Position numbers and translations under genes: made by a program. From NCBI GenBank assembly GCA_003228125.1, contig QGNP01000002.1, positions 1 to 64,000 of the forward strand: a DNA stretch of 64,000 nucleotides, read 5' to 3'. Within the stretch, counting starts at the first letter, position 1; the number at the start of each line of letters is the position of its first letter. This DNA comes from Chloroflexota bacterium (GTDB lineage: Bacteria > Chloroflexota > Dehalococcoidia > UBA2979). This document shows, one piece after another, positions 1-64,000 of the stretch. Under the pieces are notes generated by a model that saw only the letters and a program-made list of their open reading frames with translations, was not told where the DNA came from and did no database searches.

Positions 1-573
1 ATAACCACTCTATCAAAAAATTTTACTAAAGATTGGCAACTTTCTCCTGATGGTTCCATGATGTCTTACATAGAACAGGAAATAAGCAATGAAAAAGTCA
101 ACTACAATCTTAAAATCTACACTTTTGCAGATAATAAAATTGTTAAATTAAATATCCAAAATAATAATTTAAATTTACTTAATATTGATGCATTGACAAT
201 AGGACAATCAATCAATAATAAAGAAGGAATCCAAATTCATAATTACTTATCACCCATATGGCTTGCAGACAGTGAAGAGATTGTTTTTGGAATTGAAAAA
301 AATAATTATTTGAATCAAAATGAAATACAAATTTATAACATTAAAAATAAAAAAAATATTCAAATAAATAAGTCTCCAAAAGGAATTAATTTACCAATAT
401 CAGTAAATAAAGATAACACTCAATTTTTATTAAAAAATTTTAAAGAAGATAAAGCAGTTAACGTAATTCTAGAATCAATTTATATATACAATGTCAATTT
501 AGATGATAATAAAAAATTAATTACTGAAAAACCAATTATTTTTATAGGTTGGTGGAACAAAAATGAAAAATAA
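1..573 (+). CDS. C-terminal part of a beta-propeller (TolB/WD40-like) protein, truncated by window start
   Basis: Frame 1 is open from base 1 (ITTLSKNFTKDWQLSPDGSMMSYIEQ...); 'W.LSPDGS..' and 'SPIWLADSEEIVFG' resemble propeller blade repeats. Confidence 0.6.
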   Translation: MTTLSKNFTKDWQLSPDGSMMSYIEQEISNEKVNYNLKIYTFADNKIVKLNIQNNNLNLLNIDALTIGQSINNKEGIQIHNYLSPIWLADSEEIVFGIEKNNYLNQNEIQIYNIKNKKNIQINKSPKGINLPISVNKDNTQFLLKNFKEDKAVNVILESIYIYNVNLDDNKKLITEKPIIFIGWWNKNEK

Positions 574-1888
574 ATTACTGTTAGTCATTTTTATTTTAAT
601 AGTAGTTGGGATCTCATCATTAAATAGGCCAAAAACAATGATTGCGTGTGCATTTTTAAAAAATCCACTCACTTATGAAGCTGATAAAAATAGATCTACA
701 TATTTAAATATATTAGAATACTCTGCGTCTGGAAAATTATTTGAAGATGATATATTTTTTCAACTACCAACTAGTGAAGCAGGAAATAGAACAAATAGAA
801 GAGAAATTGATGCAAAATTACCTCCTAGACTTTTAAAGTCAATTGCATGGATAGAATCAGATATGTTAATGGCAACCAGTCAAGTTGCCTATAACTCTAA
901 AGGTCCTGCTTTAGTAGCATTTGATTGTGGATATGGAATAATGCAGGTAACATCAGGGATGCAAAAACCTGATAATGGTAAACTAGTAAGCAATCAACAA
1001 GTATTAATTGGAACACATCCGAGTTATAATATTGCTGCTGGAGCAAAATTACTAGCTAATAAATGGAACCAAGCACCTCAATCTAGGCCAATTGTTGGAA
1101 TAGACACTGATTCAAATCCATCAATTTTAGAAAATTGGTATTATGCAACATGGAGTTACAATGGTTTTAGTGGACCAGGTACAAATAAATCAAATCATCC
1201 ATTAGATCCTATATTTGGTTCTTGGCCAAGACCAATCTACACTTGTGATGGCAAATATCCTAAAAATCAATTCCCTTATCAAGAACTTGTTTGGGGATGC
1301 TTGCACAATCCTCCAACAATTAAAGGAAATCAGTTATGGGATCCAGTTCAAGTATCACTGCCTAATTTATCTGATCCTGTTTATGCAGATAAACTTTCCT
1401 TAACTAATTTTGTATATCCCTATAAAAACATGGATATACAAACTCCGACACCGGTTCATTTTGCAAAAAATCCTAACAGTTTATTTTCTTCAAAGTCATT
1501 ATTACTTGGCAATCCAAAATTATTGCTTTCCAGAGATAATATCAAAATTCAAACTAACATAGGTAACAACAATGAAGACAGTAAAATAACTATCTCTAAT
1601 CTAGGAACAGGGCTATTATCTTGGAATGCTTATACTTCGTATCCTTGGATTGTCATTGAAAGTCCAGCAGGTATAGCAATAGGGAAAGATATTGAATGCG
1701 ACTTACCTGCTTGTCAAAGAGAATCAAAAATACAAATAAAAATTAATCCAACTTTATTACCTGATGCAAGAGCAATTGGTAAGATTGTTGTACAATTTCC
1801 AAATGGTAATATTGTAGACCAAGTTATTACTGTTGATGCATTCTCAGAATTTAATACTGGCATAGCAGGTATAAGTAAGATTTATTGA
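563..1888 (+). CDS. Lytic transglycosylase (SLT)-like exported protein with C-terminal BACON/Ig-like domain
   Basis: N-terminal hydrophobic segment; 'LPPRLLKSIAWIESD...YGIMQVTSGM...NIAAGAKLLANKWN' SLT-like core; 'SNLGTGLLSWNAYTSYPWIVI' BACON-like. Confidence 0.55.
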   Translation: MKNKLLLVIFILIVVGISSLNRPKTMIACAFLKNPLTYEADKNRSTYLNILEYSASGKLFEDDIFFQLPTSEAGNRTNRREIDAKLPPRLLKSIAWIESDMLMATSQVAYNSKGPALVAFDCGYGIMQVTSGMQKPDNGKLVSNQQVLIGTHPSYNIAAGAKLLANKWNQAPQSRPIVGIDTDSNPSILENWYYATWSYNGFSGPGTNKSNHPLDPIFGSWPRPIYTCDGKYPKNQFPYQELVWGCLHNPPTIKGNQLWDPVQVSLPNLSDPVYADKLSLTNFVYPYKNMDIQTPTPVHFAKNPNSLFSSKSLLLGNPKLLLSRDNIKIQTNIGNNNEDSKITISNLGTGLLSWNAYTSYPWIVIESPAGIAIGKDIECDLPACQRESKIQIKINPTLLPDARAIGKIVVQFPNGNIVDQVITVDAFSEFNTGIAGISKIY

Positions 1889-1899
1889 AAGAAGGAAAA

Positions 1900-2955
1900 A
1901 TGAGATTAGGAATATTGACTGGAATGGTTTCAACTGAAAAAAAAGCTCTAGCAACCTCTATGCCTGGTACAAGAAGTGACGTAGTCATTTCAGAAAATTG
2001 GCAAACCTCTATGGAAAAAATAAAGATAGCTGAAGATCTTGGCTACGAATGCGTTGTTGTCCCTGAATCTTGGCAATTATCTGCAATTCCATGGCTTTCA
2101 CTAATTGCTGAACATACGAATAAAATACAAATAGGAACATCAATCATTAATTCATTTTCTCGATCACCTGCTGCTCTTGCACAAGATTATGCAACTTTAG
2201 AAATAATTTCAGAAGGAAGAATGATTCTAGGTATTGGTAGTTCAAGTGCTGCAGTAGTAGAAAATTATCATGGTATCCCTTTTAAAAAACCTCTGAGGCG
2301 ATTAAAAGAATATACTGAAATTTTCAATATACTGATAAGTGGAGAAAAACTTTTCTATGAAGGTGAAATTTACAATCTTACTCAAGGATTCTCATTAAGA
2401 TATGACAGGCCACGTGATCATGTTCCAGTTTGGATTGCTTCATTAACACCAAAGTCACTAGAACAATCTGGTGAAATTGCAGATGGCATTATGCCAGTGC
2501 ATTGGCCAAGCACAAGAATGAATGAATTAAGACAGCAATTAGATATTGGAGCTAAAAAAATTAATAGGGATGTTAATGAAGTTACAATAGCTCCACATAG
2601 TCATTTATTTATTCTGGATGGCAATAACGATAATGAAATTTGGGATGAAGCTAGAAGACCATTGGAGATGTACATTAATAGAATGGGTAATTTCTACCAT
2701 GAAATGATGGCTCGAACAGGATGGGAAAAAGAAGTAAGAGCTTCGCAAGATGCTTTTGCTAAAAAGGACAAAGATAAAGCTGTCCAAGCAATATCTAATG
2801 AAATGGTAGAAGAGATTCAAGTCATTGGTACAATTGAACAAATCAGAGAAAAGCTACAACAACGTTCTGATAACGGCGCTGACTTACAAATTATCTATAT
2901 GCCAAAGGGCGATCCTAAGATTGCAGGTAGATTATTAGAGAAATTAATCTCATAG
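1900..2955 (+). CDS. LLM-class flavin-dependent (luciferase-like/F420-type) oxidoreductase
   Basis: MRLGILTGM...GTSIINSFSRSPAALAQDYATLEIISEGRMILGIGSS; ATG at 1900 with upstream GAAGGA preferred over the listed TTG at 1885. Confidence 0.85.
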   Translation: MRLGILTGMVSTEKKALATSMPGTRSDVVISENWQTSMEKIKIAEDLGYECVVVPESWQLSAIPWLSLIAEHTNKIQIGTSIINSFSRSPAALAQDYATLEIISEGRMILGIGSSSAAVVENYHGIPFKKPLRRLKEYTEIFNILISGEKLFYEGEIYNLTQGFSLRYDRPRDHVPVWIASLTPKSLEQSGEIADGIMPVHWPSTRMNELRQQLDIGAKKINRDVNEVTIAPHSHLFILDGNNDNEIWDEARRPLEMYINRMGNFYHEMMARTGWEKEVRASQDAFAKKDKDKAVQAISNEMVEEIQVIGTIEQIREKLQQRSDNGADLQIIYMPKGDPKIAGRLLEKLIS

Positions 2956-2958
2956 AAT

Positions 2959-3384
2959 TTAATTAGGAAATTTAATTAATGCAGTGCCTGGCGTTGTTGA
3001 AATACGATCTTGCCTATAAACATCGACACTTAGCTTAAGCATATTCTCATTATCTGTATTAACAAATTTTTCAGTTACAATAAGTTCAGCTGACAATTCA
3101 TCGTCTTTTTGATTTATTGCTGTATACCTACATAAAAGTTCCTTGACTTCAATCTCATCTCCAAGCCAATCACGTATAGCATTATGTAAATAAGAAAACC
3201 TCATGTGTCCCATACCAAATGCACCCTCTGAATTTTCTGCTTTTATTGCGACTTGATCATCCATATGAACTAAATAAAATTCGTCATTTGCTGCAGCAAA
3301 ACGATTCCATTCCATAAAGCTTGTTTTACGTTTCCAGATTGGTGATTTATCTCCAATAGTTAACTCACTATAGTTTATAGTCAT
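2959..3384 (-). CDS. MaoC-like hotdog dehydratase subunit
   Basis: Hotdog-like sequence with 'FAAANDEFYLVHMDD'; directly follows a FAS1-like dehydratase partner. Confidence 0.7.
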   Translation of the reverse strand: MTINYSELTIGDKSPIWKRKTSFMEWNRFAAANDEFYLVHMDDQVAIKAENSEGAFGMGHMRFSYLHNAIRDWLGDEIEVKELLCRYTAINQKDDELSAELIVTEKFVNTDNENMLKLSVDVYRQDRISTTPGTALIKFPN

Positions 3385-3386
3385 AA

Positions 3387-3875
3387 TTAATATCTCACTC
3401 CTGTAGAAAACCTAGAACGAACAAATTGATTTTCTTGATTATTCCATTGAGATTCATTAATTACAAATAATGTTTTACCCAGTCTAGTTTTAGTCAACTT
3501 ATATTCACTAACTCGACTACGCTCAGAAATAATATCACCAACATATATTTGCTCACCATATATATCTCTAGTTCCACCAGCCATACTTCTTAGATTTGGA
3601 ATCAACCCAATATCAAGGCCTCCATTTAAATCATCTGACTGCACTGGCCAAGCAAAAGGATTAAACTCCCGAGGTGCAATAATTTTTCCCCATTTTGATT
3701 TATTGGCATGTTCTTCATCAACAAAAATTTTTGGTGGTGATTCTGGCCAATTTACTCCTATTGCCCAGCGTCTAATATCAGAAAAGTCTACAGCAAATGA
3801 TTTTCGTTCACGATACCATTTACCAGAAGCATTCTCCAAAGCTTTCATAGCTAACTCAAAGTCATCTTTATTCAT
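3387..3875 (-). CDS. FAS1-like/MaoC N-terminal dehydratase subunit
   Basis: RRWAIGVNWPESPP...APREFNPFAW...; pairs with 2959..3384. Confidence 0.7.
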   Translation of the reverse strand: MNKDDFELAMKALENASGKWYRERKSFAVDFSDIRRWAIGVNWPESPPKIFVDEEHANKSKWGKIIAPREFNPFAWPVQSDDLNGGLDIGLIPNLRSMAGGTRDIYGEQIYVGDIISERSRVSEYKLTKTRLGKTLFVINESQWNNQENQFVRSRFSTGVRY

Positions 3876-3938
3876 TTTTTTTCTCTTTAAATAAAATCCT
3901 ATGCTATATTAATATTCTATCATAGAAAGATGAGCATT

Positions 3939-4766
3939 ATGAAGTTTGAAACTATATCAGTTGAAAAACACGATCGTGTTCTTTTAGTCTCTTGGAATAG
4001 ACCAAGCAAACTAAATGCTTTTAATGGTCTATTTTTTAAAGAATGGGTTGATCTGTTAGAGGCTGTTAATAAAGATACTTCAATTGGTGCAATAGTATGC
4101 ACAGGAAAAGGAAAAGCGTTCAGTTCAGGAGCTGATATCAATGATTTTGCAGCTGCATCAAAAGGCAATAATGAAGTTAAAGAGTTTTGGGAAAGATATC
4201 AACCAATAGCTTTTGAAGCAAAAAGAATGGTAGCAAGCAAACCAATTATTGGTGCTATAAATGGTTTAGCTCTAGGGGCAGGACTCACTTGTACATTTTG
4301 GTTTGATTTCAATATTGCATCAACGGAAGCTAAATTTTCAATGCGATTTTCTAAGCTAGGTTTAACCCCAGAATTGGATAGTTCTTGGTTGCTACCAAAA
4401 ATTATTGGTCTACAAAATGCTAAAAAAATGATGTTAACTGGAGACATGTATACAGCAAAAGAGGCATTAGGACTTGGATTGATTGTCGAGATATACGAAC
4501 CAGATAAACTTGTTGAATCTGCGATCAAAATTGCTAGTAAAGTTGCAGAAAACCCTAATGATACTTTAAAAATAATAAAAAAAATGACTTTTCAAGACAT
4601 GACTACGAATAATATTGAAGAAATTGCAACAAGATCTATAGATAATTTTGCTCATGCTCGAAAATCCATAGAGCATAAAGAAGCGTTGCTTGCATTGCGA
4701 GACAAGAGAAAACCTCAATTTCATAATCAAAAGCATATGGATGCTTTAAAAAATTATAAGAAATAA
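3939..4766 (+). CDS. Enoyl-CoA hydratase/isomerase family protein
   Basis: NRPSKLNAFNG...GKGKAFSSGADINDF...INGLALGAGLTCTFWFDFNIAS. Confidence 0.9.
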   Translation: MKFETISVEKHDRVLLVSWNRPSKLNAFNGLFFKEWVDLLEAVNKDTSIGAIVCTGKGKAFSSGADINDFAAASKGNNEVKEFWERYQPIAFEAKRMVASKPIIGAINGLALGAGLTCTFWFDFNIASTEAKFSMRFSKLGLTPELDSSWLLPKIIGLQNAKKMMLTGDMYTAKEALGLGLIVEIYEPDKLVESAIKIASKVAENPNDTLKIIKKMTFQDMTTNNIEEIATRSIDNFAHARKSIEHKEALLALRDKRKPQFHNQKHMDALKNYKK

Positions 4767-4774
4767 TTATATCA

Positions 4775-6235
4775 ATGAATGAAAAACATAAACTTTGTCC
4801 AAAATGCAATACTGAAGCTAAGGCATCAGCGCTACTTTGCAGAAAATGCTTATTTAATTTACGAGATGAACCAGCGATAATCAAAATATTTGATAAAACA
4901 AAAAATGACTTTATTAGTACAGACACTAGGTTATCAATACAATCTAACTATCTAAAAAGGAAATCTATAAGCATTTCATTAATTACAATTTATTTAATAA
5001 TTTTTTTCCTAGGGAATATAATTTATATAACTAACTACAGAACTGTTCCTGAATTAGCTCAAAGTTCTAAAAAAATACAATTGTCAACAAGCACTAATGC
5101 ATGGCCAACTGAATTTGGCAATGCAAATGGAATAAGAAATTATAATAAAGAATTCAATATCTATAAAAATTTTGCATGGGAATATAATTTTAATTCAACA
5201 GATTTTTTTGATCTTCGGGGTTTATCAAATAATATTATTGCTCATAAAAATTTTATTATCTTTTCGCTCGTAAATGGTGAATTAGTAGTCTTATCTAAAG
5301 AAAAAGGTGAATTAATTTGGTCCATGAATATTTCTGGATTATTAGACAGTACTCCAGTAATTATAAAAGATGCTTTATTTTTTTCCCAAAGAAATGGCAA
5401 AATAACTTCTATTGAAATATCCACTGGAAAAATCATCTGGCAAACATCTACAAAAGATGTTTTTTTAACAGGACTAGATCTTTTTGATGGAATTCTATAT
5501 GCAAACTCTTTATATTCTCTATATCTTTTTGATGCAAATACTGGTCAAAAAATATGGTCAAAAAAAATACAAAATATAAATACATATCCAAGCACATCAC
5601 CAACTGCAAAAAATGAAATTTTAGTAATAAACACGCCAAATGCCGCCTTGCATCTTAATAGAAAAACTGGAGAATTACTGCATACTCATAGGACAAGTTG
5701 GCTTGAACATTCTTATATTGAAAATAGAACTATGTTTTTATTTAGTAAAAATGAGATTGCTTCAATTGATCAAAGTGCAAGAGGTTATTGGTGGGATAAA
5801 GTCCCAGGACTTAGGTGGACTTGGGGTCAATTCACTCTTTGGGGAATGGCTCCAGCAATACCTCGAGATGATAACAATTGGATTTTTTATGTTGGTAAAG
5901 GAAATTATAGACGGAATGTGATTCAAATGAAATTACCAGCTTTAGATGATAATTATATATTCACTAGTTATATTGATGGATCAATAAAAGCTATAAATAA
6001 ACAAAATGGAACTTTAATATGGGAAAAACAATACCAAGGCAATATAACTGACCCATTAATTACTAAATCAGGTTTACTGATTGGCAATGAACAGGATTTA
6101 ATCTTGCTTAATTTAAAAAATGGCAATGAAATAAGTAAGGTGAATTTAAATAAAGGCGTGATAAATCAGTTCATTATTGCAAATGAAGAAATTGTTGCTG
6201 AAATAAATAGTGAGAAAATTATTTTATTAAATTAA
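4775..6235 (+). CDS. Zinc-ribbon + TM + PQQ-like beta-propeller protein
   Basis: N-terminal CPKC...CRKC, a hydrophobic segment (ISLITIYLIIFFLGNIIY), then repeated 'NGELVVLSKEKGELIWS', 'NGKITSIEISTGKIIWQ', 'DGSIKAINKQNGTLIWEK' blades. Confidence 0.8.
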   Translation: MNEKHKLCPKCNTEAKASALLCRKCLFNLRDEPAIIKIFDKTKNDFISTDTRLSIQSNYLKRKSISISLITIYLIIFFLGNIIYITNYRTVPELAQSSKKIQLSTSTNAWPTEFGNANGIRNYNKEFNIYKNFAWEYNFNSTDFFDLRGLSNNIIAHKNFIIFSLVNGELVVLSKEKGELIWSMNISGLLDSTPVIIKDALFFSQRNGKITSIEISTGKIIWQTSTKDVFLTGLDLFDGILYANSLYSLYLFDANTGQKIWSKKIQNINTYPSTSPTAKNEILVINTPNAALHLNRKTGELLHTHRTSWLEHSYIENRTMFLFSKNEIASIDQSARGYWWDKVPGLRWTWGQFTLWGMAPAIPRDDNNWIFYVGKGNYRRNVIQMKLPALDDNYIFTSYIDGSIKAINKQNGTLIWEKQYQGNITDPLITKSGLLIGNEQDLILLNLKNGNEISKVNLNKGVINQFIIANEEIVAEINSEKIILLN

Positions 6236-6239
6236 ATAA

Positions 6240-6659
6240 CTAAAAATTAACTATTATTGCATTGCCTTTTATTACAATTTTTTCATTCTGATTTAATGTA
6301 TGAATATTAATTTTCACAAATTTTTTATTTTCAATGGTTTCTACTGAATCAATTACTAAGGTTGTAGTCAGAGTATCGCCTGGGAATATAATGTTCTGAA
6401 ACCTAACTCCATATTTCTTAATATTGACACTTCCAAATAAACTAGAAATAGCCTTTCCAGTTAATGCCATACCAAGCATCCCATGTGCAAATGTTGATGG
6501 ATAACCAGCAATTTCTGTAGCAAACAATTCATCGGTATGCAATGGGTTAAAGTCACCAGAAACACCAGCGTACTGTACAATTTGTGTTCTAGACAAGTTC
6601 TCAACGACTACTTGAGAAAAAGATTGTCCAATTTGAATATTGTTAATATCTATATTCAT
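6240..6659 (-). CDS. MaoC-family (R)-hydratase subunit (HadB-like)
   Basis: YAGVSGDFNPLHTDE hydratase-2 motif; start overlaps (ATGA) the frame-corrected upstream gene. Confidence 0.85.
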   Translation of the reverse strand: MNIDINNIQIGQSFSQVVVENLSRTQIVQYAGVSGDFNPLHTDELFATEIAGYPSTFAHGMLGMALTGKAISSLFGSVNIKKYGVRFQNIIFPGDTLTTTLVIDSVETIENKKFVKINIHTLNQNEKIVIKGNAIIVNF

Positions 6660-7197
6660 TTATTAGATTCACTAGCTTTATTTTCAACAACTTTTTCTGT
6701 AATAACAGTAACTTTTTTAGCTGTTACAACAAGTACATTTTCTTGATTATAAAATGAATAATGTTTTCTGTAAAAATTAATTTACCACCTTTTTTTCCTT
6801 CGCGTTGCCAAGATTTATTTTCTCCTTTTTCCCACCTAATAATATCACCAGCATAAATAAGTGAGTGGTATTCATAATGCTGCTCTGCATGTAATCCAGT
6901 GCCTTTACGCGAACTCATTTTTTTTACATTTTTTTCATTGGAACTAATTTTTTCAGCTTTTTTTCTAGGAGTACCTGGCCATTGTTTATCTGGATTAGGA
7001 CGTAATTTATAATTAGGATCAAATTGCTGATGGGTTTCTATAAAAGTTAAAGGGGCAATAATATTTTTATAGCCTTTTTTTTTAGCATATTCAACATCAA
7101 CATACAAAGGATTATTGTCATCAATAGAACGTGCAAAAAAAAGTATTTGACTTGCGTCAATCTGAAATTTATTATTTATTATCATATAATTTACCAT
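6656..7197 (-). pseudogene. HadA/FAS1-like dehydratase subunit with an apparent -1 frameshift near 6751-6754
   Basis: The listed ORF stops at 6724, but adding one base in the 4-A run restores ...FTENIIHFYNQENVLVVTAKKVTVITEKVVENKASESNK*, ending at 6656 in an ATGA overlap with the next gene. Confidence 0.7.
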
Positions 7198-7251
7198 TTT
7201 TAATATAATGTAAAGATATCAGAAGCACCAACTAATTGCGATACCTCATAA

Positions 7252-8418
7252 CTAAGATACATTCAATAATTTCAACGTCTTATCAGCTATGGCCAAGCTA
7301 GCAGTAAGCCCAGGTGACTCTATACCACCTAGATGCACATAACCATTATGAACCCAAATTAAAAAGTCTGAATATTCCTCATTTAAAACATTTATTTTAG
7401 TTCTGTAGCCCACATGAGAAGGAACAAGATCGTCTATTTTAAGATCTGGAAAAAATTCTTTACCAGCATTAAAAAAATTCATTAATTTATTATCTGAATT
7501 TTGATAATCAAACGAAAAAGATGATCTTTGTTTAATCCATTCTGTATCAGGCCCTAGTCTAATAATTCCATCAAGTGTTTTAGTAAGGTGAATGCCTAAT
7601 CCGCCTACTTTATCTATGTAATTTTGCATTAATTTTTGATTCTTTGGCACTGGGTAAATTAAATGATGCACAGCATTATTAATTTTAGAATTAATAATGT
7701 CAAAATATACTCCTTTATTAATACGTTGTTCAAATACTGGAAAATTATTATTGCTTCCATCTAAAGGATATCCTAACATTCTAGTAATATTTGGAGATCC
7801 ATGCCCAGCAGCATTAATAACTATATCAGCTGTAAATTCAGTCGCTGAACCATCATCGTCTATAACACCCAATTTAAAAAATTTTGAATTTCTATTCAAT
7901 TCTTGCAAGTTATTATTGAAGCCAAAATTAACACCATTATTTTTAGCAACAAATTCTAGTGATTTTAAAAAACCGACTGAATCAATAATTCCTGTATTAC
8001 TTGATAAAAAGCCTGCAGCTATATTTACAGATGGCTCTAATTTTCTTAATTCATTCTTTGAAATTCTCCTGACGTTTGCTCCTGACTTACTGGCTAATTC
8101 CCATGCATTTTCAAAAGTTTCACTCTCATTATCATGCAAAGAAACGACTAATTTACCTATTTTATTATAATGGACACCATATTTTTCGCACCAATCATAG
8201 ATCATTGCATTGCCATTTAAGCAAAGTTTATGTTTTAGAGAATCTATTTTATAATAAATTCCTGCATGAATTACTTCACTATTATGCGTAGAAGACTCAA
8301 GTCCATACGTTCTATTCTTTTCTATAATAATCACTGAAAATTTCTTAGGAATTTTTGCTGCTATTGAAAGACCAATAACACCAGCCCCAATAATTGCTAT
8401 ATCAAAATCAGATTGCAT
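7252..8418 (-). CDS. FAD-dependent oxidoreductase, L-2-hydroxyglutarate oxidase-like
   Basis: DIAIIGAGVIGLSIAAKI...ESSTHNSEVIHAGIYY...GLGIHLTKTLDGIIRLGPDTEW...HLGGIESPGLTASLAIAD. Confidence 0.85.
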   Translation of the reverse strand: MQSDFDIAIIGAGVIGLSIAAKIPKKFSVIIIEKNRTYGLESSTHNSEVIHAGIYYKIDSLKHKLCLNGNAMIYDWCEKYGVHYNKIGKLVVSLHDNESETFENAWELASKSGANVRRISKNELRKLEPSVNIAAGFLSSNTGIIDSVGFLKSLEFVAKNNGVNFGFNNNLQELNRNSKFFKLGVIDDDGSATEFTADIVINAAGHGSPNITRMLGYPLDGSNNNFPVFEQRINKGVYFDIINSKINNAVHHLIYPVPKNQKLMQNYIDKVGGLGIHLTKTLDGIIRLGPDTEWIKQRSSFSFDYQNSDNKLMNFFNAGKEFFPDLKIDDLVPSHVGYRTKINVLNEEYSDFLIWVHNGYVHLGGIESPGLTASLAIADKTLKLLNVS

Positions 8419-8518
8419 ATTTACATCGCTTTTTTTATTTTCTATAGTTGATTATATGATTGATTTAATGCTGAATTATAGTTAAGTATATAAATATAGA
8501 AAAAATTAAAATAATAAA

Positions 8519-10039
8519 ATGAGTAAAAACTTTAATTTAACTATCGAATGCCTAGAAGGATGGGCAAGCGATCCAAGTAAATCTAATAAACTAGCCCTAA
8601 CATTTATTGATGATAATAATGAAGATAGCTGGACATATCAACAATTATGGGAAATTATCAATAATATAAAACAAAATATTATTAAACATGTTCCTGAAAA
8701 ACAAAGCAAAATACTTATTAGACTTCCTCATTCAGCTGAATATGCATTTTGTTTTTTTGCAGCAATCTTAGCTGATAGAATACCAATACCAGCATCGCCA
8801 GAATTAACAGATCAAGAAATTAATTTTTTAATTCAAGACAGTGAAGCACGAACAATTATATCAGAAAAAACAAGTAACTTTTCCTCTAAAAATATCAACA
8901 TTTTGTCTCCGTTAGATCTTAAAATAACTATTAAAAATCATAAGAATAATTATAAAAGTAAGTCGCATCAAAATGATCCAGCATTCATGGTATATACATC
9001 TGGAACTACTTCAAAGCCAAAAGGTGTCATTCATGCACATAGAACGATTTTAGGTAGAAAAATGATGAAACTTGGATGGGAAAATTTTAAAGAAACTGAC
9101 AAAGTTTTACATGCAGGAACTTTAAATTGGACTTATACATTAGGAGTTGGCCTTATCGATGTTTGGTTAGCAGGAGGACACGCACATTTATATTCAGGTA
9201 AAAAAGAGCCATTGAAATTGATTTCATTAATTGAAAAATATCAGATTACTGTTTTTGTTGCAGTACCTACAGTTTACAGGCAAATATTAAAATATGTAGA
9301 TCTCAATAAATACAACCTTAGCAATCTAAGGTATGGCTTATGCTCTGGAGAACCATTGCCACCTACTGTCTTACGAGATTGGCAAAAACGAGTAAAAGTA
9401 AATATATATGAAGCACTTGGTATGACAGAATTATCTACGTATATTTCAACAAATGAAAATATTAAAATAAAACCTGGTTCGCCAGGAATACCGCAGCCTG
9501 GTCGAAATGTGAGAATTATTTCTGAAGAAAATAATAAAAATAATGAATCTCTAGCTGTTAATACGCCAGGTTTACTTGCAGTACACAAATCAGATCCAGG
9601 GCTAATGTTAGGTTATTGGAAAAGAGATATCGAAGAACAGTTGGTTTTTCGAGGCGAATGGTTCATTGGTGGAGATATAGCATCTTTTGATGAAGATGGA
9701 TATATTTGGTTTCATGGCAGAAGTGATGATATTATTAAATCATTTGGATATAGGGTGTCACCTGTTGAAATAGAAACAGTAATAGAAAGCTTGGAAGAAA
9801 TTGCTGAAGCAGCTGTAGTTGGCGTTAATGTTAATGAAAACAAAGTATTAATTGGAGCAGCTGTAATAATAAATCAGTCGATAGTATTTAATGAAACAAC
9901 AATTAAAGATAAACTAAAAGAAAAGCTGGCTCAATATAAAATGCCCCATTTAATTCGTGAAGTAAATAAAATTCCTAGAACCCGTAACGGGAAAATTAAA
10001 AGAAACTCCCTAAAAGAACAATTAAAAGATTTGGCATAA
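8519..10039 (+). CDS. AMP-dependent acyl-CoA synthetase/ligase (benzoate-CoA ligase-like)
   Basis: MVYTSGTTSKPKGVIHAH...ALGMTELSTYIS...GRSDDIIKSFGYRVSPVEIE...PRTRNGKIKR. Confidence 0.9.
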   Translation: MSKNFNLTIECLEGWASDPSKSNKLALTFIDDNNEDSWTYQQLWEIINNIKQNIIKHVPEKQSKILIRLPHSAEYAFCFFAAILADRIPIPASPELTDQEINFLIQDSEARTIISEKTSNFSSKNINILSPLDLKITIKNHKNNYKSKSHQNDPAFMVYTSGTTSKPKGVIHAHRTILGRKMMKLGWENFKETDKVLHAGTLNWTYTLGVGLIDVWLAGGHAHLYSGKKEPLKLISLIEKYQITVFVAVPTVYRQILKYVDLNKYNLSNLRYGLCSGEPLPPTVLRDWQKRVKVNIYEALGMTELSTYISTNENIKIKPGSPGIPQPGRNVRIISEENNKNNESLAVNTPGLLAVHKSDPGLMLGYWKRDIEEQLVFRGEWFIGGDIASFDEDGYIWFHGRSDDIIKSFGYRVSPVEIETVIESLEEIAEAAVVGVNVNENKVLIGAAVIINQSIVFNETTIKDKLKEKLAQYKMPHLIREVNKIPRTRNGKIKRNSLKEQLKDLA

Positions 10040-10042
10040 ATT

Positions 10043-10399
10043 ATGAAAAAAATTAAATTATTAATTATTGGCTCAATTGGTGGAATCACTTCTGGATTAA
10101 CTGGCATTGGCGGTGGAACTGTAATGGTCCCATTATTTACGAGTCTAGCTAAAATGCAACAACATAAAGCTCATGCAAATTCACTAGTTATAGTTATATT
10201 TGGTGCCACAGCAGCCCTTGTTGTATACGTACAAAGAGGTGATATAGAATGGACTTCGGCTTTCATCCTTGGATTAGGTGGTATTATAGGTGGTCAATTT
10301 GGTGCAAAAATAATGTATAAAACACCTGACACGAGACTGAAATTAATTTTTTCTATTTTTCTAATCTTAGTCGGTTTTAAATTACTACTAGGGAATTAA
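10043..10399 (+). CDS. TauE/SafE-type permease, half-size protein 1
   Basis: IGSIGGITSGLTGIGGGTVMVPLF motif, several hydrophobic segments, 118 aa. Confidence 0.8.
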   Translation: MKKIKLLIIGSIGGITSGLTGIGGGTVMVPLFTSLAKMQQHKAHANSLVIVIFGATAALVVYVQRGDIEWTSAFILGLGGIIGGQFGAKIMYKTPDTRLKLIFSIFLILVGFKLLLGN

Positions 10400-10400
10400 A

Positions 10401-10790
10401 ATGAGCGAAATCGCATCTTTAATTGCTACATTCATCATAGGATTAATTGGTGGTACAGCTGGTGGCTTATTAGGAATTGGAGGAGGCACCTTATATGTAC
10501 CTGCCCTAACTCTCATTATTGGAATTGATCAATCCATTGCACAAGGCATTTCACTTGCAGCTGTCATAGTTACAGCAATTTCTGCAACTTCAAGAAATAT
10601 ATCAAAAGAAATTATTGATAAAGACATCATCATCCCTATCATTCCAATTGTTATAATATTTGCATTAATAGGTGCGCAAATTGCTGGTGAATTAGATCAA
10701 AATAAATTAAGAAAAATTTTTGGTGTTATTCTTATATTAGTTGCAAGTAAAAATTTTATATCTTATCTATCTCTATATCTTAAAAAATAA
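10401..10790 (+). CDS. TauE/SafE-type permease, half-size protein 2
   Basis: IGLIGGTAGGLLGIGGGTLYVPAL motif, 129 aa; 1 nt between the upstream stop and this ATG. Confidence 0.8.
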   Translation: MSEIASLIATFIIGLIGGTAGGLLGIGGGTLYVPALTLIIGIDQSIAQGISLAAVIVTAISATSRNISKEIIDKDIIIPIIPIVIIFALIGAQIAGELDQNKLRKIFGVILILVASKNFISYLSLYLKK

Positions 10791-10807
10791 AGTTTCATGA
10801 TCAATAT

Positions 10808-11776
10808 CTACGAACTCATTGCAAAAAAATAGAGACTAAAAATATAAAAAATTATTAATATAGAGCCTAAAAACTTATTTGTAGATTTGATAATAAATGG
10901 GCTGAGAACAAAAATAGTACTTATGAATAAAAATATTAACTGTGTATTCATGTCATCAATATTAATTACCATGCCATTGATTAAGGCAGGAATACCAATT
11001 ACTCCTAGAATATTAAATGTGTTAGAGCCAATAATATTACCAATTGCAATTGATGGTTCGCCTTTTTTAATAGCAGTTAAGCTCACAATAATTTCTGGCA
11101 AACTAGTTCCAACTGCAATAATAGAAAAACCAATAAAAGAAGCTTCTATGTCCATGGCAGCAGCAATGGCAATTGAACTAAAAACTACCTGACTAGCACT
11201 TAATATTAATCCAATAATTGATAAAACAAGAACTAATATTCCGATCATAAGAGAGCTTGTTTTTAAACCGTATACTTGCATAGTATTGTTTTTATTTTCT
11301 CTACCATCGTCATTTTTAGCTTGTTTTATAAGTAAAACATTCACTGAAACTAATATGCCTATTAGCACTAATCCCTCAGTATGCGAAACATAATTATTAT
11401 ACGTAGCTATCATTGCATAAAGTGTAGCAAGTATTAAAAAAAATAATGAAGTACTATACAAAGGTCTAATTTCTAATTTGTCTTTTTTTCCAAAAAAACA
11501 AATTAGTCCCATGCCCACGCAGACATTTGCTATATTAGATCCAACTACATTTCCGATAGCTATGCCAGTCTCATTATTTAAGGTTGCTTGAAGTGAAACT
11601 AGTATTTCTGGACTAGAAGTGCCGTAAGCAATAATTGTTGCTCCAATAATTGATTTTGGAATTGAGATTATTTTAGATATAAAAATTGCACTGTCTACCA
11701 TCTTAGAGGCAGCTAATATTAAGAAAATAAGACTAAAGAACAAAATTATAAAATCTATAGATAAAGACATTAACAA
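10808..11776 (-). CDS. CaCA-family calcium/sodium antiporter
   Basis: Two internal repeats: IIAYGTSSPEILVSLQATLNNETGIAIGNVVGSNIANV and IIAVGTSLPEIIVSLTAIKKGEPSIAIGNIIGSNTFNI. Confidence 0.9.
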   Translation of the reverse strand: MLMSLSIDFIILFFSLIFLILAASKMVDSAIFISKIISIPKSIIGATIIAYGTSSPEILVSLQATLNNETGIAIGNVVGSNIANVCVGMGLICFFGKKDKLEIRPLYSTSLFFLILATLYAMIATYNNYVSHTEGLVLIGILVSVNVLLIKQAKNDDGRENKNNTMQVYGLKTSSLMIGILVLVLSIIGLILSASQVVFSSIAIAAAMDIEASFIGFSIIAVGTSLPEIIVSLTAIKKGEPSIAIGNIIGSNTFNILGVIGIPALINGMVINIDDMNTQLIFLFISTIFVLSPFIIKSTNKFLGSILIIFYIFSLYFFAMSS

Positions 11777-11777
11777 A

Positions 11778-13160
11778 CTACTTAATTTTCTTACTTTGGA
11801 CTATTTTAAGCACTAAATTTCCAAAAATAGCTGCAAAAAATGAAGCAATTAAGATACCAATTTTCGCATCTCTTAAGAAAATTTCATCTACATAAGCAAG
11901 TTCAGTAATAAAAAGCGCAACAGTAAAACCTATGCCAGCAATAATACCCATTCCAAAAATATTAGAAAAATTAACACCTCTAGGAAATCTAGCACCAAAT
12001 TTAGTAGCAATCCAAACTCCCATTACAATGCCAAGTGGCTTACCTACAAATAAACCTACTGCAATTGCAAGAGTTAAAGAAGAATTAATAGATTGTGAAA
12101 AAGCTCCATCTGAAAGATCTATGCCAGCATTTACAAAAGCAAAGATCGGCACTATTAAAAAAGCAGACCAAGGTAGAAGTATCTTTTCAATTCTTTGAAG
12201 GGGGGAAACTGTTTCAGATGCCATAGTACTCAAAGTTAATAAATCTTGCTCATATTCTTGATGATGAGAATTATTCGTATCATCTTCTAAATTACTTTTA
12301 AATCTTTGTAGTAATTTATCTGCAATTTTTGGGAAAGAAATAGGTGCATACCAAGGTTTCCATGGAGTCATAAAACCTAATATAACTCCCAAAATAGTTG
12401 GATGAACTCCACTATTATTAGCAAATATCCAAGCTAAAATTCCCAGAGAAAAATAGAATACCAATGATCGTATTCCAACATAATTAGATAAAAACATTAA
12501 TCCCAATAAGATTGCTACTACCATTAATGAGATCACAGATATTGTTTCAGAATAAAATATGGCAATAACTAGAATTGAACCAATGTCATCCACAATTGCA
12601 ATTGCAAGAAGCATAACTTTCAATCCCGATGGTATCAATTTACCAAGTAAAGCTATCGCTCCTAAACCAATAGCAATATCAGTTGCCATTGGAATAGCCC
12701 ATCCACTTCTTGCATTAGGCTCATTTACTAAAAGCAAGAATATCAGAACAGGGACAACCATTCCTCCTATTGCACCAAATATCGGAATAGGTATACTTTT
12801 TTTATCAGATAACTCTCCACCTAACACTTCTCTTTTTATCTCAATGCCTACTAGAAAAAAGAAAATAACCATCGCTGCATCATTTATCCAATAATGAACA
12901 TCTCCTAAAATTGAAAAATTACCAAAACTAAAGTTGATTTTGAGATGTACGAAATCATGATAAAAATGACTAAGTGGAGAATTTGCCATTAGTAAGGCAA
13001 AAAATACTGCGGTTATAACAATAATACCACTAGAAATTTCTGTACTTATAAATTGTTGAACAGGTTTAGTAATCTTGCTTAATCGTGCTTTTCTAGTAGC
13101 TTGGTCTTTAAAAGTAAGCATATCAAAAAAATCATCAATAAAATCTAGGTTGTTAGGCAT
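11778..13160 (-). CDS. nhaA: Na+/H+ antiporter NhaA
   Basis: FFFLVGIEIKREVLGGELSD, GWAIPMATDIAIGLGAIALLG, LAIAIVDDIGSILVIAIFY. Confidence 0.93.
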   Translation of the reverse strand: MPNNLDFIDDFFDMLTFKDQATRKARLSKITKPVQQFISTEISSGIIVITAVFFALLMANSPLSHFYHDFVHLKINFSFGNFSILGDVHYWINDAAMVIFFFLVGIEIKREVLGGELSDKKSIPIPIFGAIGGMVVPVLIFLLLVNEPNARSGWAIPMATDIAIGLGAIALLGKLIPSGLKVMLLAIAIVDDIGSILVIAIFYSETISVISLMVVAILLGLMFLSNYVGIRSLVFYFSLGILAWIFANNSGVHPTILGVILGFMTPWKPWYAPISFPKIADKLLQRFKSNLEDDTNNSHHQEYEQDLLTLSTMASETVSPLQRIEKILLPWSAFLIVPIFAFVNAGIDLSDGAFSQSINSSLTLAIAVGLFVGKPLGIVMGVWIATKFGARFPRGVNFSNIFGMGIIAGIGFTVALFITELAYVDEIFLRDAKIGILIASFFAAIFGNLVLKIVQSKKIK

Positions 13161-13175
13161 TTTGCCCCAAAATTA

Positions 13176-14438
13176 CTACGTTCTCTCTTCAACATACGTT
13201 TCACCAATTATATCTTTTTTCTTCATACTATCAATATCATTAGTTGAAAATCCTAACTGTAATAAAACTTCATTATTGTCTTCGCCTACTAATCCTGCTC
13301 GTCTATCCCAACTAGGTTGATCTGGCTCTGATTTCCACAAAAATCCACCCAAAAGTCTTTCAGGAATATAAGGATGATCTACAATCTGAAACCAATTTCG
13401 ATCATGAAGTTGCGGGCTCATCAAAGGATCTGGAGGAGCTAGAACTGGTGCCGCAATAATACCTAGGGCTTGTAATTGATCTGCTAAATCAAAAGGATCA
13501 AATTGTCTAACAAAATCACTAATGGCTAAATCAATTTCTTTTCTACCTTTGATTCTACCAATAATAGAAGACCACTCGTGTCCTATTTCTGACCAAGATT
13601 TATTTCCCATAAATTCAGTTAGATTTGCCCACTGTAAATCATTTTCCGCAGCAATATTAATCCACCTATCTTCACCAGATGCTTGATAGCAATTATGCGG
13701 AACAATAGATGGATCGCTATTGCCTAAAGGTTTTGGAATTCTACCATTCATTGTCCATTCTGATATGATATTAGGAAATTGCCAAGCGATATCTTCAATT
13801 TGTGCCAAATCAATATAGCTTCCTGCATTTGTTTTTTCTCTCTGCATTAAAGCGCCAAGTACTGCTACTATCCACGTTAAAGGAACTGTTGCATCTGAAT
13901 GAAGGATTGGTATCATCTCCTCAGGTGTCCCATCTTCATATCCTCTTATTAGAGCATGGCCAGCCATTGCATCGAAACCAACACCAAACATAATGCGACC
14001 TAAGTAAGGACCTTCTTGACCCCAACCTGCCAATGAAAGCATAGTAATTCTTTCATTGATTTTTTTCACTACTTCCCATCCATACCCAAGTCTATCTATT
14101 GTGCCTGCAGAAAAACTTTCAACTAAAATATCACCCCATTTAATTAATCTTGTCAAGACATCTCTTCCTTCAGTGGTTCGTATGTCTAAAGCAATATTTC
14201 TTTTGTTTCTATTTCCGTGATGATGAGTATTAATACGTTCATAAATTGGCCCTGTACCTTCAGCAACTCTAGGATCTAGTCTAGGATCACCAGCATTACG
14301 AGTTTCTGACTTTCTTGGATAACTTTCAACTTTTATAACATTGGCACCTAAGTCTCCCATTAAAGAACAGCCAAATGGGCCAGCCCAAACTTCCGCAATT
14401 TCTACAACATTAATATTTGACAGCATCTTACTGGTCAT
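13176..14438 (-). CDS. CaiB/BaiF CoA-transferase family protein
   Basis: NINVVEIAEVWAGPFGCSLMGDLGANVIKVESYPR...RNKRNIALDIRTTEGRDVL. Confidence 0.9.
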   Translation of the reverse strand: MTSKMLSNINVVEIAEVWAGPFGCSLMGDLGANVIKVESYPRKSETRNAGDPRLDPRVAEGTGPIYERINTHHHGNRNKRNIALDIRTTEGRDVLTRLIKWGDILVESFSAGTIDRLGYGWEVVKKINERITMLSLAGWGQEGPYLGRIMFGVGFDAMAGHALIRGYEDGTPEEMIPILHSDATVPLTWIVAVLGALMQREKTNAGSYIDLAQIEDIAWQFPNIISEWTMNGRIPKPLGNSDPSIVPHNCYQASGEDRWINIAAENDLQWANLTEFMGNKSWSEIGHEWSSIIGRIKGRKEIDLAISDFVRQFDPFDLADQLQALGIIAAPVLAPPDPLMSPQLHDRNWFQIVDHPYIPERLLGGFLWKSEPDQPSWDRRAGLVGEDNNEVLLQLGFSTNDIDSMKKKDIIGETYVEERT

Positions 14439-14455
14439 TTGAATCTCCAAAAAAA

Positions 14456-15655
14456 CTAACTAGTCACCCCAGCACGAAATAAGGCAATGATTTCTTGATC
14501 GCTGTACTTTAAATTTTTTAAAATTTCATTTGTGTGTTCACCAAAATTTGGAGACGATCTTGAAACCCAGCTTTCAGAATTTAATCCATTCATTCTAAAT
14601 GGAGGGCCAGCAAGAGTAATATCGCCAACCCCTTTTTTTTCTTGAGTTATATATGAATTTCTAAAAACAGACTGTGGGTCATTTTGAAGCTCAGACGCAT
14701 CTAAGACTGGACAAGCCATCACGCCTTTTTCTTGCAATTCATTAAATGCTTCATATTTATTTTTATCTGCCAACCAACTTTCAAGTATTAATTTAAATTC
14801 TTCGAAATGATTTGGTCTTTGTTCTGGATCAATAAATCGTTGATCTTGTGCAACTTCAGGTCTACCAATTGCATTACAAAGCTTTGTAAACATTGGATCT
14901 CTTCCCGCTGAAAAAAGCATATATCCATCTTTGCATTTATATGCACCCATTGGATATAATCCCCTAGATTGTCCACTTGATCTTGGTTGCAAGGCCCCAT
15001 TTACTGACCAAAGAAAAAAAGCACTGTCTACGTTACCCATCAATGCTTCCACTCCAGCAATATCAACGTTACGCGGAATACCATCGGCTTTTTTTCCCCA
15101 AACTGCTGCAATTCCAACTGCCGCAGCCGTGGATCCTATTTGCACAACTCCAGCATAAGGGCCGTATCTTAATGGAGGATTACCAGTAATGGAGTGCCGA
15201 TGAGATCTTGTTGACCATCCAAATATAGATAAGTCATTTTCTATTCTATCCTTATAGGGCCCGGTCATACCATGAGGAGTTATTGTAACAATATTGGGCA
15301 TCAGAGAATCATCAAAATTTAATGCAGCAATAATTGCTGCAGTCTCTAAAGCAGGTAAATCGATAATTATCAAATCAAATTGTGAAGCAAGGCGTCTAAT
15401 AATTTCTTTGCCTGAATTAGTATTGTGATCTAATACTAATGATTTCTTACTAGTATCAAATGCTAAATGCATAGCGCCATGATCTATGTGAAATAAATCA
15501 TTAGGAAAAGGAGCAATTTTTCTAATCTCACTAATAGATGGTGGTTCAATTTTAACAACATTTGCTCCGAAATCAGAAAATTTTTTACCAGCTGCTGAAA
15601 CACTTACTGTACCACCAATTTCAAGAACTTGAATATCTACTAATGGTTGTTCCAC
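14456..15655 (-). CDS. CaiB/BaiF CoA-transferase family protein
   Basis: VDIQVLEIGGTVSVSAAGKKFSDFGANVVKIEPP...DTSKKSLVLDHNTNSGKEIIRRLASQFDLII. Confidence 0.88.
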   Translation of the reverse strand: MEQPLVDIQVLEIGGTVSVSAAGKKFSDFGANVVKIEPPSISEIRKIAPFPNDLFHIDHGAMHLAFDTSKKSLVLDHNTNSGKEIIRRLASQFDLIIIDLPALETAAIIAALNFDDSLMPNIVTITPHGMTGPYKDRIENDLSIFGWSTRSHRHSITGNPPLRYGPYAGVVQIGSTAAAVGIAAVWGKKADGIPRNVDIAGVEALMGNVDSAFFLWSVNGALQPRSSGQSRGLYPMGAYKCKDGYMLFSAGRDPMFTKLCNAIGRPEVAQDQRFIDPEQRPNHFEEFKLILESWLADKNKYEAFNELQEKGVMACPVLDASELQNDPQSVFRNSYITQEKKGVGDITLAGPPFRMNGLNSESWVSRSSPNFGEHTNEILKNLKYSDQEIIALFRAGVTS

Positions 15656-15753
15656 AACATTACCTTAATTTTTATGAAGGAAAGACTAGATTTAAATACT
15701 ATAGTAATATTACACGAATTAAAAGATAATTATCTCCATTAGAATAAAAAATA

Positions 15754-15818
15754 ATGACTAGAAAGAACGACTAGAAATAATGACTAGAAAGAACGACTAG
15801 AAATAATGACTAGAAATA
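15754..15818. repeat. Five tandem copies of a 13-bp unit (AYGACTAGAAAKA); the fifth contains the start codon of the next gene
   Basis: Read directly: atgactagaaaga/acgactagaaata/atgactagaaaga/acgactagaaata/atgactagaaata. Confidence 0.97.
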
Positions 15819-16249
15819 AAAAAGATTTTCAGTTAAATTCATTAGAAATAGCATCTTTAATTCAAGCATCCCGCATATTAAATTTATCTACTATTAATAA
15901 GAATGGATTGCCTCATCTAGTGCCAATGTGGTTTATTACAGACGAAAATGGATTAATTAATTTTACAAGCTATCATAAATCACAAAAAATTGTCAATCTT
16001 ATAAGAGACAAGAGAATTGTTGTTATGGTTGAAAGTGGAAACAACTATGAGGATTTAAAAGGAATAACAATAGAAGGAGTAGGGATAATAGATAATAACG
16101 AATCATTATTACTAAAAACAATCGATGCAATTACAAATAAATATGGCGTGAACAGAACAATCTCTGACAACAATAAAATGCTTACTAAAAGAGTCAATGT
16201 AAAAATTATTCCCAAAAAAATTATAAGTTGGGATTTAAGTAAATCTTAA
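15806..16249 (+). CDS. Pyridoxamine 5'-phosphate oxidase-like (PPOX/F420-type) family protein
   Basis: RILNLSTINKNGLPHLVPMWFITDENG...KIVNLIRDKRIVVMVESG. Confidence 0.8.
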   Translation: MTRNKKDFQLNSLEIASLIQASRILNLSTINKNGLPHLVPMWFITDENGLINFTSYHKSQKIVNLIRDKRIVVMVESGNNYEDLKGITIEGVGIIDNNESLLLKTIDAITNKYGVNRTISDNNKMLTKRVNVKIIPKKIISWDLSKS

Positions 16250-16258
16250 TTTAAGATT
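16242..16258. repeat. 17-bp palindrome (8+1+8) overlapping both convergent stop codons
   Basis: AATCTTAA-T-TTAAGATT; contains TAA of the + gene and TAA of the - gene. Confidence 0.9.
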
Positions 16259-16814
16259 ATTTTAAACTGTTCATTCCATTTTTTGCTCTTTGTTGGTTCA
16301 CCCATACTATTAGTCTCTTTTCTTTTAAAAGAAAAGAGACTAAATTTGTATTCGATATTCCCAATTTTTTTGAAATATTGCTAATGCCCCACTTATCATT
16401 ATTCATGAGATCAAAAATGAATGCACACATCGGTAAATAATTTTTATTACTAGAAGCATAGGACAATTTGCCATTGCTTAATGATCCATTTTTATTAAAA
16501 GCTTCAAATAAGTCAAAACTTTTAATAAAAATAATTAAATCAATACTTGAACGTAATTGGCACGTTATTTCTATTTTTAATTTCTTTACAGCACTTTTCA
16601 TATTCATATTCATGCTTCTATTTTCAGATGCAGAAACAACAATTGTAGTATTTTTCAAAGAAAGTCTGACAGATGATGCTTTTTTGTCACGATGCTGGCC
16701 ACCAGGCTTAGAAGACAAAAAATAATCTATATGACACATTTCTAACAATTTATCTTCATCAATCAAGAGTAAAAATGTCCAATTTTTTTCTTTGATTAAA
16801 TCTCTTTTTTGCAT
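16257..16814 (-). CDS. GGQ-motif peptide chain release factor-like protein with C-terminal HTH-like region
   Basis: SSKPGGQHRDKKASSVRLSL (RF-1 domain signature), ENRSMNMNMKSAVKKL; C-term WGISNISKKLGISNTNLVSFLLKEKRLI. Confidence 0.75.
   Translation of the reverse strand: MQKRDLIKEKNWTFLLLIDEDKLLEMCHIDYFLSSKPGGQHRDKKASSVRLSLKNTTIVVSASENRSMNMNMKSAVKKLKIEITCQLRSSIDLIIFIKSFDLFEAFNKNGSLSNGKLSYASSNKNYLPMCAFIFDLMNNDKWGISNISKKLGISNTNLVSFLLKEKRLIVWVNQQRAKNGMNSLK
16310..16343. repeat. 34-bp perfect palindrome (17+17, no spacer) inside a coding region
   Basis: TTAGTCTCTTTTCTTTT|AAAAGAAAAGAGACTAA, checked base by base. Confidence 0.97.
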
Positions 16815-16964
16815 AATTATTTATATAATACTTTAAAAAGATTTCGATTAGTTGTTATTAAAAGAAATAACGCACTCAATTTTTAATCAATCTTTCTTCT
16901 GTAAATCAAATGATAAAATATCAACTTTAAACCGAGAATATATAATCAATTTTCTTTAATAATT

Positions 16965-17036
16965 TTTTATATCATAAATATGATATAAAAGTCATAGGGA
17001 AGAGGTTGTTGTGGTGACACCTTTTCCTCCCTATTG
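16965..17036. other. Intergenic double hairpin; candidate structured RNA or leader
   Basis: TTTTATATCAT-AAAT-ATGATATAAAA (11+4+11, 16965-16990) followed by ATAGGG.AAGAGG...CCTTTT.CCT.CCCTAT. Confidence 0.4.
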
Positions 17037-17215
17037 CAATAAAATTCATACTTATATACGCAACTATTAAATACATTAAATGGTTAACTATATACACATA
17101 AATTCGTTTAATTAATTAGAATAAACTACTGCATTGAACAGATAGCAGGTTGATTAGTCTTATAATATATTTAATAAAAGATATCAAACAATTTATTTAT
17201 TCTTAAAGGATTTTT

Positions 17216-18292
17216 ATGAAAGACAAAATTAAAGTTCAAGTTATTGGAGCTACCGGATATGGCGGGATAGGTATTATTGACCTCTTGTCTTCGCATCCTA
17301 ACTTCCAAATAATAAGTTTACTAGCAAAGGATAAATTTGGAAAAACAATCAATAACTTTTATCCTCATTTAAACAATATTAGTGAATTAATGGTAGAAGA
17401 AGTTACCCAAAATGCAATTGGCAAAGATGCTAATGTTATTATTTTTACTACTCCTGATACAGTTGCAATGCAAATGATTGAACCTATATATGAAAGGTTG
17501 ATGAAAAATAATATAAAAATTATTGATTTTTCTGGAGATTTTCGTTTTAAAAATATTAATGATTACGAGGAATATGCACAAAAGCACCCCAAGCTCAATA
17601 AATTTCAGCATAGTGCAAAAAATTTATTAGATAAATCAGTTTATGGGCTTCCAGAACTTTTTAAAGATGAAATAAAAGATGCGAGAATTGTGGGAAATCC
17701 TGGATGCTTTGCTGTGTCTATGATATTAGGCATTGCACCTTTAAATAAATTAAACCTTATTGATAAAACACAAATTAATATAGATAGCACTACTGGAACG
17801 TCTGGAGCTGGAAAAAGTTTAAATGAAATACAGCATTTTTCAAACATGGAAAGTAATTTTATTCCATATCGAGCATTGTCACATCAACATGTAACAGAAG
17901 TAAAAAAAGTAGCCTCAAGTCTTGGTAATACAATTGAAAACATTCATTTTGTACCTCATCTCATCAATACAACTAGAGGAATTATGTCTTCAATACATAT
18001 AGAATTAATAGAAAAAACTACAAAAAATAAACTACTTAAAATTTTTCAAGATTATTATAGAACAGATTATTTTATCAGAATTATAGATAATCCACCTAGT
18101 CTTAAAAATGTTAGAGGTTCTAACTATTGTGATATATCTATAGATGTTGATGAGAAAGGAAAGCATGCTGTTATTTTTTCTGCGATAGATAACCTTATGA
18201 AAGGCCAAAGCAGTAATGCTGTTCAATGTTTAAATATTATGTATGGACTAAATGAAAAAACTGGCCTTGAAAGGGCGCCCTTATATCCTTAG
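17216..18292 (+). CDS. argC: N-acetyl-gamma-glutamyl-phosphate reductase
   Basis: VQVIGATGYGGIGIIDLLSSHP...YGLPELF...VGNPGCFAVSMIL...TGTSGAGKS. Confidence 0.9.
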   Translation: MKDKIKVQVIGATGYGGIGIIDLLSSHPNFQIISLLAKDKFGKTINNFYPHLNNISELMVEEVTQNAIGKDANVIIFTTPDTVAMQMIEPIYERLMKNNIKIIDFSGDFRFKNINDYEEYAQKHPKLNKFQHSAKNLLDKSVYGLPELFKDEIKDARIVGNPGCFAVSMILGIAPLNKLNLIDKTQINIDSTTGTSGAGKSLNEIQHFSNMESNFIPYRALSHQHVTEVKKVASSLGNTIENIHFVPHLINTTRGIMSSIHIELIEKTTKNKLLKIFQDYYRTDYFIRIIDNPPSLKNVRGSNYCDISIDVDEKGKHAVIFSAIDNLMKGQSSNAVQCLNIMYGLNEKTGLERAPLYP

Positions 18293-19396
18293 TTATTTAA
18301 ATGAAATAAGACCACTGGCATCTTCTTTATTAATTAATAACCTTCTTGCTGGATAATTAATTGTAATACCTTCTTCATTCAATCGTTGATGAATTCTTTT
18401 TATTACAATATGCTTCAATGAACCTACGCTTCTTCTATTGTTTGCACGTATTTTAACAAGAAAATTAATATTAGAATCACCAAATTCAGTAAATAAAAAT
18501 AAAGGAGATCTATCAGAAATTGCATCATCAACTTCTGCAATTATTTTGGATAATTCATCAATGCAAATTTTTTCTACAGTATCTAAATTTGATTCATAGG
18601 ATACACCTGATTCAACCTTTACATCCATTGGAGAATCAACAGCGTCAAAATTAGTAACAGTTGAATCAGCAAGCTGTGAGTTAGGCATCATGATGAGATT
18701 ATTGTCAAATGTTCGTAGTCTAGTCGCTCTCCAGCCAATATCCTCAACCCAACCAGTAGGACCTCCTTCAATTTCAATAAAATCATTTACACGTACAGAA
18801 GAATCTGAAAGCATATAGGAACTAGCAATTACATTTGTAAGAATTGGTTGCACTGCTAAAGCAAAAGCAAAGCCTCCAATTCCTAATCCAGCCAATAACG
18901 GGCTAATTGATATTCCCATTAATGAAAGTCCTACTAAAATGGCAGCCAAAGATGCAGTAAAATTAACCATGCGTTTTATAATGGGTAAATTAGATCGATT
19001 AATAAAAACTTGTAATTTATGAGTGCCTGTATATGAAGCATTAAAAATATATTCTGACTCATACCAGGCAATAAAACTATCAAAAATTCTTTTAAAAACT
19101 AGCAAGCTTATCGCTATATTAAATGATCGCCACACATTTGAAATAAACTCACTATATTCAATTAAAAAAGACAAAGTGCTGATTGCAAAAAATAAACCCT
19201 GGCCAGTAATAATTAAAAAAATAGGGGTCTTCAAGCTAGCAACTAATTTATCATCTAGCGTCGTTTCTGTTGTTTTTGTAAGGCGATGAATGATTCTTTT
19301 AAGAAATAGTAATCCAATAAAACTGACAAGCGCAGAACTCATTAAAATTAATAATGCAAATAATAGTTCTTCAAATGAATTTTTACTAATCGACAT
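18293..19396 (-). CDS. Mechanosensitive ion channel (MscS family)
   Basis: GISISPLLAGLGIGGFAFALAVQPILTNVIASSYMLSDSSVRVNDFIEI...GWRATRLRTFDNNLIMMPNSQL. Confidence 0.93.
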   Translation of the reverse strand: MSISKNSFEELLFALLILMSSALVSFIGLLFLKRIIHRLTKTTETTLDDKLVASLKTPIFLIITGQGLFFAISTLSFLIEYSEFISNVWRSFNIAISLLVFKRIFDSFIAWYESEYIFNASYTGTHKLQVFINRSNLPIIKRMVNFTASLAAILVGLSLMGISISPLLAGLGIGGFAFALAVQPILTNVIASSYMLSDSSVRVNDFIEIEGGPTGWVEDIGWRATRLRTFDNNLIMMPNSQLADSTVTNFDAVDSPMDVKVESGVSYESNLDTVEKICIDELSKIIAEVDDAISDRSPLFLFTEFGDSNINFLVKIRANNRRSVGSLKHIVIKRIHQRLNEEGITINYPARRLLINKEDASGLISFK

Positions 19397-19445
19397 ATAG
19401 ATTCCTCAATAAAATATTACCGGTTCAAGCGTACATGATATTAAT

Positions 19446-19470
19446 ATATAAATTAATTATTAATTTATAT
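19446..19470. repeat. AT-rich inverted repeat between two co-directional minus-strand genes
   Basis: ATATAAATTAAT-T-ATTAATTTATAT; coordinates approximate to within 1-2 nt. Confidence 0.7.
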
Positions 19471-19508
19471 TATATATGCAAATTAAAGAACAATAAAATA
19501 TATCTTGG

Positions 19509-20732
19509 CTAATTATTTTTATTAATTGCCATTCTCCAAATAAAGAAAAAAGCAACTGTCGATATGCTAGCCATAATTGCCAGTAAAAAGAAAACTGCTT
19601 GGGTATCATATGTTTCGGCAAAATAACCACATATTGTACCTGCTACAGAGGCAATGCCAAAGCCAAGAAAAAATTGAAGACCAAAAGCTTTTCCAATTGC
19701 ACCCTTCGGAGCAAAGCTAGCCATCAAGCTATTTGCAATTGGCTGCTGACCCCAATTAAATATAACAAATATTGCAATAATAGTTACCAAAGTCCAACCA
19801 GAAGAAACACCAATCAATATACAGCTTGGCACAAGGATAACATTAAACAATAAAGCAGCTTTTGCTGTATTCATTTTATCGGCTAAATATCCACCAAAAA
19901 ATTGACCAAAAATGCCAGTCAGCAATAATAAAGTAGTTAAACTGCCAGCAATGACAGAGCTGTTATAAGAAAAAATTTCAATACCTAAATTATCTTTAAT
20001 GTGTAATGCAAAAAACGTTAAGGCGCCTCTATAAATAAATCCATTTGCAATAATTGTTATGTAAATTAACAACAATCTTGGCTCAGACCAATCTTTTAAA
20101 GATTGAATTAATTTGCCAGCATCAAATTTCTTTTTATCAGATTGTATTTTTTCGGAATATATGCCTAAAAGTTTTTCCTTTTCAATTACTTCTTGTCTTG
20201 AAGGAGCATATTTCTGAAAAATTAAGAAAGCTATAATAGTTATAAAAAAAACAAATCCGTAAGCAGATCTCCATCCAAAAGAAGCCGCAAAAAAAACAGC
20301 GATAGATGGGGATAATGCTAGGCCTATATTTCCAGCTATGCCATGTTTTGCAAGTCCATTACCACGATTTTTTGCCATAATAGCTACCATTGCAGTTCCA
20401 GGGGGATGATAAAGACCTATGAATCCGCCTAATAAAAGCAATGAGAATGATAAAAAATACAGATTTGGAGAAAATGCAACAAAGAGAGAGCAGACTGCAG
20501 CTGCAAGTAAAGCAAAAGAAATCAATCGCTTTTCACCAAATTTATCAGATAAAAAACCTGCAAGAATCGCTGTCCCGCCGAAAAGAATAGTACCTGCAGT
20601 TGCTAAAGAACCTAAGGCAGTGAGCCCAATATTAAATTCTTGTCCTACATAAAATAAAACAGCAGCAAAAGTTACTTCGATAGTATGAACTGTACCGTGA
20701 GCAATCATTGCAGAAAAAACTGGTCGTTTCAA
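19509..20732 (-). CDS. MFS transporter
   Basis: About 12 hydrophobic segments; 'LSDKFGEKRLISFALL', 'YLADKMNTAKAALL'. Confidence 0.9.
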   Translation of the reverse strand: MKRPVFSAMIAHGTVHTIEVTFAAVLFYVGQEFNIGLTALGSLATAGTILFGGTAILAGFLSDKFGEKRLISFALLAAAVCSLFVAFSPNLYFLSFSLLLLGGFIGLYHPPGTAMVAIMAKNRGNGLAKHGIAGNIGLALSPSIAVFFAASFGWRSAYGFVFFITIIAFLIFQKYAPSRQEVIEKEKLLGIYSEKIQSDKKKFDAGKLIQSLKDWSEPRLLLIYITIIANGFIYRGALTFFALHIKDNLGIEIFSYNSSVIAGSLTTLLLLTGIFGQFFGGYLADKMNTAKAALLFNVILVPSCILIGVSSGWTLVTIIAIFVIFNWGQQPIANSLMASFAPKGAIGKAFGLQFFLGFGIASVAGTICGYFAETYDTQAVFFLLAIMASISTVAFFFIWRMAINKNN

Positions 20733-20896
20733 TTAGGTACCTAACTTATAAAATAATTAATAAAATCCTTAACAAGTATCCTATAAGTTATTCAAACAAA
20801 TAACTAACTAATCTAATATTTTTAATATAAACTATGATAGAAATAATTTACGAGACACAAACAATTAAAAAATTCTGAGAAGAAAATAAAAAATCA

Positions 20897-21757
20897 TTAA
20901 TCAATCAAATGATAGTTTGTAATCACTAATTCATTAACTTTTCCACGACTACTGACATTGGAGGATAAAGATCTCCTTGCTTTAACAATTTGTAATTTAT
21001 AACCGCTAGCCTGATAAGCTCCAATAATCCATGGGTGATCAGAATTTGACAACATGACATAGACTTGTTTTTTCGTTAATTCATCTATCACTAACTTAAG
21101 CTTCAATTGTTCACCTTCTCCAAATTTTTTTGAAGTATAGCTTGTAAAACTAGCAGTTTTAGAAATTGGATAAAATGGAGGATCAAGATACACAAAATCA
21201 TTAGATTGTGCTAACTGAGAGTTTGTTTTTACATCTGCGGTATTAAAATGAACTTTTTTAAGAAGAATAGCTATCTTATTTAAATTATTTTCATCAAAAA
21301 TTTTTGGTGACACATACTTACCATGCGGAACATTAAAATGTCCTTTTCTATTAACTCTATAAAGTCCATTAAAACATGTTTTATTTAAAAAAATAAATCT
21401 TGCTGCTATTTCGACGACCGTTTTAGGTTCTTGAGAACGTATTGAATAAAAGAACTTTTCTCTATCTTCATTTTTATAAGCTAAATATTTATTTTCATAT
21501 TTGCTCAAATAAATCTTTAAAGCAGATAAATTATTTTTAATTACTTTATACGTAGATATTAAATCTTTATTAATATCACCTATAAAAAATTTTCTGTGAC
21601 CGTCAACATTTTGAATAACATTCAAAAATAATGCACCTGCACCAACCATTGGTTCAAAATAATTATTAAATTGATTAGGTAAATTATCTATGAGTATCGG
21701 TGCAATACTTGACTTGCCACCTGCCCATTTTAAGAATGGTTTTGCTAATTCACTCAT
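20897..21757 (-). CDS. dam: Dam-type (D12 class) DNA adenine methyltransferase
   Basis: KPFLKWAGGKSSIAPIL...YFEPMVGAGALFLN...FVYLDPPFYPISKTASFTSYT; ATG at 21757 preferred over the listed 21811. Confidence 0.9.
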   Translation of the reverse strand: MSELAKPFLKWAGGKSSIAPILIDNLPNQFNNYFEPMVGAGALFLNVIQNVDGHRKFFIGDINKDLISTYKVIKNNLSALKIYLSKYENKYLAYKNEDREKFFYSIRSQEPKTVVEIAARFIFLNKTCFNGLYRVNRKGHFNVPHGKYVSPKIFDENNLNKIAILLKKVHFNTADVKTNSQLAQSNDFVYLDPPFYPISKTASFTSYTSKKFGEGEQLKLKLVIDELTKKQVYVMLSNSDHPWIIGAYQASGYKLQIVKARRSLSSNVSSRGKVNELVITNYHLID

Positions 21758-21782
21758 GCTAATTCTCACATTTAATTTAAAA

Positions 21783-21815
21783 GAAACAATTCTGAAACAA
21801 TTCTGAAACAATACT
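21783..21815. repeat. 11-bp tandem repeat x3 (GAAACAATTCT, GAAACAATTCT, GAAACAATACT)
   Basis: Read directly; immediately upstream of the probable dam start. Confidence 0.95.
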
Positions 21816-21892
21816 TAGGTATTATCCAGCTATGTATTTCGTTTAGCAATAAGCAACAAATATAACTAGATAATTTAATTTGGAGGTTACAG

Positions 21893-23101
21893 ATGGATAC
21901 AGGAGATACAGCCTGGATATTGACTAGCTCAGCTTTAGTTTTTTTTATGACACCTGGCTTAGCCTTTTTTTATGGTGGAATGGTTAGAACAAAAAATGCT
22001 CTCGCAATGTTTATGAAGATTTTTGCTGCTATAGGAGTTGTTACAGTAACATGGACACTACTCGGCTTTTCTTTAGCATTTGGAGATGATGTTGGTGGAT
22101 TCATTGGCAATTTAAAATTTATTGGATTATTCAATTTAGGCACAAATTCTAGTAATTTTGGTCTAACAATCCCTGATAATGTTTTTATGGTTTTTCAAAT
22201 GATGTTTGCAATAATAGCGCCTGCGCTTATAGCAGGTGCAGTAGCTGAAAGAATGAAATTTAATGCCTGGATCATATTTATTGCCTTATGGTCAATTTTA
22301 GTTTATTCTCCAATTGCACATATGGTTTGGGGTGGAGGATTTATTGCTTCAAATATTGAAGCTCTTGATTTTGCAGGTGGTTTAGTCGTCCATATTAATG
22401 CAGGAGCCGCAGCATTGGCTGCAGTTATAGTGCTCGGAAAAAGAAAGAATAGCGGCAAGCCTGTTAGGCCAAGCTTGGTTCTTTTAGGCGCAGGAGTTCT
22501 TTGGTTCGGTTGGTTTGGATTTAATGCCGGTTCTGCACTAGCCGCAGATGGAATAGCAGCAAATGCATTTGTAACAACTCAAATAGCAGCTGCAACTGCG
22601 GCAATTTGCTGGAATCTCTATGAATCATTAACTGGCAGTAAGCCTTCAACCATTGGCTTTGCTTCTGGTGCAGTAGCAGGATTAGTTGCAATTACTCCTG
22701 CAGCAGGATTCGTTACCCCATTTTCAGCATTACTTATTGGAGTTGCTGCAGGAGTAATATGTCCGGCTTGTATTAAATTAAAAAATAAATTCAATTATGA
22801 TGACTCCTTAGATGTTGTTGCTGTGCATCTTATTGGTGGAATTATTGGTTCTCTTATGCTAGGTCTACTTGCAGATGTTGCAGTTAATGGTGCAGGAGCT
22901 AATGGCTTATTTCTTGGCAATGCAACGCTATTAATGAATCAGATACTCGCAATAATCTTTACAATTGCATACTCTTTTATTTTTTCATTTATGATTATAA
23001 AAGTAATTGATAAAACAATTGGCATACGAGTAAGTGATGAAATAGAATCGAGTGGATTAGATATAGCATTACATGGTGAAGATTTTGCTTCTAAAGAGTA
23101 A
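21893..23101 (+). CDS. amt: Ammonium transporter (Amt family)
   Basis: DTAWILTSSALVFFMTPGLAFFYGGMVR...HINAGAAALAAVIVLGKR...WFGWFGFNAGSAL...VHLIGGIIGSLMLGL. Confidence 0.96.
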   Translation: MDTGDTAWILTSSALVFFMTPGLAFFYGGMVRTKNALAMFMKIFAAIGVVTVTWTLLGFSLAFGDDVGGFIGNLKFIGLFNLGTNSSNFGLTIPDNVFMVFQMMFAIIAPALIAGAVAERMKFNAWIIFIALWSILVYSPIAHMVWGGGFIASNIEALDFAGGLVVHINAGAAALAAVIVLGKRKNSGKPVRPSLVLLGAGVLWFGWFGFNAGSALAADGIAANAFVTTQIAAATAAICWNLYESLTGSKPSTIGFASGAVAGLVAITPAAGFVTPFSALLIGVAAGVICPACIKLKNKFNYDDSLDVVAVHLIGGIIGSLMLGLLADVAVNGAGANGLFLGNATLLMNQILAIIFTIAYSFIFSFMIIKVIDKTIGIRVSDEIESSGLDIALHGEDFASKE

Positions 23102-23116
23102 TTTATAAATTACTCT
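23095..23116. repeat. 22-bp perfect palindrome spanning the amt stop codon
   Basis: AGAGTAATTTA|TAAATTACTCT. Confidence 0.95.
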
Positions 23117-23121
23117 ACTTT

Positions 23122-23169
23122 TAAGATATTGTATTAGAAAAATATAATACAATATCTTATTTTTTTTTT
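23122..23169 (+). terminator. Intrinsic terminator downstream of amt
   Basis: TAAGATATTGTATTA-8 nt-TAATACAATATCTTA (15-bp stem) followed by a 10-T run. Confidence 0.88.
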
Positions 23170-23201
23170 ACATATTTCTTTCAATCTGTTATTATTTGCC
23201 C

Positions 23202-24425
23202 ATGACAGACAAAATCTATCCTATTGGACAACTTCCAAAAATTGGAGAAATACCAGAATTAATGTATGCTGCTACCTTACGAAAAAATAAGTATGGTGAA
23301 CCAAAAAAAGCATTTACCATAGAAAAAGTACCAGTGCCAGTAATTGGAAAAAATGAAGTATTAATTGCTGTTATGGCTGCAGGCGTAAATTATGATGGAG
23401 TATGGGCAGCATTAGGAAAGCCCGTAGATATAATTAAACAAAATCAACGTAAAGGATACAAAGAAGAATATCAAATATGTGGTTCAGATGCTTCTGGAAT
23501 TGTTTGGAAAATCGGAGAAAAAGTCACGAACGTTAAAATTGGAGATGAGGTAGTAATCTCGTGTGGTGTTTGGAATATAAATGCAAAAGATTTCAGTAAA
23601 AGTAAAACTCCAATGGAGTCAAATTCATCCGGAATATGGGGATATGACACTAATTATGGTTCATTTGCTCAATTTTCACTAGTAAAAGATTTTCAATGCT
23701 ATTCAAAGCCAAAACATTTAAGCTGGGAGGAATCCTCTGCCTATATGTTAACAGGAGCAACTGCTTACAGGCAATTAATGGGATTTAGTCCAAATATAGT
23801 ATCCAAAAATACCCCTGTGTTGATTTGGGGAGGCGCTGGTGGGCTAGGTTCAATGGCGATTCAAATTACCGCAGCATTAAAAGGAAAGCCAATCGCAGTA
23901 GTTTCTAGTAAAGAAAAAGAGGAATACTGTAAAAAAATTGGTGCAATAGGAACAATTAATAGAAAAAAATACTCTCATTGGGGTAGATTACCAAATATCA
24001 ATAATGAAATTGAGATGAATAAATGGACTATAAGTGCAAAAAAAATTCTCTCAGAATTCCAAACAATTTTAAAAGATAATCTTAGACCAATGATCGTTTT
24101 TGAACATTCCGGTGAAGACACAATTCCCACTTCTGTTTTTATGTGTGGGACTGGAGGCATGATAGTTATATGTGGTGGGACTTCAGGATACAATGCAGAT
24201 GTCGATTTAAGATATTTATGGGTTAAGCAAAAAAGATTGCAAGGTTCTCATTTTGCAAATCCATCAGATTGTGAAGGAATTAATCATTTAGTAAAAGAAA
24301 AAAAAATTAAACCAATGATATCCAAAATATATAAATTTAATGAAATTGGCGTAGCCCATCAAAAATTAAAAGATAATAAAAATCATCCAGGACAAATGAC
24401 TATACAAGTTGGATCAAAGAAATAA
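23202..24425 (+). CDS. ccr: Crotonyl-CoA carboxylase/reductase-like zinc-type (MDR) reductase
   Basis: MYAATLRKNKYGEPKKAFTIEKVPVPVIGKNEVLIAVMAAGVNYDGVWAALGKP...CGSDASGIVWKIGEKV...VLIWGGAGGLGSMAIQIT. Confidence 0.85.
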   Translation: MTDKIYPIGQLPKIGEIPELMYAATLRKNKYGEPKKAFTIEKVPVPVIGKNEVLIAVMAAGVNYDGVWAALGKPVDIIKQNQRKGYKEEYQICGSDASGIVWKIGEKVTNVKIGDEVVISCGVWNINAKDFSKSKTPMESNSSGIWGYDTNYGSFAQFSLVKDFQCYSKPKHLSWEESSAYMLTGATAYRQLMGFSPNIVSKNTPVLIWGGAGGLGSMAIQITAALKGKPIAVVSSKEKEEYCKKIGAIGTINRKKYSHWGRLPNINNEIEMNKWTISAKKILSEFQTILKDNLRPMIVFEHSGEDTIPTSVFMCGTGGMIVICGGTSGYNADVDLRYLWVKQKRLQGSHFANPSDCEGINHLVKEKKIKPMISKIYKFNEIGVAHQKLKDNKNHPGQMTIQVGSKK

Positions 24426-24435
24426 AAAGCACATC

Positions 24436-25401
24436 ATGATAGAAAAAAATATTACAAAAATAAATGATCAGTTAATAGAACTAGAACTTTTTGCTTATAA
24501 GTTAGCAAAAGATGCTGGTAATAAGATTAGTAGCGAATTAAAAAAACCAGGCAAAATATCTTATAAAAATGATTCTGAAAATAATACGAATCTATCAAAT
24601 CCAGTATCAGAAACAGATAAAAATATAGAGATTAGTATACGAAAAAAAATATCCGAAAAATATCCATCACATAAAATTATTGGCGAAGAGAGTACAGTAA
24701 AAGATACTTTTAGTAATAATTTTGTATGGGTAATAGATCCCATCGATGGGACAACAAACTTTATTAATGGATTGCCAATTTTTGGTTGTTCTGTTGGATT
24801 ATTATATAATAATAGTCCAATTGTTGGTGCTATATGGCTGTCTAGCTCGCATGAATTACTGCCAGGAACTTATCATGGCAGTATAAATTCTAAATTAAAA
24901 TTTAATGGTAAAGTTTTTAACTACGACAAAGAATCTAAAAATATTAAACGCAGATTGCATTCAATGCCCTATGCCATCCCATCTAATAATACAAATACTG
25001 ACATAAGAGTAACTGGATGTGCTGTTTTTGAAATTGCAATGTTAGCTACAGGAATTTTAGATGGAGGATACTTAAATAATATGAGACTCTGGGATGTTGT
25101 TGCTGGGGTTGCATTATTAAAGCTAACAAAAAAAGAAATATGGATAAAAAATAAAAATAAATGGGAAAAAATTGAAAAAAATATTAATGGTAAATTAATT
25201 CTGTCTAATGATATCAAGGATATTCAAAAATGGCATGGCACACTAATTGTTGGAAATAGTAAGGATATAGATATATTAAAGAACAGATTCAAAACCAAGC
25301 AAATACTTAAAGGATTAATGCAGAGATTTTTCAATATTTTGAAATATAATTTTTATGCTAAATTAAAGGCAATGGCCAACATCTCCAAGGATAAATATTA
25401 G
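24436..25401 (+). CDS. Inositol monophosphatase family protein
   Basis: HKIIGEES...FVWVIDPIDGTTNFINGLPIFGCSVGLL...MRLWDVVAGVALL; 3' end overlaps a convergent gene by 44 bp. Confidence 0.85.
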   Translation: MIEKNITKINDQLIELELFAYKLAKDAGNKISSELKKPGKISYKNDSENNTNLSNPVSETDKNIEISIRKKISEKYPSHKIIGEESTVKDTFSNNFVWVIDPIDGTTNFINGLPIFGCSVGLLYNNSPIVGAIWLSSSHELLPGTYHGSINSKLKFNGKVFNYDKESKNIKRRLHSMPYAIPSNNTNTDIRVTGCAVFEIAMLATGILDGGYLNNMRLWDVVAGVALLKLTKKEIWIKNKNKWEKIEKNINGKLILSNDIKDIQKWHGTLIVGNSKDIDILKNRFKTKQILKGLMQRFFNILKYNFYAKLKAMANISKDKY

Positions 25402-26122
25402 GTAGCACTGGATTGTCAATTAATTTTTCTATTCTCGTTTTTAAACTTAAAATCTCTTGATAATTTAATAATTTTACAAGTTCGCACTGATCAGATTGTA
25501 TCTCTTTATTAAGTTTTTTAAGATCACTTAATAAATTATTAGATATTCTATTTTCTGCAAAATCCCATATCACTGTTCGTAATTTTTCTTCATAGTGAAA
25601 TGACAATGCGTTGTCAATGCCCCATATTTTGTCATTAGAATCTTGGATAATATGTCCACCTTTTCTGTCAGCATTATTAATAATAATATCAAAAATAGCT
25701 AATTTCAAAAGAGACTCGTGATTAATAGAATGTTCAATAAAATGAAAATAATTTTTATCAGTATCGTGATAAATATACTCTTGAAAAGATCCTAAACCAT
25801 AAGGTCCGTCCCTAATAATCATAGGTGGAATTATTCCCCATTCTAAAATCTGATCTAATTTAAATGCAGCTAACTCCCTCGTTGGTAAAGTGTCAGTATT
25901 AAAATCATATAAATCTCTTAATCCATCCATAGGTTTATAAACAGCAAGAAATTTATTCAAATCAGTATTTTCAAGTAAAACTAAGAAAACATAGTTCGAT
26001 CCATTATAAATAGGATCTACTTGTAAAATATCTGCAGTGGTTAAAAAAAATATTTTTTCTTCTATGTCTATAGATTCAGCATATTGAATTAAAGCTTTCT
26101 GATTAATAAGATTATTTTTCAA
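25358..26122 (-). CDS. SCO1664-like (PI3/PI4-kinase-fold) family protein
   Basis: NYVFLVLLEN...LAVYKPMDGLRDLYDF...LPTRELAAFKLDQILEWGIIPPMIIRDGPYGLGSFQEYI...NNADRKGGHIIQDSNDKIWGIDNALSFHYEEKLRTVIWDF. Confidence 0.8.
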   Translation of the reverse strand: MKNNLINQKALIQYAESIDIEEKIFFLTTADILQVDPIYNGSNYVFLVLLENTDLNKFLAVYKPMDGLRDLYDFNTDTLPTRELAAFKLDQILEWGIIPPMIIRDGPYGLGSFQEYIYHDTDKNYFHFIEHSINHESLLKLAIFDIIINNADRKGGHIIQDSNDKIWGIDNALSFHYEEKLRTVIWDFAENRISNNLLSDLKKLNKEIQSDQCELVKLLNYQEILSLKTRIEKLIDNPVLPNIYPWRCWPLPLI

Positions 26123-26125
26123 TTA

Positions 26126-26926
26126 TCATCCTTTAACTACTTTTTTTTGATTTAAGCCTAATCCAATTCTCATGGCAGAACAATGCATAATCATAGATGA
26201 ATACATAGATAAATTTTCTTTAACAATCACTTCTATTTTTTCTAAATCAATCTTATTTATACCAAGAGATAAGCACCGATCGATGCTTCCATAAAATGGA
26301 TATGCTAAAAATTTACTTGAAGAAACTGCATAATAATATAAACCACGACTTCTTTGCCTTACTTCGGGAAATGAAGAAAGATGTTGCAATTGCAACCATG
26401 CATAATCTAAATATTCATTGTAATTTGATAATGATAAATATAAATCAGGAATTATTGTAGATTTGAAAACAGTTTTAAAACTTTCTAATAAGTCAAAATT
26501 ATCTTTTTTACAAAATGATAATTTATAATTTTTATTTAGAATTTCCTCGTTTAAATCTTTACGCATTAAATTATCTCCCTTGCCTCCAACAAAATCATTA
26601 TGAAAAGATTCAAGTAATGCAGCTAAAATCAAAAGTATTTGCGGTTGAAGGTATGTAAAGATATCTAGAATTTTTATAATTTGATCACGATCATTTGAAT
26701 TATTTTTTTTAAAAAAATCATTATGACTACCAAAATCAATAACATCTTCTAGCGGCTTTAAAGACATATCATTGATATATAAAGCATTATTAATAAACCC
26801 ATTTGTATTCACGCTTGAAAAAATATTTCTGAGAACCTTGTTTGAGTATGTGTCAAAAAATAATAACTCTTCTAAAACTGAAGGCATTAAAGGACTACGT
26901 AACGATTGTAAAATATTTTGTCGCAT
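26126..26926 (-). CDS. DehI-like (halocarboxylic acid dehalogenase family) protein
   Basis: DQIIKILDIFTYLQPQILLILAALLESFH..VGG resembles the DehI 'IEKVRRVLYAFNYGNPKYLLLITALSES..VGG' segment (from memory); two-repeat organisation. Confidence 0.6.
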   Translation of the reverse strand: MRQNILQSLRSPLMPSVLEELLFFDTYSNKVLRNIFSSVNTNGFINNALYINDMSLKPLEDVIDFGSHNDFFKKNNSNDRDQIIKILDIFTYLQPQILLILAALLESFHNDFVGGKGDNLMRKDLNEEILNKNYKLSFCKKDNFDLLESFKTVFKSTIIPDLYLSLSNYNEYLDYAWLQLQHLSSFPEVRQRSRGLYYYAVSSSKFLAYPFYGSIDRCLSLGINKIDLEKIEVIVKENLSMYSSMIMHCSAMRIGLGLNQKKVVKG

Positions 26927-27034
26927 TTAAATTTCAATAACTTTATAAAAAATTACACTTTCTGCATATATTGTATTAACTTTAGTATGACTAAAATATA
27001 TCATATAAATTATTAACTTTTTAAAATATTAGAC

Positions 27035-27988
27035 ATGAACAATATAAGACCTCACACATTATTACTTGCAGAACCTCGTGGATTTTGTGCTGGCGTCGTG
27101 AGAGCAATTGAAGTAATCAATTATTTATTAGAAAATGAAGAACCTCCAATTTATTCATTTCATGAAATAGTGCATAATAAATTTATTGTCGACAGTTTTA
27201 AAAAAAGAGGTATCATTTTTGTTGATTCTATCGATGAAGTCCCTGAACATTCACGTATTGTATTTAGCGCGCATGGAATATCTCCAACCGTCATGCAAGA
27301 AGCAGAAGAAAAAAGTTTGAAAATTATTGATGCAACCTGTCCACTTGTTACAAAAGTGCACCTTGAAACAAAAAAAGCTGCAAAAGATGGATTTGATATA
27401 CTTTTAGTAGGACACAGAGGACATGATGAAGTCGAAGGGACGCTTGGAGAAGCTCCAAGTAAGACAACTGTCATTGATTCAGTTGACGAAGTAAATGAAA
27501 TTACAATTAATTCAGAAAAAGTTTTTGTTGTTACTCAGACCACCCTTTCAGTTAATGATACAAATGAAATTATTGACTCAATTAGCGAAAAATTTCCAAA
27601 AGCAGAAATCAGAAATGATATTTGCTATGCAACTACAAACAGGCAATCTGCTGTGCAAGAACTTGCAAAAAAGGCTGATATAATATTAGTAGTAGGATCG
27701 CCAAATTCAAGTAACTCAGTTAGATTAATGGAACATGCTAAAAGTTCTGGTGCAGTTGCTTATCGCATTGAAGGCATAGATGAAATAAAAGAGGTGTGGT
27801 ATAAAAATGTAGGTACAGTTGGCCTCACAGCTGGAGCATCCGTCCCTGATGAATTACTAGAACCAATTATCAATGATTTAATTGCAAGAGGAGTTACAAA
27901 AATTGATACTATTAGCGTGGCTCAAGAAACAATCGAATTTAAACCTCCTAACAATTTACCAATCCCTAAAAGAATACTAACTCAGTAA
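27035..27988 (+). CDS. ispH: 4-hydroxy-3-methylbut-2-enyl diphosphate reductase
   Basis: AEPRGFCAGVVRAIEVI...EIVHNKFIVDSFKKRGIIFVD...DATCPLVTKVH...TAGASVPDELL. Confidence 0.96.
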   Translation: MNNIRPHTLLLAEPRGFCAGVVRAIEVINYLLENEEPPIYSFHEIVHNKFIVDSFKKRGIIFVDSIDEVPEHSRIVFSAHGISPTVMQEAEEKSLKIIDATCPLVTKVHLETKKAAKDGFDILLVGHRGHDEVEGTLGEAPSKTTVIDSVDEVNEITINSEKVFVVTQTTLSVNDTNEIIDSISEKFPKAEIRNDICYATTNRQSAVQELAKKADIILVVGSPNSSNSVRLMEHAKSSGAVAYRIEGIDEIKEVWYKNVGTVGLTAGASVPDELLEPIINDLIARGVTKIDTISVAQETIEFKPPNNLPIPKRILTQ

Positions 27989-28000
27989 AAAGGTTTACTT

Positions 28001-28324
28001 TTGAATAATATTTTATATAAAAAACCATTGTATTTTTTTTCATTACTACTTTTTTTTATTTCAATGAACTCGGTATTAAATTATGTATTTTATTTTATAT
28101 TTGGCATTTTTCATGGTGTTAATTATATTTATTCATCAAGATCAAGGCAAAGACCAAATAAATTTTTACTAATATACGTACTTATTTTATGGTTCATTGC
28201 ATATATAGAAAAAATCATTTCTCTATATATTTTTGGTAAACAAGATTTCTTTATCGACTTATCAATTCTATTTTTTATAGGACTAACGGGATTTATGTGC
28301 ATAGGGCCTATTTTAAGAAAATAG
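28001..28324 (+). CDS. Small integral membrane protein of unknown function
   Basis: 107 aa with several hydrophobic segments, TTG start; no recognised family. Confidence 0.5.
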   Translation: MNNILYKKPLYFFSLLLFFISMNSVLNYVFYFIFGIFHGVNYIYSSRSRQRPNKFLLIYVLILWFIAYIEKIISLYIFGKQDFFIDLSILFFIGLTGFMCIGPILRK

Positions 28325-28353
28325 TGAAAAGTCGCTTATTAAATAATAAAATA

Positions 28354-29391
28354 TTATTCACGATCAGAAAAATCATACATTATGTCAATGTCGGAAAAAG
28401 AACTGCTTATAGAATCTACTACATCTAATCCCATCAAAGCTCCAATAGCCACGCAATGCCTAGGATTCTCAGAAATATGTATCGGAATGCCAGTTTCTAA
28501 AAGCAAAAATTTATCAATGTCTTTTAAGTAGGCACCTCCGCCAGTTATCATAATTCCTCTATCAATCACATCAGATGCTAGTTCAGGAGGAGTCATATCT
28601 AAAACGGACGCTACAGTAAGCGCAATTGATTCTAGATGAACTGATATTGCATTAGTGATTTCATAGGAATTAATACTGACTGTTCTCGGAGTACCTGAAA
28701 GCTGATCTTTTCCTCTTATACCAATTGATTTTTGATCACTTGATTCCATTGCCATTCCAATATTAATTTTAATTTCTTCTGCGGCCCTAGATCCAATTAT
28801 TAAATTGTGTCTTTTTCTAATATAATCAATAATGGCAGAATCAAATGTATCTCCACCCACCCTAATTGATTTACTTGCAACAACTCCAAACATTGAAATT
28901 ACAGCAGCTTCAGTTCTGCCTCCTCCAATATTGAGAACCATATGGCCTCTAGGTGAATGAATGGGAAGACCTGATCCTAAAGCGGCTGCCACTGATTCAA
29001 TAATTAAATATGGTGGCTTACGAGATCCAGCGGCAAGTGCAGCATCTCTTATCGCTCTTTGTTCAACATTTGAAATACCTAATGGAACGCATATCATTAA
29101 TTTTGGCTTGATTAATCTTAATGGCCCTAAAACCATTCTAATAAAATAGGTAAGCATGGCTTCAGCAATACGATAGTCAGCTATAACACCTTCTCGGAGT
29201 GGTCTCACTACTTGCATGCTATCTGGTTCTCTTCCAAGCATATTTTGTGCATTTTTACCAATTGCAATAACAGTTTCATCATTTGTTGTTAGTGCAACCA
29301 CAGATGGCTCATCAATAATAACTCCTTTTTTATATTCAGCAATTACAATACTTGACGTACCTAAGTCAACGCCAATTTTTTTAGCAAGCAT
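28354..29391 (-). CDS. mreB: MreB/Mbl rod-shape-determining actin homologue
   Basis: IGVDLGTSSIVIAEYKKGVIIDEPSVVAL...AEAMLTYFIR...GRTEAAVISMFGVVASKSIRVGGDTFDSAIIDYIRK. Confidence 0.9.
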   Translation of the reverse strand: MLAKKIGVDLGTSSIVIAEYKKGVIIDEPSVVALTTNDETVIAIGKNAQNMLGREPDSMQVVRPLREGVIADYRIAEAMLTYFIRMVLGPLRLIKPKLMICVPLGISNVEQRAIRDAALAAGSRKPPYLIIESVAAALGSGLPIHSPRGHMVLNIGGGRTEAAVISMFGVVASKSIRVGGDTFDSAIIDYIRKRHNLIIGSRAAEEIKINIGMAMESSDQKSIGIRGKDQLSGTPRTVSINSYEITNAISVHLESIALTVASVLDMTPPELASDVIDRGIMITGGGAYLKDIDKFLLLETGIPIHISENPRHCVAIGALMGLDVVDSISSSFSDIDIMYDFSDRE

Positions 29392-29406
29392 TCTAAACCC
29401 CACATA

Positions 29407-30669
29407 CTACTTTCTTAATATTTTTGCGCCTAGATGTTTTAATTGGTCTTCAATTTTGCCATAACCTCTATCTAAATGAAACAAATCACTAATAATTGTT
29501 TCACCTTCTGCAGCAAGACCGGCAATAATGGCTGCTGCTCCCGCACGTACATCAAGTGCTTTTATTGATCCTCCATGTAATTTTTTAGGTCCATCAATAA
29601 AAATCTTCTGTTTGTCAATTTTAATATTTGCTCCCATTAAATTTATTTCATTTATATATAGCATCCTATTATCAAAAACTCTTTCATGAATAATAGATGT
29701 TCCATCAGCTTGTGTTAGTAAAATAGCCATAGGTGCTTGCAGATCTGTTGGGAAACCAGGATATGGAACAGATTGAACATTAACTGATTTGATCGTATTG
29801 CTTGCGTCAATCATAATAGAATTATCATAATCCATAACAATAATATTAGCATCTTTAAATTTCTCAATAACAGCACTCATGTGTTCAGAGCAAACATTAA
29901 AAATAGTTCCAGTTCCCCTTGTAGCAGCAATAGCCATCATTAAAGTACCTGCTTCAATTCTATCAGGAATAATTCTTAATTCTGTTCCAAACAATCGTTT
30001 AACACCAATAATAGTTAAAGTTTGACTACCAGAACCTGTAATATTTGCTCCCATTAAAATCAATAGATCTAGTAACATAGTTACTTCTGGTTCTGTAGCA
30101 ACATTCGTGATGATCGTTGTCCCATTAGCAAGGACAGCAGCAAAAACTAAATTAATAGTTCCCAAAACACTAGGATAATCCAATACAATTTTTGAACCTG
30201 AGAGCTGAGTTGATTTAGCAATTAACTTGTCTTGATTCACATTAACTTTGGTACCTAATTTCATTAATCCAGCAATATGTATATCGATTGGACGATTGCC
30301 AATAGCATCACCCCCAGGTAAAAAACATTCTGCTTCTCCAAATCTTGCTATCAAAGGTCCAAGTACTAAAATAGACGCTCTAATTTTAATAGAGAGTTCT
30401 TTTGAAAGAGATGTTCCATCTATGGAATTGGCATTTATTTCAAGATAGTCATTATTATACGAAACATTAGCTCCTAAGCTTTTAAGAATATCGAGCATAT
30501 CATCAATATCAGAAATATCTGGAATATTATAATATCTAATTTTCTCATTAGTCAATAAAGCGGCAGCAATAGCATAGAGAGCAGCATTCTTTGAACCATT
30601 GACTTCTGTTTTACCAGACAGCATATAGCCACCATTTATTGTAAATATGTCAGTATGTGAATTGGTCAA
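29407..30669 (-). CDS. murA: UDP-N-acetylglucosamine 1-carboxyvinyltransferase
   Basis: LSGKTEVNGSKNAALYAIAAALLT...LPGGDAIGNRPIDIHIAGLMKLG...PDRIEAGTLM...YPGFPTDLQAPMAILLTQADGTSIIHERVFDNRMLYI. Confidence 0.96.
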   Translation of the reverse strand: MTNSHTDIFTINGGYMLSGKTEVNGSKNAALYAIAAALLTNEKIRYYNIPDISDIDDMLDILKSLGANVSYNNDYLEINANSIDGTSLSKELSIKIRASILVLGPLIARFGEAECFLPGGDAIGNRPIDIHIAGLMKLGTKVNVNQDKLIAKSTQLSGSKIVLDYPSVLGTINLVFAAVLANGTTIITNVATEPEVTMLLDLLILMGANITGSGSQTLTIIGVKRLFGTELRIIPDRIEAGTLMMAIAATRGTGTIFNVCSEHMSAVIEKFKDANIIVMDYDNSIMIDASNTIKSVNVQSVPYPGFPTDLQAPMAILLTQADGTSIIHERVFDNRMLYINEINLMGANIKIDKQKIFIDGPKKLHGGSIKALDVRAGAAAIIAGLAAEGETIISDLFHLDRGYGKIEDQLKHLGAKILRK

Positions 30670-30793
30670 TGAATATCCTCGAATCTGAATAATGAATTAT
30701 TTTTATAATAGATTATTTTGATACATATTAAAAAGCATAAAATGCAAATTCAAAGATTACTATAAGATTGATTGATAAATTAATAGAAAAAAC

Positions 30794-31204
30794 TTATTTA
30801 ACATCTATTGCAGATGCCTTTATTCTCAAGTCTGCTCTTTTTAGAGAGCTTTTTGCTCTAGAAATATCTATAATTTCATTCTCAATGGCATCGCCTAATA
30901 TTCTTTTTTGAGCACGATTTTTAGATTCTCCTGCACGATCTCTATTAATACTTTGAAAAGTTTCACAAGCATCGGCTAGAATAACAACTTTATTATCATA
31001 AATTTCAAGAAAACCACCATGAATAACAAAGTTACTATTAGATGACGAGCTTTTTATATTAACAATTCCTACATCAAGAGCAGTAATCAATGAGGCATGG
31101 TTAGGAAGTATTGTCAATTGGCCATCGATAGAATTAATATTAATAGAGCCGACATCTTCTATGTCAATAGAACTTGTGTCTGGTTGCAAAATAACTAATT
31201 TCAT
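30794..31204 (-). CDS. atpC: ATP synthase F1 epsilon subunit
   Basis: DGQLTILPNHASLITALDVGIVNI...GGFLEIYDNKVVILADACE; operon context. Confidence 0.93.
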   Translation of the reverse strand: MKLVILQPDTSSIDIEDVGSININSIDGQLTILPNHASLITALDVGIVNIKSSSSNSNFVIHGGFLEIYDNKVVILADACETFQSINRDRAGESKNRAQKRILGDAIENEIIDISRAKSSLKRADLRIKASAIDVK

Positions 31205-31234
31205 ATTTAATACTCTTAATTTTAAAATAATTTA

Positions 31235-32653
<1,419 letters not shown>

Positions 32654-33550
32654 TTAGCTATTACTAATAGCCGCTGTTCCACCAACAATATCTAACAATT
32701 CTCCAGTAATCATTTCTTGTCTTGCTTTGTTATAAGTTAAATTCAGTTCTGAAACCATTTCTTCTGCAGCTTCAGTAGCTTGATGCATGGCAACCATTCT
32801 TGCTGTATGTTCAGAAGCTGCAGACTCTAATATAGCTTCTAAAATTTGAGTCAAAACAACTTTAGGCAACAATGCATCAATGATAGTGCTCGCATCAGGT
32901 TCTATTAAATAATCCCGCTTATCATCGAATTCACTTGAAGCATCTATTAAATCCTGATTAATAGGTAATAGTTTTTTGATTGTAGGTTCTTGCTTTGCAT
33001 TTGTTATAAATTTTTGATAACCGATATATAGTTCCCCAACTTTGCCTGATAAAAAATCATTTGTAGCACTTTGTGCAATTTTTTTTGCTAATATAAATTC
33101 TGGTGCATCAGTATTCATATTAAATTGTGTACTGAGTGGATAGCCTGCTCTAGAAAAAAAATCACGCCCTTTTGTTCCTAAGGTAGTTATTAATACATCA
33201 AATTCTTCTGCTTGTTTTTTTAATATAAAAGATGATGACTTTTTATTCATATTGGTATTCAAACCACCTACAAGACCTCTATCAGGAGTTACGTGAATAA
33301 TTCCAATTTGTTTGGAATTATTACTAGATAACATTAGATTATCTTCAAGATTTGATACATCTATTCCTTTAATCATTTTTAAAAGAATGAATTGCATCAT
33401 TTCTGAATATGGTCGAGCAACTAATGCTTTTTGTTGTGCCTTGCGCATTTTAGAAGCAGAAACAAGCTCCATTGCTTTTGTAACTTTAGAAGTATTAGCA
33501 ACGGCACTCATCCTATTTTTTATTTCTCGTACTGATCCCCCACTAGCCAT
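32654..33550 (-). CDS. atpG: ATP synthase F1 gamma subunit
   Basis: REIKNRMSAVANTSKVTKAMELVSASKMRKAQ...AAEEMVSELNLTYNKARQEMITGELLDIVGGTAAI. Confidence 0.97.
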   Translation of the reverse strand: MASGGSVREIKNRMSAVANTSKVTKAMELVSASKMRKAQQKALVARPYSEMMQFILLKMIKGIDVSNLEDNLMLSSNNSKQIGIIHVTPDRGLVGGLNTNMNKKSSSFILKKQAEEFDVLITTLGTKGRDFFSRAGYPLSTQFNMNTDAPEFILAKKIAQSATNDFLSGKVGELYIGYQKFITNAKQEPTIKKLLPINQDLIDASSEFDDKRDYLIEPDASTIIDALLPKVVLTQILEAILESAASEHTARMVAMHQATEAAEEMVSELNLTYNKARQEMITGELLDIVGGTAAISNS

Positions 33551-33579
33551 GCAAGCTCCCTAAAATAATATTTTAAAAA

Positions 33580-35103
33580 TTAATAACTTATGCTTGATTG
33601 AAAACTTTTAATTGCTTCTTCTAGTTTCTTTTCTAGATCTTCTGAAATATCTTTTGAGCTCTCAATTTCATCCAATAAGTCCCTGTGTTGTGATGCCATA
33701 TATTCGTCAAATTTTTCTTCAAAATCACCGACCTTTTCAATGGGTACCTTATCAAGAAAACCACGTGTACCAGCATATAAAATAGAAACCTGCTGAGATA
33801 ATGATTTTGGAGAATACTGTTTTTGTTTCAAAAGTTCAGTTAATCGAGCGCCTCTTTCTAATTGCTTCTTTGTTGTAGCATCTAAATCATCAGTACCAAA
33901 TTGAGCAAAAGCTTGTAATTCTCTATATTGAGATAAATCTAATCGTAAAGTACCTGCGACTTTTTTCATTGCTTTGGTCTGCGCAGAGCCACCCACTCTC
34001 GAAACTGAAATACCTGGATTAGTTGCAGGACGTTGTCCTGCATTAAACAAACCTTGTTCTAAAACTATTTGGCCATCGGTGATAGAAATTACATTAGTAG
34101 GAATATATGCAGATACATCACCAGCTTGAGTTTCAATAATTGGTAATGCTGTAATAGATCCGCCACCTTTTGATTCATCAACACGTGCTGCTCTTTCTAG
34201 CAATCTTGAGTGTAAATAAAAAACATCTCCTGGATACGCTTCTCTGCCTGGAGGCCTTCTAAGTAAAAGAGAAATTTGCCTATAAGCCCAAGCATGCTTA
34301 GATAAATCATCATAGACAACTAAAACATCTTTGCCCTGATCCATGAAATATTCAGCCATTGCACAGCCAGCATAAGGTGCTAAATACTGTAAGGCTGCAG
34401 ATTCTGCAGCTGATGCATTAACTACTATCGTATGATCCATTGCACCATGATCTTGTAATGAAGCTACAATTTGAGCTATCTTAGAATCTTTCTGACCAAT
34501 TGCAACATAAACACAAATAACATCTTGTCCTTTTTGATTAATAATTGCATCAATAGCTATAGCAGTTTTTCCTATTGATCTGTCCCCAATAATTAATTCA
34601 CGTTGGCCTCTACCAATAGGTATCATAGCATCAATAGCTTTAATTCCAGTTTGCAAGGGTTGATCAACGCTTTTTCTAGAAACAACATCCGGAGCAATTT
34701 TTTCTACCGGCCTTGTTTCTGCTGCTTTAATTGATCCTAATTCATCAATTGGATTTCCTAATGCATTAACTACTCTTCCAATAAATTCTTCGCCTACTGG
34801 AACTGAGGCAACTTCACCAGTTGTTCTGACTTCATCACCTTCTTTAATTTCACTGAATTCTCCAAGTATAATTGCCCCAATAGTCTCTTCTTCTAAATTT
34901 AATGCCAGGCCTCTAACACCATTACTAAATTCAATTAATTCTGAAGACACGCAACTTTTTAAACCAAAAATTTGAGCAATGCCATCAGATGCAGATATTA
35001 CAGTGCCAACATTAACTTCACTATTATTGTCATCAAAATTTTCTATTTGCTTCTTAAGAATAGAAGCGATTTCATCTGGACGAACTGACATTGCATACTC
35101 CAA
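33580..35103 (-). CDS. atpA: ATP synthase F1 alpha subunit
   Basis: [20 protein letters not shown]...[25 protein letters not shown]-type motif. Confidence 0.98.
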
Positions 35104-35108
35104 TATTA

Positions 35109-35645
35109 CTAACTATTTGATTCTAAAAGACTTTCTTTTAATTGACTTAACTTTGTTTTAATAGTTCCATCAAAAAGCCGATCGCCGATTCTTAATTTCA
35201 TTCCACCAATAACATTCTCATCTTTAGTAGAAGTTAAAATAACATTTTTATTAATTTTTTTCGATAAGAATTGCTCAATTGAAGATAATTTAGAATCTAA
35301 TTCAATTGCAGTTGTGATTTCAGCTCTAACAACATTAGCAATATCATCTATAATTTCATTGAAATAAGAATTGATAGAATTAATAAGTTGTAATCTTTGC
35401 TTTTTTTTCAATAATTTTAAAAAATTTAATTCATCTTCACTGATGTTTTTAAAAATACCTTGCAAAATTTTCTCAAATTTTTTATCTTCAATATTATTAG
35501 TGAACAATAATTGTGAAGAATCATGATTATATATTTCTGATAATTGATTTAAGAAATCGCTCCAAGCAGAAAAATTATTCTTTTTTGAAGCAATTTCACG
35601 AATTGCTAAAGCATATCTTTTGCCAGCTACATCTCTTAATAACAC
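35109..35645 (-). CDS. atpH: ATP synthase F1 delta subunit
   Basis: [12 protein letters not shown]...; C-term [33 protein letters not shown]; operon position. Confidence 0.93.
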
Positions 35646-35670
35646 TTTAAATTATCCTTTAACAAAAAAA

Positions 35671-36273
35671 TTACTTTTCAAAATCATAATCATCTAAAAT
35701 ACTACTAATAAGTTCTTGATGTGCATTTTTATCTAATGATTTATCAATGACTTTTTCAGCAGCATAAATAGTAATTTCAGCAAAATTCTCTTTAATAACA
35801 CTTAACGCCCGCTCTTTATCTCTTTCGATTTCTTTTTTTGCTTTTTCAACTATTATTTCAGCATCCCTTCTTGCTTTTTCTTCAAGTTCAATTTTAAGTT
35901 TATCAGCCAGTGCCCTGGCATCACTGGCAAATTGCAATGCCTCAGCTTTAGCATCATCAAGAATCATTTTAGATTCACTTTGACTATCATATGCCTGCTT
36001 ACTTGCTTGCTCAGCAGCTTCTAAGCCCAATTTAATTTTTTGATTTCTATCATCAATAATCTTTAAAAATGGTTTCCAAAGAAAAATTTTCAAAACTACT
36101 AATAAAATACCAAAGTTAATTAACTGAGTAATTAATCCAGGTAAACTAAAACCCAATTTAGCAATACCTGTTACTTCAGTGGCTCCTTCAGCTGCAAAAA
36201 CTTTATCAATTTCAAAAATAAATTGCAAAAAACTAAAGCTAATAATAAGCAAACTGTTTGTAAATATCTTCAT
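35671..36273 (-). CDS. atpF: ATP synthase F0 b subunit with N-terminal signal-peptide-like segment
   Basis: LITQLINFGILLVVLKIFLWKPFLKIIDDRNQKI...; N-terminal LLIISFSFLQFIFEIDKVFAAEGA. Confidence 0.93.
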   Translation of the reverse strand: MKIFTNSLLIISFSFLQFIFEIDKVFAAEGATEVTGIAKLGFSLPGLITQLINFGILLVVLKIFLWKPFLKIIDDRNQKIKLGLEAAEQASKQAYDSQSESKMILDDAKAEALQFASDARALADKLKIELEEKARRDAEIIVEKAKKEIERDKERALSVIKENFAEITIYAAEKVIDKSLDKNAHQELISSILDDYDFEK

Positions 36274-36312
36274 AGACGCCTCTAAACTATTTATAGAACC
36301 TAAGAAAAACTC

Positions 36313-37651
<1,339 letters not shown>

Positions 37652-37678
37652 CAGGAAACTAGCTCCATTTTATTAAAT

Positions 37679-37888
37679 TTATTTTTTCTTACTGCCGATT
37701 ACTTCTTTGACTTGTTTGTAAACTCCAAAAAAGCCAAGCAGTAAACCTAAAAAAAGCATTACTAAAGTCAATATTGGCTCTGAATTTAATTGATTATCGA
37801 GCCATATGCCTAGCAATAATGGCATTATCAAAGATGCAACCAAATAAAATCCAATTCCAATCAATCTAAAAGCGGGCGAATCATGCAA
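37679..37888 (-). CDS. AtpZ/AtpI-family protein
   Basis: 69 aa with two hydrophobic segments (LVASLIMPLLLGIWLDNQL...LGLLLGFFGVYKQVKEVI), first in ATP synthase operon. Confidence 0.85.
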   Translation of the reverse strand: MHDSPAFRLIGIGFYLVASLIMPLLLGIWLDNQLNSEPILTLVMLFLGLLLGFFGVYKQVKEVIGSKKK

Positions 37889-38029
37889 TTATAAATTCTC
37901 CACTAATCATCAAGACTTAAAACATCTGTCTTTTTCTTACTATGAGACTATAGTAATTATTAAATTTCTTAGCAAGTACTATAAGAAAAAATTAATGATG
38001 TAATCAAAAATTAATGCTTTATGGCTACG

Positions 38030-38575
38030 CTAGTCTTTTTTCTTCTCTTCTAAATCATTCATGTCTAGGCCAGATACAAAGTCTTGAAAAGCCGATAATT
38101 TCTTTAATTCTTCCTTGCTCACTGAAGGTTGATTACTGTCTAAATTACCATGCTTTAGGATAACATTATTTTCTAAATCAATATCAATGCTAGCTTTTTC
38201 AAAAACTGATGCATCTACAAAAATAGGTGCATTTGTTCTAACAGAAAGTGCAATTGCATCTGATGGCCTTGAATCTATTTTAAAAATTTCATTATTATAC
38301 TCAATTTTAATTTGCGCAAAATATGTATCATGTTCAAGTTTGCTAACAATAATCGAATCAACTTTGCCACCCATTTGAATTATTAAATTATTCATTAAAT
38401 CATGAGTTAGTGGGCGAGGCAAATCTATATTTTGTAACGACAGTACAATTGCTTCCGCTATATCTGCACCAATCCATATTGGAAGATATTTTTGAGTATC
38501 CTCTTGTTTTAAAACAATGACTCTTTGGTAATGTCTTAGACTAATTCGCACGCTATCTATGTACAGTTCGATCAT
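38030..38575 (-). CDS. Bifunctional nuclease (DUF151) family protein
   Basis: LPIWIGADIAEAIVLSLQNIDLPRPLTHDLM...IDSRPSDAIALSVRTNAPIFVDASVFEKA. Confidence 0.93.
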   Translation of the reverse strand: MIELYIDSVRISLRHYQRVIVLKQEDTQKYLPIWIGADIAEAIVLSLQNIDLPRPLTHDLMNNLIIQMGGKVDSIIVSKLEHDTYFAQIKIEYNNEIFKIDSRPSDAIALSVRTNAPIFVDASVFEKASIDIDLENNVILKHGNLDSNQPSVSKEELKKLSAFQDFVSGLDMNDLEEKKKD

Positions 38576-38660
38576 AATTGTCCTCTACTAAAATCGTTTA
38601 TATCAGAAGTTTATTCTAGAAAGATAATGGAGTCAATTTAGAAATAAATACTTATTTAAA

Positions 38661-39491
38661 TTAATTAAAAGAATTGTTTATTTTATTTTTATACTGTTCA
38701 GCTGCACTACGTACATCAATCATGTAATTCGCTATATTAGTTTCTTCCTTATCTCCGGCAAATATTACAGATCTTGATGTAGAAATAATCATTTGTTCCT
38801 GATTATTATTTTCACTAATTGCTGAGACTATTTGACTAAGATTACCGCCTTGCGTACCAATTCCTGGTATTAAAAAAATCATTTCAGGGCAGATGTCACG
38901 TATTTCTTTGGCTTCTTTGGGATGCATAGCTCCAACTACAAGTCCAATATTTTTATTAACATTCCATTTTTTTGATAATTTAGCAACCTCTAAAAATAAC
39001 TTTGAATTACCGTCTATATTTTTTGCCTGCAGTTCATCACTGCTGTTATTAGTAGTTCTGCAAAGAATAAAAGACTGTTTATCTTTGTATTCAATAAATG
39101 GATCAATAGAATCTATTCCAAAATATGGATTCAGTGTTATAGAATCTGCCTTAAAATAATCAAAAGCAGCCCTAGCATATGCTTGAGCCGTGGATCCTAT
39201 ATCGCCTCTTTTAGCATCTAAAATAACAGGAACATCATCAGGGATATAATTAATTATTTCTTTCAAAATACTCATTCCTTCAGAACCATATTGTTCAAAA
39301 AAAGCTATATTAGGTTTATAAGCACACACTAAATCACTGGTAGCTTCTATTAAGGATTTTAAATATTGAATTCTATCAAAATTGATTGGCATAAGTTCTT
39401 CATGAATATCTAAACCTATGCAAAGCAAGCTCTTATTTTTATAAACGATATTTTTATGTTTATCTGAAAAATACACAAGGCACCTTATCAA
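38661..39491 (-). CDS. pyrF: Orotidine-5'-phosphate decarboxylase (type 2)
   Basis: CIGLDIH...YKPNIAFFEQYGSEGMSILKEII...VILDAKRGDIGSTAQAYARAAFDYFKADSITLNPYFG; start codon uncertain (TTG). Confidence 0.94.
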   Translation of the reverse strand: MIRCLVYFSDKHKNIVYKNKSLLCIGLDIHEELMPINFDRIQYLKSLIEATSDLVCAYKPNIAFFEQYGSEGMSILKEIINYIPDDVPVILDAKRGDIGSTAQAYARAAFDYFKADSITLNPYFGIDSIDPFIEYKDKQSFILCRTTNNSSDELQAKNIDGNSKLFLEVAKLSKKWNVNKNIGLVVGAMHPKEAKEIRDICPEMIFLIPGIGTQGGNLSQIVSAISENNNQEQMIISTSRSVIFAGDKEETNIANYMIDVRSAAEQYKNKINNSFN

Positions 39492-39511
39492 TTAAAAAAA
39501 TAAACAAACTA

Positions 39512-40297
39512 TTAACCTTTCATAACTAAAATTTCCGGTAATTCATAATCGTAATTTAAAATAGTTTTATAAGATTCAATAAAAGATGCTAATTCTCCTG
39601 TTACATAACAATCAAAATAATTAGGAGTAACACTATTTACATTGTCATGCTTAGTCAAAATCTCTACACGCTTACATACTCCATCAACAGCATCTAATAT
39701 ATTAATACTAGATGGCAAAAATTTCTCTAATTGCTTTTTAATTAAATAATAATGAGTACAACCTAAAATAATTGTATCAACTCCATGTTCAATATATTCT
39801 CGTATTGTAGTTTCAAGTTTACTGATTTTAATCTTTTCTTGAATTTTACCACTCTCTATATCCTCAGCTAAGCCTTCCATAGAAATAGAAAATAATTTAT
39901 TTTGTTTTGTATAATTTTTTTCTAATCTAGACAATCTATCACCTTTAGTCGTAACTGAAGTTGCTAATAAAAGTACTTTACCTGAACTCGTAATCTTCAT
40001 TGCTGGCTTTACTGGTGGTTCGATTCCAATAATTGGAATACTGAAACTCTTCCTTAAGTCATCAAGCGCAACTGAAGAAGCTGTATTGCAAGCAACAATT
40101 ATTAATTCACATCCTAAATTAATCAACTTAGTAGAAATATAAAAAGCACGTTGTGCAATAATTTCTTCTTTTTTAGATCCATAAGGAAAAAAAGCATTAT
40201 CAGCAAAATATATAACTTCATTATTGCTATTGTTTAATATCTCAGTAGCAATGGATATGCCACCTATACCAGAATCAAAAATGCCAATTTTCATCAA
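39512..40297 (-). CDS. murI: Glutamate racemase
   Basis: IGIFDSGIGGISIATEIL...YFADNAFFPYGSK...IVACNTASSVAL...ILGCTHYYLI. Confidence 0.96.
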   Translation of the reverse strand: MMKIGIFDSGIGGISIATEILNNSNNEVIYFADNAFFPYGSKKEEIIAQRAFYISTKLINLGCELIIVACNTASSVALDDLRKSFSIPIIGIEPPVKPAMKITSSGKVLLLATSVTTKGDRLSRLEKNYTKQNKLFSISMEGLAEDIESGKIQEKIKISKLETTIREYIEHGVDTIILGCTHYYLIKKQLEKFLPSSINILDAVDGVCKRVEILTKHDNVNSVTPNYFDCYVTGELASFIESYKTILNYDYELPEILVMKG

Positions 40298-40441
40298 GGT
40301 AAATCCTCAAAATTATGTTGTAGTAATTATACTATATCAGTATATTAATTTATTAAATTCATAAATCTCCAATGAAATATAAAAAAAGGTTATTATATAA
40401 AAATATAAACAATATTAAAAAAATACTATTAAAGGCTAAAA

Positions 40442-40933
40442 ATGCAAAATAATTTCGAAATTAAAAAAAAAATTAATAATATTAACAAGATGGATTTAAA
40501 ACTTCTCGAAAAATTAATTCAAATAAATGAATCTTCTTTGCACATAAATGTGAATCAAAATGGTTGGACTGTCAGGCATGTAGTATGTTTTTTTATTTCA
40601 ATAAATATTATAATACGAAAAATTATTGATGAATTGAACAAAGAACCTGTTCAGTCATTCCTGGATTCAGAAATAAGAAAGCAGATTGGAATGGAGATGG
40701 CAACTCTTTTTGCACAAAGAAAAAATAATTTATCTCAATATTTAAAGAAATATAGTAATTTTTCCATTGAAGAAACAAATAATATTATCGCAAAAAAAAA
40801 TAGTATGGTAATAAGAAATGAACAAGGAGAAGAAGTATTGAATTTAGAGGATTTTCTTTTTCTCAATGAAAAGAAAATGAGCAAACTTTTAGAGCAATTG
40901 AATTCATCAAAAAAATTAGGATATTTAAATTGA
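40442..40933 (+). CDS. DinB-like hypothetical protein
   Basis: 'NQNGWTVRHVVCFFISINII' resembles the GWTVREVVAHL-type motif; helical. Confidence 0.4.
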   Translation: MQNNFEIKKKINNINKMDLKLLEKLIQINESSLHINVNQNGWTVRHVVCFFISINIIIRKIIDELNKEPVQSFLDSEIRKQIGMEMATLFAQRKNNLSQYLKKYSNFSIEETNNIIAKKNSMVIRNEQGEEVLNLEDFLFLNEKKMSKLLEQLNSSKKLGYLN

Positions 40934-42165
40934 AAGCAGAGATTATTTCGATAGGAACAGAATTATTACTAGGAGAAACAGTTGATACGAATTCAAACTT
41001 TCTTGCGTCTCAACTACCGGAAATTGGCATTGATTTATTATGGATAACTCAAATTGGTGATAATACAGAAAGAATAATAAGCATTTTTAAAAAAGCAATA
41101 AATCGTTCAGATATCATTTTTGTAACTGGTGGTCTAGGTCCAACAGAAGACGATATAACACGAGAATCATTGGCAAAAACTCTTAAAGAAAAATTATCTA
41201 TAGACTCATATCAGGAAAAAAAACTTAGAAATTTTTTTGTTTTTAGAAATAGAACATTTCCTATAAAAAATATTAAACAAGCTGCCATTATACCGTCTGC
41301 TAAATTTTTGAACAATCCAGTAGGAACTGCCCCAGGATGGTGGGTCAAAACAAAAAATACCCAAATTTTTTTAATGCCTGGACCACCATCTGAAATGCAA
41401 AAAATGTGGAATGAACAAATAAAAAAAAGATTATTAAAAGGCAGTACAAGTATACTTGTTAAAAAAATTATAAAAATATCTACTTTAGGAGAATCGACTA
41501 TAAATGAGATGGTCGAACCGCTTTTAAATGGAAAAAATCCTTCTGTTGGTATTTATGTCAAAAAAGATGGGGTAAGTCTTAGAATCGCTGCTAAAGCTAA
41601 GACAAAAAAAGAAGCACTCAAGTTAATAAAGCCTGTGGAAAAAAAAATAAAAACCATCTTGTCTGGATATATTTGGGGCGAAGATAGTCAAAATTTTGCA
41701 GATGTAATTCAAATGATGATGATTAAAGAAAAATTTTCATTAGGAATCATCGAATCAGTTACTGGAGGAAGTATAGCTAATGAAATTACAAATATAAATG
41801 GTTCTTCAAAATATTTTCATGGTTCATTAGTTGCATATCATCAAGATACAAAAATATTTGCTGGAGTTAAAAAAAATATTATAAAAAAACAAGGAACCAT
41901 TTCAAAAATAACCACTGAAGCATTAGCAAAAAATGCACTCAAAATTTTTAATTCAAGTTTAGGTCTAGGTATTACGGGCATTGCAGGCAATAAAATTACT
42001 GAAGAACAACAACCTGGGACAATTTTTATAGCAATAACAAATGGTCAAAAAACAATGTGTAAAGAATACCATCTACCTTCAGGAAGAAATCAAATAAAAA
42101 ACCGAGCTGTTTTTCTATCATTCACATTAATAAGAGAATTTATTAATGAAATTAAAAAGAAATAA
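40930..42165 (+). CDS. cinA: CinA-family protein (MoaB-like + nicotinamide-nucleotide amidase domain)
   Basis: AEIISIGTELLLGETVDTNSNFLASQLPEIGIDLLWITQIGDN...VTGGLGPTEDDITRE...GIIESVTGGSIANEIT; TTG start in TTGA overlap. Confidence 0.94.
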   Translation: MKAEIISIGTELLLGETVDTNSNFLASQLPEIGIDLLWITQIGDNTERIISIFKKAINRSDIIFVTGGLGPTEDDITRESLAKTLKEKLSIDSYQEKKLRNFFVFRNRTFPIKNIKQAAIIPSAKFLNNPVGTAPGWWVKTKNTQIFLMPGPPSEMQKMWNEQIKKRLLKGSTSILVKKIIKISTLGESTINEMVEPLLNGKNPSVGIYVKKDGVSLRIAAKAKTKKEALKLIKPVEKKIKTILSGYIWGEDSQNFADVIQMMMIKEKFSLGIIESVTGGSIANEITNINGSSKYFHGSLVAYHQDTKIFAGVKKNIIKKQGTISKITTEALAKNALKIFNSSLGLGITGIAGNKITEEQQPGTIFIAITNGQKTMCKEYHLPSGRNQIKNRAVFLSFTLIREFINEIKKK

Positions 42166-42170
42166 GATAA

Positions 42171-43151
42171 ATGAATCCACATATAACATTTATGATAAAT
42201 AATAATCATATTTATATTCTCCCTCTATCTTCAGCAGGTGGTGGTGGATATTTAATGATCGATGCAGGACCAAATGTAAAAAATGCTTTTGAAATAATTG
42301 AACATAATTTAAATAAAAATAATATCAAATTAAAACAAATTAAAAAAATCATACTTACTCATGCACACAGTGATCATGCTGGATTAGCCAATGAATGGAG
42401 CAAATACGATTTAGAAATTTTTGGTGGTGCGCCTGATATGAGTGCATACACATCTGGAGCAGCCTGGGAGAAAATAAGGACTAAAAAAATTATTTCTCAA
42501 TTAGGTAAAAATTATATACCAGAAAAAATATTAATTGATTGGGAGTCACAAAAAAAAGAACAACAAGATGCTAAATGGGTTGGTGTTCCTTGGAAAAAAA
42601 TACAACCAATTGTTGGAGGACATTTATTTTTATTAAAGAATCATACACCTCTTGAAATCATTTCTGCTCCTGGGCACACTACTGGCAGTATCGTTGCATA
42701 TATTAAAGAAATTGGCCAGCTATATTCTGGAGACACAATCTTATATAATAAAATTCCTTCTACAGGAATGCATTTTATTTCTATTAGTAGTGAAATAAGA
42801 TGGAATGGATTATCTCATTTTATTAATTCTATAAAACAATTACAAAGACTAAAAATTAATACGATTTCACCTGGACATGGTCCACAGATTAGTAATTTTG
42901 AAAAGATATTTTTTTATTACATGAATCATTTCAAGAACTTTGAAATTAAACTTCTGAGTTTATTGTCTAATAGGCCTTTGAATACTTTTGAAATTCATGA
43001 TGCATTGTATAAAAATTTATCTAAAAGATACAATAAGGAGATTATTCAAGGAATGATAAAAATAATATCATTCCTAGATAAACTTATTGAAGAAGATAAA
43101 ATTATTGAATCCAAACAAAAGGAACAAAATAAATTCGTGATAAATAAATGA
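42171..43151 (+). CDS. MBL-fold metallo-hydrolase
   Basis: IILTHAHSDHAGLANEW...APGHTTGSIVAYIKEIGQLYSGDTI...ISPGHGP. Confidence 0.92.
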   Translation: MNPHITFMINNNHIYILPLSSAGGGGYLMIDAGPNVKNAFEIIEHNLNKNNIKLKQIKKIILTHAHSDHAGLANEWSKYDLEIFGGAPDMSAYTSGAAWEKIRTKKIISQLGKNYIPEKILIDWESQKKEQQDAKWVGVPWKKIQPIVGGHLFLLKNHTPLEIISAPGHTTGSIVAYIKEIGQLYSGDTILYNKIPSTGMHFISISSEIRWNGLSHFINSIKQLQRLKINTISPGHGPQISNFEKIFFYYMNHFKNFEIKLLSLLSNRPLNTFEIHDALYKNLSKRYNKEIIQGMIKIISFLDKLIEEDKIIESKQKEQNKFVINK

Positions 43152-43153
43152 TA

Positions 43154-46100
43154 TTATTTTACAGAAATATTTCTATAAAGATTAGCTAGTCGTTCAGGTA
43201 AAGAATCAATATCTGAAACAATTTCATAACCAATATCACTGCACATATCTTTCAAATAATCATTTCCATCTTTATCAACTGTAATCAAAAATGGCACAAT
43301 GCCTTTATGCTTTGCTTCTAGCAAAGCTTGCCTGGTATCACGAATTGCATACTCTTTTTCAGTTCTTTCTTTACCATACTCATGATCTTGAGGCCTGCCA
43401 TCAGAAATTAATATCATAATTTTAACTTTACTATTCATAGAATCTAGTTTATTAATAGTGTGCCTAATAGCTGGGCCCATTCTAGTGGAACGAACAGGTT
43501 GAATTCCAGCAATTTTTTTCTTTACTTCATCATTAATAGGTTCATCAATATCCTTAATAATAAAAAATTCAACATTATCTTTTCCATAACCTGAAAAACC
43601 AAATAGGCCATAACTATCACCGATTGATTCAAGGGCTTCTGATAATACGATAGTAGATTCTTTTTCTATGTCTATGATTCGCTTAAAACTATTTACATTT
43701 TTAGATGAATCTCTTGATGCTAACCATCTAAAATATGTACTTGGATCACCAGAATATTGATTATAATCAGTGACTGTATTAATATTTCCTTCAATAATTT
43801 CATCTGTAGACGCAGACATATCTAGTAAAAGAGCAACGGAAACATCTCGTTTAGATTTATTTCTTTTTGAATAAAAATCTACTTCTGGAGTATATCCAGC
43901 TAATTTATCAGCAAAAAAATCTACCAATCTATCTAAGTCAATGTCATCTCCATCTTCTAGTCTACGTTCTTTTTTTAATGCTTCAGGTTTTAAAAATTCA
44001 AATTTCTTTTTTGTTTCTTTAATTAAACTTGCATGATCGCTTAAAACTTTTTCATAATAATCAAAATCACCTATATCAGCATCTTTCTCAATGACTCTGC
44101 ACCAATCAGGCTTATAATCTTTTGATCTAAAATTCCACTCGTGATATAAAAAACTCATGTTGTTGTGATTTGCTACAGGTGAATTTATTAAAGTATCTTT
44201 AGATAAATTTTTTACTCTTTTTATCGCATTAGATTTCTGATTATTTTCTTCTAAATATTCACTTAAATTATTGGCAAATAAATTTGAAAAATCTTCAAAC
44301 TCACCATCAGTTAATTCACCTATATTGATTTCATTAGTATTTTTTAAAAATTGAGCCAAAAGTTCAGGATCAATTGATGAACCACCTTCATTTTTTATAT
44401 CTTGGTTTTTTTTAATTTTAACAATAAATTCTACTAAATCAGGTTTAAAATCACCTCTAAACTTAGGTAAAACAGAGGGCAGTGCATTTTTGTCATTATT
44501 TCCGTCATTATCAGAATTCAATGATGGAAATAATTGTGCTGTATCTGAAAGGTCTTTGTTAATATCTAATTTATTATTACTCTTCTTGAATGATAAAGTC
44601 GAAATATTATCAATTATTGTATATAGTTGAAATGCAACGTCTGCTGAATCAGAAATACTAGATTTATTGCTGCTTAGTGATTCTAATAATAGAATAATTT
44701 TTAAATAATAAACAGATAAAGGATGTTGTCGGTTTAAATTATATTTTTTTCCTAAAGTAAATCTTATAACGTATTCAATGATCATTTCAATCAAAGGCAT
44801 CCTATCAACATTTAAACGTTGAGATAATTCGTAGTCTTTCATCATTTTATAGCTATGATTAAGACCAGGATATTTTTTCATAGTAATGCAATCTATCCTG
44901 TAATCTTCGGTTATTGAAAATAACAAACTAATAAGTGCTTTGTTTTCAAAAAGAGAAAAGAATTTTTGTATTTCTGTTGGAAATTCACTATCTGTAATTA
45001 ATTTTTTATTGGATGTATATGATTTTTTAATTACCTTAGTAAATTTAAATTTATAAGTGAATGATCCAAATTCAATCCTCGCTGATTGATGAGTAGCGTA
45101 TACTTTATATGCATTAAAATTATCTTTTTTAAAATTGAAAATATTAACAATTTTTGGAAGATATATTCTATAACCATCTGTAGAAATTAAATCATCAGAG
45201 TCCCATCCAATTTTTTTATAAATTAAATCTTCTGAATCAATAATAGAAATATCAACGCCAGATAGTCCTCTGCAATATTTCTGCAATATACTTTTTTTTC
45301 TTTCTAGCAATTCAATGCTAGATGAGTTGTATAAAATATTTAATGAAAAAGCTGATTCTAATTTAAAATAAGCATTGTCTTCATTGTCCTTTAATCGATT
45401 TGCTGTAATATTAATGCCCTCATTAAGCCACAGAGATAGATCGTCTCTTGAAAAATTATTTATTAAATTTGGAATTGTTTCAATAAAATCTAAAGCTGAT
45501 GCAGGATTATGTTTACTAATTTTCTTAGCAGAGCTTGCGACCCAATACTGGAATTTATCATTAATGTTTAAAAAATTATTTAAAGAAGCTACAAAAATTT
45601 CATAACTTTTTCTACCCTCTAAATGCAAAACTTCAATAACAATATTTAATAATATATTAATTGTTTTACTTTTTTGATTTTTTAAAATTGGAGCAACTTC
45701 TCCCAAGGCATTTCCAACATCTGGCCATGAAACTAAAGCTAAAGTATTAATAAAATCTAAATATTTTTTTCTAGAATATTCAGGTATATCAACGAGTGCA
45801 TCTGATAAATTTTCTAAATTATTCATTGCAAATTCATGTGATTTTTCTGACAATAATTTAGAAAAAACGACGACAGTTTTTAAATCTTCTAATTTAATGT
45901 ATTGTAATAAATTAGAAGATTTTATTATCAATGTATTTGTTAAAGCAATTTCTTTCCATCCAGAATGAGATAATTCTTTGATAATTGAATAAAATTTTTC
46001 TAATTCCTTAATTGAAATAAAATGTAAAATTCTTAATGATTCTAAAAGAAAACAAGCAGCAATAATTGGGGAATCTTGGCAAAGTTTATCAGCAATTTTA

Positions 46101-46357
46101 CCAACATTCATTAAAGTTTGAAAATCATATTTTGTAAATAATGTTGATGCAATTTTTAAATAAGCAGAAGTTGCCTCCCATGCTCTTAAAGAAGATTCTG
46201 AAATATGGTTGCATAGATTAACAAAATCAATGATCTCTTGATCTGTCAAAAATTGCTCATGATTAGTAATAAAAATGTTAAACTCTTCTCCTATAGATGG
46301 AGCTGAGGCAATAAAATTAATTTGCAAATCAATAATTCTTTTTGGTAATACTTGCAT
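43154..46357 (-). CDS. VWA (MIDAS) domain protein, NorD/CbbO type, with long N-terminal helical region
   Basis: C-term VALLLDMSASTDE...ISDGRPQDHEYGKERTEKEYAIRDTRQALLEAKHKGIVPFLITVDKDGNDYL; 1067 aa. Confidence 0.88.
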   Translation of the reverse strand: MQVLPKRIIDLQINFIASAPSIGEEFNIFITNHEQFLTDQEIIDFVNLCNHISESSLRAWEATSAYLKIASTLFTKYDFQTLMNVGKIADKLCQDSPIIAACFLLESLRILHFISIKELEKFYSIIKELSHSGWKEIALTNTLIIKSSNLLQYIKLEDLKTVVVFSKLLSEKSHEFAMNNLENLSDALVDIPEYSRKKYLDFINTLALVSWPDVGNALGEVAPILKNQKSKTINILLNIVIEVLHLEGRKSYEIFVASLNNFLNINDKFQYWVASSAKKISKHNPASALDFIETIPNLINNFSRDDLSLWLNEGINITANRLKDNEDNAYFKLESAFSLNILYNSSSIELLERKKSILQKYCRGLSGVDISIIDSEDLIYKKIGWDSDDLISTDGYRIYLPKIVNIFNFKKDNFNAYKVYATHQSARIEFGSFTYKFKFTKVIKKSYTSNKKLITDSEFPTEIQKFFSLFENKALISLLFSITEDYRIDCITMKKYPGLNHSYKMMKDYELSQRLNVDRMPLIEMIIEYVIRFTLGKKYNLNRQHPLSVYYLKIILLLESLSSNKSSISDSADVAFQLYTIIDNISTLSFKKSNNKLDINKDLSDTAQLFPSLNSDNDGNNDKNALPSVLPKFRGDFKPDLVEFIVKIKKNQDIKNEGGSSIDPELLAQFLKNTNEINIGELTDGEFEDFSNLFANNLSEYLEENNQKSNAIKRVKNLSKDTLINSPVANHNNMSFLYHEWNFRSKDYKPDWCRVIEKDADIGDFDYYEKVLSDHASLIKETKKKFEFLKPEALKKERRLEDGDDIDLDRLVDFFADKLAGYTPEVDFYSKRNKSKRDVSVALLLDMSASTDEIIEGNINTVTDYNQYSGDPSTYFRWLASRDSSKNVNSFKRIIDIEKESTIVLSEALESIGDSYGLFGFSGYGKDNVEFFIIKDIDEPINDEVKKKIAGIQPVRSTRMGPAIRHTINKLDSMNSKVKIMILISDGRPQDHEYGKERTEKEYAIRDTRQALLEAKHKGIVPFLITVDKDGNDYLKDMCSDIGYEIVSDIDSLPERLANLYRNISVK

Positions 46358-46377
46358 AAGAGTCCCTAAAAAAGGAT

Positions 46378-47241
46378 TTACGAAACAAAAATAGAACGGA
46401 CAAGTTCTTCTATTGAATCTTGTAGTTCTTTTTCATCAGTTAAACTCCACACTACAGTAGAGATACAAGCAGTAATTGGCGAGATTCCTGCCTTGATTAA
46501 CAGAGCCGCATAAATTAAAAGTCTTGTTGAAACACCTTCTGCTAATCCATATTCTCTTAAATTTCTAATTTTTACTGCTAATTGCGCTAATCGCTCAGCA
46601 ATATTATCATCACAACCTGATTCATTAAGAATAATTTTAGTTTCAATTTCTTGATTTGGATAATCAAATTCTATAGACACAAACCTTTGTCTAGTTGAAT
46701 GTTTTAGATCTTTTGTAATTGATTGATATCCTGGATTATATGATAATACGAGTAGAAAGCCATCGTGAGCTTCTATAATCTCTCCCTTTTTATCAATAGG
46801 CAATAGTCTTCTATAATCTGTTAAAGGATGTATTAAAACGGTCGTATCTTTTCTGGCTTCAACTATTTCATCTAAGTAACATATTGCTCCAATTTTAACT
46901 GCACGAGTTATAGGTCCATCAATCCATTTCGTTTCTTGATTTTCAATTAAATATCTTCCAACTAAATCTGAAGCGGTCAAATCTTCATGGCAGGCAACAG
47001 TAATTAATGGTGCTGACTTCTTGTTCTTTTGTAATTTCCATGACATATATTCAACAAATCTAGTTTTTCCCGAACCAGTTGGTCCTTTTAATAGAACAGG
47101 GATTTTGCTAATATACGCTTGTTCAAAAATATTAATTTCATCGGCAGTAGATATATAGAATGGTTCTTTGTCTATTTTAAAATTTTCCACACTAATCGAT
47201 TGTGCATTTTTTTCTATGATATCTTTTTTCATGATTATCAA
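46378..47241 (-). CDS. MoxR-family AAA+ ATPase, CbbQ/NirQ/NorQ type
   Basis: PVLLKGPTGSGKTRFVEYMSW...TVACHEDLTASDLVGRYLI...AICYLDEIVEARKDTTVLIHPLTDYRRLLPI. Confidence 0.92.
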   Translation of the reverse strand: MIIMKKDIIEKNAQSISVENFKIDKEPFYISTADEINIFEQAYISKIPVLLKGPTGSGKTRFVEYMSWKLQKNKKSAPLITVACHEDLTASDLVGRYLIENQETKWIDGPITRAVKIGAICYLDEIVEARKDTTVLIHPLTDYRRLLPIDKKGEIIEAHDGFLLVLSYNPGYQSITKDLKHSTRQRFVSIEFDYPNQEIETKIILNESGCDDNIAERLAQLAVKIRNLREYGLAEGVSTRLLIYAALLIKAGISPITACISTVVWSLTDEKELQDSIEELVRSIFVS

Positions 47242-47260
47242 ACAATCTTAACAGAATTTT

Positions 47261-47851
47261 CTATATTTGTTCCCAAAAGGAAGTAAGCTTAGATTCAAAG
47301 TCATGTAAATCACCAGAATTTTCTATAGTAATATCAGCATATTTAATTCTTTTTTCATTGGATAATTGAGAATCAATTCTTTCTTCGGCTTGTTTAGCAT
47401 TTAAATTATCTCGATTTATAACTCTATTGACTGCTAATTCTCTTGGAGTATGTATCACTAATATTTGATCTGCTAAATCTTGCCAACCTGCTTCAATAAG
47501 AACGGCTGCTTCTAAAATAACAACTGCTTTACTATTTTTATCTTTAAAATCATTTAAATTTATTTTTATTAATTCTTTAATTGCAGGCCAAGTTATTGAA
47601 GTAAGTTGTTCCATTTTTATTGAATCTGAAAAAACTATTGCACCTAGAGCTCTCCTTGCAATTTCATCATTGTCATCAAGGATATCAGAACCAAAAGCAG
47701 ATACAATTTTTGAATATGCTAAGGTTCCTTTCACATAGGTTTGATGGCCTAAAGAATCACAATTAAGCATGTAGGCTCCATTTTTAGCAAAAAAACTCGC
47801 AGCATGAGATTTGCCAGAAGCAATACCTCCTGTTAGCCCAATAACATACAT
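47261..47851 (-). CDS. coaE: Dephospho-CoA kinase
   Basis: YVIGLTGGIASGKSHAASFFAKNGAYMLNCDSLGHQTY...LEAAVLIEAGW. Confidence 0.95.
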   Translation of the reverse strand: MYVIGLTGGIASGKSHAASFFAKNGAYMLNCDSLGHQTYVKGTLAYSKIVSAFGSDILDDNDEIARRALGAIVFSDSIKMEQLTSITWPAIKELIKINLNDFKDKNSKAVVILEAAVLIEAGWQDLADQILVIHTPRELAVNRVINRDNLNAKQAEERIDSQLSNEKRIKYADITIENSGDLHDFESKLTSFWEQI

Positions 47852-47897
47852 AACTTAACCTCAGCATAACTATTATTCATATTTTATATTAAAAATA

Positions 47898-48866
47898 TTA
47901 TTTTGCATTAATTGCATCAATTAATGCAGGAACAACTTCCTTATAATCTCCCACTATTCCCCATCTTGAAGCTTTAAACATATTAGCATCTGGATCTTTA
48001 TTGATAGCTACTATTGTTTTAGAGCCACTACAACCAGCCATATGTTGACTTGCACCTGAAACAGCAATCCCAATATAAAGATCTGGGTTGACAACTTTAC
48101 CAGTTAATCCAACTTGATTAGCAACTGGAAACCATCCCAAGTCACAAGCTGCACGAGAAGAACCAAGAGCTGCTTTATCGGTTCCTATTGCTTCAGCTAA
48201 TGCTTGAATCATATCAAATCCTTCAGGTCCACCTAAGCCTCTGCCGCCACAAAGTACTATTGGTGCATCAGTTAGACTCAATCCTTCAATTGTAAATACC
48301 TCTCTATTCGTGATAGTTACTTTAGAAACACTTGTATCCTGAATCTGTACTATATCACCAGTGCCAGTGTCTCCTTGCATTATTTCAAATGATTTAGCAC
48401 GAATTGTAGCAATTGCAGGACTAGCCTCAAAGGAATATACAGCTCTGGCATTACCTCCAAAGCAAGGTCTCGTTGCTTTAAAATGACCATCATCATCTTC
48501 AATTGAAACACAATCCATCGCTACCCCAGTATCCAACTTAAATGCAAGCCTTGGTCCTAAGTCTCTCCCAATTGAAGATTGCTCTAATAGAACTAAATCA
48601 GGATTTTCTTTTGTAATAGCATCGTTAACCGCATTTACCCATTTATCAGCTAAAAAAGCATCGTAATCTCCACTAGAAGATATATATGCCTTATGAGCTC
48701 CTGCTGCAAAAGCTTGACTTGCAATTAAATCAGAGCTCGTACCTAATAATACAATACTCACTGATCCTCCAGCACTCAGCTTAGTAGCACCTGATAATAA
48801 CTCAGTTGTAGTTTCTGATATTTGATCATTATCAAACTCGCCTATAACCATTATATTTTTTGACAT
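47898..48866 (-). CDS. etfA: Electron transfer flavoprotein alpha subunit
   Basis: CGGRGLGGPEGFDMIQALAEAIG...GLTGKVVNPDLYIGIAVSGASQHMAGCSGSKTIVAINKDPDANMFK. Confidence 0.96.
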   Translation of the reverse strand: MSKNIMVIGEFDNDQISETTTELLSGATKLSAGGSVSIVLLGTSSDLIASQAFAAGAHKAYISSSGDYDAFLADKWVNAVNDAITKENPDLVLLEQSSIGRDLGPRLAFKLDTGVAMDCVSIEDDDGHFKATRPCFGGNARAVYSFEASPAIATIRAKSFEIMQGDTGTGDIVQIQDTSVSKVTITNREVFTIEGLSLTDAPIVLCGGRGLGGPEGFDMIQALAEAIGTDKAALGSSRAACDLGWFPVANQVGLTGKVVNPDLYIGIAVSGASQHMAGCSGSKTIVAINKDPDANMFKASRWGIVGDYKEVVPALIDAINAK

Positions 48867-48885
48867 TGAACCGTCCTTTCAAAAA

Positions 48886-49692
48886 CTAAAGAATTTTCGC
48901 TTCTCTTAATTTTGCTACTAAATTATTCGCTTTTTCTTGCGCATTTTCTCCTTCTATAAATTCGACATCACTGTCATTGTCAGGAATAAACAATTTTTCA
49001 AGTTTTAACTTTCTTCCAGCTTCTCCAACATCAGTCTTGTTCAAATTTTCAAGATCATCAAGATTCCATTTTGTTACAGTTTTCTTTGCAGCTTGCATAA
49101 TTTGTTGTAATTTTGGATATCTAGGTTCACCAAGTTCATTTGAAACTGTTACTACTGCAGGCAAAGCCATTTCAACAGTTTCAATTCCATCTAACAACAC
49201 TCTTTCAACTGTCATTTTATTATCTGAGACATCAACATTTTTACCTATAATTGCACATGGAATATCAAGTAATTGGGAAATGCCCAAGCCTACTTGCCCC
49301 ATATCCCAATCGGCGGCTTGCCTACCACAAAAAACAGCATCGACATCGCCCAATTTTTTTATAGCCTCTGACAGTACTAAGGCAGTAGTATAATGATCTC
49401 CATTTTCAAAAGCATCATCTTCTAATAGCAATCCTTCATCAGCGCCCATTGCCAATACTTGTTTGATTGCAGCTTGAGCACTTCCTTTTCCTAAAGAAAT
49501 AACAGTTATTTTTACATCGCCTATTTTTTCTTTAATTCTTAAAGCAGCTTCAGCGGCAATCCCATCAAATTGACTTAGAACAGGAGCAATTCCTGGAGCA
49601 GGTATTACTTCATTTTTTGCTTCGTCAATTTTAAAGGCTGATGGCGGAGTATCTGGATCTAGAATTTGTTTAGCGCATACTACAAAATGCAT
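48886..49692 (-). CDS. etfB: Electron transfer flavoprotein beta subunit
   Basis: DQFDGIAAEAALRIKEK-type region; VFCGRQAADWDMGQVGLGISQLL. Confidence 0.94.
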   Translation of the reverse strand: MHFVVCAKQILDPDTPPSAFKIDEAKNEVIPAPGIAPVLSQFDGIAAEAALRIKEKIGDVKITVISLGKGSAQAAIKQVLAMGADEGLLLEDDAFENGDHYTTALVLSEAIKKLGDVDAVFCGRQAADWDMGQVGLGISQLLDIPCAIIGKNVDVSDNKMTVERVLLDGIETVEMALPAVVTVSNELGEPRYPKLQQIMQAAKKTVTKWNLDDLENLNKTDVGEAGRKLKLEKLFIPDNDSDVEFIEGENAQEKANNLVAKLREAKIL

Positions 49693-49742
49693 GTTAGTCC
49701 CCCTGACTAATTATTATTATATATTTTTAAACCAACAAAATA

Positions 49743-51923
49743 TTAATTCTCTTCTGATGATGAGTCAATAGATCGATATAAAACTTCTGCAATATCAAAA
49801 GGTTTAATTCTGCCTTCTTCTTCTGATTCTACAGCTGGAACGCCATCTTCAAACATTTGTATGCAAAAAGGGCAATTAGAAACAAGTTCAGAAGCTCCAG
49901 TATCTATCGCTTCTTCACTACGAACATGATTAACTCTCCGTGTGCCAATTTCTTCTTGCCACATGTTGCCTCCTCCCGCACCACAACAAAGGCCCTTTGA
50001 TTTATTTCTATCCATTTCTATGATATTCAGACCTGGAATTGAGTTAAGTACTTCTCTAGGGGCATCATACTCATTATTAATTCTTCCTAAATAACAAGAG
50101 TCATGATAAGTTACATCAGCATCTATTGATTTAACAGGCTTTAACTTTCCACTCTTTATTGATTCATCCAAAAATTGTGTATGATGCAACACTTCAAATT
50201 TGCCATCAAATTGAGGATATTCATTTTTAAATGTATTAAAGCAATGAGGACAATTTGTAATAACTTTTTGTACATTTCTTTCTTTAAAAGTATTAATTAG
50301 TTGTTCAGCTAATATTTGATATAAATATTCATTTCCGAGTCTCCTAGCAGGATCGCCATTGCATGTCTCTTCTTGACCTAATACACCAAATGAAGAGCCA
50401 GCGGCTTTCAATAAACCAAAAACAGATTTAGTAATAGGTAAATTTCTCTCAACTAAAGACCCAGAACAACCAACCCAATATAAATATTCTTGTGATCCAT
50501 CAAAAATTGGAACATCGCCAAGTCCTTCCATCCAAGTAGTTCTTTCCAGAGTAGTTCCTTTCCATGGATGACCTCTTTGTTCTAAATTTTCTAGTGCTGC
50601 TTGAGCAGTAGCAGGTATTTTAGCTTTATCCATAACTAAAAAACGCCTCATGTCAACAATTGTCGGAACATGCTCAATCATTACTGGGCATTCCTGCACA
50701 CAAGCGCCACAAGTTCTACATGCCCATAGAGCTTCTTCTTTAATAACATCTCCTACCATAGATCTTTTTGCAACAGCACGTACATCCTTGCCATTGTTTC
50801 CAGCTTCCTGGACCAAAGGTGCAGTTTCATTAAAATGAGCTTTAAGATCTTGAATTAAATGCATAGGAGACAACGGTTGTCCAGCAATATTAGCAGGGCA
50901 TACTTCAGTGCACCTTCCGCACCTTACGCAAGCATCTAATTCAAATAATTGTTTCCAGTTAAAATCCTGTATTTGACCTACACCAAAAACTTCTTGTTCT
51001 TCAATATTTTCTATTTTTGATAAACGACCAGGAGAGTCAGTTCTAAGTAAAAAAGCATTAATTGGAGCAAAAATGAAATGATCTAATTTTGTAAAAACAA
51101 TTAATGTTAGCCAAGAAAAAACAAGCAACACATGTGACCACCAAGAAAATACATGCATATTACTGAGTAATTTATCTGAAAAATTAAACAAATCAACAAA
51201 AACTGCCAATGTAAATGATACAAATGACCATCTTGCCCAACTAGGATAAGAATCAAGTTCAGTAATAGAAATCCTAAATGACTCAACAAAAAAACCAGAA
51301 ACTAAGACAAAGAAAAGTCCCCATAGAATTAAATGATCCTCTAATCTCTCGTCCCATCTAATTCTATGAAAATTAACAAAGTATCTTCTATATAAAGCCA
51401 TAGATATACCTACAACACCTATTAATCCAAAAAGATCTCCGTAAAAAGAAAAGAACAAATAATAATTTCCATGTAAAAAATGAAGAGGAGTATCATCTTC
51501 AAGAGCAACCTGAGCTGTTACAAACGTCAAGACAATGATCGAAGCAGTAATGCACCAATGCATTACACTTGCATAAGTATCTCTTCTTATTTTATCTTGC
51601 ATCACTCCTAACTTTACAGCATTATTTAAACGCCAAGGAAGATTAACCTTCAAGTCTTTAACAGGTTTGCCAATAAACCAAAGGGAGCCATGCCTTAAGA
51701 TTCCAAAAAGTAATAATCCAGTTAATGTACTTAAAAGAACATAAATTGGCCAAGGCTCGACATTAAAAAATATTTCTCTCGTTGCTGAAGATCCTTCTAT
51801 GCCAAAGCCTAAAAGTAATCCACTTAATATCAAAGAAAAGAACGTAAGAATAAATAAACCAAGCATCCAAAATTTATCAAAGATAAATAAAAGTGAACTT
51901 AAAATTTTTTTGCTTTGATTCAT
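49743..51923 (-). CDS. Membrane (Fe-S)-binding reductase (EtfD/heterodisulfide reductase-like)
   Basis: N-terminal TM helices; CVRCGRCTEVCPANIAGQPLSP and CRTCGACVQECPVMIEHV ferredoxin motifs; two CCG-type domains (VITNCPHCFNTF..., DSCYLGRINNEY...GLCCGAGGGNMW). Confidence 0.9.
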   Translation of the reverse strand: MNQSKKILSSLLFIFDKFWMLGLFILTFFSLILSGLLLGFGIEGSSATREIFFNVEPWPIYVLLSTLTGLLLFGILRHGSLWFIGKPVKDLKVNLPWRLNNAVKLGVMQDKIRRDTYASVMHWCITASIIVLTFVTAQVALEDDTPLHFLHGNYYLFFSFYGDLFGLIGVVGISMALYRRYFVNFHRIRWDERLEDHLILWGLFFVLVSGFFVESFRISITELDSYPSWARWSFVSFTLAVFVDLFNFSDKLLSNMHVFSWWSHVLLVFSWLTLIVFTKLDHFIFAPINAFLLRTDSPGRLSKIENIEEQEVFGVGQIQDFNWKQLFELDACVRCGRCTEVCPANIAGQPLSPMHLIQDLKAHFNETAPLVQEAGNNGKDVRAVAKRSMVGDVIKEEALWACRTCGACVQECPVMIEHVPTIVDMRRFLVMDKAKIPATAQAALENLEQRGHPWKGTTLERTTWMEGLGDVPIFDGSQEYLYWVGCSGSLVERNLPITKSVFGLLKAAGSSFGVLGQEETCNGDPARRLGNEYLYQILAEQLINTFKERNVQKVITNCPHCFNTFKNEYPQFDGKFEVLHHTQFLDESIKSGKLKPVKSIDADVTYHDSCYLGRINNEYDAPREVLNSIPGLNIIEMDRNKSKGLCCGAGGGNMWQEEIGTRRVNHVRSEEAIDTGASELVSNCPFCIQMFEDGVPAVESEEEGRIKPFDIAEVLYRSIDSSSEEN

Positions 51924-52001
51924 TTAATATGCTTTCTTATTTAAATATTAATTATATTTTAATTTAATAAACAAAAATAAAGTCTTTATATAATTTAAGT
52001 G

Positions 52002-53567
52002 TTATTTAGAGAATAACTCACGTAAATCATTTTTCAAAACTTTTCCCATATGATTCTTAGGTAACTCATCTACCCATTCATAACTAGCTGGTGATTTATA
52101 TGAAGCTAATTTATTTTTTACAAACACAGTTAGTTCATCATAATTTGGTTTCTTACCAGATGAGTTTACTACGATTGCCTTAACCACTTCGCCCCATTCA
52201 TTGTCCTCAACTCCTATTACAGCTGCTTCAGAAATATCTGAATGTTCTTCTAAAACTTGTTCAATTTCTGCAGGTGCAATGTTTTCACCACCTCTAATAA
52301 TCATATCTTTAATTCTACCAGTGATAAATAAATAATTTTCCTTATCTAATCGGCCGACATCACCTGTATGCAACCATCCGTCTTTAATTGCATCAACAGT
52401 TTCGTCATCCCTGCCTTTATACCCTTTCATGATTCTTTCACCTCTAATACAAATTTCTCCATTCTCACCAGCATGAAGAATCTTGCCAGAATGATCAAGG
52501 ATACCAATTTCAATATCTGGCATTGGCTTTCCTACACTTCTTAATCGAACCCACTTTGTTTTATTTTCTTCTACATTGCCATCAATTCTATGATCATCTG
52601 GTCCAAGAAAAGTCATAGAGCCAGTTGCTTCAGTTTGGCCATATGCATTCATTAAACCAACGTCTGCTTTGTCAGGTGCAAATAATTCTACAGCATCCTT
52701 AACAACATCATAAGGCATAGGAGCAGCTCCGTAAGTAATTAACTTCAGATCAGAAAAATCTCTATCTTTAAAATTTTCAACTTCCATAATTCTTTTTAAC
52801 ATAGTTGGTACAACAAAGGCATGCGTTACATGATTATTCTCAACAGCATCCAGCCATTCATCAGGACTAAATCCATCTAAAAGCACTAGCTGTCTACCAG
52901 AAAAAATTGCACTCATAAGTGTAGTAGCCCCAGCAATATGATAAAAGCCAACACTAACCAAAATTACCTCTTGATTGGAAACAGGATCAGCAGGCGATTG
53001 AGTATTAACCACTAATGCAGTTAATGCTTTATAAGAAAGAATTACTCCCTTAGGAAGGCTAGTAGTGCCAGATGTATATATGATTAAAGTTGCATCTTCA
53101 TCATCTATTTCTGTGTAAATTGGTAAATCGACTCCTTTATCAGCTAAATTCTTATAAGAATTATAATTTTCTGCTTCAAAATCTACTGTAATTAAATGCT
53201 TAATAGATGGTAAATTATTTCTAATTGATTCATAAACGCTTAAGTACCTTTCACCTACAAAAAGCACTGAAACATCTGCCGCAGAAATCATGTATTCTAA
53301 TTCTTCAGGCTTTGATCTAAAATTTAAAGGAACAAATGTAGCACCGAGCATAGCTGTTGCATAATAAAGCTCGACCATCTCTATGCAATTAACTGTCATA
53401 ACTCCTACATTTTGACCCTTTTTAACATCTAATAGACTTAAAGAGTTTGCCATCTTATTAACTCTAGATTGTAATTGAGCATAGCTTACTTTTTCATTTT
53501 TTGTAGCTAGAGCAATGCGTTCTGGGACAATTGCGGCACTAATAGTTAAAAATTCTGCAGTATTCAT
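52002..53567 (-). CDS. Acyl-CoA synthetase (AMP-forming)
   Basis: LIIYTSGTTSLPKGVILSY...NAYGQTEATGSMTFL...DGWLHTGDVGRLDKENYLFITGRIKDMIIRGGENIAPAEIE. Confidence 0.94.
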   Translation of the reverse strand: MNTAEFLTISAAIVPERIALATKNEKVSYAQLQSRVNKMANSLSLLDVKKGQNVGVMTVNCIEMVELYYATAMLGATFVPLNFRSKPEELEYMISAADVSVLFVGERYLSVYESIRNNLPSIKHLITVDFEAENYNSYKNLADKGVDLPIYTEIDDEDATLIIYTSGTTSLPKGVILSYKALTALVVNTQSPADPVSNQEVILVSVGFYHIAGATTLMSAIFSGRQLVLLDGFSPDEWLDAVENNHVTHAFVVPTMLKRIMEVENFKDRDFSDLKLITYGAAPMPYDVVKDAVELFAPDKADVGLMNAYGQTEATGSMTFLGPDDHRIDGNVEENKTKWVRLRSVGKPMPDIEIGILDHSGKILHAGENGEICIRGERIMKGYKGRDDETVDAIKDGWLHTGDVGRLDKENYLFITGRIKDMIIRGGENIAPAEIEQVLEEHSDISEAAVIGVEDNEWGEVVKAIVVNSSGKKPNYDELTVFVKNKLASYKSPASYEWVDELPKNHMGKVLKNDLRELFSK

Positions 53568-53609
53568 TCTTACTCCCTCTCATCAATATAAATTAATTAA
53601 GTTCTATTT

Positions 53610-54020
53610 TTAATTTATCAATTCTACTATTACTTTCTGATCATTTCCAGAGCTTTTTATTTTAACAAATAATGTTTTTAAAGGAACTTTATTACCCATT
53701 AAATTATTTCCATTGATATCCCAAGCATTTTGACAGTTATCAAAAAAAATGTTATCTAAAGAAAATGGCTTAAATTTTATATCTTCAACAGGCCTTTGAG
53801 CAAAAAAAGATACATTGCATTCATTATTAAATGAAGAAGATAAAGCTCTTAAATTTCCATTTTTCATACCTATTAAATAAAAATTTTCATTTTCAAAAAA
53901 AACTACTTGCCCAATTGAAAAAGAGTGCAATTCGCCTACATAAAAATCTCGAATCTGAAGTTTAGGCGGATTTAAATATCCATATACAACTGCAAATAGT
54001 CCAAAAAATGTGACTAACAA
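53610..54020 (-). CDS. Membrane-anchored Rieske-fold-like protein lacking canonical cluster ligands
   Basis: One N-terminal hydrophobic segment; 'GNLRALSSSFNNECNVSFF...NIFFDNCQNAWDINGNNLMG' aligns with Rieske 'AL..CTHxGCPV...FxCPCHGSxFDxxG'. No ATG: TTG at 54020, or possibly ATT further upstream with AAGGA nearby. Confidence 0.5.
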   Translation of the reverse strand: MLVTFFGLFAVVYGYLNPPKLQIRDFYVGELHSFSIGQVVFFENENFYLIGMKNGNLRALSSSFNNECNVSFFAQRPVEDIKFKPFSLDNIFFDNCQNAWDINGNNLMGNKVPLKTLFVKIKSSGNDQKVIVELIN

Positions 54021-54083
54021 TATACCTAATAATTGAGAGGTGGATTTAATTTTTTTAATAATGAATCATCCTTAATTTAAACA

Positions 54084-54737
54084 CTATCTATGAAGTTGCA
54101 TGTACATATTTTTTAAAGTTCTTAAATTGTTTACATCAAAATTTAATAACATACTGCACCATTCATCTACTTCATTCAAAATATTATCTTTTTCAATCAA
54201 TTTAGCAATAAGACCAAAATCATTTAAGCGTAATGCTGATAATGATTCGCCCAAAAAAGCAATCTTGTATGCATCGCTACTTGGCATTTTTTTTATAATT
54301 AGTTGAGTCCCCCCTGCAGCAGGCATATAACCAATTTTTGGTTCTGGTAAAGCAAATTGACTTCTTAGTGTAGAAAAAATCCAATCAGATGCTAGAGCAA
54401 TTTCTGCTCCAGCTCCATAAGCAATGCCATCGACGACTGAAAGAACTGGAACATCAATATAATTCAAAGCTTTCCATACATCTCGTTCAATCCTAGCTTT
54501 TTTACTAGCAATAATTGAACCTGAAGTACCAAAATCATTAATATCTGCTCCAGAAGAAAAACAATTATCTACTGATGAAATAAAGACTAAGCCATTAATT
54601 TCTTTGTCTAAATTAATTAATTCTAAGGCTTCCCATAATACATCCCTCATATATAAATTTATAGCATTTTTTTTATTAGGACGATTAAATGTTACAATTA
54701 AAGAATTATATCTTTTTGATAAAGTAATTTCAGGCAT
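54084..54737 (-). CDS. Enoyl-CoA hydratase/isomerase family protein
   Basis: NRPNKKNAINLYMRD...SSVDNCFSSGADINDFG...VDGIAYGAGAEIALASDWIFS. Confidence 0.88.
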   Translation of the reverse strand: MPEITLSKRYNSLIVTFNRPNKKNAINLYMRDVLWEALELINLDKEINGLVFISSVDNCFSSGADINDFGTSGSIIASKKARIERDVWKALNYIDVPVLSVVDGIAYGAGAEIALASDWIFSTLRSQFALPEPKIGYMPAAGGTQLIIKKMPSSDAYKIAFLGESLSALRLNDFGLIAKLIEKDNILNEVDEWCSMLLNFDVNNLRTLKNMYMQLHR

Positions 54738-54741
54738 TTTT

Positions 54742-55503
54742 TTATTTACCTTTAAATTTTGGAGATTTTTTATTAACAAATGAACTAATTCCTTCTACAA
54801 AATCATCTGTATCCTGAAGAATAAGCGTCCGATCATGTTCGGCCTTTAGCCCTGAAACCAAATTTAAACCAATCCCATTCTTTGAAGATTCTTTAATTAA
54901 ACGTAATGCAAGTGGAGCATTGGATATAATTTTTTTTACAAACAGAATAGTTTTTTTGTAAACTTCATCAGGCTCAAAAACTTCTGATACTAATCCAAAT
55001 TTATATGCATCTTGGGCATTAATTTTTATTGAAAATAACAAAATTTGTAAAGCTGCAGTTTGGTTAATGCACATAGGTAATCTTTCAATTGCCCCACCAA
55101 TTGGAATTTTTCCTTCAGATGATTCCGGCAAACATGCCAGTAGATCAGAACTTCCAATCCTAATGTCACATGCCAGGGCAATTTCAAAGCCAGAAGAAAA
55201 ACTTTTGCCCTTCATAATAAATATAGTAGGAATTTTTATTGCCATAATTGAATCAAAGGATACATCAGGAGTAAAAGATGGCTGTTCATAATGATTTAAA
55301 ATATTTTCATCCCAACCAATTCCACTATTTTGTAAAGCACTTAAAAAAATAACCGCTGAACAGCGGTTATTTTTTTTAATTTCATTGCAAACATCATTTA
55401 ATTCAATAAGAAATAACTTCGAGAATTTATCATCATGAAGCTTATATCTTACTACAGCATATTTGTCATAATAAATTAGATTTATAAATTTTTTTTCAGT
55501 CAT
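54742..55503 (-). CDS. Enoyl-CoA hydratase/isomerase family protein
   Basis: AVIFLSALQNSGIGWDENIL...IPTIFIMKGKSFSSGFEIALACDIRIGSSDLLACLPESSEGKIPIGGAIERLP. Confidence 0.82.
   Translation of the reverse strand: MTEKKFINLIYYDKYAVVRYKLHDDKFSKLFLIELNDVCNEIKKNNRCSAVIFLSALQNSGIGWDENILNHYEQPSFTPDVSFDSIMAIKIPTIFIMKGKSFSSGFEIALACDIRIGSSDLLACLPESSEGKIPIGGAIERLPMCINQTAALQILLFSIKINAQDAYKFGLVSEVFEPDEVYKKTILFVKKIISNAPLALRLIKESSKNGIGLNLVSGLKAEHDRTLILQDTDDFVEGISSFVNKKSPKFKGK
55343..55376. repeat. Terminator-like inverted repeat (16+2+16) inside a coding region
   Basis: AAAAAAATAACCGCTG-AA-CAGCGGTTATTTTTTT, checked base by base. Confidence 0.96.
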
Positions 55504-55618
55504 GTAAAAGCACTCACTTTATACTTTCATATTTTAATGATACATTCTATTTGAATATATTTTACAAAATTGTAAATATAAAGTATCAAAATAATTTCTT
55601 AATTAATTTAAGGCAATC

Positions 55619-56389
55619 ATGGAAATAGCAATTAATGGATGTTCAGCAATAATTTCTGGTGGAACAAAAGGTATCGGCCTTGCAATAGCAAAATCTCTTC
55701 TTGATGAAGGAGTAAATGTGACTGTCTTTAGCCGCAATATTAAAAACTTACAAATAGCTAAAAAATTAACAACAAGTGTCTCTACAAATGCACATGCGCA
55801 TTTTATTCAAGCAGATATCACAAAAAATACTGACAGAAAAAAAATTATATCTCAACATTTAAAAAAATTTTCATCTTTAGATTTTTTAATTAATAATGCT
55901 GGGCAATCTATTAAAAATGGTAGTTCAGAATCAAAATGGACCCAATCATTCAATGTCAATGTTACTGCACATGCATTATTGACTGAATTAGCTCTGCCAA
56001 GTTTAGAAAAATCAAAAAATGGAGCAAGTGTAGTTAATATTGCATCTATTTATGGGAGAGAATCAGGTGGCAATGCTCATTACAATGCTTCAAAAGCAGC
56101 TATGATTTCTTTTTCAAAAACAACATCTAATTTATTAATAGCTAAAGGAATTAGAGTGAACAGTGTCGCGCCTGGATCAATATTGTTTCCAAATGGTTCA
56201 TGGGACAAACGAGTAAAATCCGAACCAAAAAAAATGAAAGATTTTGTTAAACAAAATATTCCTGCAGGAAGATTTGGTACAGTTGAAGAAATTGCTAATG
56301 TAGTAACTTTTCTTTTGTCTCCAAAATCATCTTGGATTGTTGGAGCTACAATAAATGTAGATGGAGGGCAATCAAAATCAAATATTTGA
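55619..56389 (+). CDS. SDR-family NAD(P)-dependent oxidoreductase
   Basis: AIISGGTKGIGLAIAKSLLDEG...DFLINNAGQSIKNG...YNASKAAMISFSKT...WIVGATINVDGGQS. Confidence 0.94.
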   Translation: MEIAINGCSAIISGGTKGIGLAIAKSLLDEGVNVTVFSRNIKNLQIAKKLTTSVSTNAHAHFIQADITKNTDRKKIISQHLKKFSSLDFLINNAGQSIKNGSSESKWTQSFNVNVTAHALLTELALPSLEKSKNGASVVNIASIYGRESGGNAHYNASKAAMISFSKTTSNLLIAKGIRVNSVAPGSILFPNGSWDKRVKSEPKKMKDFVKQNIPAGRFGTVEEIANVVTFLLSPKSSWIVGATINVDGGQSKSNI

Positions 56390-56418
56390 TTTTGATTGCC
56401 CTCCATCTACATTTATTG
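56349..56418. repeat. 70-bp perfect palindrome (35+35, no spacer) at the 3' end of the SDR gene
   Basis: CAATAAATGTAGATGGAGGGCAATCAAAATCAAAT|ATTTGATTTTGATTGCCCTCCATCTACATTTATTG, checked base by base. Confidence 0.99.
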
Positions 56419-56446
56419 ATATTATGCATTTATTAAGAGGTTACAA

Positions 56447-56884
56447 ATGAAATTTAGAAAAAATGATATTTTAGGAATCTTACTAGCTGCTTTTGCAGGT
56501 CCTGGTTTATTTCTAATCATAATTTCTGCATACGACCTATGGGATCACAGGCACACGCCATTACTTGGTTTTCTTGCAACTAATTTGGCTATTGGCGGAG
56601 CACTTATTGGTGCATTTAGTAGATATATAAAAAACATATACAGATTTATCTCATTAATTTTTATACTTTTACTATGCGTATTTATAGTTAAAATACTACA
56701 GTGGAGTGGCAATGAAGAATCCAATTTAAAATTACTTTTCATATGGATTGGATTAATTGATTTCTTAATATTAAATGTTATTGTTGGATGGGAATTTTTA
56801 AGTAATGGATTCGTGCCAGCCATGGATAGAAAAAATGAAAAAATACCTTCCCCAGACATTGCTACTGAAATTAATGAAGGTTAA
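56447..56884 (+). CDS. Integral membrane protein of unknown function
   Basis: 145 aa, about four hydrophobic segments. Confidence 0.6.
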   Translation: MKFRKNDILGILLAAFAGPGLFLIIISAYDLWDHRHTPLLGFLATNLAIGGALIGAFSRYIKNIYRFISLIFILLLCVFIVKILQWSGNEESNLKLLFIWIGLIDFLILNVIVGWEFLSNGFVPAMDRKNEKIPSPDIATEINEG

Positions 56885-56895
56885 AAAATATTAAT

Positions 56896-57843
56896 ATGTC
56901 AGAAGATTTAAACTACAATCGAATCTTTGCAAATCTTTTAACAGACTGGCTTAGTCTAAAATTTTTCAAAACTTATAAAGTAACTAAAGAGTTATCTGAG
57001 TCTAATAATTTTATTATTTCGCAAAGAAATAAACAATTTACACTATCAGTTTATCAGCTTTGGGACAGCAAGGATAATGACATAAATGAATTAGAAAAAA
57101 ATATTAATCAAAGCTCAGATACAGAACATAATGAAAATCATATAGTTTGGATGCCTAAGAAAACTGAATTATTTTTAAATCAAAATAATGAAACAATCAT
57201 TAAGAAGGTACGTCAAGGAGTTAAGGGTCTTGAATTTGGAGATTATAGAGAGATTAGAATTCCAATAGATATCACCCTTTCACAAACTGAAGAAGATGGA
57301 TCGTATGTCGCTATCAATGGTGGATTAAGTAAAATATGGACTAAGATTTCTAGTGGGGTTAAAGGTATTTATCAATTAGATGGAAGCAATTATGGTAGAC
57401 TACCTTCAGAAAAGGCTGAAGAAAAAATAATAATTGAAAAAATTCAAGAAGCATCAAAGCTATTAAATGTTGGCGAAGCTTCATTTCTAACTGTTGATGA
57501 ATATTGGCCAATCAATACAATTCAATCAACCAATAATAATGATAATAAAATAATACTAGCAACTGCTAATAAAGATTTTGATGCCACTAACGGACCGTTA
57601 ATCAGAAAAAAAATCAGAAAGATCTTTAAAGAATTTTCTGAAAAAAATATATCCAGTAATAATAACGATTTAAAAATAGTTTTCTTAGTAAATTCAAGCA
57701 CGCACGAAGATGAAGTTATTTCATCATCGCTAAGAGGGATTAATCCTGATTTTTATAAAGATATAGATTTAATACTTAGCATTAATTCTGGAACAATATC
57801 AATTTTAAATAAAAAAGACACCTTTAATTTAAATAATGACTAA
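56896..57843 (+). CDS. Hypothetical protein
   Basis: 315 aa ORF in consistent gene context; no recognised motif. Confidence 0.65.
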   Translation: MSEDLNYNRIFANLLTDWLSLKFFKTYKVTKELSESNNFIISQRNKQFTLSVYQLWDSKDNDINELEKNINQSSDTEHNENHIVWMPKKTELFLNQNNETIIKKVRQGVKGLEFGDYREIRIPIDITLSQTEEDGSYVAINGGLSKIWTKISSGVKGIYQLDGSNYGRLPSEKAEEKIIIEKIQEASKLLNVGEASFLTVDEYWPINTIQSTNNNDNKIILATANKDFDATNGPLIRKKIRKIFKEFSEKNISSNNNDLKIVFLVNSSTHEDEVISSSLRGINPDFYKDIDLILSINSGTISILNKKDTFNLNND

Positions 57844-57869
57844 ACATAATTTAAATAATAACTAAACAA
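57826..57869. repeat. 22-bp tandem duplication supplying the stop codons of both convergent genes
   Basis: AATTTAAATAATGACTAAACAT / AATTTAAATAATAACTAAACAA. Confidence 0.93.
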
Positions 57870-58173
57870 ATATTAATATCTCTAGTCCAGGCACTTGTTC
57901 AGAGATACTGTCAGAATCCATTTGAATATTTTTTTGGCTTTCAATATCAATATCTAATACAATTCCATTATATCCCATAGCCCATGATTCATTAATAATT
58001 GAATTTGCTAAAAAAACATCTTTTTCATTTTTTTGATCAATTGCAATATTAATTTTACACCCATTGTCAATTAAAATTGTAGAAATAATTCTCATCAAAT
58101 CATTAGGTTTTCCTACAATCAAACAATTTTTATCTTTTAAACTATTAACATTAAGATTATTTTGATTGTTCAT
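57862..58173 (-). CDS. Hypothetical protein; possible N-terminal-only SDR remnant
   Basis: 'LKDKNCLIVGKPNDLMRIISTILIDNGCKINIAI...VPGLEILIFV*' resembles an SDR N-terminus ending just before the NNAG motif. Confidence 0.45.
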   Translation of the reverse strand: MNNQNNLNVNSLKDKNCLIVGKPNDLMRIISTILIDNGCKINIAIDQKNEKDVFLANSIINESWAMGYNGIVLDIDIESQKNIQMDSDSISEQVPGLEILIFV

Positions 58174-58182
58174 ATTTCCTCA

Positions 58183-59019
58183 CTAAATAAAAAAAATTAA
58201 TAATACGCTGAGTAATAATCGATATACAACAAAAATAAAAAAACTATGATTTTTAACATATTTAAATATCAACCTAAGCGCAATTAAAGAAGTTAAAAAT
58301 GATAAAGTAAAACTAGTTAAAGATAGTAGATAACTATCAATAATAATTAATTGATAGTTAAAAACAAGTTCGTGTATTGTTGCCCCAATAATTACTGGAC
58401 ATGACATTAAAAAAGCAATCTTTATAGAAAGCAATCTATCAATTTTTAAGATAAGCGCAGTACTAAAAATCATTCCAGAACGAGATAATCCAGGTATAAA
58501 TGCTAAAGCTTGAGTAATGCCTAAAATAATATATTCTTTAAAACCTACATTTTCAATAGTGTGTAAATTCATTTTCTTATTATATCTTTCTGCTAAAAAT
58601 AGGTATATCGCCCCAATAAATAAAGAAAGAGCGACAACAGTAATATTTCTAACATACCCAACAAAAAAATCATAGAAGAAAAAACCAATAATAACTGCTG
58701 GAATTGTAGCAACAGCAATTTTAATTAATAACATTCCATCATTACTCCACAATTTAAATTTAAATTTAAATTTAATAAAGTCATCTAAAGAATCACTAAG
58801 CATGTCTTTCCAATCTTTATAAAAATAAATGATGACTGCAACAGCAGATCCTAAATGTAAAAGCACATGAAATGACAAAGAATCCAGTGCTATTTGATAA
58901 TTTTCTTGCAATATTAATGAATATATTATGAGGTGACCTGATGAGGAAACAGGAAAAAACTCAGTAATGGACTGAGTAATTATTAATGATAATAAACTTA
59001 TTATTTCAAGAAAATCCAT
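58183..59019 (-). CDS. uppP: Undecaprenyl-diphosphatase
   Basis: SITEFFPVSSSGHLII...ITQALAFIPGLSRSGMIFSTALIL. Confidence 0.95.
   Translation of the reverse strand: MDFLEIISLLSLIITQSITEFFPVSSSGHLIIYSLILQENYQIALDSLSFHVLLHLGSAVAVIIYFYKDWKDMLSDSLDDFIKFKFKFKLWSNDGMLLIKIAVATIPAVIIGFFFYDFFVGYVRNITVVALSLFIGAIYLFLAERYNKKMNLHTIENVGFKEYIILGITQALAFIPGLSRSGMIFSTALILKIDRLLSIKIAFLMSCPVIIGATIHELVFNYQLIIIDSYLLSLTSFTLSFLTSLIALRLIFKYVKNHSFFIFVVYRLLLSVLLIFFI
58751..58776. repeat. In-frame hexanucleotide repeat (AATTTA)n inside uppP
   Basis: aatttaaatttaaatttaaatttaat, encodes KFKFKFK. Confidence 0.9.
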
Positions 59020-59078
59020 TTTTAACTACCATCATAGATTAGACTATCAATTAAAATTACACTATAAAAATTCTTTTG

Positions 59079-59117
59079 TTTCAATTTTATATCTATAAAA
59101 TGAATATAAAATTGAAA
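59079..59117. repeat. Inverted repeat (14+11+14) in a divergent intergenic region
   Basis: TTTCAATTTTATAT-ctataaaatga-ATATAAAATTGAAA. Confidence 0.93.
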
Positions 59118-59199
59118 AGAAGATAAATAGTAATGATATGTATATAAAATATTCAAGAAATTTCTACGCTAGTAAAATCAATTATGAACAAGGAAGAAA

Positions 59200-59616
59200 A
59201 TGGCTAAGCTAATAAAAGATATATGGGGAATGAAAAATAATCTAGAATTGAGATTAAATAGCGATCAATTATTAAAAACAAAAGAAATTACTTGGAAAAT
59301 TTCAATTCAGCCCTTATATGATGCTGAAAATCATTTTCCAACAAATGCTGCTCCTCCAACTATTTACTGTACTGGTAAAGCATTAATAAATTTACAAAAA
59401 GAACAAACTGATAACGATTTTTTTCTAAAATTAATCGAACTGCCAGATTGGTATAAAGATATTACAATACATCCAATGATTATCAGCGGAGATATTTTTT
59501 TACTTTTTGCAAATAATAAAATAGAAAAAATTATAATAAAACAAAAAATTATACTTTTTAGAGTAAAGTCAATTGAGGAAAGAAAAAGTATTATTACTAC
59601 TTATAAATTAAATTAA
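59200..59616 (+). CDS. Hypothetical protein
   Basis: 138 aa ORF, no recognised motif. Confidence 0.5.
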   Translation: MAKLIKDIWGMKNNLELRLNSDQLLKTKEITWKISIQPLYDAENHFPTNAAPPTIYCTGKALINLQKEQTDNDFFLKLIELPDWYKDITIHPMIISGDIFLLFANNKIEKIIIKQKIILFRVKSIEERKSIITTYKLN

Positions 59617-60468
59617 CTATTTATTTTGATCTATAAATTCCAATTGAAAAGAACCATTCTTTTCTGATAATTTTGCAAGAGTTAAAACTGGCCAATGTAC
59701 TCCTGTTACAATACTATTTTTTTCAACTGCAATTGCAGCAATTTTTTTTCTTGCAGCAAATGCCTGAGGCCTATCCCAATCAAAAATTGGATGCCAATTT
59801 TGATGTACTAAATGCTGAGGATGATGAGCTGCGTCACCAACTATCATAAGTGATTCATTTCCAGAATCAATTAATTGAACACAGTGACCAGGTGTATGGC
59901 CTGGTGCATAAATCATAGTTAAATATTCATTAACTTTATAATCACCAACAAAAGTTTGAACTTGATTATTATCAATCAAAGGCTTGAATTTTGCTTGCAC
60001 TTTTTCTTTTAATGGGTGATCGTTGCCTGCATAATTTATCCACCAATCAAATTCTGATTCTGAAACAAAATGAGTAGCATTTGGAAAAGTTATTTCATCA
60101 TCTTTATTTAGATTCCAACCAACATGGTCATAATGCAAATGTGAATGAACTACAAAATCAATATCGTTTGGCTCAACTCCTTTTTCTGATAATCTTAATA
60201 ATAATTCTGCACATGATTCGGTATCTGGTTCAGGATCTCTATGTCCATAGGCAGTATCAACCAACCATTTACTTGTTGGAGATTCAACTAAAAATGAACT
60301 AAAATTAAATGGTATTAAGTCAGAAATATTTTCTAAACCTAATGCCTTAGTTCTCTCTAATTCATCAACTCCATCAAATAGAATCTTTGGATCTCTAAAA
60401 GTTGCCCCGTCAGATAGTTGAGAAATCTGTAGGTCACCAATTTGAAAAGTACCTGTCACTTTAGCCAT
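59617..60468 (-). CDS. MBL-fold metallo-hydrolase (lactonase-like)
   Basis: DFVVHSHLHYDHVGWNL...YAPGHTPGHCVQLID...IVGDAAHHPQ. Confidence 0.93.
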   Translation of the reverse strand: MAKVTGTFQIGDLQISQLSDGATFRDPKILFDGVDELERTKALGLENISDLIPFNFSSFLVESPTSKWLVDTAYGHRDPEPDTESCAELLLRLSEKGVEPNDIDFVVHSHLHYDHVGWNLNKDDEITFPNATHFVSESEFDWWINYAGNDHPLKEKVQAKFKPLIDNNQVQTFVGDYKVNEYLTMIYAPGHTPGHCVQLIDSGNESLMIVGDAAHHPQHLVHQNWHPIFDWDRPQAFAARKKIAAIAVEKNSIVTGVHWPVLTLAKLSEKNGSFQLEFIDQNK

Positions 60469-60605
60469 ATTCTTCTCGCAATTCTCTATTTTAAGATAAA
60501 AAAATTAATACAGTGCTTTTATTGCCTTTACTATATATGATTAAATTATATGGTTAAATTTATTTAATCAACTTAAGAATATTTTTTTTAGAGAAAAGAA
60601 TAAAT

Positions 60606-61523
60606 ATGAATAGTCCTATTGCTTATTTAAACAATGAATTTATGGAGCTTAAAGATGCCAAAATTAATATTGTCACCCACGCTTTTAATTATGGTACAGG
60701 AGTTTTTGAAGGTATAAGAGGTAATTGGAATGATCAGTCAGAGCAGCTTTACATTTTTAAATTAGAAGAACATGTAGAAAGAATTTTTAATAGTGCAAAA
60801 ATAATGAGGCTAGATCCACAAATTACTAAAGATCAAATGTGTCAAATACTCATAGAATTGGTAAAGAAAAATAATTATAGAGAAGATATTTATATTCGAC
60901 CAATTATTTATAAATCATCAGAGATTGTAGGTCTCAGAATGCATGATCTTGATGATGATTTTTTAGCATATATAGTCCCTTTTGGTAATTACTTAGATCC
61001 AAATGCTGGCATACATTGTGGAGTTTCATCAATTAGAAGAATTGATGATTCAATGGTTCCAGTCAGAGCAAAAGTTACTGGCATCTATGTTAATAATTCT
61101 ATGGCAAAAACTGAAGCAGTTCTTAATGGTTACGATGAAGCAATCATGTTAAACATGGATGGTCATATTTCAGAAGGTACAGGTGAAAATATTGTTATTA
61201 TTAAAAATAATACCATTATTAGCCCTACAGCTGCTGACAATATATTAGAAGGACTGACATTAGAAGCAGTGCTAGAAATTGTTAAAAATCATTTACAAAT
61301 CAATATTGAAAGAAGATCAATAGATAGATCTGAGCTTTATATTGCTGATGAAGTCTTCATGACAGGAACTGCAGCGCATGTTACTCCCGTTGTTAGTATA
61401 GATAAAATAAATATTGGTAATGGAAAACCTGGTCTTTTATCAAAAAAAATACAAGAAATATATTTTTCAATCATTAGAGGGGAGAATGATCAATATTCTA
61501 AATGGTTAAAAAAAATATATTAG
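60606..61523 (+). CDS. ilvE: Branched-chain amino acid aminotransferase
   Basis: HAFNYGTGVFEGIRG...YIRPIIYKSSEIVGLRM...GHISEGTGENIVIIKNN...ADEVFMTGTAAHVTPV. Confidence 0.95.
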   Translation: MNSPIAYLNNEFMELKDAKINIVTHAFNYGTGVFEGIRGNWNDQSEQLYIFKLEEHVERIFNSAKIMRLDPQITKDQMCQILIELVKKNNYREDIYIRPIIYKSSEIVGLRMHDLDDDFLAYIVPFGNYLDPNAGIHCGVSSIRRIDDSMVPVRAKVTGIYVNNSMAKTEAVLNGYDEAIMLNMDGHISEGTGENIVIIKNNTIISPTAADNILEGLTLEAVLEIVKNHLQINIERRSIDRSELYIADEVFMTGTAAHVTPVVSIDKINIGNGKPGLLSKKIQEIYFSIIRGENDQYSKWLKKIY

Positions 61524-61548
61524 TTAAATTCCTCTGATAGGTAAAAAA

Positions 61549-62427
61549 TTGAAATCTATTAAGCCTAACAAAGCATTCCTTCCTAATATTGGCATCTTAC
61601 TCACAATTATAGCTTTTAGCTTGTCATTACTTTTATCAATTAATATTAATAACTTAATTGTTATTTCAAATTTTTTTTCTATATTTTTTTTTATACTGGG
61701 ATTATATTTTACATACATTCACTATTCATTTTTCAATACAACGTATCAAATACAGCACAATAAAATACTGATAATATTTGGCATTCATCAATATGTAATT
61801 CCATTGAACAATATCCGATCTATAATTTTAATACCTAATATACAGGATATTAAAAAACAAAATGGGATAAGTTGGTTTGGTTCTTTCTATGGTAATGCTC
61901 ATTATCTCAATGAGCAAATTTTACTTTTTTTTTCCAATAATAAAAAAAATGAATTAGTATTAATTAAAGCAGCAAAAAATAATTATTTAATATCTTGCCC
62001 ATCGTATGAAGAATTTAGAAAATTAATCGCTACTCAAAGGATATTGGGTGGCTCACAGAAAAATAGAGAAAGCAAAAAAAAGAGAGTTCATTTTTTGTAT
62101 AAAATATATGATAATGAATTTTTTTATTTAATTGTCTTAAATTACTTTTTGATGAGCAATGCAGTATTACTAAATAACGAGACAATAAATGACGCTCCAG
62201 AATCATTGCTGCTCAAATTTCCATTTAAGCACTTTCAAGATATCCCAGAATATATAACTATAAATACATTAAATCAAATCAATCAATATATTTTAATAGT
62301 TTTTTTTCTTAACTTAATGCTGTCACTGGCATTCAAATACTATTTACAAAAAGGGCATAAAAGCATACAACTAATTTCAATACTTATTAATTCCATTGCT
62401 ATATTTGCTATGGTCTATGCAGTGTAA
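61549..62427 (+). CDS. Membrane protein with bacterial PH-like domain
   Basis: Hydrophobic segments flanking 'TTYQIQHNKILIIFGIHQYVIPLNNIRSIILIP...ISCPSYEEFRKLI'. Confidence 0.55.
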   Translation: MKSIKPNKAFLPNIGILLTIIAFSLSLLLSININNLIVISNFFSIFFFILGLYFTYIHYSFFNTTYQIQHNKILIIFGIHQYVIPLNNIRSIILIPNIQDIKKQNGISWFGSFYGNAHYLNEQILLFFSNNKKNELVLIKAAKNNYLISCPSYEEFRKLIATQRILGGSQKNRESKKKRVHFLYKIYDNEFFYLIVLNYFLMSNAVLLNNETINDAPESLLLKFPFKHFQDIPEYITINTLNQINQYILIVFFLNLMLSLAFKYYLQKGHKSIQLISILINSIAIFAMVYAV

Positions 62428-62445
62428 TTTTGAATATTAAAAACT

Positions 62446-63903
62446 ATGATTAAAAATATAACAAAAATATCAAAAAAATACTCGTTAATCACTCTTATAA
62501 TTTTTTATACTTTTTTATCTATATCATGTATAGAATCTGAAAAGCTCAATAATGACAAAGACTACAATTATATTTCTGAAGAAATAGTATTTGATAAGCT
62601 AAAGATGCTTGACGCTACTAACAGCGACAAAAACAAACAATTTAATTCAAAGTTTAATAATGCAGATGAATCTGAAATCATTAAAATAGCTGCCTGCATA
62701 GCACAAGTTAATCAATGTAAAGACGATAAAGATTTAGCTGCAAAAGCAATTTTATTTATGGGCAACAGTACTAATAACAACTTTATTAGGCCATTAGTAG
62801 ACATTTTATGGATTGATAATGAACTTGATGAATTAATAAACGAAAGTTTAAGTAAGCTAACTAAAAAATATTTTTCATCAGCTTCAGAATGGGAAATATG
62901 GTTAAATGATAATAAAAAAATCTCTTCGCCCGATCAATATCGTCAATTAAAAGGTGAAATTTTTTCTTACATTGATGATGGATACTATAATATTTTTAAT
63001 AATGAAGATAATCAAAGTCTCAACATAAATCAAACAAAATGGATAGGTTCTAAATTGGGCGCAATTCCAGCTTTAAATAACCCCAAATTTATAAAACAAA
63101 ATGAAGAAAAATATTTAAATAAGAATGACATTATAATTGGCATAAAAGTTCAAGATGAATTTAGAGCTTACCCTATTAAAATTCTTAAGTGGCATGGAGT
63201 TATTAATGATAAAATTAACAATCAAGAATTCTCTATTATTTATTGTCCCATGACTAATACATCCACCGTTTTTAACAATAAGAAAACTGGTGAATTAAGT
63301 TTTTCTGGACTATTTGAAGATAAAAAATGCCTTGTAAATAATAATAACAATATTTTAATAGACTCGACTACGGGAAGTTTCGGAAAAGAACTTAATGAGC
63401 TTGAAAGGTATCCAATGATACAAAGTACTTGGCAATTTTGGCAAAAATATTATCCTAATAGTAAAGTTTTATCAATGAACACTGGTTTTCTAATAGATTA
63501 CCAAAAAGATAAGTTGCCGCATTGGATAAATTTAATTCAGCCACAGAATATTGCTTTAGAATTTTCAAAACATCATGAAGATCAAAATTACAGAACGATG
63601 GTTAATTATCATTATCAAAATCAAAGAGTCTCACATCTACTGTACTATATTAATGATTTTAGAATTATTAATAAGACTATAAACAATAATAAAATTGTGA
63701 CTATTATTTTTGACAATGGCATTGGTGCTCGAACATTTATTGGACCAAAAGATAATTTAATAAAAATTTCATACTCACAAAAAAATGGCTGGCTAGCACA
63801 AGATACTGAAAATATTTACTGGTTTATTTCAGAAAATGGGCTTATTAATCAAGATGATAGTTCGTTTTATGCGGAAATACCTAATTTTATTACTAATGAA
63901 TAA
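62446..63903 (+). CDS. DUF3179-domain lipoprotein
   Basis: Lipobox-like LSISC; 'IKVQDEFRAYPIKILKWHGVINDKINNQEFSIIYCPMTNTSTVFNNK...LSFSGLFEDKKCLVNNNNNILIDSTTGS'. Confidence 0.85.
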   Translation: MIKNITKISKKYSLITLIIFYTFLSISCIESEKLNNDKDYNYISEEIVFDKLKMLDATNSDKNKQFNSKFNNADESEIIKIAACIAQVNQCKDDKDLAAKAILFMGNSTNNNFIRPLVDILWIDNELDELINESLSKLTKKYFSSASEWEIWLNDNKKISSPDQYRQLKGEIFSYIDDGYYNIFNNEDNQSLNINQTKWIGSKLGAIPALNNPKFIKQNEEKYLNKNDIIIGIKVQDEFRAYPIKILKWHGVINDKINNQEFSIIYCPMTNTSTVFNNKKTGELSFSGLFEDKKCLVNNNNNILIDSTTGSFGKELNELERYPMIQSTWQFWQKYYPNSKVLSMNTGFLIDYQKDKLPHWINLIQPQNIALEFSKHHEDQNYRTMVNYHYQNQRVSHLLYYINDFRIINKTINNNKIVTIIFDNGIGARTFIGPKDNLIKISYSQKNGWLAQDTENIYWFISENGLINQDDSSFYAEIPNFITNE

Positions 63904-64000
63904 TTCTTCAATACTAATTATAAATATTTAAAAAAAGCTTTAAAGCATTGATTGCTAGGTCAGAGAAGTTGATAATTAAATAGTTATGATAGTAAAAAAT

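Follow-up and report, generated by a model that had tools for sequence, protein, structure and literature searches.

The locus examined here raises the question of how a perfect 70-nt palindrome came to lie at the end of a protein-coding gene, and whether it has any function there. The window (the whole stretch of DNA analysed, 64,000 nt of contig QGNP01000002.1) belongs to a small, AT-rich Dehalococcoidia genome, here G000, which is a draft of 22 contigs and 84% complete. The palindrome occupies positions 56349-56418 of the window and consists of two 35-nt arms (left, 56349-56383; right, 56384-56418) that are 100% complementary with a 0-nt spacer, exactly as a sequence-only reading of this DNA had described. 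The base pair just outside the 70 nt is A/A and unpaired. The sequence is single-copy in the genome, its sole second match being its own reverse complement, and in a hairpin scan covering 1,102,599 of 1,106,751 bp it was the longest perfect hairpin (loop ≤12 nt) in the 1.10 Mb scanned. The runners-up had 28-nt arms with a loop of 6 and 25-nt arms with a loop of 10; the next spacer-free palindrome had 20-nt arms. The corresponding RNA stem is very stable (−53.2 kcal/mol).

The end of the SDR gene

The left arm is formed by the 3′ end of an SDR-family oxidoreductase gene (55619-56389, + strand; 256 aa; Pfam adh_short_C2, 1.9e-48), and the palindrome extends across the stop codon of that gene. 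As proposed from the sequence alone, this arm (+ strand) encodes the SDR C-terminus (INVDGGQSKSN), a motif conserved in 27 relatives. The right arm (+ strand) opens with the last sense codon, ATT, followed by the stop codon TGA (56387-56389, + strand), which begins 3 nt into the arm. It had been suggested that the right arm rewrote the gene end and supplied the current stop. The TGA does lie within the right arm, but only the codon changed: the SDR protein of all 27 relatives listed stops at an identical point beyond the VDGGQS motif (25 of them with an SNI-stop ending), and the position of the stop is therefore ancestral. With the C-terminus and stop position also the same in the sister genome described below, the idea of a rewritten gene end had to be given up. 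Judged from the aligned sequences, what the palindrome event swapped was the stop codon (TAA in the sister genome, TGA here) and untranslated bases, not the SDR protein end.

The next gene (56447-56884, + strand) encodes a hydrophobic protein of 145 aa with no Pfam match and is a conserved neighbour in the sister genome. Further downstream in the window, at 57825-57868, a 22-nt unit is tandemly duplicated (95% identical), spanning the end of a 315-aa ORF (56896-57843).

Comparison with a sister genome

A scan of genome contigs found one close relative only, a Dehalococcoidia MAG (record JAQWMB01; hereafter G001), in which an ortholog of the SDR gene (69% amino-acid identity) is likewise followed by one of the 145-aa gene. 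Around the palindrome the two genomes differ at about 26% of nucleotides. No palindrome was found at the G001 counterpart, whose fold (−12.4 kcal/mol) is no more stable than those of shuffled sequences. The flanks are collinear beyond both arms, and the spacing to the conserved downstream gene equals the orthologous spacing.

Within the arms the differences are directional. The left arm is identical to G001 at 29/35 positions, and the right arm is identical at 21/35 to its positional homologue, a G001 segment of equal length and in register. At each of the 14 right-arm positions that differ, G000 has the base that an inverted copy of the left arm would give, which supports the earlier view of an ancestral left arm and a right arm newly made as its inverted copy. 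The left-arm differences match the complement of the G001 right arm in 6/6 cases (permutation P 0.0034). Moreover, the G000 left arm pairs with the G001 right arm at 21/35 positions (P 0.00045), offset 0 being its best pairing register among 500 downstream offsets in G001. Arm complementarity within G001 itself is just 15/35 (P 0.06) and is unconvincing alone. The sequence-only reading had expected a relative to show an unrelated sequence in place of the right arm; instead, the G001 segment is of equal length, shares those 21 positions and is already partly complementary.

Origin of the palindrome

We interpret the palindrome as the scar left when DNA synthesis recently switched template and corrected a quasipalindrome, and put the probability of this reading at roughly 0.8. 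Besides the arm comparison, the reading draws on the poor fold of the G001 counterpart, on the surplus of spacer-free palindromes across G000 and the many CDS hairpins lacking in G001, and on the palindromes over the stop codons of tuf and an acyl-CoA dehydrogenase-like gene (see below). Three features served as tests of template switching: at 14/14 sites the differing arm carries the exact reverse complement of its partner; a prior imperfect inverted repeat is indicated at the same register (21/35 pairs); and the flanks are collinear, with equal length and a conserved next gene. Given the 14/14 and 6/6 patterns of difference in the right and left arms, the ancestor was probably a 21/35 quasi-palindrome. 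Because G001 is the one close relative, this ancestor is reconstructed from two sequences, and the polarity of the change is likewise read from G000 and G001 only. In the simplest history, the right arm was probably corrected to the left arm in the G000 lineage, and the G001 left arm probably drifted, mostly at silent sites. Template switching had been proposed before on sequence grounds, and the pattern of differences fits that proposal, but what the right arm replaced was not unrelated DNA.

In the proposed sequence of steps, the SDR gene end would have carried an imperfect inverted repeat of about 21/35 pairs, with paired runs at the centre, in the middle (AGGGCAA/TTGCCCT) and at the outer end (CAATAA/TTATTG). 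The nascent strand would stall and switch near the central AAATATTT, either by folding on itself or by jumping to the sister strand, would copy the 35-nt left arm backwards and would then return, through the outer microhomology, to its proper template. Fourteen mismatched bases would be replaced with the length unchanged, and for that reason neither the protein nor its stop position nor the gene downstream would be affected. We infer that this was a single event, that the mechanism was a polymerase one and that the outcome was neutral or nearly so; a single round and two or three rounds of template switching would look alike. With 0 mismatches in 35 pairs, divergence since the event is at most 8.2% per pair (95% upper bound), compared with the difference of about 26% from G001, so the palindrome is either recent or has been re-corrected.

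This kind of mutation is already known; the G000 case is unusually long and is one of many in its genome. Quasipalindrome-associated template-switch mutations of E. coli, as presented in PMC7202029 (citing Ripley 1982, Rosche 1997 and Seier 2011), resemble it in that copying one arm makes an imperfect inverted repeat perfect or closer to perfect. The reporters in that work involve an 18-bp quasipalindrome and a 4-bp correction, whereas here the arms are 35 nt and 14 bases were corrected; the reporter cases were also laboratory-selected, whereas the palindrome here is an evolutionary difference. Monttinen and Loytynoja (PMC8794818) described reverse-complement copying that makes a perfect stem in one event and leaves compensatory blocks, in RNA genes (rRNA, microRNA) rather than, as here, at the 3′ end of a protein gene in a bacterial genome. 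The locus is a clean case from nature, of greater size than those made in the laboratory, in which a long bacterial hairpin probably became perfect in a single event; one sister genome suffices to read its polarity and the ancestral quasi-palindrome.

Alternative explanations and function of the hairpin

It is improbable, in our estimation, that the palindrome is a functional hairpin (a terminator, an mRNA-stabilising 3′ element or an operon attenuator) assembled and maintained by selection acting through ordinary compensatory substitutions. Its position just past the stop codon, the region in which inverted repeats of bacteria are most frequent (PMC13155455), would suit such a hairpin, as would the stability of the RNA stem and some intergenic hairpins of G000 for which G001 retains hairpins with other stems (C8:18633 and C10:7680). 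Yet the hairpin is absent in G001, its 35/35 pairs without a spacer are far beyond the needs of termination, and most comparable hairpins of G000 lie inside genes. Nor is there a T-run past the stem: in the intrinsic terminator test, which sought one right after the full stem, ATATTATGCAT was found there instead, and what the terminator scan matched at 56360-56407 was the inner portion of the stem, with the outer stem serving as the tail. The earlier suggestion of a very strong hairpin or terminator accordingly stands as to the hairpin (−53 kcal/mol) but not as to a canonical intrinsic terminator.

A consensus scan returned a promoter-like pair, TTGCCC-18-TATTAT with TG before the second hexamer, at 56396-56425 (+ strand), straddling the right arm and its edge, from a class of matches no commoner than in shuffles; its G001 counterpart is TTGCCC-18-TAATAT. 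Its role as promoter of the downstream 145-aa gene is speculative. If that promoter is real, the preservation of TTGCCC and of the spacing would account for the switch being tolerated. We infer that the template-switch palindrome is nearly neutral and was tolerated as a scar, though it may affect mRNA incidentally; no dedicated function need be invoked. Its likely consequence would be an RNA stem of 33 bp lying between two genes of the same strand, with possible effects on mRNA decay or on expression downstream.

An artefact of assembly or amplification, with fold-back chimeric reads built into the contig, is very unlikely. Fold-back chimeras are known amplification by-products, and an assembly in 22 draft contigs might harbour one, but the sequence continues into the conserved downstream gene at orthologous spacing, unlike such a chimera. 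The six left-arm sites that match the complement of the G001 right arm also speak against an artefact, as does the excess of palindromes in G001, a separately named MAG. Least probable of all is a mobile or regulatory palindromic element (a miniature inverted-repeat element, a REP-like element or a protein-binding operator), which would fit the palindromic shape at a gene end; however, one arm belongs to the coding sequence of the adjoining gene, nothing was inserted, since the length equals that of the orthologous sequence without the palindrome, and a mobile or REP-like element was rejected on the single copy and the lack of length gain.

Stability and DNA repair genes

Long spacer-free palindromes had been described as normally unstable through SbcCD-type cleavage, which made the persistence of this one notable, and a search for sbcC and sbcD was suggested. 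Both genes were found side by side on G000:C12, SbcD by PF12320 and TIGR00619 and SbcC, of 896 aa, by AAA_23 and SbcC_Walker_B, so that persistence through SbcCD loss was rejected and need not be invoked. According to PMC4245961, the lower limit of hairpin cleavage by SbcCD in vitro corresponds to palindromes of 20-36 bp, its own chromosomal experiments use palindromes of 246-480 bp, and those investigated for toxicity in E. coli measure 246-460 bp. At 70 bp the present palindrome is above the quoted in vitro limit and far below the toxic sizes studied, and since it falls between these ranges its presence in an SbcCD-bearing genome is no paradox; for palindromes of exactly 70 bp, no data were found in the literature.

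RNase III (TIGR02191, PF14622) had no match in the G000 assembly. This is probably an assembly gap, because the whole G001 rnc neighbourhood is unmatched in the 84%-complete G000, and the gap led us to reject RNase III loss as a reason for tolerance of long RNA stems. The ExoI C-terminal domain (PF08411) was absent in G000, in all relatives searched and in 13/14 controls, and the ExoVII large subunit was present in G000. Across SbcCD, the ExoI domain and the ExoVII large subunit, no special repair defect was found in G000.

Palindromes elsewhere in the genomes

Spacer-free palindromes with arms of at least 14 nt numbered 13 in G000 and 4 in G001, compared with 0 in all six third-order Markov versions of each genome. 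Small controls, 200 kb of E. coli K-12 and 154 kb of the family member G007, contained none with a loop of 0-2; the trait is nevertheless not unique to G000, since small samples of other genomes held some. The G000 excess spans arms of 12-35 nt and is strongest without a spacer. In published surveys, bacterial inverted repeats are mostly intergenic and the commonest spacer is 4 bp (PMC13155455).

Perfect hairpins of G000 with arms of at least 13 nt and loops of at most 8 nt (n = 59) lay in predicted CDS in 34 cases and between genes in 18, while a further six overlapped a stop codon (about 2 expected) and one a start codon; these class counts are approximate because genes were called simply as longest ORFs. 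Among hairpins alignable to G001, 23/28 in CDS had no hairpin there, and 8/16 intergenic ones did. Genome-wide excess that includes coding DNA, ascribed to template switching, was reported by Ladoukakis and Eyre-Walker 2008, as cited in PMC4060949, for repeats of 6-9 bp in prokaryotic genes, whereas the arms here are 12-35 nt. Long perfect inverted repeats in protein-coding DNA are also described for Nematomorpha mitochondria (PMC6649704); those palindromes reach 284 bp, are mitochondrial and, unlike the G000 case, have both arms coding.

Another palindrome spans a stop codon as in the SDR case, in an acyl-CoA dehydrogenase-like gene. At the stop codon of tuf (EF-Tu), palindromes occur in both genomes, both derived from one conserved coding sequence yet centred differently (G000:C3:93912-93943, L056:13912-13943, 16-nt arms, no spacer; G001:C14:3159-3193, 17-nt arms, 1-nt centre), a comparison that hints at possible recurrent template switching at one site. 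The intergenic perfect hairpins at G000:C8:18633-18662 and G000:C10:7680-7709 are present in both species with largely different stem sequences, sharing the block-compensation pattern described for template switching (PMC8794818). We hold it doubtful, though conceivable, that unusually active template switching in this reduced Dehalococcoidia genus repeatedly rebuilds hairpins that survive preferentially at gene 3′ ends, palindromises the same gene end independently in sister species (tuf), re-makes some hairpins with new stems and is a main source of hairpins at 3′ ends. The genome-wide set, including the coding palindromes and the tuf pair, offers material to gauge how often bacterial hairpins are made or kept by template switching.

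Two further hairpins lie in the window. The second-longest spacer-free palindrome of the window, at 16310-16343, has 17-nt arms within a predicted 185-aa CDS, and its G001 version is imperfect. A perfect hairpin with 16-nt arms and a 2-nt loop lies at 55343-55376 in an enoyl-CoA hydratase-like CDS, and at its place G001 has a hairpin of different sequence with 9-nt arms and a 3-nt loop.
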